A stretch of DNA of 43,105 nt, taken from positions 1 through 43,105 of the IMG/VR virus record IMGVR_UViG_3300037070_000842. One strand, given 5' to 3'. Positions 1-43,105 of the stretch are shown here, one piece after another. The position numbers were made by a program, and so were the translations under genes. The notes below the pieces were generated by a model. It was not told where the DNA came from, did no database searches, and saw nothing but the letters and a program-made list of their open reading frames with translations. This stretch comes from a virus. Position 1 is the first letter of the stretch; each line of letters starts with the position of its first letter.

Positions 1-1
1 A

Positions 2-126
2 GCTGCTGAGCTTGCTGGATGACTGCGAGGCGAGCGCCGAAGACCGCTCGCTGTCGAGGATTGCCTTCAGCTCGCGGACGGTCATCTTCTTGTTTTTAGC
101 CATCAGCAATTGCCCGCTGGTCTGAT
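2..126. repeat. Left copy of the 125-bp terminal overlap
   Basis: Bases 2-126 are identical to 42980-43104; the flanking bases differ at both ends (a versus c on the left, g versus c on the right). The overlap falls inside the start of the portal gene, so bases 1-103 on the minus strand are a duplicate of the portal N-terminus. The simplest reading is that a circular or circularly permuted genome of about 42,978 bp was written out with one overlap left in. A true terminal repeat of a packaged genome is possible, but an end inside the portal start would be unusual. Confidence 0.95.
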
Positions 127-282
127 GAAGTGCAGCAGCTCGGTCGCCAGCATCCGCAGCAGCACCTCACGCGCACACTTACGATCGTCACGCTCGATCA
201 GATGCTGCATGCCCTTGGCAAATTCCTGCTGGGTCCATTGGTTGACAGCGCTCACATCCACGATGGTGGGGTGCAGCTGCAT
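103..282 (-). CDS. Small protein coupled to the portal gene (59 aa)
   Basis: A 59-residue ORF beginning MQLHPTIVDV and ending PAGNC. It is predicted mostly helical and charged in the middle (QEFAKGMQHLIERDDRK). Its TGA stop overlaps the ATG of the portal gene as TGATG, so the two are probably translationally coupled. The start at 282 is preceded by an AAGG about ten bases upstream, and the frame is closed by a TAG a few codons further up. An operator-like GGTACAAAT lies 16 bases upstream of the start, so this may be the first gene of the portal-head transcription unit. I do not recognise the family. Position and size would suit a small head-assembly factor, but that is inference. Confidence 0.7.
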   Translation of the reverse strand: MQLHPTIVDVSAVNQWTQQEFAKGMQHLIERDDRKCAREVLLRMLATELLHFIRPAGNC

Positions 283-297
283 GCCGATGGACCTTGT

Positions 298-306
298 GGT
301 ACAAAT
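298..306. promoter_or_regulatory. Operator-like site GGTACAAAT ahead of the portal unit
   Basis: GGTACAAAT on the plus strand (ATTTGTACC in the direction of transcription) sits in the 66-base gap between the ORF ending at 349 and the start at 282. The same core occurs in the other regulatory gaps of the genome, including the Cro/CI region. A repressor-binding role is inferred. Confidence 0.5.
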
Positions 307-348
307 GTGCTAGGGCAGGACATGGAGAGGGCCATGCCACACCAACAC

Positions 349-573
349 TCAGAAACGCTGCAGATGACTGCCTGCGCTGGTGACGATGTCATCAGCGAGT
401 TTCAGATCACGTTCCGTTTTGAAGAAGAGAAGCCGATGCCAATCAGTGGCGTCGTTGCCGGTGTCGAGATCAGCGAAGAACTCGCCACCATTCTCTATCG
501 TGCGATCGTCAACGTCCCGGCGTAGGCCACTCGATCGGATAGGGCATATTTTTATATGCCGGATAGCGCTCAC
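349..573 (-). CDS. Hypothetical small acidic protein (up to 74 aa, start uncertain)
   Basis: Open frame of 74 residues from a GTG at 573, ending in SAGSHLQRF. The part downstream of the preceding gene's stop at 509 (residues about 22-74) is acidic and looks protein-like, with ADLDTGNDATDWHRLLFF. The first 65 bases overlap the 475-residue gene, and no clear ribosome-binding site or internal ATG fixes the start. It lies in line with the late genes between the 475-residue virion-type protein and the small gene before portal. No family is recognised. A competing 29-residue frame starting at the ATG near 494 exists in the same gap, so this call is weak. Confidence 0.35.
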   Translation of the reverse strand: MSAIRHIKICPIRSSGLRRDVDDRTIENGGEFFADLDTGNDATDWHRLLFFKTERDLKLADDIVTSAGSHLQRF

Positions 574-1936
574 CCATAAGGATCATGTCGCGCATTGTCG
601 CTGGCTGAATGCTATTCCGGCGAGCGCTGTCCATGATGAGATCGGACAGTATTTCAAGCTTTGGAGCGCCGATCGCGCTATCGACACCCGTCTGCGGGCC
701 AAACGTCCCCCATCCCAATCCTTGAGCCTGCACGGGGTTCAACCCCAACGGGCTCGCAACCTGATCGCGCCACCAGTCCTTAGCGGAAAACAATTCCGGC
801 GCTTTGATCGATCTCCCTGGGTTGGTTGTTTCCTTACGCACATCCGCCAACCCCACACCGCGTGACCAATGCGCGTCCCCTACCGGCAAAGCATTCTGAA
901 AACCAAGCTGCGGCACGCCGCTTGATTGAACATACAGCGGCACCTTCACAGTATTTGGATCAAACGTCAGCTCGCCAGTCTGCGAGTATCTTTGCATCTG
1001 CGGCGCATGCGCCGTCTTATGATGAATATGCGCAGCCATGCCACGCAGCTCGTCGGGGAAATCCCCACCACGCTCGTTTCGCTTCCTGCCGCCAAACTTC
1101 GTAAAATCATTGATGCGATTTTGCTGATCGAGATAATAGGCGGCGAGCCCTCGATTGAACTCCAGATCAACAGGACTACTTGGCGATGCCATCCCACCAA
1201 AACTGTTAAACCGTGTGAATTGTTTTCCGCCTTCCTCTTTTCCCAGCAGCTGCGTCAACCGATTATAAGCCGGGTCCATCGGATACCAGCCCACCATGCC
1301 GTGGTAGAACGGCTCGTTGAGCTTTTTCACCTCACTCATCGCGTTGACGAGGCGATTGGCGTTGCGTTGGTTGGTTATCTGCTCGGTGTGCTCGGAGCCG
1401 CGCGCGCCGGGCTTGAATTGAATGTTGGGCTCGCCACCCTGGCGAAAACTCATGTCGTGCAGATCACCGCGCGTCACCCCAAACAACTGCTTCAGCGCCG
1501 GGCTTTCTGGAGACGCAAGCGCAACAGCCTCCTGCGCAACCTGACGCGGGTCTTTGTAAATACCTGGGAAGCTATTACGCACTGGGTCGTCAACAGTGCG
1601 GCGAACCCGTTTTAAAAGTGCGCTCGCCGGTCCAGCCTGCGCATCGCTTGGCTGTAGCGCGCCACCCAGCGCCAGCATTGCAGCCTTGACCGGCAACCGG
1701 AACGGTCCACCCATCCCGTACAGCGCATAATCGAGCGGGGTTTTTGGAATGATCAGGTCTTCCTGCAGCTGCGTCAGCGCGCCTTCCTTACGGCCCGCCT
1801 GCGGCCTTACCGTCTCGCGTTGACGCCGCGCCGCGATCTCATGCGGCGAGGGCTGTCGCATCTGCGGCCACATCGGCACCGTGGTTGGGTCTTGCGGCGC
1901 ATACGCTTCCAGCATGTCCCAATAACTCATCGGCAT
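509..1936 (-). CDS. Large virion-associated hypothetical protein (475 aa)
   Basis: A 475-residue protein starting MPMSYWDMLEAYAPQ. The ATG at 1936 overlaps the stop of the preceding gene as TAATG, so I prefer it to the upstream in-frame ATG at 1969. The N-terminal 100 residues are Pro/Gln/Arg-rich. The middle holds FNSFGGMASPSSPVDLEFNR (about residues 245-265), a pattern I associate with phage proteins of unknown enzymatic function. The C-terminus ends EWPTPGR. The gene sits between the terminase region and portal, next to another large soluble protein with conserved His/Glu motifs. A virion-packaged (ejected) enzyme is possible; this is inference. Confidence 0.8.
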   Translation of the reverse strand: MPMSYWDMLEAYAPQDPTTVPMWPQMRQPSPHEIAARRQRETVRPQAGRKEGALTQLQEDLIIPKTPLDYALYGMGGPFRLPVKAAMLALGGALQPSDAQAGPASALLKRVRRTVDDPVRNSFPGIYKDPRQVAQEAVALASPESPALKQLFGVTRGDLHDMSFRQGGEPNIQFKPGARGSEHTEQITNQRNANRLVNAMSEVKKLNEPFYHGMVGWYPMDPAYNRLTQLLGKEEGGKQFTRFNSFGGMASPSSPVDLEFNRGLAAYYLDQQNRINDFTKFGGRKRNERGGDFPDELRGMAAHIHHKTAHAPQMQRYSQTGELTFDPNTVKVPLYVQSSGVPQLGFQNALPVGDAHWSRGVGLADVRKETTNPGRSIKAPELFSAKDWWRDQVASPLGLNPVQAQGLGWGTFGPQTGVDSAIGAPKLEILSDLIMDSARRNSIQPATMRDMILMGERYPAYKNMPYPIEWPTPGR

Positions 1937-2898
1937 TATTGCATCACCACCCAATCTGGAGGTTGCCACGGTTCAGGTGGCAATATTGGTCCTGGCTTAG
2001 GCTTTGGCGGCCTTGCGGCAACATCGCCCTGGCCGAAGTAGGGATTGAAATACTGCGGCGCTTGAAACACTGAACCAGCCGCAAGCATCCCGGGGATGGA
2101 GTACTTGCCTGCATCGGCCCAGGTCCAGGGCGGCATCAGACCGGCCTTCTGCTCGGCGTAGACAGTACCGGCACCACTTGCGCCCTTATTCGCCTCCGCC
2201 TGCGGACCAAAATTCACCCAACTGTTCTGTCCGCGCGTTTCAGATGTCATCGCCGGTAACGCCTCGGGCGAGTACATCCGGCTGTGCTCATGCCACGCAC
2301 GCTCCTCGCCCTTGTGCCGGAAAAACGGATTGCCGGGACCAAAGTGACCGTAGGCGTCATGCACCACGCGAAACGCGTCGTTCGCCACCGCATTCGGATT
2401 GTCGCCAACACGCCCAACCTTCTTCAACATCGGGTTCACGGCACTCTGCTGCCCGGTGCCATAACCGATCTCGGTCGGAAACACCCAGAGGCGACCCTTG
2501 TCCTTCAGATCGGCGTAACCCAGCGACGGCGATCGAGCGTAGGGGTCGGGCATCCCCGGTTTCATAAACTTGAAATCGAGCCCGGTATTTTTCAGCGCGT
2601 TGTACTGCCCCATCGTCTCATCGATCAGCGCATCGTAGGACCGCTTCACGGTCGGATGCAGCGGGGTGTGCTGCATGCTCTCGTATGCTTTGGCAATCTG
2701 CCGCGCCTGCGCCTCGTCAAACTCTGGATAGCGCGACGGCGGCTTATACGGGATGCCGTGCGCAGTTGCGTATTCGTGCGCCGCCTGCTCGATCGCCGGG
2801 ATCGGTCGCGCCTCGACGCGTCCGTAGGTTGGAATGTCAACGTGCGACGGCTTGCCAACGCGCAGGCTCTTGATGACGGCGTCGAGCAGCCCTGCCAT
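1936..2898 (-). CDS. Phage protein with HDxxGH and GEExxWxEH motifs (320 aa)
   Basis: The start at the ATG of 2898 (MAGLLDAVIKSLRVG) is preferred to the upstream ATG at 2952, because the upstream segment lies in a divergent promoter region and contains an operator-like site. The conserved-looking core has ND-FRVVHDAYGH (H180, D181, G184, H185), GEERAWHEH (E198, E199, H203, E204, H205) and ETRGQNSWVNFG (220-231). The His/Glu pattern would suit a metal-dependent enzyme. I recall related blocks in other phage virion or polyvalent proteins but cannot name the reaction. The C-terminus is Pro-rich. It is coupled by TAATG to the following 475-residue gene. An ejected, host-acting enzyme is inferred. 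Confidence 0.8.
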   Translation of the reverse strand: MAGLLDAVIKSLRVGKPSHVDIPTYGRVEARPIPAIEQAAHEYATAHGIPYKPPSRYPEFDEAQARQIAKAYESMQHTPLHPTVKRSYDALIDETMGQYNALKNTGLDFKFMKPGMPDPYARSPSLGYADLKDKGRLWVFPTEIGYGTGQQSAVNPMLKKVGRVGDNPNAVANDAFRVVHDAYGHFGPGNPFFRHKGEERAWHEHSRMYSPEALPAMTSETRGQNSWVNFGPQAEANKGASGAGTVYAEQKAGLMPPWTWADAGKYSIPGMLAAGSVFQAPQYFNPYFGQGDVAARPPKPKPGPILPPEPWQPPDWVVMQ

Positions 2899-2951
2899 CG
2901 ACACACCCTTGCTGCAGTGGTACAAATCGGAGACAGGCCTGGGGGACACCA
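2899..2951. promoter_or_regulatory. Divergent regulatory gap with operator-like GGTACAAAT
   Basis: This 53-base gap separates the minus-strand gene starting at 2898 from the plus-strand gene starting at 2952. GGTACAAAT lies at 2919-2927, 24 bases before the plus-strand ATG and 20 bases before the minus-strand ATG. The plus-strand gene has GGGGGA as its ribosome-binding site. A divergent promoter under repressor control is inferred; clear -35 and -10 boxes are not evident. Confidence 0.45.
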
Positions 2952-3173
2952 ATGCTGCTTATTCAAATCCTACTGGCGATCATCGCGCTGCCGGTGATCG
3001 CGCAGATCATCTTGGTGATCGTCGCGATGCGCCGGGAGCTGTCTCAACGTGAACCCGTGCGCATCCACCGCACGCCAAAACAAGTAACGCCGCCAACGCA
3101 GCAGCCGCCAAGGTATAAAGCCTTTGTGTGTGCGGTGGTCGCGATCGGCCTTCTCGTTGCTTATTACAATTGA
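2952..3173 (+). CDS. Small two-helix membrane protein (73 aa)
   Basis: A 73-residue protein with a strongly hydrophobic N-terminal segment (residues 2-26, LLIQILLAIIALPVIAQII), a basic Pro/Gln-rich middle and a second hydrophobic segment near the C-terminus (57-72, FVCAVVAIGLLVAYY). The start follows GGGGGACACCA. It is read from the plus strand, against the surrounding late genes, and is followed 8 bases later by a helix-turn-helix gene. The orientation matches the lysogeny and integration side of the genome and an operator-like site precedes it. A gene expressed in the lysogen, for example for superinfection exclusion, is possible. It could equally be a lysis-related membrane protein. No family is recognised. 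Confidence 0.7.
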   Translation: MLLIQILLAIIALPVIAQIILVIVAMRRELSQREPVRIHRTPKQVTPPTQQPPRYKAFVCAVVAIGLLVAYYN

Positions 3174-3181
3174 GGCGAGCC

Positions 3182-3448
3182 ATGAAAAAGAAGCGCAAGC
3201 AAACAAAACTAGCCACCAAGATACACAGCAATGCTCTAACGTCTGCTCTCATCAATGAACAGCAGCAACAACGTCTCATCTCGCCGGTTTTATCAATACA
3301 ACAAACTTGCACCTTCACGGGATTGGGCCGGGGCACGATCGTCAAACTAATAAAAGAGAAAAAGATCGACGCCAAGCAAATGGGTCGCAGAGTGCTGGTT
3401 CTGCGCGCCAGCCTCTACGAATATCTCGCGCGCCTGCCGAAACGGTAA
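3182..3448 (+). CDS. Excisionase-like helix-turn-helix protein (88 aa)
   Basis: Start at MKKKRKQTKLATK, preceded by TTGAGGCGAGCC. After a basic, Gln-rich leader of about 35 residues comes a MerR/excisionase-type fold: LSIQQTCTFTGLGRGTIVKL (39-58), then EKKIDAKQMGRRVLVLRASLYEYLARLP. This 'pick the helix, read the sheet, hydroxylated-residue-plus-LYEYL' pattern is typical of the HTH_17 family used by excisionases and small regulators. It is paralogous in layout to the gene at 22671-22925. The TAA stop at 3446-3448 directly abuts the stop of the convergent large terminase gene. A DNA-binding role is well supported; the target is unknown. Confidence 0.8.
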   Translation: MKKKRKQTKLATKIHSNALTSALINEQQQQRLISPVLSIQQTCTFTGLGRGTIVKLIKEKKIDAKQMGRRVLVLRASLYEYLARLPKR

Positions 3449-4879
3449 TCACACCACCCCAAGCTGCGGATACACCAGCTTCTTGGTGAACGCCTGCCGG
3501 TTGATGCGCTTGTCGAGTGCCATCGCGGCGTAGCGCATCGCGTCAGCCGCGTGCGATGTCCAGTCGTGCAGCGGCGTGCTCTTCAGCGCGCCAAGCTTGT
3601 CGTCCCACACGCTGCGGTACTGACGCAGCGCATCGATGCCGTACTTGCATTTCTTGCGATCGAACCAGACGCGCGGCAGGAACACGCGCACGCCATTGAT
3701 CCCTTCCTCGACGCGGTGCTGCGGTGCCAGTTCGAGCTGCCCGCGCAAGCCTAAAGTCTCCAGCACCTCGTAGCGGCTCTTGCCGGTGCCCAGCTCCTTC
3801 ACCATCACGTCATGCGGCACGATGTGGCCGCCATAGACGTAGTCGCGCGATTTGATCTGCTTGACGTAGTGCGCAAGGTCCTGGCCACGGCTTTCGTAGA
3901 AATCGATCGCGCGAACTTCGGCCTTTCCCACGGGCTGCAGAAACCAAATGGCGGTGCTGTCGCGCATGCCCAAATCCCACGCGGTCCACACCTGACCGGC
4001 GCTGTCGTAGGGCACGTTACCGATGCGGCCTTCAGCCTCCGCTGCGGTGATCAGTTTGTTGTAGTAGCTACCGGGCTGTCCTGCATCGAACGAGCACTCG
4101 AACTCCTGCAGGTAAACATCCTCGCTCAGGTCGTCGCGCGCGAGCCGCAGCTCCTCGTCATCGAGCAAGTGTGTCTCGGATGCTTTGAGCATCATCGTGA
4201 ACCAGCTCGGGTCGAGCTTCGCGCGTTCGTACAGTTCGTAGAAACTATTCCTACCCCGCGGAGTACCGATAAAAACCGCCCAACCCTTTCGATCGGCAAG
4301 CGCGGGACGAATAACCTCCGGCCAAATTCTCGGATCGTTGTCACTGTGCTCATCGAGCACAATGCCGTCGAGATACACACCACGCATCGCATGCATGTTG
4401 TCTGCGCCGTAGAGCCTCACTTGCGCGCCGTTGGGATAGTCGACACGCAACTCACTCTCGTTGAACGTCGCGCCGTGCTTCACCAGTGGTGTCGCTGCGT
4501 CCTTCAGGTAATCCCACGCCACCTGTTTCGACTGCTTCAGGTAAGGCGAGAGATACGCAAACCTGGGCCGCTCCCTGTCGCAGCTCAGCGCCGCGCGCTG
4601 CAGATCATGGATACACGCCACGGTCTTACCGGCGCGGCGGTGACACACCAGACAGGCGAAGCGTTCTTTGCGTTCGTGGAACGGCACGAACTGCATGCGC
4701 GGTGTGTAGCGGATCAGCACCGGCTGGCTCACCGGCTCGGCGGCGATCGGCGCGGCCTCTACTTGGATCTTAGGTTTTTCTTCAGGTGCCGGTTTTTCCT
4801 TCCACGGTCGCTTCGCCATCACACCACCACCCACCGCAGCTGCAGCCAAGCCACCCAGCAACACACGTCGCGTCGGCAT
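3449..4879 (-). CDS. terL: Large terminase subunit (ATPase/nuclease)
   Basis: Packaging motor protein that cleaves concatemeric DNA and drives it into the prohead. Walker A-like CHRRAGKT (79-86), Walker B GIVLDEH (172-178), coupling-type GTPRG (206-210), nuclease-domain WDLGMRDSTA (301-310) and the C-terminal SHAADAMRYA are visible. The ATG at 4879 overlaps the stop of the zinc-ribbon gene as TGATG; a GTG at 4882 is also in frame. This start gives the odd N-terminus MPTRRVLLGGLAAAAVGGGV, which looks like a twin-arginine signal, ahead of a Pro/Lys/Glu linker. The more conventional start would be MAKRPW (residue 21, base 4819), preceded only by GGTGGTGGTG. The length of 476 aa is normal for the family. 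Confidence 0.95.
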   Translation of the reverse strand: MPTRRVLLGGLAAAAVGGGVMAKRPWKEKPAPEEKPKIQVEAAPIAAEPVSQPVLIRYTPRMQFVPFHERKERFACLVCHRRAGKTVACIHDLQRAALSCDRERPRFAYLSPYLKQSKQVAWDYLKDAATPLVKHGATFNESELRVDYPNGAQVRLYGADNMHAMRGVYLDGIVLDEHSDNDPRIWPEVIRPALADRKGWAVFIGTPRGRNSFYELYERAKLDPSWFTMMLKASETHLLDDEELRLARDDLSEDVYLQEFECSFDAGQPGSYYNKLITAAEAEGRIGNVPYDSAGQVWTAWDLGMRDSTAIWFLQPVGKAEVRAIDFYESRGQDLAHYVKQIKSRDYVYGGHIVPHDVMVKELGTGKSRYEVLETLGLRGQLELAPQHRVEEGINGVRVFLPRVWFDRKKCKYGIDALRQYRSVWDDKLGALKSTPLHDWTSHAADAMRYAAMALDKRINRQAFTKKLVYPQLGVV

Positions 4880-5028
4880 CACGGCCCCCGGCTGAACAAC
4901 TTGCGAAAGAACTCACAGATCGGGCACGGCGATCGGTAGCGATGGTCTTCGGTCGCCGGATAGGCCTCGGGAAACTGATGTGCGGTTTCGACCAAGCCGC
5001 ATTTTCTGCAGTGCATGCCGAATGCCAT
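4879..5028 (-). CDS. Zinc-ribbon microprotein coupled to terL (49 aa)
   Basis: A 49-residue ORF with two CxxC knuckles, CRKC (7-10) and CPIC (35-38), separated by 24 residues, followed by a basic tail RKLFSRGP. This is the pattern of a small zinc ribbon. Its ATG overlaps the TGA of the upstream 138-residue gene (TGATG), and its own TGA overlaps the start of terL (TGATG), so it sits in a tightly coupled three-gene unit. A DNA- or protein-binding accessory to packaging is a reasonable inference from position alone. No named family is recognised. Confidence 0.75.
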   Translation of the reverse strand: MAFGMHCRKCGLVETAHQFPEAYPATEDHRYRSPCPICEFFRKLFSRGP

Positions 5029-5444
5029 CACCCCACCACTTCTTCGTCGTCAACGATATCAAACCGCCCCTCAGGATCGTTTGGACGCGGCCGCAACTTC
5101 ACCGCCTCCACCTCCGCGCGGGTGTCATGGTGGCAAGCCCCTCCGCTAAAAAATGGATACCAGTAGTCGGGCACTGACACTGGCGGGACCGGCTCACGGG
5201 GCCTGCGCGTAAGCGGCTTGCTGTCTTCCAGCTCATCGCTCGCGTGGTCCGACACCACTCCAGCGCCGTCATGAGCACCCCAGAAATCAGGATGCAGGGA
5301 GATGCTGCCGGTGCGGCGAATACTCTCGGCCCACATCGCTAGCGCAGCATCTGGCTCATCAAGCTCAATTGGGAACAGCTCAACATAACGCGCGCCGTCA
5401 AATAACTTGCGCATGCGCAGCCAGTTTTTACTTTGCCTGTTCAT
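5028..5444 (-). CDS. Hypothetical acidic protein (138 aa)
   Basis: The coding part of a longer open frame. The real start is taken as MNRQSKNWLRMRKLF at 5444, with AGG about ten bases upstream; residues further upstream in the frame are opposite-frame shadow of the membrane protein and lysozyme genes. The protein has a basic N-terminus, then ELFPIELDEPDAALAMWAES, a Pro-rich middle (PREPVPPVSVPDYWYPF) and an acidic C-terminus DIVDDEEVVG. Its stop overlaps the zinc-ribbon start as TGATG. No family is recognised. Confidence 0.7.
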   Translation of the reverse strand: MNRQSKNWLRMRKLFDGARYVELFPIELDEPDAALAMWAESIRRTGSISLHPDFWGAHDGAGVVSDHASDELEDSKPLTRRPREPVPPVSVPDYWYPFFSGGACHHDTRAEVEAVKLRPRPNDPEGRFDIVDDEEVVG

Positions 5445-5455
5445 TGTTGAACGGC

Positions 5456-5692
5456 CTATCTTTGCGGCGGTGGCGGGATGATGCACTGGCTCAGCAGCTT
5501 CTGCACCTCGGTCTGCATCGCCACAACCAGCTTGACGTTCTCCGCTCGCGCGGTGTTGTAGGTCGCGCCCTGGTAGTAGACAAAACCGATCAGCGCAAAG
5601 TTCATCACCACCAACGCGAGCGCCAGCGGCTGCGTCTTCATCGCATCGACAAAACCAACCGCAGCCTGTCCGGTGGTGTGGATCGGTGCCAT
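5456..5692 (-). CDS. Lysis-cassette single-span membrane protein (78 aa)
   Basis: A 78-residue protein with one hydrophobic segment (residues about 23-43, PLALALVVMNFALIGFVYY), then a helical stretch rich in Glu, Val and Gln, and a C-terminus CIIPPPPQR. Its ATG overlaps the lysozyme stop as TGATG. An N-terminal anchor followed by a short helical periplasmic part is compatible with an inner-membrane spanin or a holin-type protein. No lipoprotein partner (outer spanin) is visible. A lysis role is inferred from position. Confidence 0.65.
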   Translation of the reverse strand: MAPIHTTGQAAVGFVDAMKTQPLALALVVMNFALIGFVYYQGATYNTARAENVKLVVAMQTEVQKLLSQCIIPPPPQR

Positions 5693-6252
5693 CAGGCATC
5701 CCCATCGTCAACCTGCTGCGGCATCTCATCGAGCGGCAGCTCCACCAGCATGTCAGGCTTGCCGTCATAGTCCTTGTCGGGGATGTTGCGAAATAACAAG
5801 CTCTCGCTGTTACGCCTGCGCACCAATCCCGGCAGCACCTTGCCGCCACCCTTATTCCACTTCTTGAACTCTTCGGCGGCACTCGCGAAGCGACCGGCGT
5901 TCACCAGCTTCAGCAACGTGCTCTTCTGCAAATTACCCGCGCCGCAGTTGTAGGTGAAGCTCACCAGCGCGTCCCATTCCCACTGCCGTAGCGGCACCGT
6001 CACCAGCCGCCGCACGTCCTTCTCGAAGCTTTTCATGTCGCGCAGAAAGGCGTCGTCACACTGCTTGGCCGTCCACACCATATCCTTGGTGATCCGATGA
6101 CCGTGCTCGGTCGTCGTGCCCCAGCCGATCGTCGTCACGCCAGCCGGGCAGACATAGGCCTTGTACTGGTCCGGTCCTACCTTCTTCAGACAACCCTCAA
6201 ACGCCTTGATCAGGTTTGCGCCTGCGGGCGAGAGTGTGAGATCGTCGTTCAT
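5692..6252 (-). CDS. Endolysin, T4-type lysozyme (GH24 family, 186 aa)
   Basis: Muramidase that cleaves the glycan strands of peptidoglycan at the end of the lytic cycle. Start taken at MNDDLTLSPAG (6252); 44 further in-frame codons upstream overlap a divergent gene and are not family-like. The GH24 active-site region is FEGCLKK..AYVCPAGVTTIGWGTT, with E19 as the acid, C35 where T4 lysozyme has Asp, and T41. The Cys variant is known in this family. There is no signal-anchor, so export would depend on a holin. The C-terminal tail after FRNIPDKDYDG is acidic. The next gene is a coupled membrane protein. Confidence 0.93.
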   Translation of the reverse strand: MNDDLTLSPAGANLIKAFEGCLKKVGPDQYKAYVCPAGVTTIGWGTTTEHGHRITKDMVWTAKQCDDAFLRDMKSFEKDVRRLVTVPLRQWEWDALVSFTYNCGAGNLQKSTLLKLVNAGRFASAAEEFKKWNKGGGKVLPGLVRRRNSESLLFRNIPDKDYDGKPDMLVELPLDEMPQQVDDGDA

Positions 6253-6288
6253 CGCACACCCGTTAGTAGACCGGAATGGGAGGTTGCC

Positions 6289-6465
6289 ATGGACGAGGCG
6301 GCAATCAAAGCTCTGGTAGAAAGACAGGCCAGTGATGATGGGCTGTGGTTTCACGCCGAGACGTGCGCCGAGGCTTACGTGCAAGCGGCTCTACGCCAAC
6401 TGCACGCCGTCATTGAGGGGAGGACGCCAGAGCAATGCGCCGTCGATGTTCTGACCAGTTCTTAG
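6289..6465 (+). CDS. Small cassette protein A (58 aa)
   Basis: A 58-residue ORF (MDEAAIKALVERQASDDGLW...) on the plus strand, antisense to the late operon and diverging from the lysozyme gene. It contains GLWFHAETCAEAYVQAALR followed by QLHAVIEG, which should form a helix. I have an impression of similar short proteins in rhizobia but cannot check it. The start follows the first TAGACCGG leader with GGGAGG. The stop TAG belongs to the second leader copy. The function is unknown. Confidence 0.7.
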   Translation: MDEAAIKALVERQASDDGLWFHAETCAEAYVQAALRQLHAVIEGRTPEQCAVDVLTSS

Positions 6466-6483
6466 ACCGGGAAGGAGATACAC

Positions 6484-6579
6484 ATGACACAGTGGCTCCC
6501 AATATTGTGGTTTGCGACTCGGTACGGCACACGAGTCCGCGACAAGTACGGAAGCAGCAAGCTGTATTGCGAAATCTGA
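6484..6579 (+). CDS. Small cassette protein B (31 aa)
   Basis: A 31-residue ORF starting MTQWLPILWFATRYG, with a short hydrophobic, aromatic N-terminal stretch and a basic, Cys-containing C-terminus (YGSSKLYCEI). It is preceded by the second leader copy and a very strong AAGGAG ribosome-binding site eight bases upstream. It is followed by a TGA and then the third leader copy. Because of its size the call rests on the repeated leader arrangement. The function is unknown. Confidence 0.55.
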   Translation: MTQWLPILWFATRYGTRVRDKYGSSKLYCEI

Positions 6580-6608
6580 CCCGCTAATAGACCGGGAAGG
6601 GAAGTTGC

Positions 6609-6788
6609 ATGGCCGACAAGGATCAGAGAGAGCGACCGATTGAGGACTTGCAGGCCGCCGACGAGTTCCGGCACGCACTGGTGTCTCACAGGGACGGCGT
6701 TCTCGGCGGAGCCCCCCTGTGGCACGGCTGGGCGATCTTCGACGCCTTCCTTGCCGGTATGGACTACGCCCGCAATCAGCGTTCTTAG
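6609..6788 (+). CDS. Small cassette protein C (59 aa)
   Basis: A 59-residue ORF (MADKDQRERPIEDLQAADEF...) with a charged N-terminal helix and a conserved-looking C-terminal block APLWHGWAIFDAFLAGMDYA. It is preceded by the third leader copy with GGAAGGGAAG. Its TAG stop is the first codon of the fourth leader copy. It shares no obvious sequence with the other three cassette proteins, so the leader, not the coding part, is what repeats. The function is unknown. Confidence 0.7.
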   Translation: MADKDQRERPIEDLQAADEFRHALVSHRDGVLGGAPLWHGWAIFDAFLAGMDYARNQRS

Positions 6789-6803
6789 ACCGGCAGAGGT
6801 TGC

Positions 6804-6977
6804 ATGGAGATCGGCCCTATCGAACTGCCGAAGATGGACAGGATGGAGGTGTCACAGGGCATCGTACTGATAGGGGAGCCAACGCCCATCCCAAATACGA
6901 ATCTTCTTCGATGCCTCGCGCGGGTCGGGAATGCGCTGTGCGTGATCGAACTGTCGATGAAGTTTGGCAACCGTTAA
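6804..6977 (+). CDS. Small cassette protein D (57 aa)
   Basis: A 57-residue ORF (MEIGPIELPKMDRMEVSQGI...) after the fourth leader copy with AGAGG. It ends FGNR followed by TAA, then a decayed leader copy (AAAGACCGA), and the amidase gene ends on the other strand eight bases further on. It is predicted to mix short beta strands (GIVLIGE) with a helix (LLRCLARVGNALCVI). The function is unknown. Confidence 0.65.
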   Translation: MEIGPIELPKMDRMEVSQGIVLIGEPTPIPNTNLLRCLARVGNALCVIELSMKFGNR

Positions 6978-6984
6978 AGACCGA

Positions 6985-7623
6985 CTAACCCACCACCCTG
7001 CCATTCACCGTCACCACCACCGCACCGCTGGTGACAATGTCAATCGACGCAGGCTCGTCCGTCTCGACCGGCGGCACCGGCACCACCTCCACCACGCCCG
7101 CCAGCACGTTGGCGATGTTGGCGCAGATGTCGGAGAACTTGTTCTCGTACACCTCCGCATCGGCCTTGCTATCAACGAAGCACACCTCGATCAGGATCGC
7201 GGGCATCTCGGTCGCGTTGAGAAACTTCAGGTCGTCGCGCTTCTTCGCGCCGCGATCGATGAAGCCCGCTGACGCGATCGCTATCGACACCGCGCCCGCC
7301 AACTTCTCCTGGGTCTTGTAGAGCACCTCAGTGCCGCGCGCCGATGTCGTCACCTCGTACGCATTGAAGTGAACACTCACATCAAGATCGCGGGTCTGCG
7401 CGTTGTGGAAGTCGACAATCGCATTCAGGTTCTCGCCCTGCGTTGTGCTGTGGTTGTCGTGAAACGTCATCACCCACGCGCCGCGCTGACGCAGCTCGTT
7501 CGCCAGCTCGTCCACCACCAGCCGCGCCTCATCGACCTCATCGAGGCCCCACGGCTCGCTGCAACTTGCGCCACGCACCAGCTTGCCGTGGCCGGATGAG
7601 AGAACGATGCGGTTATAAGCCAT
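6985..7623 (-). CDS. N-acetylmuramoyl-L-alanine amidase (Amidase_3 type, 212 aa)
   Basis: Zinc amidase that cuts the bond between N-acetylmuramic acid and L-Ala in peptidoglycan. Family zinc and catalytic residues are visible: H12 in SSGHG, E32 in VDEARLV, H85 in VSVHFNAY and E146 in ILIEVCFVD. The C-terminal 45 residues, Val/Pro-rich, are extra. There is no signal peptide. The gene start overlaps the stop of the 44-residue membrane peptide by 11 bases, suggesting a coupled holin-endolysin pair. A second peptidoglycan hydrolase, the lysozyme, lies 730 bases further on, so the phage appears to carry two endolysins. Confidence 0.93.
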   Translation of the reverse strand: MAYNRIVLSSGHGKLVRGASCSEPWGLDEVDEARLVVDELANELRQRGAWVMTFHDNHSTTQGENLNAIVDFHNAQTRDLDVSVHFNAYEVTTSARGTEVLYKTQEKLAGAVSIAIASAGFIDRGAKKRDDLKFLNATEMPAILIEVCFVDSKADAEVYENKFSDICANIANVLAGVVEVVPVPPVETDEPASIDIVTSGAVVVTVNGRVVG

Positions 7624-7747
7624 GCGGATCGATCCAGTGTGTGATGCCGCTGACGATCGCGGCGGAGATCAGCGCGAGCCACGGCAGCGCGATGAAGAAA
7701 ATAAAAGCGAACACCACCAGCCCATGCGCCTGATCGAAGAGGCTCAC
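7613..7747 (-). CDS. Small holin-like membrane peptide (44 aa)
   Basis: A 44-residue ORF with GTG start (in the overlap CGGTGAGCC with the preceding stop) and sequence MSLFDQAHGLVVFAFIFF followed by a second hydrophobic stretch ALPWLALISAAIVSGI. It holds one long or two short membrane helices and almost no charged residues. Its stop lies 11 bases inside the amidase gene. Position, size and coupling suggest a holin-type partner of the amidase; this is inference without a recognised family. Confidence 0.65.
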   Translation of the reverse strand: MSLFDQAHGLVVFAFIFFIALPWLALISAAIVSGITHWIDPHGL

Positions 7748-8355
7748 CGCTGATAGTTGCGCCACCACGGGATGTGCGGAGCCGCAGGAGCTGCCGCCTG
7801 CGGCGGAGCGGCCTGCGGCTGCGCGAAGCGTGCGCGCAGCTGCTGCAGCAGATCGCCCATCGGCGGGCGCGGGCCGGTTGGCGCAGTATTCCAACCCGGC
7901 CCACCATCAGTGAAGGTGCGCTGCTGAGGTGTCAGCGGCATCGGCCCGCTGCCGGAATACGGTCCCGAGTAGCCGCCCGGCGACATCGTGCCGCCACTCA
8001 TGCGAGGATCGTAGTTTGGGTCTGCTGCGTTTGCCGCCTGCTGCCTTGCCGACATCGCCATGATCTGCTCATGCGACGGCATGCCTGGGGTTGGCTGCAT
8101 CGATGGCATGCCCGGCATACCGCCGAACGGCAGATTAGGATTGAAGCCTGGAGGCGGCTGCATACCGCCACCGCTACTCATCTGCGCCGCCAGCATCTGC
8201 GGTGTGAGCCCGGCAAGCGGGTTGACCCCGCCACCGCCGCCACCATAACCAGCGATCGGCGCACCACCGCCCGGCGCACCAAGCATGCGCGGCATCTGCT
8301 GCGGCAAGGGACGAGCAGCAGTAGCGCCACCACCTGAGCCTGCGGGTCCGCCCAT
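7744..8355 (-). CDS. Gly/Pro/Met/Gln-rich low-complexity protein (203 aa)
   Basis: The composition is dominated by Gly, Pro, Met, Ala and Gln, with tracts such as GYGGGGGGVNPLAG and PPGFNPNLPFGGMPGMP, and a C-terminal segment of helical character (MGDLLQQLRARFAQPQ) ending IPWWRNYQR. It is probably disordered. Comparable Pro/Met-rich proteins occur at 25578-25994 and as an insert in the portal of this phage. It lies between the 83-residue gene (its start overlaps that stop by one base) and the membrane peptide. A structural role is possible but not shown. Confidence 0.7.
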   Translation of the reverse strand: MGGPAGSGGGATAARPLPQQMPRMLGAPGGGAPIAGYGGGGGGVNPLAGLTPQMLAAQMSSGGGMQPPPGFNPNLPFGGMPGMPSMQPTPGMPSHEQIMAMSARQQAANAADPNYDPRMSGGTMSPGGYSGPYSGSGPMPLTPQQRTFTDGGPGWNTAPTGPRPPMGDLLQQLRARFAQPQAAPPQAAAPAAPHIPWWRNYQR

Positions 8356-8606
8356 CAGAACCTCCGTTGATAATTGAGCATCGCGCCGAAGAATGGTGAA
8401 CCCTGCATCAGCGGTGCGCCGTGCTGGTACTGGCCGCGCAGGCCCAGCTCACCACCCGCGAACGGCGCGGTGAGCTGACCGGATACTTCGGGGGCGCGGT
8501 AGTCGCGCTGCTGCAGATCGAGCAGCAGCTTGAGTTGATCGAGCTGCGTGTTGGGGCGCGGGACGTTTGGCGCGAAGCCCAACATCGGCAACTGCGAGAA
8601 GTCCAT
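8355..8606 (-). CDS. Hypothetical protein (83 aa)
   Basis: Starts MDFSQLPMLGFAPNVPRP, with a helix LDQLKLLLDLQQRDY and a C-terminal Gly/Phe/Arg-rich part ending GAMLNYQRRF. The AGAGCAGCG before the start is a modest ribosome-binding site. The gene fits end to end between the 60-residue basic gene and the low-complexity gene, all in the late direction. No family is recognised. Confidence 0.65.
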   Translation of the reverse strand: MDFSQLPMLGFAPNVPRPNTQLDQLKLLLDLQQRDYRAPEVSGQLTAPFAGGELGLRGQYQHGAPLMQGSPFFGAMLNYQRRF

Positions 8607-8617
8607 CGCTGCTCTCG

Positions 8618-8800
8618 CTATTTATATTTAGTTGGTTTGCTATTTACATCTGCGGAGAGCGCGAGTGCGGTGATGTGCGCGAGGTGCTTCGCGTCGGCGC
8701 GTTCGATTAGCTTGCGCTGCAGCGCGCGGCGTTTGATTGCACTGATGCCGCGCTGGAGGGTGGGTCTGGTGAGGTGTTTGCGGGTGGAACTTTTTGGCAT
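8618..8800 (-). CDS. Small basic protein (60 aa)
   Basis: A 60-residue ORF from MPKSSTRKHLTRPTLQRG to SKPTKYK. It is rich in Lys and Arg (LQRGISAIKRRALQRKLIER) and probably helical in the middle, so nucleic-acid binding is possible. The start at 8800 lacks a clear ribosome-binding site; an upstream in-frame ATG (MRTGHST) would add 22 residues. It is the first gene after the 380-base gap that follows the putative small terminase. The call is tentative. Confidence 0.5.
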   Translation of the reverse strand: MPKSSTRKHLTRPTLQRGISAIKRRALQRKLIERADAKHLAHITALALSADVNSKPTKYK

Positions 8801-9182
8801 TTTTTGACCAAAAAATTGTGGGGTTTTGGCGGGGTGGATAGACGTGGAATGCCCGGTCCTCATCCCCGCAGGCTTTAAGGGAAGGATTTGAAAGCCCACC
8901 GGGGGTGGGTCGATCACCAATAGGCCCGTATTGCCATTCTCCTGGCCGCTGATGCGGTTTGAGGGGGCGACCTATCCCGACATAGCCGCGACCCAAGCAA
9001 CGCGTCAGTGGCCATTCTATTGGCAATGGAGCGATGCTAGGATGATGTACCTATTAGGTACACCCACACAACGCCAGACAACGCCTCCTCTGATTGGGTA
9101 ACAGATGGTAGTTCGTCGTAACCCATTGATATCGTTCACACCACATCGCCACATCCCCGTTCTGGGATGCAATTGGGATACA
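8801..9182. promoter_or_regulatory. Non-coding gap with palindromic operator and hairpin
   Basis: A 382-base gap between the putative small terminase and the next late gene. TGTACCTA-T-TAGGTACA at 9046-9062 is a near-perfect inverted repeat of the same half-site as the genome-wide operators. CCCACC-GGG-GGTGGG at 8895-8909 can form a hairpin. TGGCCATTCT-like words recur at about 8933-8945 and 9010-9019. Open frames here are short and unconvincing. A promoter with leader is the likely content; a packaging site is also conceivable given the neighbour. Confidence 0.5.
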
Positions 9183-9533
9183 TCAGCTGCCGTTCAGCGC
9201 CTTGGAACCGTCCAGCGTCTTCACAGCGTCACCCTCGATCACCTGCATCGGTGGCTCGGTTGGCGTCGACCACGTGATGTGCAGCCGCGTTGGGCCCAGC
9301 TCATCGCTGCCGCCGACTGGTTGCGGAACTTTGCCGTCAAGACGGTCGGCTATGAACATCGCCGCGCCGACATCCCCACTAATCGCCTTGTTGATCATGC
9401 TGTGTGCGATCGCGCGCAACGCCCGATGGTCCTCGCCAAACGTGGCAAGCTCCATCGTCAGCGCATCGTGAAACGCTTTGGTCTTCGGACGACCACCAGG
9501 ATTACCTGACTGGCCTTTCACCCACGGGGCCAT
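9183..9533 (-). CDS. Putative small terminase subunit (DUF5681-type, 116 aa)
   Basis: The start is chosen at MAPWVKGQSGNPGGRPKTKA. The KGQSGNPGGRPK block at the N-terminus is the signature of the DUF5681 family, whose members often lie at the head of phage packaging operons and are thought to bind DNA. A helical middle (RAIAHSMINKAISGDVGAAM, then FIADRLDGKVPQ) follows, then a beta-like tail. It is the first late gene after the triple operator at 9636-9669. The terL gene is 4.3 kb away, with two lysis cassettes between, which is unusual. The assignment as TerS rests on family habit and position. Confidence 0.65.
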   Translation of the reverse strand: MAPWVKGQSGNPGGRPKTKAFHDALTMELATFGEDHRALRAIAHSMINKAISGDVGAAMFIADRLDGKVPQPVGGSDELGPTRLHITWSTPTEPPMQVIEGDAVKTLDGSKALNGS

Positions 9534-9634
9534 TCTCAGGCCTGTTCTGTCTGTGATGTGATTGGAGGCGGGGCGCACCACGCAACCCTGCATTTCGTGA
9601 GGTTATCAAATCCACCGATTTGTAAACAGTTTTT

Positions 9635-9669
9635 ATTTGTACCACTAGTTTGTACCACTAGTTTGTACC
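9635..9669. promoter_or_regulatory. Three tandem 13-bp operator-like repeats
   Basis: TTTGTACC occurs at 9636-9643, 9649-9656 and 9662-9669, exactly 13 bases apart, as TTTGTACCACTAG twice and TTTGTACCGCTAC once. They fill the gap between the left early operon (stop at 9671) and the putative small terminase start (9533). An AT-rich stretch with TTTACA on the minus strand lies just downstream. Control of the late promoter by the phage repressor or an activator is inferred. Confidence 0.65.
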
Positions 9670-9670
9670 G

Positions 9671-10192
9671 CTACTTATCTTCCGGCACCCGATAAAATCT
9701 AGCTAATCGATCAAGCCCACCCAACAGCAACGGCTGATGCTCGATCGGCACACGCTCGTCGTACACCACCAATCGCATCACCACTTGGCTCACACGCACC
9801 CCGCAATCACGCAGCAGCATATCGCACACCTTGCGGTGCTGATCACGATAGCGCTGCGCCACCTCCGCACTGATCGCACCCGCACCACGCAACAGTCCAT
9901 CAAGCGGCATCGCACCCACGTTCCAATTAGGTACGTCGAACACCAGCTGCATGTGCCGCACCACCGTGCGCAATATCAACGCCGCCTGATACTGCCGCTC
10001 GGTGATCCAGCCATTGAGCCGCATGCGTCCCATCACATCCGCCGCGCGATCGTCATGCCGATCCTCCGGTCGTCTCACCTCGCGCCGATGCGGCATGCTC
10101 TGCGCCACCACCTTCACATCCACATCGGCGCTGCGCATGTGCGTGAGCTTACGCTTGCGCCCACGCCGCCGCTCAAACACGATCGGCCGCAT
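9671..10192 (-). CDS. Hypothetical protein, possible late regulator (173 aa)
   Basis: Start at the ATG of 10192, which overlaps the previous stop as TGATG. The first 55 residues are very basic (FERRRGRKRKLTHMR). After that come a helical segment (GWITERQYQAALILRTVVR), then VSQVVMRLVV and a C-terminal GGLDRLARFYRVPEDK. The last block resembles the end of rhizobial DUF6456-type proteins, but only weakly. It is the last gene before the late operon, where antiterminators or late activators often lie. That role is inferred. Confidence 0.75.
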   Translation of the reverse strand: MRPIVFERRRGRKRKLTHMRSADVDVKVVAQSMPHRREVRRPEDRHDDRAADVMGRMRLNGWITERQYQAALILRTVVRHMQLVFDVPNWNVGAMPLDGLLRGAGAISAEVAQRYRDQHRKVCDMLLRDCGVRVSQVVMRLVVYDERVPIEHQPLLLGGLDRLARFYRVPEDK

Positions 10193-10449
10193 CAATGCCC
10201 CTTTGCCTTAGCCAGATTTGTGACGGGCTGCTGCTCGTAATAATCAAGACTGACCTCGATAGTCCTACGCAACAACACAAGCGCGTTGTGGAGCGCGTTA
10301 ACACGGTTCTGTAATTGCGCGTCAGTCTTGTACTGCGGAAACGCCATCAGCCACTCACGCAGTTCGTGGAGAGCGTCACCAGTGTCCAACACCTTTTCAA
10401 TCGTTACGCCATCAGCAAGTTGCTGCCGCTGTTTGTCCTTGCGCGCCAT
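10192..10449 (-). CDS. Hypothetical helical protein (85 aa)
   Basis: Starts MARKDKQRQQLADGV, with a strong GGAGG seven bases upstream of the ATG; a GTG three bases earlier is also possible. The chain is charged and predicted helical (LHELREWLMAFPQYKTDAQL, then QNRVNALHNALVLLRRTIEV) and ends NLAKAKGH. It is coupled to the next gene by TGATG. No family is recognised. Confidence 0.75.
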   Translation of the reverse strand: MARKDKQRQQLADGVTIEKVLDTGDALHELREWLMAFPQYKTDAQLQNRVNALHNALVLLRRTIEVSLDYYEQQPVTNLAKAKGH

Positions 10450-10461
10450 CACCGCACCTCC

Positions 10462-11007
10462 TCACAACGCTCTCGGAATTTCGTCGTCAAACACCTGACT
10501 GCGTGATCCAGCGCGCACCACCTCCGCCCCAGGCCAAACTTCTTTCGCTCGCACCAATTGCGGGAAGCCGTGAATGAGCTGCGCGATCTCGCTGAGCGTG
10601 TACACCTGCGTGCGTCTGCCCTCACGCACCACAGCATGCGCTTCGGGAGAACTGCGCACGATCGCCGCAACAGTCCCATCAGGCAATCCCACCTCCCACA
10701 CATCGGGACTGAGCGCCTGACATCCCGCCTCGACGGCAGCGTTATGCAGCGACCGCCACGCGAAGCACGTCTTCGCACATTGCAAACTCAGCTCGGTGAT
10801 GTCGGCCTCGCGAATGGCTGTGTCCAAGTGATCGAGCTGCGCGTCGAACTTGGCGCGCAGCTCCACCGGCACAATCAACCGCAAACGACCAACACCCCAG
10901 ACACGCTCGCACTCATTCGCGACCGCATCGACGCCATCGATCGCCGCCTGACCCATCAACGCCATGTGGTCAGACTGCATCCACGGTGGATTGTGTATAC
11001 GCGTCAT
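10462..11007 (-). CDS. Hypothetical protein (181 aa)
   Basis: Start at MTRIHNPPWMQSDHM (11007), with a perfect GAGGAGG ten bases upstream and an ATGA overlap with the preceding gene. The protein has a helical, acidic N-terminal half (VDAVANECERVWG, LDHLDTAIREADITELSLQC) and a C-terminal half with beta-like strands (WEVGLPDGTVAAIVRSSPEA, VYTLSEIAQLIHGFPQL). It has six Cys or Trp residues around CAKTCFAWRS. It belongs to the left early operon. No family is recognised. Confidence 0.8.
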   Translation of the reverse strand: MTRIHNPPWMQSDHMALMGQAAIDGVDAVANECERVWGVGRLRLIVPVELRAKFDAQLDHLDTAIREADITELSLQCAKTCFAWRSLHNAAVEAGCQALSPDVWEVGLPDGTVAAIVRSSPEAHAVVREGRRTQVYTLSEIAQLIHGFPQLVRAKEVWPGAEVVRAGSRSQVFDDEIPRAL

Positions 11008-11693
11008 GCTGCAGGTGCCTCCTCGTAGTTTTTGCTGACGTACCACTCGCCGCCAACACCCTCCCACGTCAGGTCCATCACCGCCCTGCGCGCCACATCT
11101 TCATTCCAGATCGCCAGCATCGTCTCCTGCATCAGCGCCGCGCCGCCACGCTTGTGCAGCTCCTCGCCAATGAGCCTGACACCAGCCCGCAGACTGTTCT
11201 CGACGGGAGCCACAGCAGTGCGCTCAAGATACAACTGCCGCCGCACCAGCGGGTCCATCGGCTCATTCCACGTCAGCGCCGCCTGATCAACTGGAGGCGG
11301 CTCACCCTCACGCGTCTCACGCGAAGCCTTGCCACCACGCCGTGCTGCTGGTGCGCTCGTTGTGCGCCCCGCCATCACCGCATCCACCAACACCGCCAAC
11401 GCCGCCTGCAGCTCGACAGTCTGCGGCTTGTGCGGGTCAGCGATCGCCTCCTCAAGTTTGTTCAGGTCCACCGGGTCAGAACGCTCCGCACCCGGATCAG
11501 GATGATCCGCACCCTCGCGCACCGCGTTGTCAGCATCACCACCACGCTCGCGCTCAGCATGCGGATCGATCCACTTGTCCTTTTTGAAAACGCTCATCGC
11601 CTTCCGCTCCTTCGGTTTGGGTTTGGGTTTCAGTTTCTTCGCCGCCGCCTTTGGCGGCGATCGGTACTTGGTTGTCCGTCTCCTTGTTTTCAT
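11004..11693 (-). CDS. Hypothetical basic-N-terminus protein (229 aa)
   Basis: Start MKTRRRTTKYRSPPK with AAGGAGG ten bases upstream. The first 40 residues are highly basic with a KPKPKPKERK tract, followed by an acidic disordered stretch and a C-terminal domain with LIGEELHKRGGAALMQETML and MDLTWEGVGGEWYVSKNYEE. The stop overlaps the next start as ATGA. It opens a four-gene unit separated from the primase-helicase gene by a repeat-rich 200-base gap. No family is recognised. Confidence 0.8.
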   Translation of the reverse strand: MKTRRRTTKYRSPPKAAAKKLKPKPKPKERKAMSVFKKDKWIDPHAERERGGDADNAVREGADHPDPGAERSDPVDLNKLEEAIADPHKPQTVELQAALAVLVDAVMAGRTTSAPAARRGGKASRETREGEPPPVDQAALTWNEPMDPLVRRQLYLERTAVAPVENSLRAGVRLIGEELHKRGGAALMQETMLAIWNEDVARRAVMDLTWEGVGGEWYVSKNYEEAPAA

Positions 11694-11896
11694 TTCGTCA
11701 GCCTCCTTGACCTATCTGCTGCAGGAGCGCGCCCGTCAGGGCGCAGCGCTCCTACTACGTAGTAGTAGGGACTTGTCCGCCATGAACTCGTCCTAGACAT
11801 TTCAACCACTTAGCCGTACCACTTTCTTACTTGTCCAAATTACTTGTCCGTAATGATTTCAAGTGCTTCCGAGTGGCAGATGTCCGCACTTGTCCA
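11694..11896. promoter_or_regulatory. Regulatory gap with four ACTTGTCC repeats and two stem-loops
   Basis: ACTTGTCC (GGACAAGT in the transcribed direction) occurs at 11771-11778, 11829-11836, 11842-11849 and 11888-11895; the middle two are 13 bases apart. Closer to the gene start, AGGAGCG (11723-11729) pairs with CGCTCCT (11747-11753) around an inner GCCC-GTCA-GGGC. This overlaps a perfect 14-base palindrome, CTACTACGTAGTAG, at 11752-11765. The arrangement suggests a controlled promoter with a structured leader. Confidence 0.6.
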
Positions 11897-13990
11897 TCAC
11901 TCCAGCGACCCAATCACCTCCAGTCCGGTCGGTTTGGTGCCAACACTCATGCGCCTGATTGTCACGATCTTGTTGTCGATCCACTGCAGGATCAGCATCT
12001 CGATCTGCTTGGCGGACACGTCGAACTTCTGACTGAGCAGGCGCGGTGCATACCGGCTGCGGTCATGCACATTCCTCGCGATCGTGAGCGGCAGCTGATC
12101 GGCCCAGGCCTGTCTCACCTCGTTGAGGATGCGCACCGCAATGTCCCTAGTGATCTCACCTAGGGCATCGGCGCGCCGGAAACGCCCGGCATCCAACTCG
12201 ACCAGCATCGGCTCGGGTTCGACGCCCGCACGCATCTCGAAATGCACCTTGCGGGCCTTACCCTCCTCGCTGGAGCGGTAGATCACCACGCAGCTGTCGT
12301 AGTAGCCGCGCAATGCCGAAGCACCACGCAGGCACACGAATGGGTCGCGCGCCATGTCCTCGATCGCCACCTTGCGGGTGTGGTGCGCCAGGATGATCGC
12401 CGCATCGGGATTGACCAGCTGCCGCAGCGGCTCGAGCCGCCCGGTGAGGAACGTCATCATCTGCGTGTTGTCGCCCTCACTCTCGGCGTCGAACACGTTC
12501 TGTAAGGGATCGATCGCGATGACATCTGGCCTGGGGCCTTGGTTGATGATGTCTGCGACCGCCTTCACCCCGTCAGCGTTCAGGATCATGCGGAAGCGGT
12601 CGCTGATCAGCAGGTTGGTGGTGAGCAGCTGCTGGTGCGCCTCGCTGAAGAACCCGGTGGCGCGGGCCCGCTGCCGTAGCAGCTTGGGTGCCATCTCGGC
12701 CTGCAGCCAGAAACACTTCAGCGGTCGAGGTACTTGGAAAGTATTGTTGAGAAACGATGTGCCCGTTGCACAGCTGATCAGCATGTCTTGTAAGAACCAA
12801 CTCTTCATAGACTTGGGCGGCCCAGCAACACACACGAACCCGCCCAGTGAAGCGAACCCAGGCTCGATGTAGTCGGGCTCCTCCTCCACGATCTCGCGCT
12901 TCAGCCCGGTGAAATTGAACACGCTGAAGCGTTGCGGCGGCACGGTGATCTGCGGCTGGTGGGGTGCGCCGCTGCCGTTCAGGCTCTTCGCCTTCGCCTG
13001 ATACTTGGCGATGTGCTCGTCCAGTGTCCCCAGGTGCCCGCTGTTGAGACGCTCCACCGCGTAGTGGCACTTGGACAGCAGCTCATCAGCGCCGCGCCCT
13101 GGCCGCGCGAACGACACATGCTCGGAGTACTGCGGCCACGTCATCTCGTACAACTCATTGCCGGTGGGGGCAGCTCCGTATGCTCCGATGTACTCGGTGA
13201 GACACGCCATCACGGTGTCGCGCATGTAGCGCTCGCGCCCATCGTCCAGTGGGGGCGTGGTGATCCCCAGCGAGCCACCCGATGCCAACTTGATTTCGGT
13301 ATCAATTTTCCATTCCTTCGGTGGTTGCAGCATCATCCTGGATGCGGTCGCAAATCGTTTCTCCAGCTCGCTGATGCTGTAGATTGGCTTGCCGGGCGTC
13401 TGCATAGGGGTGATCTTCGTCAGCTCCTGTACGCGCCCCTCCTTGACCGGCCACGCGATGGTGCCCGCCAGCCGCATCACCCGGCCTGGGTTGCAGACCT
13501 GGGGGTCTGCGTTCATCTCCTCCGCCATGCTGGAGAGCACACGCTTGGCCAGGGCAAAGTCGGTGGTGGGCTCGATCCGCCAGTAGCCGTGCAGCCGGGC
13601 GTGCGGGTGCAAGCCGGTGATGACCAGCAGGGTGGGAGGAAATGGGGTCCATAAATGCTTCGCATTTTCGGCACACCCTGGCGCATCCCAGTCGCACCAC
13701 AGCATCTGGACGAGGAGCACCTCACGATCGGCCGCTCGACCGAACGGCGCAGTGTTGGGACGGCGCGGACATACACCAACGTATAGGTTCGAGCCGCGCT
13801 TGTTCTGCAGGAACGCCTCACCGGCTGCGGCCTCGATCTGGTCGACGCGGTACAGCCGGGCGTGGTTGAGCTTGCCGGTGGTGGTGTCGGTGTAGGCGAT
13901 CTCGATCAACGCCTCGTCTGCCACGCCCTCGAACAGGAAGCGCAGGTGCGCCTCCATGTCTTGGACGTTGGGCTGCAGCTCAGCGGTCAT
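11897..13990 (-). CDS. Primase-helicase (AEP-like primase plus RepA-type ATPase, 697 aa)
   Basis: Bifunctional replication protein. The N-terminal half resembles archaeo-eukaryotic-type primases of the RepB-like group: LWCDWDAPG (97-105), LHGYWRIEP (133-141) and NPGRVMRLAGTIAW (167-180). The C-terminal half is a RecA-fold hexameric helicase of the RepA/KaiC type: Walker A GPPKSMKSW (390-398), WLQAEM (428-433), Walker B VIAIDPLQN (490-498) and LAHHTRK (534-540). The extreme C-terminus (RLLSQKFDVSAKQIEMLILQ, then WIDNKI) looks like a winged helix. Synthesis of primers and unwinding of phage DNA follow from the family. It follows a strong intrinsic hairpin and precedes a repeat-rich gap. Confidence 0.92.
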   Translation of the reverse strand: MTAELQPNVQDMEAHLRFLFEGVADEALIEIAYTDTTTGKLNHARLYRVDQIEAAAGEAFLQNKRGSNLYVGVCPRRPNTAPFGRAADREVLLVQMLWCDWDAPGCAENAKHLWTPFPPTLLVITGLHPHARLHGYWRIEPTTDFALAKRVLSSMAEEMNADPQVCNPGRVMRLAGTIAWPVKEGRVQELTKITPMQTPGKPIYSISELEKRFATASRMMLQPPKEWKIDTEIKLASGGSLGITTPPLDDGRERYMRDTVMACLTEYIGAYGAAPTGNELYEMTWPQYSEHVSFARPGRGADELLSKCHYAVERLNSGHLGTLDEHIAKYQAKAKSLNGSGAPHQPQITVPPQRFSVFNFTGLKREIVEEEPDYIEPGFASLGGFVCVAGPPKSMKSWFLQDMLISCATGTSFLNNTFQVPRPLKCFWLQAEMAPKLLRQRARATGFFSEAHQQLLTTNLLISDRFRMILNADGVKAVADIINQGPRPDVIAIDPLQNVFDAESEGDNTQMMTFLTGRLEPLRQLVNPDAAIILAHHTRKVAIEDMARDPFVCLRGASALRGYYDSCVVIYRSSEEGKARKVHFEMRAGVEPEPMLVELDAGRFRRADALGEITRDIAVRILNEVRQAWADQLPLTIARNVHDRSRYAPRLLSQKFDVSAKQIEMLILQWIDNKIVTIRRMSVGTKPTGLEVIGSLE

Positions 13991-14044
13991 GTGCCTGGAC
14001 GGAATGGGGCCGAAAAACGGGGTGGTTTATTTCCATTGGTAAAA

Positions 14045-14068
14045 TGCGGGGGCATTGCCGCCCCCGCA
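14045..14068 (-). terminator. Intrinsic terminator or attenuator before the primase-helicase gene
   Basis: TGCGGGGGC-ATTGCC-GCCCCCGCA is a perfect 9-bp stem. In the minus direction it is followed by TTTT, so it can terminate transcripts coming from the ssDNA-binding-like gene. The primase-helicase gene starts 55 bases downstream and may depend on readthrough or its own promoter. Confidence 0.7.
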
Positions 14069-14129
14069 GTTGGCATGAGCTGCGTCACGGACAGTTTCAG
14101 GGCTGTCCAATCAGCTCACACGGGTGCAT

Positions 14130-14873
14130 TCAGCCGAACTCACTCACGTCGCCGGTCTGCTTCATCGGCAGCACGTTGCTGGTGGTGTGATTACCCGTCG
14201 CGGCGGTAGCAGCAACCATCTCCGCAGGCTTCACGATTGTTGAGCCGGTGGCGGCTGGACCCTTCTGCAGCGGCAGCTGCTGCTGCTGCGCAGGCGCGGT
14301 GGTGGGCTTGTGGATCAGATCGGCAGGGCGAGGAGCCCAGCCCACGATTTCGTAGACCGGGATGTAGTTGGTAGTCTTCCCGGTTGGGGTTTGCGTGGTC
14401 TTAGCGATCGGTTGACCCAGCGTCACCACCGGCAGCTGACCGGGGTGATCCTTCACCTGCGTTGCGTAGGCGCTGTGCAGGATGTCCATGCCCTCGACCG
14501 CCGTCTTGGCGTTGCTCGCCAGCTCGCGCAGCAGCGACTGCTTCGGATCGCTGATGCAGTTCTGGCTGAGCTTTAGCGTCACGCGAAAGCCCTGCTTGTG
14601 AAACTCGGTCGGTGGCTCTTCCGATACTTTCTCGCCCAGCGGCACTGTGAGGACACTGGGTGCGTTACCGGCCTTAAAGGAAATCCAGCCTGTCTCGATG
14701 TGCTCAAGGTCCACCACCGCCTTGAACGTCGCGGTGATGTCGTCGTTGTGTGTGTCCCACTTGCCTGTGCCGTCGACGAAGCGCTCTGTCCGGTACATAT
14801 GCCCGACACGCGCGTCCCATTTGACGATCGGCATCGCGTCGAAATTGCTTGAGTAGTTGATACCTAGTGCCAT
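14130..14873 (-). CDS. Putative ssDNA-binding protein (247 aa)
   Basis: Start MALGINYSSNFDAMPIVKWD with GGAGA six bases upstream. The N-terminal 130 residues alternate strands and turns (WISFKAGNAPSVLTVPLGEK, FRVTLKLSQNC) in a way that could be an OB-like beta barrel. They are followed by IPVYEIVGWAPRPADL, a Gln/Pro/Ala-rich linker and a short tail ending TGDVSEFG. A flexible linker with an acidic-aromatic tip resembles phage single-strand-binding proteins. The location between recombination nucleases and the primase-helicase supports this role. The assignment is inferred; no fixed motif proves it. Confidence 0.55.
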   Translation of the reverse strand: MALGINYSSNFDAMPIVKWDARVGHMYRTERFVDGTGKWDTHNDDITATFKAVVDLEHIETGWISFKAGNAPSVLTVPLGEKVSEEPPTEFHKQGFRVTLKLSQNCISDPKQSLLRELASNAKTAVEGMDILHSAYATQVKDHPGQLPVVTLGQPIAKTTQTPTGKTTNYIPVYEIVGWAPRPADLIHKPTTAPAQQQQLPLQKGPAATGSTIVKPAEMVAATAATGNHTTSNVLPMKQTGDVSEFG

Positions 14874-14910
14874 TTCCGTTCTCCGGTTTCAGGTGCCAGG
14901 GAAGCCCAAT

Positions 14911-15006
14911 TCAAAAATACAAATAGAAAAACACCACGTAGCCGATGATCGTGAACGCCGCCCACAAGCAGACCAGCTCCAGCATGATGCGGTTCTGTCT
15001 GCTCAC
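14911..15006 (-). CDS. Single-span membrane microprotein (31 aa)
   Basis: A GTG-started ORF of 31 residues: a short basic N-terminus (VSRQNRIM), then a hydrophobic segment LVCLWAAFTIIGYVVFFYLY ending in F. The GTG overlaps the TGA of the upstream gene (GCGTGAGC), a typical coupled start. Size and topology suit a small phage membrane peptide that acts on a host protein, but nothing identifies its target. Confidence 0.55.
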   Translation of the reverse strand: MSRQNRIMLELVCLWAAFTIIGYVVFFYLYF

Positions 15007-15305
15007 GCGCTGATCCTCGGCACCACCTCCGCAGCCTCGAAGTATTTGCAGCTGTACGCATCGTGCGGGATTGAATTGCCTTGGGTGCCGTTGGTCAGGC
15101 GTCGGTACATGGCACAGGGCGCGGGCATTAGTGTGCCATCGGTATAGCGCCTCTCCCTATGATCGAAGTAGCGGCACTCGCGGCAGCGTTTGTCCTCTGG
15201 ACCGGTGCCAGCCCAATGCGCCTGCCCAGGCTTCGTCTGCCAGATCAGGCGATCGAGCGCAGGGTTTGGGCTGGTGAGCTTGGGCTTGGTGGGGCGTCGT
15301 GCCAT
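15003..15305 (-). CDS. Cysteine-motif protein (100 aa)
   Basis: Start MARRPTKPKLTSPNPALDRL; the ATG overlaps the exonuclease stop as TGATG. Four cysteines, CREC (41-44), C64 in APCAMYR and C86 in YSCKYFE, could bind a zinc ion or an iron-sulfur cluster. The segment IWQTKPGQAHWAG precedes the first pair. The gene is in the recombination part of the left operon directly after the RecB-like nuclease. The family is not recognised. Confidence 0.75.
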   Translation of the reverse strand: MARRPTKPKLTSPNPALDRLIWQTKPGQAHWAGTGPEDKRCRECRYFDHRERRYTDGTLMPAPCAMYRRLTNGTQGNSIPHDAYSCKYFEAAEVVPRISA

Positions 15306-16066
15306 CAATACCCCCACACCTGAAAGCCGTGCCCGCGTGCGGTGGGGTTGTTCCAGAAGTAGTGGTCGTAGTCGGGGGCAACGATCATCGCCAGCTCGTC
15401 GCGGTCGTCCGATATCGAGAGAAAATGTTGGATCGCGAGCCCGGTGCGGATCAATGCGTTGAGGTGCTCACGGGTGTTCTCGACCGGCTTTGTTTCGCAC
15501 TTGCTGCCGGTGACGGTGGTAATCAGCGCTTGGTAGTTGTCGGAGATCGCGTGCTTGTACAGGCTCACCTGCCGTGCATGCGTGTGCTTGATGTCCTTGC
15601 TCATCGTCAGTGATGTCTTGAGATCAACAATCACGCCGCGGTCATCCCAGGTGAAATCGGTGTAGCCCTTGAACGGCACCAGCAGGCCTTCGGCGCTTGC
15701 GTCGTAGCTGATCTCCTGCTGCGCGGTGGTTGGGATGCCGAACGGACGCAGCTCGAACACCGCCTGCTTCACCATGCTCGGGATAGCCTTGATGTACTTG
15801 TCCTTGCGGTCGTCGTTGCCGTTCATCTTGGTGTCACGCAGAAACTTGTTCAGCGCGATCTCCTGGCAGTGTTCAATCGCCGTGCTGGGATTGAGTAGCC
15901 CTGAAGCCACGCCAGCTTCCGTGGCGGTGCCCGCGTGCGCAGGCAAACCGACACCACACTTGCGATTGAGTAGCCGCTCCATCACCCACATCGCGGGGGC
16001 GGTGACGAATGCGTTGCAGCTCGACGGGCTGAGATGGGTGATGCCGAATTTTTCAAAGGGGTTCAT
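15305..16066 (-). CDS. PD-(D/E)XK exonuclease, RecB/Cas4-like (253 aa)
   Basis: Start at MNPFEKFGITHLSPSSCNAF (16066), overlapping the preceding nuclease gene as ATGA. RecB-type nuclease motifs are visible in order: H44 in LPAHAGTATE, D137 in FKGYTDF, D148-L-K150 in VIVDLKTS and the helix RQVSLYKHA (165-173), typical of the QxxxY motif. The family degrades DNA ends, and in phages it commonly pairs with an annealing or ssDNA-binding protein. The candidate partner is the gene at 14130-14873. No RecT- or Beta-type annealase is recognisable. Confidence 0.85.
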   Translation of the reverse strand: MNPFEKFGITHLSPSSCNAFVTAPAMWVMERLLNRKCGVGLPAHAGTATEAGVASGLLNPSTAIEHCQEIALNKFLRDTKMNGNDDRKDKYIKAIPSMVKQAVFELRPFGIPTTAQQEISYDASAEGLLVPFKGYTDFTWDDRGVIVDLKTSLTMSKDIKHTHARQVSLYKHAISDNYQALITTVTGSKCETKPVENTREHLNALIRTGLAIQHFLSISDDRDELAMIVAPDYDHYFWNNPTARGHGFQVWGY

Positions 16067-16380
16067 CCCGGTGTCCTCGCTAGCTCCGCAAAATCCTTCA
16101 GCCGCATCACGATCAGCGGCTCGGTGCGATCGTCGCGAACCACCAGCCCGTAGTGGCTGGCGAGCAGCCGGTGGATGGTCTTGAAGCCGCCCTTCCAGTG
16201 CTTGCATTCCAGCTTGCGATCGATACCGCGCACCGGGCAGTCGATGTCGGCTTCGAACTTTCCGCCCTTGACCGCGCCGCTCAGCGGGACCTTTTCGGCG
16301 GCGATGCCCGCTTCCTGCAGCAGCGCCACCACCTCACGCTCAAACCGCATGCCTTTTTGTCGTGGGGCTTTACCGGGCAT
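16063..16380 (-). CDS. Small PD-(D/E)XK endonuclease, resolvase-like (105 aa)
   Basis: Start MPGKAPRQKGMRFEREVVAL. The order of motifs, FERE (13-16), SGAVKGGKFEADI with D45 or D47, and KLECK with E58 and K60, is that of a compact PD-(D/E)XK nuclease similar to Hjc-type Holliday junction resolvases. Its position beside the exonuclease and before replication genes supports a role in resolving recombination or replication intermediates. Its start lies within the last 11 bases of the winged-helix gene. Confidence 0.75.
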   Translation of the reverse strand: MPGKAPRQKGMRFEREVVALLQEAGIAAEKVPLSGAVKGGKFEADIDCPVRGIDRKLECKHWKGGFKTIHRLLASHYGLVVRDDRTEPLIVMRLKDFAELARTPG

Positions 16381-16690
16381 CGGTGACCAACTCCCAAATG
16401 ATGTTATGCACTCCAGCAACGCCCATCTTGCGCCGTCCGCTGTCGCGGATGAGGCCCTTCATCACCAGCTCTCTGCGCCGGGTGCCAACGCTCCGGTAAA
16501 TGCATGCGCCATAGAGCGAGCTGTACTCGTTGACTAATTCTAGATCGGTGATGCCCGCAGGATGGTGGCGGCGAAAGATTTCCATCACACGATCGCGCAT
16601 TGATTTTAGCTTCGGCCCAACCGCAACCGCGCCTGCATACATCGTGTCCGACGCGTCATTGCGGTATCGACCAATGTCATCATCGCCCAT
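16370..16690 (-). CDS. Winged-helix DNA-binding protein (106 aa)
   Basis: Starts MGDDDIGRYRNDASDTMYAG inside the last 11 bases of the GcrA-like gene. From residue 33 (MRDRVMEIFRRHHPAGITDL, then ELVNEY, SVGTRRRELVMKGLIRDSGR) it reads as a classical winged helix: three helices, a recognition helix and a wing with RKMGVAGVHNIIWEL. Similar modules occur in phage nin-type regions. A regulatory or replication role is inferred. Confidence 0.75.
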   Translation of the reverse strand: MGDDDIGRYRNDASDTMYAGAVAVGPKLKSMRDRVMEIFRRHHPAGITDLELVNEYSSLYGACIYRSVGTRRRELVMKGLIRDSGRRKMGVAGVHNIIWELVTDAR

Positions 16691-17108
16691 AGCTCGGCCT
16701 CACATTTGCGCGCGGCTGCACGGCCCGAAACGACATGTCGTAGTGGTGCTGGCAGTAGCGACCGTGCGTGACCTTGTGTCCGCAGCACAGTGACCACACG
16801 CCGTCATCGTCCTGGCCGGTCGGCCACCGGCAGTGCGCGCGCACGGTCAGCAGCAGCGGAATGTTGAGCGGCATGTAGGTCGGCTCAACGTCCGGCTCGG
16901 TGAACAGCAGCGGATGTTTGGGTTTGAACTTCGGCACGCGAGCGAGCTTGGGTTTCCTCTCGCGGCTGTTGTGGTTTCGGATGCCGTGGCGATTGCAGTA
17001 GCCGCAGACCGCGTTGCGCGTGGTGTGTAGCTCCTTGGCGGCCTCTCCCATGCTGTGACCGTTCGCCATCATCTCCTTGAGCCGTCCGATGCTTTGTGCG
17101 TCCCACAT
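16680..17108 (-). CDS. GcrA-like transcription regulator (142 aa)
   Basis: GcrA is an alphaproteobacterial cell-cycle regulator that binds the housekeeping sigma-factor holoenzyme and acts at GANTC-methylated promoters. The N-terminal helix-turn-helix is recognisable: WDAQSIGRLKEMMANGHSMG, then EAAKELHTTRNAVCGYCNRHG. The C-terminal sigma-interacting block is also present: CRWPTG (93-98), then CCGH (108-111) and YCQHHY (118-123). The linker (44-90) is basic and Pro-rich. The start at 17108 has GGGAG eight bases upstream. It is the first gene after Cro-like, so it would be expressed early and could redirect host RNA polymerase. Confidence 0.88.
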   Translation of the reverse strand: MWDAQSIGRLKEMMANGHSMGEAAKELHTTRNAVCGYCNRHGIRNHNSRERKPKLARVPKFKPKHPLLFTEPDVEPTYMPLNIPLLLTVRAHCRWPTGQDDDGVWSLCCGHKVTHGRYCQHHYDMSFRAVQPRANVRPSYGR

Positions 17109-17131
17109 GTACTCAACTCCCTTTGAAAAGT

Positions 17132-17179
17132 GCTGGGCCGGGCGCATGCCCAGGGGAGGGAAAGGCTTCCCGGCCCAGC
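17132..17179 (-). terminator. Attenuator-like inverted repeat between the Cro-like and GcrA-like genes
   Basis: GCTGGGCCGGG (17132-17142) is perfectly complementary to CCCGGCCCAGC (17169-17179), an 11-bp stem around 26 bases. In the minus direction it is followed by ACTTTTC. Upstream, TCACGC-A-GCGTGA at 17181-17193 forms a second small palindrome. It could be a site of termination or antitermination in the left early operon. Confidence 0.55.
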
Positions 17180-17232
17180 TTCACGCAGCGTGATGGGCTC
17201 CCTGGCAGGAAGGGTCACGCCACGCGAATGGG

Positions 17233-17448
17233 TTAGCGCGGTTGTTCGCTGTAGTATTTTTCGAGTGTGTCGAGCCCGATGGCGGTCGCGATACGTTCGC
17301 GGGTGCGGCGCTTCATACGCCTGCGACCATTGCACCACGATCGGATGGTTTCTGTGCTGACGCCGCCGATGCGGGCGGCAAGTTTTTCGTAGGTGAGGTT
17401 GTTTTTCTTGCGATAGCGCGAGAGTGGATGTTTCGCTTGCTCAGGCAT
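17233..17448 (-). CDS. Cro-like helix-turn-helix repressor (71 aa)
   Basis: A 71-residue protein, essentially one helix-turn-helix domain: SRYRKKNNLTYEKLAARIGG followed by VSTETIRSWCNGRRRMKRRTR. It opens the minus-strand early operon and is divergent from the CI-like gene, the standard place for a Cro-type repressor. The palindrome at 17452-17471 overlaps its ribosome-binding site (GGAG nine bases from the ATG), so autoregulation is likely. The assignment as Cro rather than a general XRE protein rests on position. Confidence 0.8.
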   Translation of the reverse strand: MPEQAKHPLSRYRKKNNLTYEKLAARIGGVSTETIRSWCNGRRRMKRRTRERIATAIGLDTLEKYYSEQPR

Positions 17449-17451
17449 CGT

Positions 17452-17471
17452 GGTGAACTCCGAAGTTCACC
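17452..17471. promoter_or_regulatory. Palindromic operator GGTGAACT-CCGA-AGTTCACC
   Basis: A perfect 8+8 inverted repeat with a 4-base centre, three bases upstream of the Cro-like start and covering its Shine-Dalgarno sequence. It differs in sequence from the GGTACA-type sites, so it may bind the other of the two divergent repressors, or act as an RNA hairpin over the ribosome-binding site. Confidence 0.7.
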
Positions 17472-17555
17472 GTCCCCTATCGGTGTGACATGCACCGTAC
17501 ATTTGCGCTTTTGCAAACGTCGTCAAGCGCTCGAAAGAAAACGCGTGGCCAATCT

Positions 17556-17583
17556 GGTACAAATCTGTACCGATGCCTGTACC
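17556..17583. promoter_or_regulatory. Central operator cluster between Cro-like and CI-like genes
   Basis: GGTACA-AATC-TGTACC (17556-17571) is a perfect 6+6 inverted repeat, followed by a further half-site TGTACC at 17578-17583 and a TATAAA at 17589-17594. This is where a lambda-like switch should have its operators. The half-site recurs in the other regulatory gaps of the genome. Confidence 0.7.
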
Positions 17584-17645
17584 GTTTTTATAAACGCATT
17601 TGTGGATATGTCAGTGTCAACCCGGCAGACGATGGATGCGATGTA

Positions 17646-17999
17646 ATGGTACTTTTTCGCATGATCGTGAAAGCAATTCGTGCGCGTAAAACACCAAAGG
17701 TTTTTCTCACCGAGTGGCGCGAGAAAAATAATTTTTCGCAAGCCGAGTTGGCGAAGCTGGTTGGTGTGCGGCGTGAGACGGTGACGCGTTGGGAAAACGA
17801 AACCCGTCCGATCTCACTCGATGTCCTTGTGGTCCTGGCGAAGGCACTCCGTATTCATCCAGCGATGCTGCTGTTGCCACCGAGACGATACAGCGCTGAC
17901 GTGTTGCTGGAATTGTTGCCGGTTCGCGAGGCGCGAAAAATCCGGCAGAACATGCTGCGCTTGGCAAGGCGCTACCGGATACCACTCACGCGTTTGTGA
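17646..17999 (+). CDS. CI-like XRE-family repressor (117 aa)
   Basis: The helix-turn-helix domain (EWREKNNFSQAELAKLVGVR, then RETVTRWENETRPISLDVL) is followed by RIHPAMLLLPPRR and a basic C-terminal helix. No LexA/S24 self-cleavage domain is present, so induction would need another mechanism. Start chosen at MVLFRMIVKAIRARK; a second ATG at 17661 is possible and neither has a strong ribosome-binding site. It is divergent from the Cro-like gene and followed by a long non-coding stretch. It is the best candidate for the lysogeny repressor that reads the TTTGTACC sites, by inference. Confidence 0.75.
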   Translation: MVLFRMIVKAIRARKTPKVFLTEWREKNNFSQAELAKLVGVRRETVTRWENETRPISLDVLVVLAKALRIHPAMLLLPPRRYSADVLLELLPVREARKIRQNMLRLARRYRIPLTRL

Positions 18000-18427
18000 G
18001 AAGTTGCGCGGTGCGCACCTTACTGATTTTATAGAAATCAGAGATTGATATTTGTCATCCGTGCGGCGCGCGGAACATTTTTATGTAATCGATAATTTAA
18101 AAACCCGCGCGCCAGTTTGTGGTGCTGTCGAGACGCGCGCCGCTGTTGATCGCGCTGTGGTTACGAAAATCTTGCGTCCTATCCCATGATGCGTCACCGG
18201 GACTGATGCCTATCGGGTTTTGGACCCAGGGCACACAATCTTTAAACCGACAAGGTTGTACCGGTACACTGCACTGTCAGGCAGCAGACATAATCGTAAC
18301 AAAGACCTACCTGATAGGCCCTCCGTGACCGTACCACCCTACCTCTGGGGGTTGTATAAAGTCACAAAAGCGCAATAAGCTAAAAATTGCGTACTGGGCC
18401 CTCTAAACCAACTGGCAGGAAACACCA
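18000..18427. promoter_or_regulatory. Non-coding region ahead of the right operon
   Basis: This 428-base gap holds no convincing gene. It contains a small hairpin CTGATTT/AAATCAG (18023-18041), a striking AT-rich island between GGCGCGCGG (18065-18073) and CCGCGCGCC (18105-18113), a perfect operator palindrome TGTACCGGTACA (18257-18268) and a CATAAT -10-like box (18289-18294). It should contain the right early promoter. The AT-rich island may be a melting or origin-type element. Confidence 0.6.
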
Positions 18428-19087
18428 ATGGCTAAGAACGTAATGCGCGTCGGCGTAGACCTTGAGCTATCTGCGGTCGGAAAGTTTCTCTCTGACATGC
18501 AGGCCCGCGAAGGCGTGCTGAATATCCACCTCAATTTACCGGACGAAAAATACAAGCCCGATCCGGCGCTGCCGCGCGGTGCTGGCAGCGCGATGTCGGG
18601 CATGAAGTTTCATGAAGCGATCGTGCAGGCGATCGTGCAGCACGGACCCGCCACCAACCACGAAGTGAAGGCGCTGCTGCCAAGCTTCCCTAAAGCTAAT
18701 AGTCAGTACTCAGGCACGTTGAACTATCTCGGCAAGACCGGGCGTCTGGTGTGCAACCCGAAGGATCGTAAGTGGTCACTCACTGAGAAGTATCGAAAGC
18801 ATCTCGCCAATGGGAGCGCTGGACCGATCAAACCTCCACCCGGCGCAAACGGTCATGCTGCGCCTCGCAAGCAGCCTGTGCAGCGGGAGATGACCGGTGG
18901 CGAACTCATTCTCGACAATATGAAGGCAGGCAAGCCAATCACGTTGACGGAGATGGCGGCATTGTTTGTCAAGGATGGGCGCTCCAGTCGCTCGGTCAAC
19001 GACCAACTCAGCAAGTTGATCAAGGCGCGCAAACTTAAGCGCGTCGGCAAAGCCACATACGAACTGACAGCGGCAGGAGCAAAGTAA
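18428..19087 (+). CDS. Putative DNA-binding protein with two winged-helix-like parts (219 aa)
   Basis: Start MAKNVMRVGVDLELSAVGK with AGGAAA upstream. Two segments read as winged helices: residues 59-120 (MKFHEAIVQAIVQHGPATNH, EVKALLPSFPK, TGRLVCNPKDRKWSL) and 155-215 (GELILDNMKAGKPITLTEMA, SVNDQLSKLIKARKLKRVGK), joined by a Pro-rich linker. It is the first gene of the right operon and directly abuts the next ATG. A regulatory role is inferred. Confidence 0.75.
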   Translation: MAKNVMRVGVDLELSAVGKFLSDMQAREGVLNIHLNLPDEKYKPDPALPRGAGSAMSGMKFHEAIVQAIVQHGPATNHEVKALLPSFPKANSQYSGTLNYLGKTGRLVCNPKDRKWSLTEKYRKHLANGSAGPIKPPPGANGHAAPRKQPVQREMTGGELILDNMKAGKPITLTEMAALFVKDGRSSRSVNDQLSKLIKARKLKRVGKATYELTAAGAK

Positions 19088-19426
19088 ATGGCAAAGATAA
19101 AGGTGCATGTTCTGCGTCACTACGCGTTCATCGACAAAGACCCAGTGATCGACAAGATGCGAACGCTGATGGCCGAAGAGGGCGTGTCGGAATATCACGC
19201 CGCACTGATGGCCGGTCTGTCGCCTGGGACGGTGAAGAACTGGATCAGTGGCCCAACGCGTCGACCACAGTTTGCGTCTATCGTCTCGCAGACGCGGGCG
19301 TTGGGCTACGACATGGAGTTCAAGCGCAGGCGGAATGTCGATGTTGAGGGAGAGCTGAAGAAAGCAGCCGAAGAGAAGAAGGCAAACGGCAAGGCAACCG
19401 GGAAGATACGTGAGTTTCGCTGGTAA
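19088..19426 (+). CDS. Helix-turn-helix protein (112 aa)
   Basis: Start immediately after the preceding TAA, with GGAG in the upstream coding end. The segment MAEEGVSEYHAALMAGLSPG followed by TVKNWISGPTRRPQF is a good helix-turn-helix. The C-terminal third is basic and Lys/Glu-rich (ELKKAAEEKKANGKATGK). It is the second gene of the right operon. DNA binding is likely; the target is unknown. Confidence 0.75.
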   Translation: MAKIKVHVLRHYAFIDKDPVIDKMRTLMAEEGVSEYHAALMAGLSPGTVKNWISGPTRRPQFASIVSQTRALGYDMEFKRRRNVDVEGELKKAAEEKKANGKATGKIREFRW

Positions 19427-19512
19427 TAAGAATTAGGAATGGGTCAGTCCTAACTAACCAGCCGCGCATGACGTGGATCGTTTATCGCCAGCTCAAGGCG
19501 AGGAGGACGATT

Positions 19513-19923
19513 GTGATCAATGTAACCACCAATAAGGCTGTCGGAGCGAGCATCAGGCGAACGCGCAAGGGCCACGATATGACCATTTCCGCGCTGGGCA
19601 AGAGTGTGAACGTGAGCCCGCAGCAAATCTCAAAATACGAGAGCGGAAAAAACGGCATAGGCGTGGACATGCTGTTGAGGATTGCTGACGCATTGGATGT
19701 CGATCCCTGCGGCCTCCTGCCTGCAAACGATAGCGCAAGGCAGATGATCTCGCTCACACCCGACATCAAGGCCGCTCAAGCGATTGCTGAGCTGCCGCAA
19801 GGTCGAGAATTTATGATTGCGCTTGCGGCATTCAAGACAGCAAAGGCCTTCATAGCGGGCTCGGTGCTTTTCTTAAAAGGAGAAGCAGCATCACGCGGGC
19901 GTCCAAGGAAAAAGGCGCGCTAA
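19513..19923 (+). CDS. XRE-family transcriptional regulator (136 aa)
   Basis: A GTG at 19513 with AGGAGG six bases upstream is a better start than the in-frame ATG at 19468, which lacks a ribosome-binding site. Residues about 8-65 are an XRE helix-turn-helix (VGASIRRTRKGHDMTISALG, then NVSPQQISKYESGKNGIGV). The C-terminal part is helical and hydrophobic with a basic Arg/Lys tail. This is a second full HTH regulator besides the CI-like protein, so it could also take part in the lysis-lysogeny decision. Confidence 0.82.
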   Translation: MINVTTNKAVGASIRRTRKGHDMTISALGKSVNVSPQQISKYESGKNGIGVDMLLRIADALDVDPCGLLPANDSARQMISLTPDIKAAQAIAELPQGREFMIALAAFKTAKAFIAGSVLFLKGEAASRGRPRKKAR

Positions 19924-19961
19924 GGTTCTAGGAGGAAGCACTACCAACCAAGGAGGACGGT

Positions 19962-20213
19962 ATGAGTGGACTACAACGTGCGACGACTGAGCATGTGATG
20001 ATCATCATGGACCAGACCGGCCACACCCGGCTGCACTGGGATGCTGATGACGAGGACGATGTGGCGAACGCTCGCAAGATGTTCAGCGAGCTGACATCGA
20101 AGGGCTATGCCGCATTCGAGCGTGGGCGTGGTGGCGCGCAAGGTGAGCGGGTCAGCGAGTTCGACCCTGAAGCCGGAACGCTGATCATGGTGCCGCAGCT
20201 CAAGGGTGGCTGA
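19962..20213 (+). CDS. Hypothetical protein (83 aa)
   Basis: Start with AAGGAGGACGGT upstream, an almost ideal ribosome-binding site. The chain VMIIMDQTGHTRLHWDADDE, followed by ANARKMFSELTSKGYAAFE and FDPEAGTLIMVPQLKGG, suggests a small alpha-beta fold. It ends two bases before the next gene's ATG. I have an impression that such proteins accompany the next family in other phages, but have no function to give. Confidence 0.75.
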   Translation: MSGLQRATTEHVMIIMDQTGHTRLHWDADDEDDVANARKMFSELTSKGYAAFERGRGGAQGERVSEFDPEAGTLIMVPQLKGG

Positions 20214-20215
20214 AC

Positions 20216-20851
20216 ATGCCTGATACACCGGTCACGGTAACGACGAGCGACGGGGCTGCCGGATCGGTGCGGGTGCGGTGTTTTGACGTAACGAATGCGA
20301 CAAGCACCGCACTCGATATTTTCTACGATGGCACCGCCACAACCACGACAGCCACATCCACGATCACCTGGGCGGCGGACATGACCATGTGCAACTCTAC
20401 GATCGGGACGGCATTGGGCACGACCTACCAGCAGGCCGCGCGTTATCAGCGGGCTGCGCAGCAGCAGGCTCTTGCGCCCCAGCCTTCACCGGAAGAAGCA
20501 GCCAGACAGTTCGCTGAGCACCGCGCCCGTGTTGATCAGGAGCTGGCGATAACGGAAGCCGCTGAACGTCGCGCCCGCGAGCTGCTGATCGAGCACCTCA
20601 CAGAGGAGCAGCGCCAGACGCTACAGGAGCAGTTTTTCTTTGTGGTGATCGGGTCGCGTTCGGGGTTGCGCTACCACATTCAGGCGATGTGCGGAGTTGC
20701 GGGTAATATACGGCTGCCTGAAGAGCGTCTGACGTTATGTGCCCATCTGACTGGACCACTGCCACTCAGTGATCATCTGCTGGCGCAGAAGCTTTGGATC
20801 GAGCACAACGAGCCGGGGTTTCGCGCGATCGCGCACTCCAGCCGTTACTAG
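20216..20851 (+). CDS. Conserved-type hypothetical protein (211 aa)
   Basis: Three parts are visible: a Thr-rich N-terminus (about 1-55, TATTTTATSTITWAAD), a charged helical middle rich in Gln, Ala, Glu and Arg (66-140), and a compact C-terminal domain from FFFVVIGSRSGLRYHIQAMC through LPEERLTLCAHLTGPLPLSD to LAQKLWIEHNEPGFRAIA. The C-terminal pattern (short beta hairpins, LCAH, then QKLxIE) is one I recall from many phage and bacterial proteins of unknown role. The gene is followed by the structured RNA candidate. Confidence 0.75.
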   Translation: MPDTPVTVTTSDGAAGSVRVRCFDVTNATSTALDIFYDGTATTTTATSTITWAADMTMCNSTIGTALGTTYQQAARYQRAAQQQALAPQPSPEEAARQFAEHRARVDQELAITEAAERRARELLIEHLTEEQRQTLQEQFFFVVIGSRSGLRYHIQAMCGVAGNIRLPEERLTLCAHLTGPLPLSDHLLAQKLWIEHNEPGFRAIAHSSRY

Positions 20852-21004
20852 GAGATAAACCGGTTTCGGCACGCCCGTCACCACCCTGTGCCGAACAGGG
20901 GCCATGTCCAACCCCATGGCGCACACAAGGAAGCCCCGGCTCAAGTCGCCCCCTCGATAAAAGCCGGTCGTGTTGGTGATGGGTTTTAAAAACGGAGAGC
21001 AATC
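20852..21004 (+). ncRNA. Candidate structured leader RNA with pseudoknot
   Basis: No ORF fills this gap. Hairpin 1 is a perfect 8-bp stem (20865-20872 with 20888-20895) and a 15-base loop. Ten loop bases, CCCGTCACCA (20874-20883), pair with TGGTGATGGG (20974-20983) with one G-U, just upstream of the ribosome-binding site CGGAGAG. Between them GCCATG/CATGGC (20901-20906, 20915-20920) and CCGGCT/AGCCGG (20936-20941, 20962-20967) give two more hairpins. AAACCGGTTT (20857-20866) precedes it. A cis-acting control of the 21005 gene, or a separate small RNA, is inferred. Confidence 0.55.
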
Positions 21005-21385
21005 ATGCTCGCTGAAAATTTTCTGACTGCGAAGGAGCTTGGACTGTCGGAGCAAAGCCACCGCGCGCACATCGTGGTGCTGCGTAAGCTGGAGCGCGAG
21101 GAGCTGACCACAGATTGTACAGTAGAGACGATACGAGAGGGCCGGTTCTTTTCAATGGGAAACTGGTGCTACTGCTTGCGTGGTCAGGTGGTCAAACAGA
21201 TGGGTCGCGATGAGCTGTTCGATACACCGAAACGCAAATGGTCGGATGGGCTGCTCGATCTGTACATGCCACCGGAGAACGTGGTCCTGAACATGGGCCG
21301 CATCACCATGCCCCAGGCGGCGTGCGCGCTGCGTAACTACCTCACCACCGGCAAGGCGCAGTGGGAAGAGGCGCTGGCGGCATGA
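21005..21385 (+). CDS. Hypothetical protein downstream of the structured leader (126 aa)
   Basis: Start MLAENFLTAKELGLSEQSHR, with GGAGAG seven bases upstream. The opening looks like a short helix-turn-helix-type segment (TAKELGLSEQSHRAHIVVLR). The middle is FSMGNWCYCLRGQVVKQMGR, and the end PQAACALRNYLTTGKAQWEE. It overlaps the next gene as ATGA. It is the gene most likely controlled by the folded RNA upstream. The family is not recognised. Confidence 0.75.
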   Translation: MLAENFLTAKELGLSEQSHRAHIVVLRKLEREELTTDCTVETIREGRFFSMGNWCYCLRGQVVKQMGRDELFDTPKRKWSDGLLDLYMPPENVVLNMGRITMPQAACALRNYLTTGKAQWEEALAA

Positions 21386-21765
21386 AGACCGCCGCCGATC
21401 CTAGGCTCGAAGCTGGTCGCGTGCGGGGCGGTAAGTATGGCAGCACCGCACGCGACGGCCTAATGGGTTCGTTTCGCGTGCATGGGCCAAGGGGTGCTGG
21501 GCTTGTGATTTTTTCAAGCGGTGTCGATCTAGAGTTTGGCTGGGAGCACGTCAGTGTGTCCTGCGAACACCGCACCCCGAATTGGTATGAGATGTGCTGG
21601 GTCAAAGACCTGTTTTGGAGCGAGGATGAATGCGTGGTGCAGTATCACCCGCCACGATCAGCTTATGTCAACGTACACCCGCACTGCCTACACCTGTGGC
21701 GACCGGTTGATGGGGTGATGCCGATGCCGCCGTCGATGCTGGTCGGACCCAAGGTGTCGGTATGA
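21382..21765 (+). CDS. DUF7694-like phage protein (127 aa)
   Basis: Start MKTAADPRLEAGRVRGGKYG in an ATGA overlap with the previous gene. The conserved-looking core is WEHVSVSCEHRTPNWYEMCW followed by VKDLFW, then VVQYHPPRSAYVNVHPHCLH and LWRP. I associate this pattern with a widespread phage domain of unknown function (recalled as DUF7694; not checked). The several Trp, His and Cys residues could form a small binding or catalytic site. The stop overlaps the next start. Confidence 0.8.
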   Translation: MKTAADPRLEAGRVRGGKYGSTARDGLMGSFRVHGPRGAGLVIFSSGVDLEFGWEHVSVSCEHRTPNWYEMCWVKDLFWSEDECVVQYHPPRSAYVNVHPHCLHLWRPVDGVMPMPPSMLVGPKVSV

Positions 21766-21959
21766 TGAAAACCAGAGGCGATCTAGATTTAACCGGGAAG
21801 CTTCTCGCGGAGGCCGCGCGCAAATCCCCTCTCGACAGGGATAGGGACTTACTGGTCGCAGCGGCGAACGAGATCAGGAGGCTTCAGCGCCTTTTGGAGG
21901 AGAAAGTCTCCATCATCTTGAGCCATGAGCTGCAAGTCCGTCCGAAGGGGGAAGGATAA
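21762..21959 (+). CDS. Small helical protein (65 aa)
   Basis: The ATG overlaps the previous TGA (TATGATG). The chain is MMKTRGDLDLTGKLLAEAAR followed by DRDLLVAAANEIRRLQRLLE, a probable coiled-coil helix, with a tail HELQVRPKGEG. The family is not recognised. Placement within a tightly packed row of right-operon genes supports it as real. Confidence 0.65.
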   Translation: MMKTRGDLDLTGKLLAEAARKSPLDRDRDLLVAAANEIRRLQRLLEEKVSIILSHELQVRPKGEG

Positions 21960-21965
21960 CAAGGC

Positions 21966-22313
21966 ATGAGAGGCACCCTACTGATCCTGCAGGCTGGCGG
22001 CAGGAGGACCGTGCGCGAGATCGGAGACGTACTCGATCTCGCGGTGCTCAAGAAAGCGATCGATGGCGGCTTTCTGGAGGTGGTGCCGGGCTTCGACAGC
22101 ATCGAGCAGGACGGCAAGAAGCATCGATGCGTGGCGTTCTGCGATGAGGACGGCAAGCGCAAACAGCTGCCGTTGAACGCCAAGGCGACGATGCTGTGGC
22201 ATCGGGCGCTTCCGCCACCGGGCTTGCTGACAGGCAGTGGCGTGGTGATCGACACCCTGGTGGGCGACATCGCCGTGGTGTGGGGTGATGACGAGTGGAT
22301 GGAAAAGTTATGA
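21966..22313 (+). CDS. DUF3846-like protein (115 aa)
   Basis: Start MRGTLLILQAGGRRTVREIG. The order of segments, a LKKAIDGGFLEVVPGF strand-helix, then CDEDGKRKQLPLNAKATML and VVIDTLVGDIAVVWGDDE, matches the DUF3846 pattern as I know it (quasi-beta layout with 'DEDGK...LP.N..A'). The family has no settled biochemical role; members are frequent in phages and mobile elements. The stop overlaps the next ATG as ATGA. Confidence 0.75.
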   Translation: MRGTLLILQAGGRRTVREIGDVLDLAVLKKAIDGGFLEVVPGFDSIEQDGKKHRCVAFCDEDGKRKQLPLNAKATMLWHRALPPPGLLTGSGVVIDTLVGDIAVVWGDDEWMEKL

Positions 22314-22660
22314 CACTCCGCTTCTATATCCTCGACAAGCACCGGGTGATCCAGACGAATGATGTGCTTGAGTGGGTTGAGTGTATGGAGAGCAGGGAAC
22401 GGATCGTTGCGCGCACCGAGTTCGCGTGCGGCGTGCTGGTCAGCACAGTGTTCCTGGGGCTCGACCATCGCTTCGGTCGCAAGGGGCCACCACTGGTGTT
22501 TGAGACGATGGTGTTTGAGCTGGCAGAGAGCGGCAGCAGCGACGAGCAGCGCTACTCATCCTGGGACGATGCCGAGACGGGACACAAGGCTGTGGTGCGC
22601 CGGGTCAAAGCGCAGATCAAAAAGGCGGGGCAGCTGGCGAAGGAAGAACAAGCGTTGTGA
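22310..22660 (+). CDS. Hypothetical protein (116 aa)
   Basis: Start MTLRFYILDKHRVIQTNDVL, in a 4-base ATGA overlap with the DUF3846-like gene. A compact alpha-beta chain: ARTEFACGVLVSTVFLGLDH, PPLVFETMVFELAESGSSDE, then EQRYSSWDDAETGHKAVVRR and a Lys/Glu-rich tail. The 'YSSWDDAETGHKAVV' segment is a pattern I have seen in phage proteins of unknown function. No reaction can be assigned. Confidence 0.78.
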   Translation: MTLRFYILDKHRVIQTNDVLEWVECMESRERIVARTEFACGVLVSTVFLGLDHRFGRKGPPLVFETMVFELAESGSSDEQRYSSWDDAETGHKAVVRRVKAQIKKAGQLAKEEQAL

Positions 22661-22670
22661 GGTGGTGGCG

Positions 22671-22925
22671 ATGCGAAAACTCAAACACAAAGACGACGTG
22701 TCGCTGGTCGACAAGATCGCACTGTCGACCGGCGAGGCGTGCGCGTTGGCAGGCGTGGGGATGAACACGATCTACAACGCGATCCATGCCGGTGAGCTGG
22801 TGGCGCGCAAGGTCGGCACCCGCACCATCATCCTGCGTCGTGATCTGAATGCGTGGCTTGGCACGCTGCCGAAAAGTGGTCACCCGGTGGTCACCCGGCA
22901 AAAATCCAAAAACCTAACTAGCTGA
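22671..22925 (+). CDS. Excisionase-like helix-turn-helix protein (84 aa)
   Basis: Start MRKLKHKDDVSLVDKIALST. The core STGEACALAGVGMNTIYNAI followed by HAGELVARKVGTRTIILRRD and LNAWLGTLP is a typical HTH_17/excisionase fold. It lies 277 bases upstream of and co-directional with the integrase, which is the usual place for a recombination directionality factor. Its 3' end contains two tandem copies of TGGTCACCCGG that recur in the gap before the integrase. It resembles the gene at 3182-3448. Confidence 0.82.
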   Translation: MRKLKHKDDVSLVDKIALSTGEACALAGVGMNTIYNAIHAGELVARKVGTRTIILRRDLNAWLGTLPKSGHPVVTRQKSKNLTS

Positions 22926-23129
22926 AATCATTACAAAAAGAAGCATCCGTTCGCGGACCACGTATCGGACGCAAGGGGGTTTTGGTCCTAAAAGAACGTT
23001 ATCCGACATTGTCGGTATCGTTGGAGATATTTGTACCGGTACAAGCACTTACGTTGTCCTCCTCCCTCTGGGCTTGAGACAGCTCATCCAGTCACGAAAC
23101 CGAAAAATGGTCACCGGATGGTCACCCGA
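22877..23129. repeat. TGGTCACCCGG direct repeats around the integrase leader
   Basis: TGGTCACCCGG occurs twice head to tail at 22877-22887 and 22888-22898, inside the end of the excisionase-like gene. Close copies lie at 23108-23117 (TGGTCACCGG) and 23119-23129 (TGGTCACCCGA). Paired directly repeated sites on both sides of an integrase leader suggest arm-type binding sites for the integrase or excisionase. No att core with a tRNA-like sequence was recognised. Confidence 0.55.
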
Positions 23130-23166
23130 AACGCGTTGACCGTCCGGTACATTTTCCGGTACAAAA
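23003..23166. promoter_or_regulatory. Operators upstream of the integrase
   Basis: TTGTACCGGTACAA at 23031-23044 is a perfect 14-base palindrome of the genome-wide operator half-site. GGTACA at 23146-23151 and GGTACAAAA at 23158-23166 are two direct copies 12 bases apart, ending 37 bases before the integrase ATG. CCGACA-T-TGTCGG (23003-23015) is a further small palindrome. Repressor control of integrase transcription is inferred. Confidence 0.6.
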
Positions 23167-23202
23167 TGGTCATTCGCTTCCGCGAACAAGGGGGTCGCAC
23201 AA

Positions 23203-24450
23203 ATGCAAACGCTCAATCCCAAGCAAATCACGTCTCTGCCGGTCGGCGCACACAGCGATGGCGGCGGGCTCTATCTGATGGTTGAAAAAAACGCCGCAGG
23301 CGAGGTGGTGCGCAAGTGGTCGTTCCGCTTCACTTGGGGCGACAAGCGCAAGGTGATGGACATCGGCCCGGTACGTGACACCACCCTGGCGCAGGCCAGG
23401 GACCGGGCAGGGCAGCTGCGCCAGGACATCAGCGCCGGTCGTGATCCCCGCGCCGTCAAGCAGGCGGTGCGCACCAGGGTCGACAGCGAGCAGACGTTCC
23501 TGGCGTTCGCAAATTCAAAAATCGACAGCTGGTGTGCCGGGCTCAATCCGCGCGAACCAGCGGCCTGGAAACTGGCCCTAGCGTCGGTGCCATCGCTGCA
23601 CGGCATGCGGCTCGACGCGATCGACACCGTGCATGTCGAGGCGGCACTCAAGCCACTGTGGCGGCCTAAGAGCCAGGGCGGCACCCCCGCCACCGCCAAG
23701 GTGACCCGGCAGCGCATCGAGAAGGTTCTGAGCGCAGCCGCTGCGGTGGGCCTGCGTCCCCGTGGCTTCAACCCGGCATCCTGGCGCGGCAACCTCGACC
23801 AGCTGCTGCCCAAGGTCAGCCGGGTGCATCAGCCAGCCGGGCACACCTCGCTCGACTACTCGGAGCTGCCCAGGCTGATGACGGCGCTGCGCTACGACAC
23901 CGATCTGGTCGCCCGCGCGATCGAGCTTGTCATCCTGACCGCCTGCCGCTCGCAGGAGGTGCGGCTGATGCAGTGGTCCGAGGTCAACCTCGACAAGGCG
24001 GTCTGGAACATCCCCGCCGATCACATGAAGCTGAACAAGGCGCATCGGGTGCCGCTGTCACCGCAAGCGGTGGCGCTGCTGAAGGGTCTTCCGCGCACCA
24101 GCCCACTGGTGTTCCCGCAGGACAAGGCCAAACGCCTGGGCCCGTCGCCTATGTGGTCAGCGACCCTGCGCAACAAGCTGCACGCCTCAGGCTTCGCCGT
24201 GACCCTGCACGGCATGCGCACCAGCTTTCGCAACTGGTGCGGCGAAAGCCTGGAGCACAACTTCCGCCGTGAGATGATCGAGCACTGCCTCGCCCATCGC
24301 GAGGGTGACAGCAGCGAGCGTGCGTACTGGACCGCTGAAGCGCTCGATCGCCGCCGCGAGATCATGAACGCCTGGGCCGATCATGTGCTGCCGCGCAAGG
24401 CAGGCGGCGAGAAGAAGCGCCCGGCCTTGCGCGTGGTCAGCGCCGCCTGA
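23203..24450 (+). CDS. int: Tyrosine integrase, P4 type (415 aa)
   Basis: Site-specific recombinase that inserts the phage into the host chromosome. The N-terminus (GGLYLMVEKN, KWSFRFTWGDKRKVMDIGP) matches the arm/DUF4102-type domain of P4-like integrases. A core-binding domain lies near 95-205. The catalytic set is visible: R249 (TACRSQEVRLMQW), K near 276-279, H336 and R339 (LHGMRTSFRNW), H365 (CLAHREG) and Y375 (AYWTAEALDRRREIM). The start has AAGGGGG nine bases upstream. The length and order of motifs are those of a full, functional enzyme. P4-type enzymes usually integrate in tRNA genes. Confidence 0.96.
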   Translation: MQTLNPKQITSLPVGAHSDGGGLYLMVEKNAAGEVVRKWSFRFTWGDKRKVMDIGPVRDTTLAQARDRAGQLRQDISAGRDPRAVKQAVRTRVDSEQTFLAFANSKIDSWCAGLNPREPAAWKLALASVPSLHGMRLDAIDTVHVEAALKPLWRPKSQGGTPATAKVTRQRIEKVLSAAAAVGLRPRGFNPASWRGNLDQLLPKVSRVHQPAGHTSLDYSELPRLMTALRYDTDLVARAIELVILTACRSQEVRLMQWSEVNLDKAVWNIPADHMKLNKAHRVPLSPQAVALLKGLPRTSPLVFPQDKAKRLGPSPMWSATLRNKLHASGFAVTLHGMRTSFRNWCGESLEHNFRREMIEHCLAHREGDSSERAYWTAEALDRRREIMNAWADHVLPRKAGGEKKRPALRVVSAA

Positions 24451-24462
24451 GACACACAAAAA

Positions 24463-24489
24463 CCGCCGCCCCCTTTCGGGAGCGGCGGC
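24463..24489. terminator. Intrinsic terminator between convergent integrase and tail fibre genes
   Basis: CCGCCGC and GCGGCGG pair in a 7-bp stem, extended by three G-C pairs after a one-base bulge, around CTTTC. Read on the minus strand it is followed by TTTTTG, so it should end the late transcript leaving the tail fibre gene. It may also act on the integrase transcript. Confidence 0.8.
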
Positions 24490-24549
24490 ACTCGATCGCG
24501 TTGCCGGGGTTTCATCGATCGAGCTGTCGTGCGGGCGCAGCTGGGAGGG

Positions 24550-25581
24550 TTAAAGCACCCGCATGATCTTGGTGGTGATCAATGTCGGCTGGACGTTGTT
24601 GTGGGGCTGGCTGCCACCCTGGCTCGCGTTCGACACCGAGATGCCCGTGGTTGCAAGATTGGTGTTTTGCGCGGCACCGCCACCACCATCGAACATGCCG
24701 CCTGTCGAACCCGTTACCGCATAGTCGGTTCGCGCGTCCACGGTGTGGGAGTGGCCACTGCCTTCATTGACGGTCGCGACGTGGGTGTGACTGGGCATCT
24801 CCGTTAGCGAGAGCGTGTTCTTCTCCAGCCCCCCAAAAGCTCCCAGGGTATCGCCGTTCACGCCTTCAGTAAGTCCCGTGAGCCGGTTCTGACTGGCGGT
24901 GCCGCCCATCGTGTCGAGGCCTGCCGCCACGCGCCCGCGAAAGTCGGGGAGAAACAAATTGCTGGCGTCTGAGCCGTAGGGGTAGCCTGCCGCCGACAGC
25001 AGGCTGTTGAGCGTGGTGTAGCTCGCCTTTGCCAGCGACTGCCCGTTGCAGAACTTCCAGTTTAAGCTTGGTGTGATCGTGGTCGCGCAGTAGTCCACCA
25101 TGCCGCCGATCGGCACGTACTGCACATAGGAGCTGGTGTCGGTCGGCGTCGAGCCAAGCCAGTTCACCAGTAGCCACTCACCCGTGCTCTCTTTGTAGCG
25201 CGCGAGGTAGGGCGTGCCGGTGACGAGATTGCCAGCCTCCAAGGCAACACCGGTCTTGCCGCGCAGTGGCTTCACGCCAACACCAGACACATTGAGCGTG
25301 GATGCGCCCGTGTTGTCGTGGTTCGCCTGGAACGCAATCAGGTGCCCGTCCGCCAGGGCGCTGGTGGTAAACCCTTGGCGGCTTGTGATGGCGTAGGCGC
25401 TCGCGCTGCCGGTGGCGGCATTGTTGCCTGAGATGTCGTCGCGAAACATCGCCAGCACCGCCATCATGTTTCTGGCGGCGTCGTTCACCGTCGAAGGCAA
25501 TTGCCCTTCCGGCCAAGGGCAGTTGCTGTCGGTCGAGCCGTTGGTGATGCCCGTAGTGCGCGACCATTTAAAAAACGTCAT
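24550..25581 (-). CDS. Tail fibre protein with phage collar domain (343 aa)
   Basis: Receptor-binding protein candidate. The N-terminal 55 residues (WSRTTGITNGSTDSNCPWPE, then LPSTVNDAARNMMAVLAMFR) are the usual virion-attachment type. The middle is beta-rich (FTTSALADGHLIAFQANHDN). A collar domain follows at about 150-220 (IPIGGMVDYCATTITPSLNW, KFCNGQSL, FLPDFRGRVAAGLDTMGG). The Gly/His-rich end (PSHTHVATVNEGSGHSHTVD, HNNVQPTLITTKIM) is typical of short fibres. The ATG overlaps the previous stop as ATGA. It is the last gene of the late series. Confidence 0.9.
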   Translation of the reverse strand: MTFFKWSRTTGITNGSTDSNCPWPEGQLPSTVNDAARNMMAVLAMFRDDISGNNAATGSASAYAITSRQGFTTSALADGHLIAFQANHDNTGASTLNVSGVGVKPLRGKTGVALEAGNLVTGTPYLARYKESTGEWLLVNWLGSTPTDTSSYVQYVPIGGMVDYCATTITPSLNWKFCNGQSLAKASYTTLNSLLSAAGYPYGSDASNLFLPDFRGRVAAGLDTMGGTASQNRLTGLTEGVNGDTLGAFGGLEKNTLSLTEMPSHTHVATVNEGSGHSHTVDARTDYAVTGSTGGMFDGGGGAAQNTNLATTGISVSNASQGGSQPHNNVQPTLITTKIMRVL

Positions 25582-25994
25582 GCGCGTCTTCCTCCGAACC
25601 CTAGCATCGGGCGCTGCGCCATCAGCTTCTGGATCATGGTGAGATCGATCGGCTGCTGCGGCAGCTGCAGTGGCGCTGGCAGCGGCGGTGGTTCGCCAAA
25701 CTGCGGCTTGCTGGCGACCATCCCCTGGCCGAGGTTCTGCAGCATCGCGGAGCGCTGCTGACCGGCCAGGAGTGTCTTGAGCTTCTCAACGTCGGCGGGT
25801 GACACGTCGACCGGCGCTTCCTGCGGCGCTGCCGGTGGCAGCATTTGCTGCGGCATCATCGACGCCACCGCAGCAGGCGGCATCGACGGCATGCCCAGCA
25901 TCTGCCCTGGCGGGCGCACGGGTGGCATCGGCATCAGCTTTGGTGGCGCGATCCGGCTCGACCAAATGTTATCGAACAGACCGATCTGGGGCAT
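25578..25994 (-). CDS. Pro/Met-rich virion-type protein (138 aa)
   Basis: Starts MPQIGLFDNIWSSRIAPPKL. Much of the chain is Pro, Met, Gln and Ala (PMPPVRPPGQMLGMPSMPPA), with one charged helix (SPADVEKLKTLLAGQQRSAM) and a C-terminal helix ending LGFGGRRA. It lies between ejection-type proteins and the tail fibre, and its stop overlaps the fibre start. The LFDNIW opening resembles the LFDNMF of the 375-residue gene nearby. A small virion component is inferred. Confidence 0.7.
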   Translation of the reverse strand: MPQIGLFDNIWSSRIAPPKLMPMPPVRPPGQMLGMPSMPPAAVASMMPQQMLPPAAPQEAPVDVSPADVEKLKTLLAGQQRSAMLQNLGQGMVASKPQFGEPPPLPAPLQLPQQPIDLTMIQKLMAQRPMLGFGGRRA

Positions 25995-25996
25995 GG

Positions 25997-27841
25997 TTAT
26001 TTCTCTCGCTTGATCTGCTTCTCAAGCCGGTCCCACATCGCTCGGAACGCCACCGGGTCACCAGCGCGCTGCGTCAGCAAGCGGGCGACATCCGCCGCCT
26101 TCTTGGGATCGTTTAGGCCCCACTTATTTTTCAGCCACCAATCCAGCCCCTCGCGAGCCATAGCCGTGATCGGGTTCTTCAGCCCTTCGCGCACCCGCTC
26201 GATGTTGCCCTCAAGACCCTCCAGTGCCGATCGGCCGCCAGCGGCAAGGCGGTCGGCAGACTGAGAACCCCGCGCGATGACGTTCTTTTTTACCGCCTGC
26301 AGCCGCTCACCCTGGAGCAGGCGCATCACATGCTCGTAGCCCTGCCCCTGCGGGCGCATGTGATAGTCGTCGGGGAACACCGCCTGCAGCTGCTTCACAA
26401 AGTTTGGTGACAGCATGCCGCGCGTGCGATCGACATCAGCGCTGTCAGCGCGCCCAATCTTTCGGCGCAACGCGTCCGCCACGCCAATGCGGTAGTGCTC
26501 CTTGTAGGCTTCGGACTTATCGCGCAGGTGACGGGCGATCTCCTCTGCGGGTTTGGTCAGCGCATCCATGCCCTCTTCGATGGCGTCCCTGATTTCGGCC
26601 TTGGTCGCCCACCGGGTGCGAGCATCTTGAAATTTTGGATTAAGCCCGAACAACGCAGAACGCACATCCCGTTTGACACCCTGCACCGAACTGCCGACAG
26701 CGGTGAGCTTAGGCTTCGCTCCCAGTTCGCCAGGGATTTTGTTGGCGTCCACCACGTCATCGAGGCCGCGCAACACCACGTCGAGCTGCTCGGTGTTTGG
26801 CGGTGTGGCAAAGCGCAGCTTTTTGGTGTCGGGGTCTTTGATCACGCGAGGCGGGATCGGCTGTCCCGGTCGCCACGCATTCTCAAACAGCTCGGTGGCC
26901 TTGCCTAATGCCTGCTGACCGGCACGTGTGTTCTCAAGGATGTTAAGGATAGCGTTGTACTGCGGGTGCGCAACATCGAGCGGATGCTCGTATGCCTCCT
27001 TATACGCAGGCCCGCTTTCCTTGGTTGCCTCCTCAAAAATTTCGTCAGATTTTTTGTAGGCGATATTTGGATCGGCAAGGTTGCGGGTGAGCCCCGCCTC
27101 CAGGCGTCCCTGCTGTCCTTCGGCACGACCAGCTAGATGCCGCTCCATGATCTCGGCAGCCTCGCCACCGGATCGATGCACCACACCGGCAATGTTCTCC
27201 AGCTCCTTGCCGCCCAGGTCGAGCGGGGAGATGGTGTCGGCACCGGAACGAGCAAACTGCAGCCCCTGTTGCTCAAGCGCCTGGAGTGCCTCAGGTGTGC
27301 GCTGCGTTTTCGGTAGAGCGTCGAGGACAATCTTCGCCGGTTGATCTGACAGTATGCTGTCGGGCGTTGGTGCAAGACGACCGCCAGCTACACCCGCTGC
27401 CGGTCCTGCTGCGCCTCTTGCTGCCCCGGCAAGGGGACGACCGGCTGTCAGCAGAGCCCCGCCTGCAGTCGGCACGCCAGCAGCGTTGACCACCGCGCGC
27501 ACGGGAGGATAGTCCACGTCGAGGTTCTTGCCGCCTTTGAATGCATCCTCCGTCAGCTCCTGGCCGCCTATAAGTGGCTCATAGATCAGGTCACGCACCA
27601 GCCGGATGAATGACGGGTCCTTGAATTGCGATGTGCTTTTATCGTTCCACCGCTCAGCGATGCCGCCCAACACACCCTGCACACCAATCTTCGACGGGTC
27701 TGTTTTTGGTGTGATCGCCTTCATGAACTCGGAACGCGTGATGCGGTCGCTGTAAAACTTCATGTACAGCTTATCCGCCAACACGCCATCAGGCATGTCC
27801 GCATAGTCCGGGTTTGCGGTCTTGAACTCTTCGAGCGTCAT
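25997..27841 (-). CDS. Large ejection-type internal virion protein (614 aa)
   Basis: The opening MTLEEFKTANPDYADMPDGV followed by LADKLYMKFYSDR is a pattern I know from the N-termini of podovirus ejected proteins. After an Ala/Gly-rich segment (about 115-150) the remainder is almost entirely charged helix (for example EEATKESGPAYKEAYEHPLD, RARTRWATKAEIRDAIEEG-like runs). A long helical protein downstream of the tail hub genes suits an internal protein that forms part of the DNA channel. No lytic transglycosylase motif is seen. The start overlaps the previous stop as ATGA. Confidence 0.75.
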   Translation of the reverse strand: MTLEEFKTANPDYADMPDGVLADKLYMKFYSDRITRSEFMKAITPKTDPSKIGVQGVLGGIAERWNDKSTSQFKDPSFIRLVRDLIYEPLIGGQELTEDAFKGGKNLDVDYPPVRAVVNAAGVPTAGGALLTAGRPLAGAARGAAGPAAGVAGGRLAPTPDSILSDQPAKIVLDALPKTQRTPEALQALEQQGLQFARSGADTISPLDLGGKELENIAGVVHRSGGEAAEIMERHLAGRAEGQQGRLEAGLTRNLADPNIAYKKSDEIFEEATKESGPAYKEAYEHPLDVAHPQYNAILNILENTRAGQQALGKATELFENAWRPGQPIPPRVIKDPDTKKLRFATPPNTEQLDVVLRGLDDVVDANKIPGELGAKPKLTAVGSSVQGVKRDVRSALFGLNPKFQDARTRWATKAEIRDAIEEGMDALTKPAEEIARHLRDKSEAYKEHYRIGVADALRRKIGRADSADVDRTRGMLSPNFVKQLQAVFPDDYHMRPQGQGYEHVMRLLQGERLQAVKKNVIARGSQSADRLAAGGRSALEGLEGNIERVREGLKNPITAMAREGLDWWLKNKWGLNDPKKAADVARLLTQRAGDPVAFRAMWDRLEKQIKREK

Positions 27842-28965
27842 CGACCCAACTCCATCGGATCACGCTTCTTTTGCAAATTATTTTTCTGAACAGACTGCGG
27901 CGCTGAGCCGGGCGGCAGATACTCTTGTATTCTTGTGGTGCGCCCCTGCAGCATGTTCTTCTCCGCCTCAGTCATGAAGCGGCTTAATGCGTCAAGCTTT
28001 TGCTGTCGTGTTGCGAGACTGTCGAAAACAGTCGGCACGTAGAAATCCAGATATTTTAAATCCTCAGAGGTTGGCGCGGCGGCACCTGTTGCCATACGCA
28101 GCGCAGCCTCCGCAGCCATTTTGACACCACGTTGCTTCCGCGCGACCTCCCCAATTCCCATTGTCTGCGCGGGATAATTGGTTGGGTCGTAACTGTTGAA
28201 CTTTTCACCAAAAAAGTCCCTGGCTGCATCCAGCTCAGGCTTCGCGGCTTTCAGCATCGCCAAGCGACCGGCCATGCCTTCTGTCAGCTGCGTATTCGGT
28301 CCATCGATGATGTTGTCTACACCAAGCCTTGGATCACTCGGGTCTTTCCACTGTGTGCCGGTCGGCGGAGCTTCCGGCACAGAAATGACTGGAGCGGCCC
28401 CTGGGGCAACGCGCACCCCTGGCGGTACAGTTCCAGCCGGGGGCCCTCCTGCAGCTGTAGGGGCTGCCGCAGGTGGACCGTAACCCGGTGGTGTTGCGAA
28501 GAGGCCTGTCTGCCCTGGACCCACTGTCTGCCAGGACGGCGCAGCGTATTGATTGCTCACCCTGCCGGTCGCCTCGTTGAACGCACCGCCCAACGGACCA
28601 TTGGTGATGTGCGAGTACTTCGGCACGACATGCGGAAGGATGGCTTCCATCATCTTTGGATTTTGCACCGCCATGATTGCGTGCTGTGGCGGTAATCCCA
28701 TCTGCACTAACATTTGCGCCTGCTGCACCAGCTGCGTGCGCTGCTGATCTGCAGCTCGCGCCGCTGCGATCCCTTTGATGCCGCCACTCACGCTCTCGCC
28801 CCAGGTCGAGCCTCCGGCAATGCCAGCGCCCAGACCAAGTAGCGTATTGCTTAAGTTGTTCGACCCACCACCCAGCAGCGCCTGCAGGCGCGGGTCTTCT
28901 TCGGTCGCGCCGCCAAGCAAGCCGCCGCGCACGTTCCCGAACATGTTGTCAAACAGACCAGCCAT
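27838..28965 (-). CDS. Ejection-type virion protein (375 aa)
   Basis: Starts MAGLFDNMFGNVRGGLLGGA with AAGAGG nine bases upstream. Residues 35-75 are Gly/Ser/Ala-rich with possible membrane-interacting character (NTLLGLGAGIAGGSTWGESV). The middle is Pro/Gly/Ala-rich (PPGYGPPAAAPTAAGGPPAG), and the C-terminal third is helical (VARKQRGVKMAAEAALRMAT). This make-up and its place between two other virion proteins resemble the P22 gp7/gp20/gp16 group in role, though not in visible sequence. An ejected protein is inferred. Confidence 0.7.
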   Translation of the reverse strand: MAGLFDNMFGNVRGGLLGGATEEDPRLQALLGGGSNNLSNTLLGLGAGIAGGSTWGESVSGGIKGIAAARAADQQRTQLVQQAQMLVQMGLPPQHAIMAVQNPKMMEAILPHVVPKYSHITNGPLGGAFNEATGRVSNQYAAPSWQTVGPGQTGLFATPPGYGPPAAAPTAAGGPPAGTVPPGVRVAPGAAPVISVPEAPPTGTQWKDPSDPRLGVDNIIDGPNTQLTEGMAGRLAMLKAAKPELDAARDFFGEKFNSYDPTNYPAQTMGIGEVARKQRGVKMAAEAALRMATGAAAPTSEDLKYLDFYVPTVFDSLATRQQKLDALSRFMTEAEKNMLQGRTTRIQEYLPPGSAPQSVQKNNLQKKRDPMELGR

Positions 28966-28977
28966 CAGCGTTGCCTC

Positions 28978-30033
28978 TTATCCGTACCAGGAGCCGCCAT
29001 AGGGATTGCCGTAGTTGGGCGCATTCATCGCGGCGTTGTAGCCATAGCCTGACGCAGACGCAGGCGCGGTCCCACCAAAGCCCGCGCTCCCCATGCTGCT
29101 CGCCATGCCCAGCGCCGCCATCGGGTTGCCCATTGCCAGACCACCGGCAGCAATCGCAGCACCAATGATCGCCTTGGTGGGGTCTTCCTTCATCGTCTGT
29201 GTGCTTGTGCTGTCGGTGGTGGACGAGCCGGTGCCGCCAAGCTGCGCGATCGGTGTGAGCAGGCCCGCTTTGAACGCCAGCTCCTGCTGCGGGATGCTGC
29301 GCCGCATCGCCTCGATGTTCAGCAGCGCCTGCTGTGGCGCATCGATCGCCTGCTGTGCCGCTGTCGCGGCACCAATACCTGCCTGCTGGTTGGCAAGGCT
29401 GGTCTGGCTGAGATTGGACAGCAGGCCGGTCGCGGCACCTTCGGCGGTGTTCAGCTGTCCACCCGCATTCCACAACGATCCCATCGCTGCCAATTGCCGG
29501 TCGCGTTCATTGCCGTAGATTTGCGCATAGATGGGTGCGGTAGCTTGTGACACACCTTCGGCAGCGTTCTGCGCAAAGCTTCCGGCACCAGAACTGTCGC
29601 GACCGCTGCCAGCGTACAGGGCGTTGATGCGGTTGAAGGCATCGTCACCCAATCCTTGCGTGGTCTTCGCAAAGAACGGATTTTTATTCGGGTCGAGCAT
29701 TTCGCCCGAAATGGTGGGCATCAGCTGGTTGCGATAATCGCCGTACTGTCCACGGTACTGATCCATCGCGTTGAACACGCGCCCGGTGTAGTCGGGCCCG
29801 CCACTCAAAAGATTGGTGGCGACGTTCTGGATTTGCGGAGCCCAGATGTTGCCCGCCTGGGCGCGCTGCGTCAGTGCATCAAGCGCACCCGTTTCGACAC
29901 CACTCAACCCCTGCGGCAGCCCTCTGGTGCTGGCAATGATTTCCTCGAGCCCCGGCACCGATGGAGCCCACGGGTTGCGCTCGGTCTTCTGCTCCTGGTG
30001 CTGCACTGTCTGCGATTTGTTACCGCCGCCCAT
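28978..30033 (-). CDS. Podovirus tail or internal virion protein (351 aa)
   Basis: Starts MGGGNKSQTVQHQEQKTERN. It continues WAPSVPGLEEIIASTRGLPQ, FFAKTTQGLGDDAFNRINAL and long Ala/Gln-rich helices (AGIGAATAAQQAIDAPQQAL), then a Gly/Ala/Met segment and a Tyr/Asn/Gly tail ending NPYGGSWYG. I know similar proteins in many podoviruses next to gp10-like genes, usually annotated only as tail or internal proteins. The ATG overlaps the preceding stop as TGATG. Confidence 0.75.
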   Translation of the reverse strand: MGGGNKSQTVQHQEQKTERNPWAPSVPGLEEIIASTRGLPQGLSGVETGALDALTQRAQAGNIWAPQIQNVATNLLSGGPDYTGRVFNAMDQYRGQYGDYRNQLMPTISGEMLDPNKNPFFAKTTQGLGDDAFNRINALYAGSGRDSSGAGSFAQNAAEGVSQATAPIYAQIYGNERDRQLAAMGSLWNAGGQLNTAEGAATGLLSNLSQTSLANQQAGIGAATAAQQAIDAPQQALLNIEAMRRSIPQQELAFKAGLLTPIAQLGGTGSSTTDSTSTQTMKEDPTKAIIGAAIAAGGLAMGNPMAALGMASSMGSAGFGGTAPASASGYGYNAAMNAPNYGNPYGGSWYG

Positions 30034-30485
30034 CAGGTCAGCTCCTTCTCAAGCACGATGTATGGTGGCTCATGGTAGTCGGAGAGCAATCGCTTCCAGC
30101 CCTTGCGCCCGCGAATGCAAATTTTCACGCAGCCCATATCCCTGGCGTATTGCTCAAGCCCTTCGAGCAAATGCCGCCAGTTGCGCCAGGGCGTGACGGC
30201 AGCAACCGCTACCAGCGTGCAGACCCTATCGTCACCCTCAAAGAGCACTTGGGTGACGGCAACGCCTTCGATCTTGTTTGACCACGCGAACCACAGCAGC
30301 GCGTCACCTTCCAGCACGTCACGCTCGACATCGCTGAACCCGGCACCGACACCACGCTCGATCGCCCGCGCGACGAGTGGCGCAGCCCTGTCCCACACCC
30401 GCGCCACGCTGTCGGGCGGGATGCAGACCAGCTCAACCGAGACAGACCCAGTAGAAGGTTCGATCGATGGTGGCGGTGCTGGCAT
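30033..30485 (-). CDS. GNAT-fold-like virion-region protein (150 aa)
   Basis: The C-terminal 115 residues (WFAWSNKIEGVAVTQVLFEG, VCTLVAVAAVTP, then LLEGLEQYARDMGCVKICIR and GRKGWKRLLSDY) follow the strand-helix order of GNAT acyltransferases, with the 'GRKGW' turn typical of a degenerate phage version. Genes of this type are common beside podovirus tail genes. The start is uncertain: the frame is open to 30563, but that overlaps the upstream gene by 131 bases. I chose the internal ATG at 30485 (MPAPPPSIEP), which still overlaps by 53. Confidence 0.7.
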   Translation of the reverse strand: MPAPPPSIEPSTGSVSVELVCIPPDSVARVWDRAAPLVARAIERGVGAGFSDVERDVLEGDALLWFAWSNKIEGVAVTQVLFEGDDRVCTLVAVAAVTPWRNWRHLLEGLEQYARDMGCVKICIRGRKGWKRLLSDYHEPPYIVLEKELT

Positions 30486-30747
30486 GGGTGATGGTGAATT
30501 GTCCCTTGATAACATCGGTGCCGGATACCCAGGTGGTTGGTACAGCAGCTGCGGAATTTGCATTTGTGGGATACAAAAACACGCGACTGCCTGCAGCGCA
30601 GGTGACCGCAGGCACAGCGGTGGTGGTTTGACTTGCTCGCAGTGTCACCACGCCGGTAGCGTTAGTGCGCCCTTCGTTGAGCTGCCGGATCGCTGAGACG
30701 ATGCGCCAGGGATTTTTCTCGTCCTGCGCAATGTTTGGTCCGGTCAT
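30433..30747 (-). CDS. Small beta-rich virion-type protein (104 aa)
   Basis: Start at MTGPNIAQDEKNPWRIVSAI in an ATGA overlap with the gp10-like gene. After the first helix (RIVSAIRQLNEGR) the chain is Thr/Ala/Val-rich and beta-like (VVTLRASQTTTAVPAVTCAA, FLYPTNANSAAAVPTTWVSG) and ends DRTFYWVCLG. This resembles small tail-fibre-knob or decoration proteins. Lying between the gp10-like and GNAT-like genes, it is probably a tail component. Confidence 0.75.
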   Translation of the reverse strand: MTGPNIAQDEKNPWRIVSAIRQLNEGRTNATGVVTLRASQTTTAVPAVTCAAGSRVFLYPTNANSAAAVPTTWVSGTDVIKGQFTITHASTATIDRTFYWVCLG

Positions 30748-32234
30748 TGTCCACCGGTCGATCGGCTGACAGGTTCGATGCCGGTCGCGAACGACCACGC
30801 CTCGCCTTCAGGGATACGGATTTGCCCGCGCACGAAACGGTTGTCGGCATGCACCGGCACGTTGCCGATGCGGTTCATCTGCTTCTCAGCTGTCAGCGTT
30901 GCCGTGTCAGCGTTCAGGTCGCGCTTGCGCAACCTCCCAAAAACAGTCGGCGCATCAGTGACGGGGCGGAAGCCGCGCACATAGATGCGCTTGCCGTCTG
31001 CCTGCCGCTCGGAGGTTTCCAGCTGAGCTTCGAGGTTTGCGCCGGTAAAAAAACCAAGCATGTTGTTGTCGTCAAACATCCCCACCACCGGCAATGCACT
31101 CGACAAAAAGTCATCGAACGGTGTGCCGCTCGGCGCATCAATGCCGCCAGTGTCAAAGGGCGCGATGGCGTTGAGCCCCTCCAGGGTGTACGCGCTGGGC
31201 CGCACCAGCGAGGCAATGTACTGCCCCTCCATGTTGACCGGAGCCCAGCGATCAAGCGACCAGTCGTAGACCAGCAACCTGTTCCAGCAGTCGCTAACGC
31301 CCCCGGCTGTGGTGCGATACACCCAACCAACACGGCTCGAATTAGGGTCACCGACACCCTGAATGCACTGGAGCGCTGTTTGATCCATCTCCAGAAACAC
31401 CGTGCGGTTGACACGCTCCTGGCCGATGTTCTGCGGATAGCCTCCAGCCGTCATCATTTTGAAGCCGTCCGGCCCTAACCAGAACACCCGCTCACGCGAG
31501 CGGATCACCGACTGCGGCGCGAACAATCCAACGTCCTCCTCGATAACATCGAAATTGAAAATTGCAGGCGAGCCAGGGTTGTAAGTCATCCGGCGCACCG
31601 CGCTATCGGAGAACACATAGCCGGTTTCACCACCCGCCACGCCACGCACGATGCCGCCCGTGGGAAACTCCTGGCTATCCGATTGGCTCACGCCAGCAGT
31701 CCATGTGGTGATCGCGTTGTAGCCAGACCACTGGATTTTGAACGGTGTAGACCCGCTATCAAATCCCGACAGCACTAGAAACCGGTTGACCACATCGCAG
31801 TAGCGCACTGCCGGTGCGCCAGCGAGATCGATGAAGTCAGTCGCGCTGCCTAGCCGGTAAACCTGCGGCACGGTGTTGATCTGGGTGGCGATCACATCCA
31901 AGTTGAATTGTCGGAACACCCAGCTGTCATCATTGGGGACAGCTGTGTAGTTGGCGGCGTCTCCACCCTTGGTGACGTTGTCCCAGGCGTAGGTGGTGTT
32001 GTTTAATTTGTAGAGCCGCTGTGCAGTGCCAGCGAAAACCGCTGCGCCGCCATCCGCTGTGCGCGCGTAAAAGAACCCGCGACAAATACCCGGCAGCGCA
32101 GAGGTCAGCGGCACAAAGCTGGGGAACGGTCCATAGCCGTCGCCACGCGGCAGCACATTGAGAATGCGCCGGGTGTGCTGCCCGGAATAGTCGCTGACAT
32201 CGGGGCGGTATTCGCCAAACGGAAGCACCGGCAT
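30744..32234 (-). CDS. gp10-like packaged-DNA stabilization / tail protein (496 aa)
   Basis: P22 gp10 and relatives form part of the short tail and lock the packaged DNA in the head. Start MPVLPFGEYRPDVSDYSGQH, in a TAATG overlap with the adaptor-like gene. The chain is beta-rich throughout, with repeated strand-turn elements (FAGTAQRLYKLNNTTYAWDN, VFRQFNLDVIATQINTVPQV, FLVLSGFDSGSTPFKIQWSG, ERVFWLGPDGFKMMTAGGYP) that suggest a beta-propeller. Length and position after an adaptor-like protein fit the family. Confidence 0.85.
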   Translation of the reverse strand: MPVLPFGEYRPDVSDYSGQHTRRILNVLPRGDGYGPFPSFVPLTSALPGICRGFFYARTADGGAAVFAGTAQRLYKLNNTTYAWDNVTKGGDAANYTAVPNDDSWVFRQFNLDVIATQINTVPQVYRLGSATDFIDLAGAPAVRYCDVVNRFLVLSGFDSGSTPFKIQWSGYNAITTWTAGVSQSDSQEFPTGGIVRGVAGGETGYVFSDSAVRRMTYNPGSPAIFNFDVIEEDVGLFAPQSVIRSRERVFWLGPDGFKMMTAGGYPQNIGQERVNRTVFLEMDQTALQCIQGVGDPNSSRVGWVYRTTAGGVSDCWNRLLVYDWSLDRWAPVNMEGQYIASLVRPSAYTLEGLNAIAPFDTGGIDAPSGTPFDDFLSSALPVVGMFDDNNMLGFFTGANLEAQLETSERQADGKRIYVRGFRPVTDAPTVFGRLRKRDLNADTATLTAEKQMNRIGNVPVHADNRFVRGQIRIPEGEAWSFATGIEPVSRSTGGQ

Positions 32235-32833
32235 TACGGCGTTGCTCCTGTCGGTTGAATGACCATCTGGCCAGGACCGCGAAACGTGAGCAGGAACAAC
32301 TCGCGCACGATCTCGTCGCGGCGGCTCTTCCACGCTATCGCCGCTTCCATGTCCTGTGTGTAGGCGTTGATCTCGAACAGCGCACCAAAGATGTACAAAT
32401 CGGCGTGGGCCTGTGACAGCCAGTTGGTTGAAACGCTCTCGTTTAAGTTTGGTACTTTTTGATTGTAGCTCAGCGCCAGCGGCTCTTCGCTGGTGCTGTC
32501 GATATACAGCAGCTCACCCTCGATGGTGTAGATTGACGGGGCATCGCTGTTTGCGGTCGTGTACACCCTGCGAAAATAATCGGGTGTGACAAAATCCAGG
32601 CCCCCAGGTGATGCGCCTGTCCAGGTCACGCTGCGCATCGACAGATAGTCAGGCGGCAATGTCGCCACCCCCGCTACCGGCGTCAGGTCTGTTCTCGCAC
32701 CCTGCGGGCGCGTAAGCAGCACTCGATTGATGTGATCCTCAAACCGCGCAATCGACTTGATGATGGGCTCGGTGAGGTCATCGCGCGCCATGTACCCAGC
32801 GACATCGGATTGAATATCGGACCAGCTCGCCAT
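32234..32833 (-). CDS. Head-tail adaptor (gp4-like tail accessory) protein (199 aa)
   Basis: Starts MASWSDIQSDVAGYMARDDL. It continues IKSIARFEDHINRVLLTRPQ, LPPDYLSMRSVTWTGASPGG, YTIEGELLYIDSTSEEPLAL and WLSQAHADLYIFGALFEINA. This order (helix, then the DYL..R.. block, then beta, then long helix) is that of podovirus head-to-tail adaptors that sit under the portal. Its stop overlaps the gp10-like start. The assignment is by pattern and place. Confidence 0.8.
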   Translation of the reverse strand: MASWSDIQSDVAGYMARDDLTEPIIKSIARFEDHINRVLLTRPQGARTDLTPVAGVATLPPDYLSMRSVTWTGASPGGLDFVTPDYFRRVYTTANSDAPSIYTIEGELLYIDSTSEEPLALSYNQKVPNLNESVSTNWLSQAHADLYIFGALFEINAYTQDMEAAIAWKSRRDEIVRELFLLTFRGPGQMVIQPTGATP

Positions 32834-32836
32834 CGA

Positions 32837-33139
32837 TCAAAACTTTCTGGTGGTGCGCAGCCACGCGTTATCGGGGTCACGCAGTTTTTTCTCGATGAAC
32901 TTTTCAAACTCCTCGCTACGCATAGCGAGGAGGTTGACACCGTCTTCGATCATCCACTTCTCGATGATGACGTTGGGGATGGTGGCGACGTGGTGCCATC
33001 GCGCGTCACCGTAACCACCAAACTTCTGCGATTGGTTCTGCAGCCGCTTGTTGTGGTCGAGGATTGCCTCGATGTCCTGCGTGCGCTTCGCCACCATCCG
33101 ATCGCCGTCATCGATCAGCTGGGTCTTCACTTGAGACAT
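32837..33139 (-). CDS. Small conserved-type head-region protein (100 aa)
   Basis: Starts MSQVKTQLIDDGDRMVAKRT and contains DIEAILDHNKRLQNQSQKFG followed by DARWHHVATIPNVIIEKWMI and SEEFEKFIEKKL. A charged helix, then the WHHVATIPN turn, then helices. I recall this arrangement from podoviruses with SU10-type capsids, always in the head-tail joining region. The exact role is not known. Confidence 0.78.
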   Translation of the reverse strand: MSQVKTQLIDDGDRMVAKRTQDIEAILDHNKRLQNQSQKFGGYGDARWHHVATIPNVIIEKWMIEDGVNLLAMRSEEFEKFIEKKLRDPDNAWLRTTRKF

Positions 33140-33499
33140 CTAGAACTCCCGAACGACCACCACCCAGGTGCCAGCCGAAGTACCGGTGACACCCGCAGCG
33201 CTGTTTAGTGCAATGACCTCGCCTTGGTTGACGACATTGGCCCCAGTGGGCTCAACAGTGCCGGTTGCCCCGGCAGCTCCTGCCGTCAAGTTGGCTGTCG
33301 GAACAGTCACCGCCACGCCGCCGATCGTCATCGTCAAGAGTGATGTGGCACCGGTGGTGGCAGCATGTGCAGTCAGTGTTGCCTGAACAATCCGGCCACG
33401 CGAGGGGCAGGCGAACGCGACACTTTGCGCGCCAACGACTGACGCGACACTCATGACAAAACACCGATGGTTGATACGCAGCGGATTGGGGAGCGGCAT
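33140..33499 (-). CDS. Beta-rich putative head decoration protein (119 aa)
   Basis: Start MPLPNPLRINHRCFVMSVAS with GGAGAAC four bases from the ATG. The chain is poor in charged residues and made of Ala/Thr/Val/Gly strands (IVQATLTAHAATTGATSLLT, VAVTVPTANLTAGAAGATGT, VIALNSAAGVTGTSAGTWVV), consistent with a jelly-roll-like decoration or fibre protein. Position among head genes supports this; no family is named. Confidence 0.7.
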   Translation of the reverse strand: MPLPNPLRINHRCFVMSVASVVGAQSVAFACPSRGRIVQATLTAHAATTGATSLLTMTIGGVAVTVPTANLTAGAAGATGTVEPTGANVVNQGEVIALNSAAGVTGTSAGTWVVVVREF

Positions 33500-33521
33500 G
33501 TCTGTTCTCCATATGAAGAAA

Positions 33522-33535
33522 GCCCCGTGCGGGGC
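33522..33535 (-). terminator. Weak intrinsic hairpin before the decoration-type gene
   Basis: GCCCCG-TG-CGGGGC is a compact GC-rich hairpin that on the minus strand is followed by TTTCTTC. It lies between the 71-residue membrane gene and the 119-residue gene and may lower transcription of downstream genes. Confidence 0.5.
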
Positions 33536-33565
33536 CGGGTGATTGCTTTATTTTTATGATGAAGG

Positions 33566-33781
33566 CTAGTTGAGCTTAGGTAGTCTGATGCTGCCGCCAC
33601 CGCCAACGAGCTGCAGTAGCAACAGGATCACGATCAGCACCGCGATGATCATGATCGCGGCACGCGCCACCGTGCGGAACGGCTCGGGCAGTGGAATGCT
33701 GTCCACCAGCCAGAGCAGCAGAAAGCAGATCAGTCCGATCACGATGGCGTAGATGACCAGTGTGATGAGAGCTTCAATCAT
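33566..33781 (-). CDS. Thivi_2564-type small membrane protein (71 aa)
   Basis: Start MIEALITLVIYAIVIGLICF with AAGGAGG in the leader. Two transmembrane helices (5-28 and 42-62, AAIMIIAVLIVILLLLQLVG) flank DSIPLPEPFRT. The arrangement matches the family called Thivi_2564 membrane proteins, found in phages and bacteria, with no proven role. In the middle of head genes, between capsid and decoration-type genes, it could be a holin-like or host-membrane factor. Confidence 0.8.
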   Translation of the reverse strand: MIEALITLVIYAIVIGLICFLLLWLVDSIPLPEPFRTVARAAIMIIAVLIVILLLLQLVGGGGSIRLPKLN

Positions 33782-33808
33782 TGCGGTGTCCTCCTTAAGA
33801 GAACGAGA

Positions 33809-33830
33809 GCGGGGCGGCGAACCGCCCCGC
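33809..33830 (-). terminator. Strong hairpin directly after the major capsid gene
   Basis: GCGGGGCGG-CGAA-CCGCCCCGC is a perfect 9-bp stem starting eight bases past the capsid stop at 33839. No long T run follows, so it may act as an attenuator or as a 3'-end protector that raises capsid mRNA relative to downstream genes. Confidence 0.65.
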
Positions 33831-33838
33831 CTGTTTGG

Positions 33839-34822
33839 TTACACGGTGGTGAGATCGAAAACTCCACCAGACGCGAGCTGATTGCGGCTTTCGAGCACAT
33901 ACTCTGTCAGCATCTGCCGTCGATCGCTGTCGCCAGTCTTGGCAAGAGAAATCGACAACATCTTGCGTCCAGGCATATGCCCAACCGCCCACATGTCCTC
34001 TTGGAAAACTAGCAGGTCGCGGGAGCGTACCCACCGATTGGCAACCAGCTTGAGGGTGCCAAAATCGCTCTTGTAGGTATCAACCGCAGCGACGATCGTG
34101 CGGGTGGTCGCGTCTTCAAACGTGGCAGCACGCCCCTGAAACATCGAGAACGCTTGCTTCTGGAAACCATTCAGCATGATCGTCCCCGGACGCCCGCCGT
34201 TGTTCCAGATTTTTTGCAACACGTCTTTGAGCTGCGTCTCAGCAAGCGCCCGCTGCGTGCCATCGGTACGCACCACCGAACCATCGTTCACCGCTGGATC
34301 GGCGGCGGCACCAGTGCCCTTGTTAGTGTTTGGCTTGGTGCTGTCCATTCCAAGATATGCCAACACCGATGACGTTTTGCGTGCAGTGCCGATGCCAAGT
34401 GAACCCGGAGCGGTCTGCGCTTGAAGGCTAAGTAAGATAGCCTCCACATCACGCTTCAGCTCCAAGCCCTTGAGCGTCTCCTGGTAGCTCAGCTCGTCAC
34501 CATCGATGCCCGCAGGATCGCTTGCCTGTTGGGTGCCGGTGACACGCGCCACCTTGTCCGAAATTTGGCAGCGATTGAACAACCGCACCGTGGGGATCAG
34601 GGTGTCGGTCTGCGCGTCATCCCCTTCAAGCACCGCGTTGTTGAGGTTGACGCCGTCAAGAGCCTGCGTCTGCCATTCATGCTTGGTGGATGTTGCCTTC
34701 ACCTTTTCACACATGGTGAAGAACGGCGTCTCGGTCGGATCAATCCTGAAGATTTCGTCTGACAAATCTTCCCTGTTTCCAACCTTCATATACGTAGTAA
34801 GTACCTGTGCATCGACCGCCAT
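33839..34822 (-). CDS. Major capsid protein, SU10 type (327 aa)
   Basis: Shell protein of the head. Start MAVDAQVLTTYMKVGNREDL with AAGGAG nine bases upstream. The order of segments, IFRIDPTETPFFTMCEKVKA, then HEWQTQALD, then RLFNRCQISDKVARVTGTQQ, KGLELKRDVEAILLS and the C-terminal VRSRDLLVFQEDMWAVGHMP, is that of the SU10 major capsid (DUF5309) family with an HK97-type fold. It follows the scaffold gene, as usual, and is the gene next to a strong hairpin. Confidence 0.92.
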   Translation of the reverse strand: MAVDAQVLTTYMKVGNREDLSDEIFRIDPTETPFFTMCEKVKATSTKHEWQTQALDGVNLNNAVLEGDDAQTDTLIPTVRLFNRCQISDKVARVTGTQQASDPAGIDGDELSYQETLKGLELKRDVEAILLSLQAQTAPGSLGIGTARKTSSVLAYLGMDSTKPNTNKGTGAAADPAVNDGSVVRTDGTQRALAETQLKDVLQKIWNNGGRPGTIMLNGFQKQAFSMFQGRAATFEDATTRTIVAAVDTYKSDFGTLKLVANRWVRSRDLLVFQEDMWAVGHMPGRKMLSISLAKTGDSDRRQMLTEYVLESRNQLASGGVFDLTTV

Positions 34823-34839
34823 GGTCGGCTCCTTTGATG

Positions 34840-36000
34840 TTATCGACGGGCACTCGCAGCACGCCGCGCGGCAATCAGCCGTGCGGCATCCTTTGCGGAG
34901 CCAGTCTGGTTGAGCTTTTCGCTAAGGGCTTGGAGGGCTTCTGTTCCGGCGTTGCGCGGCCTGGACACACCAGGGCGCTGAACCGGGGGCACAGCTCTAG
35001 CGACAGCGGCTTTCGATTTAGCCTTGATCTCGGCAAGCTCGATGCTGTCGAGCACCAGCTGCTGTGCCCTAGCGTCACGCAGGCTTAGAGACACCTGCCC
35101 GTTCCAGAGTGCAGCGATCTCCTGATCCTCGAAACCGTGCTCACGCAATCGCGTGACCGCGTCAGTACCAACCTTTGCAGCCTTGGCTTTGTCCTTGACG
35201 ATCTCAGGATGCTTCTCGGTGAAGAGTTGATCCTGCTGCGCCGCGAACATATTCCACTGCTGCGCATACTCATGCGCTTGCCGATGTTGAGCCTGCTCGC
35301 GCTCCACGCGGGATGCCTGCAATTGCTTTTGCGCGGCGTCCCACTTGGCGTAACGCGGCCAATCCTCTGCGGCCATTTTCGTAACATCCGCCATCGATTG
35401 GATGTCAGGAAACTCACCCGCCAGCTGCTGCTGGAGAGTGAACTCGACCGCAGGCACCAGCTGCTCATACTGTTGCCGTTGCTGTGCCACCGCCTGCATC
35501 TCGGCCTGTAGAGCCTGACGCATCTGGGCGGTGTCGTTCTGTACGCGTCGAATTTCGCGATCACGTTCCTGTTCGCGAGTGGAGATTTGCTCCTGAATAT
35601 CGCGAGGCAAGGCATTCCATTGTTCACGTTGTTCGCGCGTCCAAGACCTTGGCAGCTCGATTGGCGACTCTTCAGCCGGGTCGGTCTGCTGGCGGGTCTG
35701 CTCATCACCGGGAGCCGTTTCCGGGGCGGTGTCATCGGCTTGCGCCGATCTCTGTCGTGCCTCCTCGACCACCTGCACGACATCATCGTCGTCGGGGCCG
35801 GGCACGAAATTAGGGTTGGCTCTAGCGCTCTCTCTGGCCTTTTCGATACGGCGCTGATTGAGCACACGCGCAGCATCGCGCGGGGTGAACGGCTCGTTGC
35901 TCGGTGGCGTGGTGGCAGGCGTGGTCACCGGGGTGGTGGCAGGCGTGGAGACAACAGGCTCCGCACCGCCGCCAGGGGCGACGTTGTGAGTGTCAGACAC
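34840..36000 (-). CDS. Scaffolding protein (386 aa)
   Basis: GTG start (MSDTHNVAPGGGAEPVVSTP) after AAAGGAAACACT. The N-terminus is Pro/Thr-rich (TPATTPVTTPATTPPSNEPF). Next comes a long charged coiled-coil (REQERDREIRRVQNDTAQMR, QAEMQAVAQQRQQYEQLV, KQLQASRVEREQAQHRQAHE). The C-terminus is basic and helical (DAARLIAARRAASARR), the usual capsid-binding end of scaffolds. The position just before the capsid gene is standard. The function is inferred from composition and place. Confidence 0.82.
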   Translation of the reverse strand: MSDTHNVAPGGGAEPVVSTPATTPVTTPATTPPSNEPFTPRDAARVLNQRRIEKARESARANPNFVPGPDDDDVVQVVEEARQRSAQADDTAPETAPGDEQTRQQTDPAEESPIELPRSWTREQREQWNALPRDIQEQISTREQERDREIRRVQNDTAQMRQALQAEMQAVAQQRQQYEQLVPAVEFTLQQQLAGEFPDIQSMADVTKMAAEDWPRYAKWDAAQKQLQASRVEREQAQHRQAHEYAQQWNMFAAQQDQLFTEKHPEIVKDKAKAAKVGTDAVTRLREHGFEDQEIAALWNGQVSLSLRDARAQQLVLDSIELAEIKAKSKAAVARAVPPVQRPGVSRPRNAGTEALQALSEKLNQTGSAKDAARLIAARRAASARR

Positions 36001-36019
36001 AGTGTTTCCTTTTTGGGGT

Positions 36020-36319
36020 TTAGCGGGTCTTGCCCAGACCCTGCATGTCGTTCAGCTGAGCCTGTGCAATCTTCCCGTCCTCACACATGAGCCGGAAATG
36101 ATCTCGCACCTTGCCGATGCAGTTGACCGCCTGCCACAGCCTGTCTCTGCCATCGGTGTCGTTGAACCGCGTCAGCTTCCACTGCTCGATGTAGGCAGCG
36201 GTCAACGCGTCGAATGCCTCGTTGAGCAGCGGGTTCTCCAGCAGCTGCGCCGCATCGTGCCAACGCTTGATCTTGGTTTCGATCCGGTCTTCGGCGTCTA
36301 CTCCGCGTCCAGCAGCCAC
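36020..36319 (-). CDS. Small helical head-region protein (99 aa)
   Basis: GTG start with GAGGAGG eight bases upstream, inside the last 22 bases of the repeat-protein gene. The chain is helical and charged (EDRIETKIKRWHDAAQLLEN, AFDALTAAYIEQWKLTRFND, RDRLWQAVNCIGKVRDHFRL) and ends DMQGLGKTR. It lies before the scaffold gene. It may bind DNA or act with the scaffold; no family is recognised. Confidence 0.75.
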   Translation of the reverse strand: MAAGRGVDAEDRIETKIKRWHDAAQLLENPLLNEAFDALTAAYIEQWKLTRFNDTDGRDRLWQAVNCIGKVRDHFRLMCEDGKIAQAQLNDMQGLGKTR

Positions 36320-39300
36320 CGCACCGCCTCCTCGTCGTCATCGGCCAGGAGCTGCGCTTGCCGCTCGCGTTGCGCCGTATCTGCGGCGCGGCTTGCAAGC
36401 TGGCTCGATGTCATGATCTGCCGCAACATCTGCATGCCGTGCATCGCGCTGGCATTGGCTTCCGCTGCAGCGAGCTGCCGCACCGCTTGCAGCTCGGCAA
36501 TGCGCGCGGCGTGCGCCTTCGCACGCGCAGCCTGCCTCTCACGCTCGGTCTTAGCGTGCCGCTCGACAAACTCCTGATGCTTGCGCGCCAGCTCCAGCTC
36601 GCGGGCAACCCGCTCAGCCTCGATGATGGCGCGCTGCTCAGCGCGGTATTCGTCCCAGCGCTTGCGGGTGTAGGTCGTGCCGGTCCAGACCTGGATCGGG
36701 TTGCTCGCGGGATTAGCTGGATTATAAACCGGGTTAAGTGTCGATCCCGTAATCGGTACGCTGCCAATCTCGATAGTGACGGTATAGTCAGCGCCTGCGG
36801 TAGAAACAGGAACGATGTTCTGCCCAATCAGCGGCAGCGAACCAGCAACAATCACATCGGAATAACGAGCCGTATAGAACGGCACGATCGCCGCGCCAAT
36901 AATCGGCACACTACCCGGTGCAATAGTGTCGCTAAATGCGCGCGTAAATGTAGGCGAGATCGTCTGCCCAACCAGCGGCACCGCACTCGGTGTGATCGTG
37001 TCGCTGACCGCAGAAACCGGCGAGATAGTCGCGCCAGTTATCGGAATGCTGCCCGCAACAATTACATCGGTGCTGGCATATACATCGACCAGAACCGCGC
37101 CGGTAATCGGCAGCGCACCAGCTGTGATCGTGTCAGTGCGACCGTAGGCGTCAGTGAGAACCGCACCACCGATCGGCACCGCACTCGGTGTGATCGTGAC
37201 CGTGCGACCGTAGGCGTCGATAAGAACCGCGCCACCAATCGGCAGCGTGCTCGGCGTGATCGTGTCAGTGTAGTGGGCAACATGGACCGGCGTGATCGCC
37301 TGTCCAACGATCGGTACCGCGCTGGCTTCGATCGTGTCGGTGTAGTTGATGCCTCCAGCAGAGAAAAGTGGTGTGACGTTTTGCCCGGCGATCGGGATCG
37401 CGCTGGCGGCGATCGTGTCGCTGAACGCCAGCAAATCAACAAGCGCCGCGCCAACGATCGGTAGTGTACCCGCCGTCAGTGTGTCGCTGAATGCCCGCAG
37501 GCCAGTGATTGTTGCGCCATTGATCGGTAGCGCGCCTGCGGTGATTACCTCGCTAATCGCATAGACCGGCGCGAGTGTTGCGCCGCCGATCGGCACGCTG
37601 CTCGGCGTGATCGTGTCGGCATAGTTGGCAGTGTAGACCGGCGCGACATCCTGCCCGGTGATGGGCACCGCGCCGGGCTCGATCGTGTCGCCGTACTCGA
37701 CGTTGCCGGTGCCCGGCACATAGTCGGGCACGACATCCTGCCCGGCGATCGGCACCGAACTGGCAGTGATCGTGTCGCTGCGCGCGAAGATGTCAGCGGC
37801 AAGCGCTTGGCCGCCAATGGGCAGCGCGCCCGCAACAATGGTGTCGCTGCGCGCGAACCTGTCAGCCGCGAGCGCCTGGCCGCCGATCGGCAGCGCGCTT
37901 GACGTTATTGTATCGCTGCGCGCGTGCCTGTCCGCAGCCAGCGCCTGCCCGCCGATCGGCAGCGCGCCTGCCTCGATCGTATCGACGTAGTCGGCAGGAG
38001 CGCCGCCGCGAAGAATGTACTCGGAATATTTAAGCGTCCCGTTATCGTTGGCGATGTACGGGAACACATATTTGCCAGCGCGAGTGTAGCTTGTTTGATC
38101 GCGCGAAAGATTTACTTCGGCCGAGACAACGGTCCCGGTCAAAGCAAGGTCCGCTGCCGCACCCCACGTTGCACCGCTGTCGGATGATGTCCTGACGACC
38201 AGATCGCTGCTGCTGTCTCGATAAAGAGCATAGACAATATTGTTGTCTACGGCCCCGCGAAGGGGAACGCCCAGCGTAGGCGCAGCAAGGGTCATCGTTG
38301 GATTGTCGGCGCTCGTCCAAGCAAAAGTATCGGTGCTTGCCAACCCAACATGCTTAACCGCGCCGCCGTCAGTCCAAGTCGCTACGTCAACAGTGGCGGC
38401 GTCAATATTAGCTGCTTGTGTGCCGAGAACGTTTGCGCTGGTCAGATGGCGCTGGAATGTGTCCGCGCCGATCGACGTAACGTGAAAAATAAAGTGCAGC
38501 CGGTTCGACAAGCCCAGCACAACCCTCGCACGCTGGGCGCCAGCACTATTAACCGCAACCGCCGAAGACCACGTATTAACGCCAGTCCGGCGCTTGTAGG
38601 ACATCACTCCATCTGTGCCGTTCTGCGCGCTGTTGTAGCCGACGACCACTTCATTGGTCGAACGAACGACAATGCCCGCATAGGGCAGATCAGTTCCACT
38701 GTCCTGCGTGTTCTCAGCAGTGACCAGCGTCTCGTTCAGTACGAACGTATCGGTCGAGGCGTCGAAGGTTATATATTTCTTGGTATAGGCCGTGCCGCTG
38801 GTGCCGTCTGTCAAAACGAGATGAAAGACGTTGCCAAGCTGGAAACCTGAGATGTAAGCAATCGCCGTCGTGAAACCGGTCAGTGTGTCGATGCTCGACC
38901 ACGATGTCGCCGGGTCCGTTGACTTGTACGCCTGCAACGTCGTTGCAGTGGTACCATCAACACCGAAGAAATAATAAGCGCCGTTGCTGGCCTTGAATGG
39001 TCCGACGCACGCAACATCAACGCTGATGCCGCTGATGGTGACAGGCGTTGGCAGAACGGTCTTGAACGCGCCTGTGACGAGGGAGTGTCCAGAACCTGCC
39101 GACGCCGTGGCCGTGATGTTGCCGGTGGCGGTTGTCGATCCCTTGACGGCATCGAAAATCGAAAGCGCAGTGTCTGCGCCAGTGGTGGTTATAGCGTCGG
39201 AGCGCTCAGTCCACGCATTAAAAATAGGATCGGTCGTGGTATCGGTCGCGCCGCTCGCCGTCGTCGGAGCCGTCGCGGCAGCGAGGCCCGATATCGTGCT

Positions 39301-39771
39301 CTCTTGTCCACCAGCACGCAGAACGACAAGCAGATCATTGGCCTGAGTTGTCGTAACGCCAGCAGCAACGTTAATCGCAGTAACGTTGGTGCCTGAAGTA
39401 ACAGCATTGCTGACATCGAACGCAACGCTTATGGCGTTTGGATTGCGATAAGCAATAATTCGACCGACGGCCACGCTCGGCGCTGTCGGGTGCGTGAATG
39501 TCAGGGCAGGATCAGACGCGCCCCTGACGATATACGCCATCAGGGCAGATGCCTGACCACCTGTCGTGGTCAGGACGTTATTATTCTTTTGCTCACCAAC
39601 GAGCGCCCAGCCGCTCGGCAGCGTTATGGATGTCGTGGACGCAATACGTGACGTGATACAGGCGACCAGTAGATCGCCTTCCTGCAGCCCGCTGATGCCT
39701 GTCGTGACAAGAGCGTGAGCTGTACCGGTGACCTCGACCGTGTTCGAGACGCCAACCAGCTTCCAAGCCAT
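36298..39771 (-). CDS. Giant tandem-repeat structural protein (1157 aa)
   Basis: The largest gene. Residues 1-250 are Thr/Ala/Val-rich and beta-like. Residues about 250-590 hold strand-turn units with SxDxGxTW-like words (SSDSGATWGAA) that look like a beta-propeller of the exo-sialidase/BNR kind. Residues 594-1017 are 18 tandem repeats of about 22 residues with consensus (S/T)DTI-x-(A/P)-(G/S)-(A/S)-(L/V)PI-x-G. Residues 1030-1157 are a charged coiled coil (AEQRAIIEAERVARELELAR) ending in acidic DDDEEAVRWLLDAE. Placed between portal-side genes and scaffold, it may be a head fibre or ejected adhesin. The function is inferred. Confidence 0.85.
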   Translation of the reverse strand: MAWKLVGVSNTVEVTGTAHALVTTGISGLQEGDLLVACITSRIASTTSITLPSGWALVGEQKNNNVLTTTGGQASALMAYIVRGASDPALTFTHPTAPSVAVGRIIAYRNPNAISVAFDVSNAVTSGTNVTAINVAAGVTTTQANDLLVVLRAGGQESTISGLAAATAPTTASGATDTTTDPIFNAWTERSDAITTTGADTALSIFDAVKGSTTATGNITATASAGSGHSLVTGAFKTVLPTPVTISGISVDVACVGPFKASNGAYYFFGVDGTTATTLQAYKSTDPATSWSSIDTLTGFTTAIAYISGFQLGNVFHLVLTDGTSGTAYTKKYITFDASTDTFVLNETLVTAENTQDSGTDLPYAGIVVRSTNEVVVGYNSAQNGTDGVMSYKRRTGVNTWSSAVAVNSAGAQRARVVLGLSNRLHFIFHVTSIGADTFQRHLTSANVLGTQAANIDAATVDVATWTDGGAVKHVGLASTDTFAWTSADNPTMTLAAPTLGVPLRGAVDNNIVYALYRDSSSDLVVRTSSDSGATWGAAADLALTGTVVSAEVNLSRDQTSYTRAGKYVFPYIANDNGTLKYSEYILRGGAPADYVDTIEAGALPIGGQALAADRHARSDTITSSALPIGGQALAADRFARSDTIVAGALPIGGQALAADIFARSDTITASSVPIAGQDVVPDYVPGTGNVEYGDTIEPGAVPITGQDVAPVYTANYADTITPSSVPIGGATLAPVYAISEVITAGALPINGATITGLRAFSDTLTAGTLPIVGAALVDLLAFSDTIAASAIPIAGQNVTPLFSAGGINYTDTIEASAVPIVGQAITPVHVAHYTDTITPSTLPIGGAVLIDAYGRTVTITPSAVPIGGAVLTDAYGRTDTITAGALPITGAVLVDVYASTDVIVAGSIPITGATISPVSAVSDTITPSAVPLVGQTISPTFTRAFSDTIAPGSVPIIGAAIVPFYTARYSDVIVAGSLPLIGQNIVPVSTAGADYTVTIEIGSVPITGSTLNPVYNPANPASNPIQVWTGTTYTRKRWDEYRAEQRAIIEAERVARELELARKHQEFVERHAKTERERQAARAKAHAARIAELQAVRQLAAAEANASAMHGMQMLRQIMTSSQLASRAADTAQRERQAQLLADDDEEAVRWLLDAE
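36720..37990 (-). repeat. 18 tandem 66-78 bp repeats coding for DTI-PI-G units
   Basis: The repeats lie within the giant gene. Each codes for about 22-26 residues; the invariant parts are DTI (or VTI, DVI) and, seven or eight residues later, PI-x-G followed by a variable tail of 8-12 residues. The first three and copies 11-13 are most alike, for example VPIGGAVLTDAYGR. Divergence at third codon positions indicates old duplication rather than recent slippage for most copies. Confidence 0.85.
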
Positions 39772-39800
39772 GTCAGGTCACCGGCAAATAGTTCGCGCGA

Positions 39801-40046
39801 CTATCGCTGCGGACGATGGTTCGTGCCGCCTGCAAGCAACGCCGCCGTCCGCGCAAGCTCGCCGTACTCGTCGCTCTTGATCGCGACCTCGCGCTTGGCT
39901 TCATTGATCAGCGCAACAGCCGCAGCGCGCTCCGCATTGGCCTCGCCATGCTTGCGGGCCTCACCCTGCAGCTTCTCCAATGCGGCATTCGCCGCCGCCA
40001 GTTCCTTCGCTGCTTTGTCACGCAGCGCAATGACATCAGATGACAT
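39801..40046 (-). CDS. Small coiled-coil protein (81 aa)
   Basis: Start MSSDVIALRDKAAKELAAAN with GGAAAGGA upstream, overlapping the stop of the preceding gene by 11 bases. Nearly the whole chain is a single Ala/Glu/Lys helix with heptad-like spacing (AALEKLQGEARKHGEANAER, AAAVALINEAKREVAIKSDE) and ends GGTNHRPQR. It may be a chaperone or trimerisation partner for the giant repeat protein that follows; this is inference. Confidence 0.72.
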   Translation of the reverse strand: MSSDVIALRDKAAKELAAANAALEKLQGEARKHGEANAERAAAVALINEAKREVAIKSDEYGELARTAALLAGGTNHRPQR

Positions 40047-40272
40047 TGAAACGTCCTTTCCTCGCCAGAGCTAGAAGTTCCTTACCTAGTGCCTGCGCCT
40101 GATCGGGCGCAATGTTGATGATCACGGACCCGTCGCTACGAACATCGCAGTCGCGCAAGCCCATCCTGATAGGCTCCTTGATCGCGCCCAGCACCTGTAT
40201 CTGGATCGTATTGATCGCGCGGCCAGCCATAACAAATGGCGTGCGCTTCAGGTCTAGAACGTGATCCACCAT
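40036..40272 (-). CDS. Small beta-type head-region protein (78 aa)
   Basis: The real gene is the C-terminal part of a longer open frame, starting at MVDHVLDLKRTPFVMAGRAI (40272), 12 bases after the previous stop. The chain NTIQIQVLGAIKEPIRMGLR followed by DCDVRSDGSVIINIAPDQA is a small strand-rich fold, then a short helix ALGKELLALARKG. Upstream residues in the frame are a shadow of the 145-residue gene. No family is recognised. Confidence 0.7.
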   Translation of the reverse strand: MVDHVLDLKRTPFVMAGRAINTIQIQVLGAIKEPIRMGLRDCDVRSDGSVIINIAPDQAQALGKELLALARKGRFNVI

Positions 40273-40283
40273 TGGCGGCCTCG

Positions 40284-40721
40284 TCAGTTGATGGTGAACA
40301 ACGCCCCCGCTGGAACTGTGTAGGTGTCGGTGTTCGCCATAGTGATGGCAGAGCCGTGGTTGATCCAACCCATCACCGGATTGAGCGGCGTCGTCGGGGT
40401 GTCGTTGATCCAGACCACATACTGGAATGTCGCGACCGCGCCGGTCGCCGTGAACACCACCTGCGTGCCGCTGACCGTGGTCGTCTGGCTGGTGCGCGCG
40501 TACGACAGCGTGGTCGTGGCACCTGTAAAGGCGTTGGCACCGTCGACCATCTGCGTATAACCACCGCCGGTCGTAATCTGCGTCACGTTCGACAGCAGGA
40601 ACCACGTCGTCGGCGATGGCGAGGTGTTGCTGAAGATCAGCCGACAGGTGTCCGAATTGAAATCGTGAACCTTGTTCGCGATGTCTTCGGAGAAAATATC
40701 CGGCTCAGTCCACGTTGCCAT
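40284..40721 (-). CDS. Beta-rich phage structural protein (145 aa)
   Basis: Start MATWTEPDIFSEDIANKVHD with AAGGAG eight bases upstream. It continues NSDTCRLIFSNTSPSPTTWF, then a Thr/Ala-rich beta part (TLSYARTSQTTTVSGTQVVF, FQYVVWINDTPTTPLNPVMG) and ends AGALFTIN. I know similar proteins in phages directly after portal genes; decoration or minor head protein is the usual guess. Position supports a virion role. Confidence 0.78.
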   Translation of the reverse strand: MATWTEPDIFSEDIANKVHDFNSDTCRLIFSNTSPSPTTWFLLSNVTQITTGGGYTQMVDGANAFTGATTTLSYARTSQTTTVSGTQVVFTATGAVATFQYVVWINDTPTTPLNPVMGWINHGSAITMANTDTYTVPAGALFTIN

Positions 40722-40741
40722 TGTCGTACTCCTTGTGTGAG

Positions 40742-43081
40742 TTAGTCCATCGGCTCGGTGTGGCTGATGCGATTGTTCGCATCGCGCACCAGCCGCATCC
40801 GCCTGGGCTTAGGCTGCATCATTGTCAGCAGCTGCTCGACCCGCGAGAAGTCGGGCTCCGGTGACTGCATCTGACCATTGCCATTCTCACCCTGCGGCTG
40901 TGGCGAGGTGGCGAGCTTCATCATCATTTCAAGCATCTTCATCTTGTGCTCTTCGACCTTGAACTGATGCTCGGCAACCCGCTGCTGCGCGTCGAGCTTG
41001 GCCCGCTCGTTGTCGCGAACGATCTCGGCCTGGGTCTTGTTCTTCTGGGTTTCGATGTCCGCCAGCGCCTGGGTCTTCTCGATCTCGGCCTGCGCCTGCA
41101 GCTGCATCATCTTCGGGTCAGGCTTCTCCTTCGGCGGCGGCTGCGTCGATGGATCGGTGAAGAACTCCTCGACCGCCGCATGGTCGTTCAACTTCACCAA
41201 CTCCTTGCCGGTGTTGTAGAGGTTCTGGGTTGTCACCAGATTGGTGAGCCCTGCGGTGATTGCCTTCTCCTGCATGCCCGCAATCATCATCACGCCCTGC
41301 AGCCGCTCACTCTTGCCGCCACTGCCAAGGCCCACCTTGACGGTCATGTCGGTGCGTTCTTTCCACTCGCGTGGATCGACACTGATCCATTCGTTACGCA
41401 GCCGCACGGTGTCGGCCTTGCTGCCATTCTTGCGGATCGTCGCATGCAGCAGCGAGAACAAATCCTTGATGCCGGTTTCGGCAAAGATGCGCGCGATCAA
41501 CTTCATGCGCGCCTGCGCGGCGCTGTGCTGTTGCACCACCGCTGTCGCACTCTGGTTCTGCAGCACATTGGCGTCGATGCCCTGGCCTTGCCGGGTGACA
41601 CCCGTGCGCCACTCGCGCGTCGTATCCAGATATTCCAACATCGGAAACACATGCCCGCCGATCGGTGGCGTGGACAGCGTGTTCAACCCACCGGGTTGCT
41701 TGGTACGCACGACCCCGCCAGGGCGAGACACAAGCAGATCGTCAATGGTGTTTTCGCTGGCATGGCTTTCAGCGATTTCAGTGCGTGGATTATTTGCGAG
41801 ATAAGCATTGTCCAGCAGTGCCCTGAGCAGCGCGGTCTTGATGCGCTGGATGTCCATGACCAGATCGGCAACGCTGCGGCCATAGAACCGGTGCGTGACG
41901 ATGACCGGGGTCATGCCCGCGAACGGGATCATGTCGACCTCGACAATGTCCTCCTCGCCGTCGCGCGTAAGGATGTCGCCCTGCGCTTCGGTGCCACCCG
42001 TGGTGACGCGGTAGAGCCGCGCCTTGCCGTCGCCCTCGTAGTCGAGCATCACGTAGTGCTCAGTCACGGTAACGAGGCGAGCTGCATCGTTGATGGTGTC
42101 GCCGCCATCGCTCGACCGGCTTTCATCCACCGTGTCGCGCGCCTGCTGCTCGCCGGTTTCGGAGGCGCGGTAGGTCGGCAGCTTCTTGATCACGTCCTCG
42201 TCGTAGCCCTGATCGAGCAGCTCCGACTGCGGCTTCTGGATTTCGTGAAAGCAGTAGGTGGTGTCCTGTATCGATCGCGCGTGACGGCTGATGCCGAACT
42301 CCTCTGGCGGCACCGGCTCGACCTTGGCGCACTCGTACTGGTAGCGATAAACGATCGTCAGATCGTGCAGCATCGGCGGCGGCGCAGGCGGCATCATCAT
42401 CTGCTGCCCAGGCGGTGCCGGTGGGGCTGCTCCAGGCATCGTCGGTGCCCCCGCCGCGCCCAACTCAGGCGTCGGCGGCGAGGGAGCAGCCCCTGGACCG
42501 ACAGGCTGCGCGGGGGACAGCGGAGCCTGCGGTTGCACCGCGTAGGGATCGGGCCGCATGCTGTGCGCCACCAGCTCAACGCCGGGCTGGCTCACCAGCA
42601 TCTGAAACGACATGTCGTCCTGATCGAGGTATGTCTCGCGCTCCTCGCGCTCCTTGCTGTGCCAATAGACCTTAGCGATACCAACCTTGCTCAGCAGCGC
42701 ATCCTTGATCATGCTGTAGAGCACAAGGAAGCCTGGGTTCTTGGTCATGAAGACGTGGTTGCAGTAGTCCGTCTCCTGCTCGGCGGCGGCGACATCCTCC
42801 TTGCTGACCGGATCGAACCGCACCGGGCGCTCGCTGCCGCAGAAAATATCCATCAGGCTCGGCATCAGCCCTTCGACGGTATCCGCGACATCGGTGGACA
42901 CCGCACTCGATCGGCCCTCCGCCACCGGCAGGTGTGCCTTCATGTCGCCCATGTAGTAGTCGAGCGCATCCTGGCGATCGCTGCTGAGCTTGCTGGATGA
43001 CTGCGAGGCGAGCGCCGAAGACCGCTCGCTGTCGAGGATTGCCTTCAGCTCGCGGACGGTCATCTTCTTGTTTTTAGCCAT
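40742..43081 (-). CDS. Portal protein, P22/podovirus type (779 aa)
   Basis: Dodecameric ring through which DNA enters and leaves the head. Start MAKNKKMTVRELKAILDSER at the ATG of 43081, overlapping the upstream stop as TGATG (the same DNA is at 101-105); an in-frame TTG six bases earlier is less likely. The head of the chain (QDALDYYMGDMKAHLPVAEG, SLMDIFCGSERPVRFDPVS, DYCNHVFMTKNPGFLVLYSM) is typical of the P22-like portal family. Residues about 181-238 are a Pro/Ala/Gly/Met-rich insert. The C-terminal third is a long Gln/Glu/Lys helix (barrel). Confidence 0.93.
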   Translation of the reverse strand: MAKNKKMTVRELKAILDSERSSALASQSSSKLSSDRQDALDYYMGDMKAHLPVAEGRSSAVSTDVADTVEGLMPSLMDIFCGSERPVRFDPVSKEDVAAAEQETDYCNHVFMTKNPGFLVLYSMIKDALLSKVGIAKVYWHSKEREERETYLDQDDMSFQMLVSQPGVELVAHSMRPDPYAVQPQAPLSPAQPVGPGAAPSPPTPELGAAGAPTMPGAAPPAPPGQQMMMPPAPPPMLHDLTIVYRYQYECAKVEPVPPEEFGISRHARSIQDTTYCFHEIQKPQSELLDQGYDEDVIKKLPTYRASETGEQQARDTVDESRSSDGGDTINDAARLVTVTEHYVMLDYEGDGKARLYRVTTGGTEAQGDILTRDGEEDIVEVDMIPFAGMTPVIVTHRFYGRSVADLVMDIQRIKTALLRALLDNAYLANNPRTEIAESHASENTIDDLLVSRPGGVVRTKQPGGLNTLSTPPIGGHVFPMLEYLDTTREWRTGVTRQGQGIDANVLQNQSATAVVQQHSAAQARMKLIARIFAETGIKDLFSLLHATIRKNGSKADTVRLRNEWISVDPREWKERTDMTVKVGLGSGGKSERLQGVMMIAGMQEKAITAGLTNLVTTQNLYNTGKELVKLNDHAAVEEFFTDPSTQPPPKEKPDPKMMQLQAQAEIEKTQALADIETQKNKTQAEIVRDNERAKLDAQQRVAEHQFKVEEHKMKMLEMMMKLATSPQPQGENGNGQMQSPEPDFSRVEQLLTMMQPKPRRMRLVRDANNRISHTEPMD

Positions 43082-43104
43082 CAGCAATTGCCCGCTGGTC
43101 TGAT
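42980..43104. repeat. Right copy of the 125-bp terminal overlap
   Basis: Identical to bases 2-126. This copy joins the portal gene to its full length; the left copy continues into the genes upstream of portal. Joining the two gives a circle without a gap or frameshift. Confidence 0.95.
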
Positions 43105-43105
43105 C

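Follow-up and report, generated by a model that had tools for sequence, protein, structure and literature searches.

A predicted multi-branch RNA domain in an intercistronic gap of a temperate phage

A gap between co-directional phage genes

What is a gap of 153 bases doing in a run of small phage genes that otherwise overlap or follow one another closely, and does the complementarity within it point to an RNA that acts in cis? The window in which this gap is found (IMG/VR virus record IMGVR_UViG_3300037070_000842, positions 1 to 43,105, the whole stretch of 43,105 nucleotides that was analysed) belongs to a temperate phage and encodes a portal protein (phrog_1216), a terminase, a major head protein (phrog_1328) and a tyrosine integrase. 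The host is likely a member of the Rhizobiales, because the head protein is closest to its counterpart in the Bradyrhizobium phage ppBeUSDA76-2 (49% identical). Around the gap, small genes follow one another rightward (18428 to 24450), two of them encoding helix-turn-helix proteins, in a run that would be transcribed together as an operon. Nearby spacings in this run are overlaps or 2, 6, 38 and 41 bases, and a gap of 277 bases precedes the integrase gene. The gap and its two neighbours are as follows.

20216 to 20851, plus strand: upstream gene, an open reading frame with a TAG stop, encoding an orphan protein of 211 residues (codon score 0.113, inside the range of genes)
20852 to 21004, plus strand: intercistronic gap of 153 bases, non-coding by codon score
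21005 to 21385, plus strand: downstream gene, an open reading frame encoding an orphan protein of 126 residues (codon score 0.243)

The upstream protein, threonine-rich in its N-terminal part and alanine- and glutamine-rich in its middle, matches nothing of weight in PHROG, Pfam or NCBIfam, and no family was found for it. The downstream protein has no family match either, and its AlphaFold model (pLDDT 46) is too poor for use. Adjoining these genes is that of a DUF7694 protein (21382 to 21765, phrog_7839), the sole gene beside the gap with relatives in viral contigs; these come from two virus records, are 57-58% identical, and stand in different gene settings.

Is the gap translated? The sequence-only reading took it for an untranslated element, and codon usage bears this out in every frame and on both strands. 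With scores trained on the phage's own genes (135-base in-frame segments, 5th percentile 0.026), the three plus-strand frames of the gap score -0.127, -0.145 and -0.355 and those of the minus strand -0.003 or less, all short of that percentile. What we have between these co-directional genes is non-coding. A coding explanation would have ribosomes read through the TAG of the upstream gene with the aid of the structure downstream, or translate a small open reading frame of 18 codons (20904 to 20960). The frame past the TAG is indeed open for 45 codons, from 20852 to a TAA at 20987, in phase with the downstream gene, but an open frame of this length is unremarkable at the G+C content of the window. 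Both candidates were rejected on their codon scores (-0.127 for the read-through extension and -0.197 for the small frame, against the 0.026 of genes), and we find a coding role hardly credible.

Pairings in the gap and their predicted fold

The feature that raised the question is a stem-loop that can be seen directly in the letters.

20865 to 20895, plus strand: perfect 8-bp stem (20865-20872/20888-20895) with a loop of 15 bases, from the sequence-only reading

The pairings claimed for this part of the gap are all present. The stem is formed by TTCGGCAC (20865 to 20872), perfectly complementary to GTGCCGAA (20888 to 20895) across the 15-base loop, and within the loop CCCGTCACCA (20874 to 20883) is complementary, with one G-U pair, to TGGTGATGGG (20974 to 20983). 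This long-range pairing is lengthened to 11 pairs by an extra G-U (20873/20984). Two further hairpins lie in between (20901 to 20920 and 20936 to 20967), and a ribosome-binding site, GGAGAG (20994 to 20999), follows the downstream arm at a distance of 10 bases and serves a gene that starts with ATG.

How often would such pairings arise by chance? Among dinucleotide shuffles of the gap, 4% contain a perfect stem of at least 8 bp, while none of 5000 contains the 8-bp stem together with the 10-base loop match in the arrangement described; a 10-bp helix with at most one G-U that spans at least 60 bases is found in 2.8% of shuffled gaps. The exact combination of stem and loop match occurs once in the 43-kb window, both strands included, against an expected 0.095, and turns up at least once in 7% of shuffled windows. 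Since this motif was first noticed in a long sequence and only afterwards defined, these statistics are suggestive, not strong, and the arrangement is unusual, not extreme. An operator was considered as well and rejected: the window contains 62 occurrences of TTCGGCAC with at most one mismatch, not a significant excess over the 51 expected (8 of 100 shuffles).

The fold of the gap was predicted with RNAfold under four energy models (Turner 2004, Turner 1999, Andronescu 2007 and Langdon 2018) at 28 and 37 C. In the predicted structure the long-range helix, called P1, encloses three hairpins.

20873 to 20883 paired with 20974 to 20984, plus strand: P1, closing helix of the multi-branch fold, 11 pairs including two G-U (probability 0.935-1.0 over the four models and two temperatures)
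20884 to 20900, plus strand: P2, hairpin CCCUGU/ACAGGG (probability at least 0.996)
20901 to 20920, plus strand: P3, hairpin GCCAUG/CAUGGC with the loop UCCAACCC (probability at least 0.999)
20936 to 20967, plus strand: P4, hairpin with helices 20936-20941/20962-20967 and 20945-20948/20955-20958 (inner helices at least 0.93)

The probability of P1 is at least 0.93 with and without the upstream gene, and 0.991 in the context of 20600 to 21250. An outer extension of P4 (20923-20926/20970-20973) is uncertain, with a probability of 0.06-0.40, and a compact four-way junction is therefore not firmly predicted. Of the structure first described, a stem-loop with its loop paired downstream, the models retain one half: the long-range pairing is kept as P1, whereas the 8-bp stem, which uses bases in common with P2 and is mutually exclusive with it, has a probability of at most 0.004 in nested models, a class of models unable to score pseudoknots. 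The simplest account of the long-range pairing, as modeled, is that it closes a nested fold with several branches, and this fold probably differs from the pseudoknot that was first described, with the long-range helix as the predicted core common to both versions.

The pseudoknot version would join the loop of the 8-bp stem to 20974 to 20983, and the whole would act as a translational switch. Both pairings exist in the sequence, and a rough sum of helix energies, with a pseudoknot penalty added, comes close to that of the nested fold provided that the loop makes all 10 of its pairs. The single linking base 20873, however, must cross a 10-bp helix, and known H-type pseudoknots do not favour a one-base link across a helix of that length. 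The nested fold, moreover, retains the long pairing without any pseudoknot, and the ribosome-binding site, 10 bases off, is left unaffected. We regard the pseudoknot as highly improbable.

A competing helix and the ribosome-binding site

The next question is whether this fold could alternate with another one and thereby control the downstream gene. Two more predicted features bear on it.

20810 to 20822 paired with 20930 to 20942, plus strand: helix A, 13 pairs including one G-U, joining the end of the upstream gene to the gap (predicted minority state, probability 0-0.06)
20993 to 21014, plus strand: hairpin containing the Shine-Dalgarno sequence (GGAGAG, 20994 to 20999) and the start codon of the 21005 gene (-8.3 kcal/mol alone)

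Helix A, which the sequence-only reading did not notice, is incompatible with P1 and P4. Its length of 13 bp with one G-U is equalled in none of 200 shuffles of 20780 to 21060, and in that context its state and the P1 state are only about 1 kcal/mol apart. Such a pair of folds brings to mind a two-state, attenuator-like leader, in which the choice between helix A and the P1 domain would fall to the ribosomes as they translate the last part of the upstream gene. What this leader lacks is an output. The hairpin at 20993 to 21014 has a probability of 0.41-1.0, varying with model and context, but the two competing folds do not differ in it, and the ribosome-binding site is neither covered nor freed; no promoter or terminator was found on the sense strand within the gap, and neither fold makes or breaks a terminator hairpin. 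Helix A, besides, makes up at most 6% of the predicted ensemble. We consider a leader of this kind improbable, and much the same holds for the more specific proposal of an undescribed phage element in which the P1 domain and the upstream-gene helix exclude each other and upstream translation sets the expression of the next gene.

The same evidence speaks against the translational switch that had been suggested for this element, as both competing folds keep the ribosome-binding site in one local hairpin. Nor does the gap have the pair of folds expected of a riboswitch, one that hides and frees the ribosome-binding site or makes and breaks a terminator. Since neither fold alters the hairpin and the gap has no sense-strand terminator, there is no visible switch output. 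P1 does resemble the closing helix of riboswitches and T-box-like leaders with multi-way junctions, in that it closes a multi-branch junction upstream of a gene. Unlike these leaders, the gap has no Rfam match at the gathering threshold and no expression platform by which P1 would act on the ribosome-binding site or a terminator.

Stability, relatives and the likeliest role

Is the fold exceptionally stable? For the whole gap the z-score is about -2.2, with 2% of shuffles equally stable and 10% equally well defined; with 20-base flanks included, 0.25% of shuffles match the energy and less than 1% match the definedness. The 112-base domain closed by P1 (20873 to 20984) reaches a z-score of -4.3, beats 200 of 200 shuffles and is second among 960 windows scanned, figures that belong to boundaries picked to fit the fold. 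In an unbiased scan for local folds, segments of coding genes do equally well or better (for example 33883 to 33988 in the head protein gene). Stability by itself does not show function in this phage.

Some other structures in the window deserve a record of their own. A match of the fold scan at 40593 on the plus strand overlaps the apparent start of a minus-strand gene. At 8925 to 9035 on the plus strand, between genes 7744-8355 and 9183-9593, there is a long hairpin (about 99 bases, -52.5 kcal/mol, with a local z of -5.8). Another gap (13991 to 14129, minus strand, z -4.1) precedes a helicase-like gene (11897 to 13990) and contains an imperfect hairpin, then a strong stem like that of an intrinsic terminator (UGCGGGGGC-GGCAAU-GCCCCCGCA), then UUUU. 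This minus-strand element, for which Rfam gives no match of weight, is possibly a terminator, an attenuator or a small RNA.

Do relatives of the element exist? By tblastn, the proteins of the 20216 and 21005 genes have no relative among 50,697 phage records, and the 21005 protein has none among 72,556 plasmid records. Pattern scans, which reach close relatives only, found none of the 21005, 20216, 19962, 18428 and integrase proteins in viral contigs, and neither the 21005 nor the integrase protein in genome contigs. DNA searches with the region or the element return only short chance matches. A single-sequence covariance model of the element, run on the window and eight other records, finds at E below 1 only the window's own copy. 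A search with the portal protein does yield related virus records, in which the 20216 and 21005 genes are absent; the longest close record ends before the early region. The missing relatives show neither function nor lack of function.

The sequence-only reading recognised no known RNA class here, and Rfam concurs: no Rfam 15 family reaches its gathering threshold in the gap, and at permissive thresholds nothing rises above chance. A family search of the whole window has no match at E up to 10, and a tRNA search gives none. The c4 antisense RNA (RF01695) is comparable as a structured RNA of a phage early region, but there is no family match, the gap giving none even at E up to 5. The Rhizobiales-2 RNA (RF01723) aligns weakly with the gap, at 17.6 bits (gathering score 40, threshold not reached) and E 4.5, through a C-rich loop on a GC-rich stem at about 20865 to 20895; the alignment relies on the 8-bp stem, which the fold prediction leaves unformed, and several of its pairs are mismatched. 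This sub-threshold likeness and the C-rich loops of P3 and P4 are what would speak for a separate small RNA made from the gap, a phage sRNA with C-rich loops. The lack of a sense-strand promoter or terminator, a run of just four U after P1, the chance-level Rfam score and the empty search of the whole window argue against it, and we hold such an RNA to be very unlikely. The evidence at hand gives no support to a new class of RNA.

The RNA of the gap may act in cis. The explanation that we favour, tentatively and with somewhat less than even confidence, is an ordinary structured spacer in intercistronic mRNA, with a cis role that would be at most passive (stability or insulation). The gap would then be the non-coding spacer between two cistrons of the rightward operon, and the multi-branch domain closed by P1 (20873 to 20984) would form in the spacer RNA in the cell. 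The domain would begin about 22 bases past the upstream stop and end about 10 bases before the next Shine-Dalgarno sequence; from these coordinates, it appears to fit between the likely footprints of the terminating and the initiating ribosomes. If functional, it would most likely work passively in cis, giving different stabilities to the upstream and downstream segments or keeping their translation apart. A passive role is preferred over a switching one because the ribosome-binding site is unaffected by whichever fold forms. For the structured spacer we count the probability of at least 0.93 that P1, P2, P3 and inner P4 keep under all models, together with the non-coding gap; against it we count the moderate z-score of the whole gap, the want of a homologue, and the want of a promoter or terminator in the gap.

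Nearly as likely is an incidental fold, in which the self-pairing of a GC-rich and C-rich spacer, perhaps left over from a gene since lost, is fortuitous and serves no function. The modest whole-gap z-score, the shuffled gaps with a comparable long helix, the shuffled windows with the exact motif, the stronger local z-scores of coding segments and the failure of DNA searches to find relatives of the element would all be expected of such a spacer. Less expected is that several independent helices should coincide in a single gap of an operon this compact, and that the folding should be unusually well defined once the 20-base flanks are included.

Intercistronic stem-loops give segmental mRNA stability in bacterial operons, for example in the Rhodobacter puf operon. 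Like the puf structure, the structured spacer would be a stable, non-coding structure between two cistrons, placed after a stop and before a ribosome-binding site, though predicted here from sequence. Where puf has simple hairpins, the predicted structure here has several branches within a long closing helix. Should the fold prove incidental, its lesson is one of caution, as gaps of GC-rich phages would then hold long complementarities commonly enough that homologues are needed before function is claimed. If the domain does work in cis, this would be one more phage that tunes neighbouring genes of the same transcript through the structure of the gap between them.
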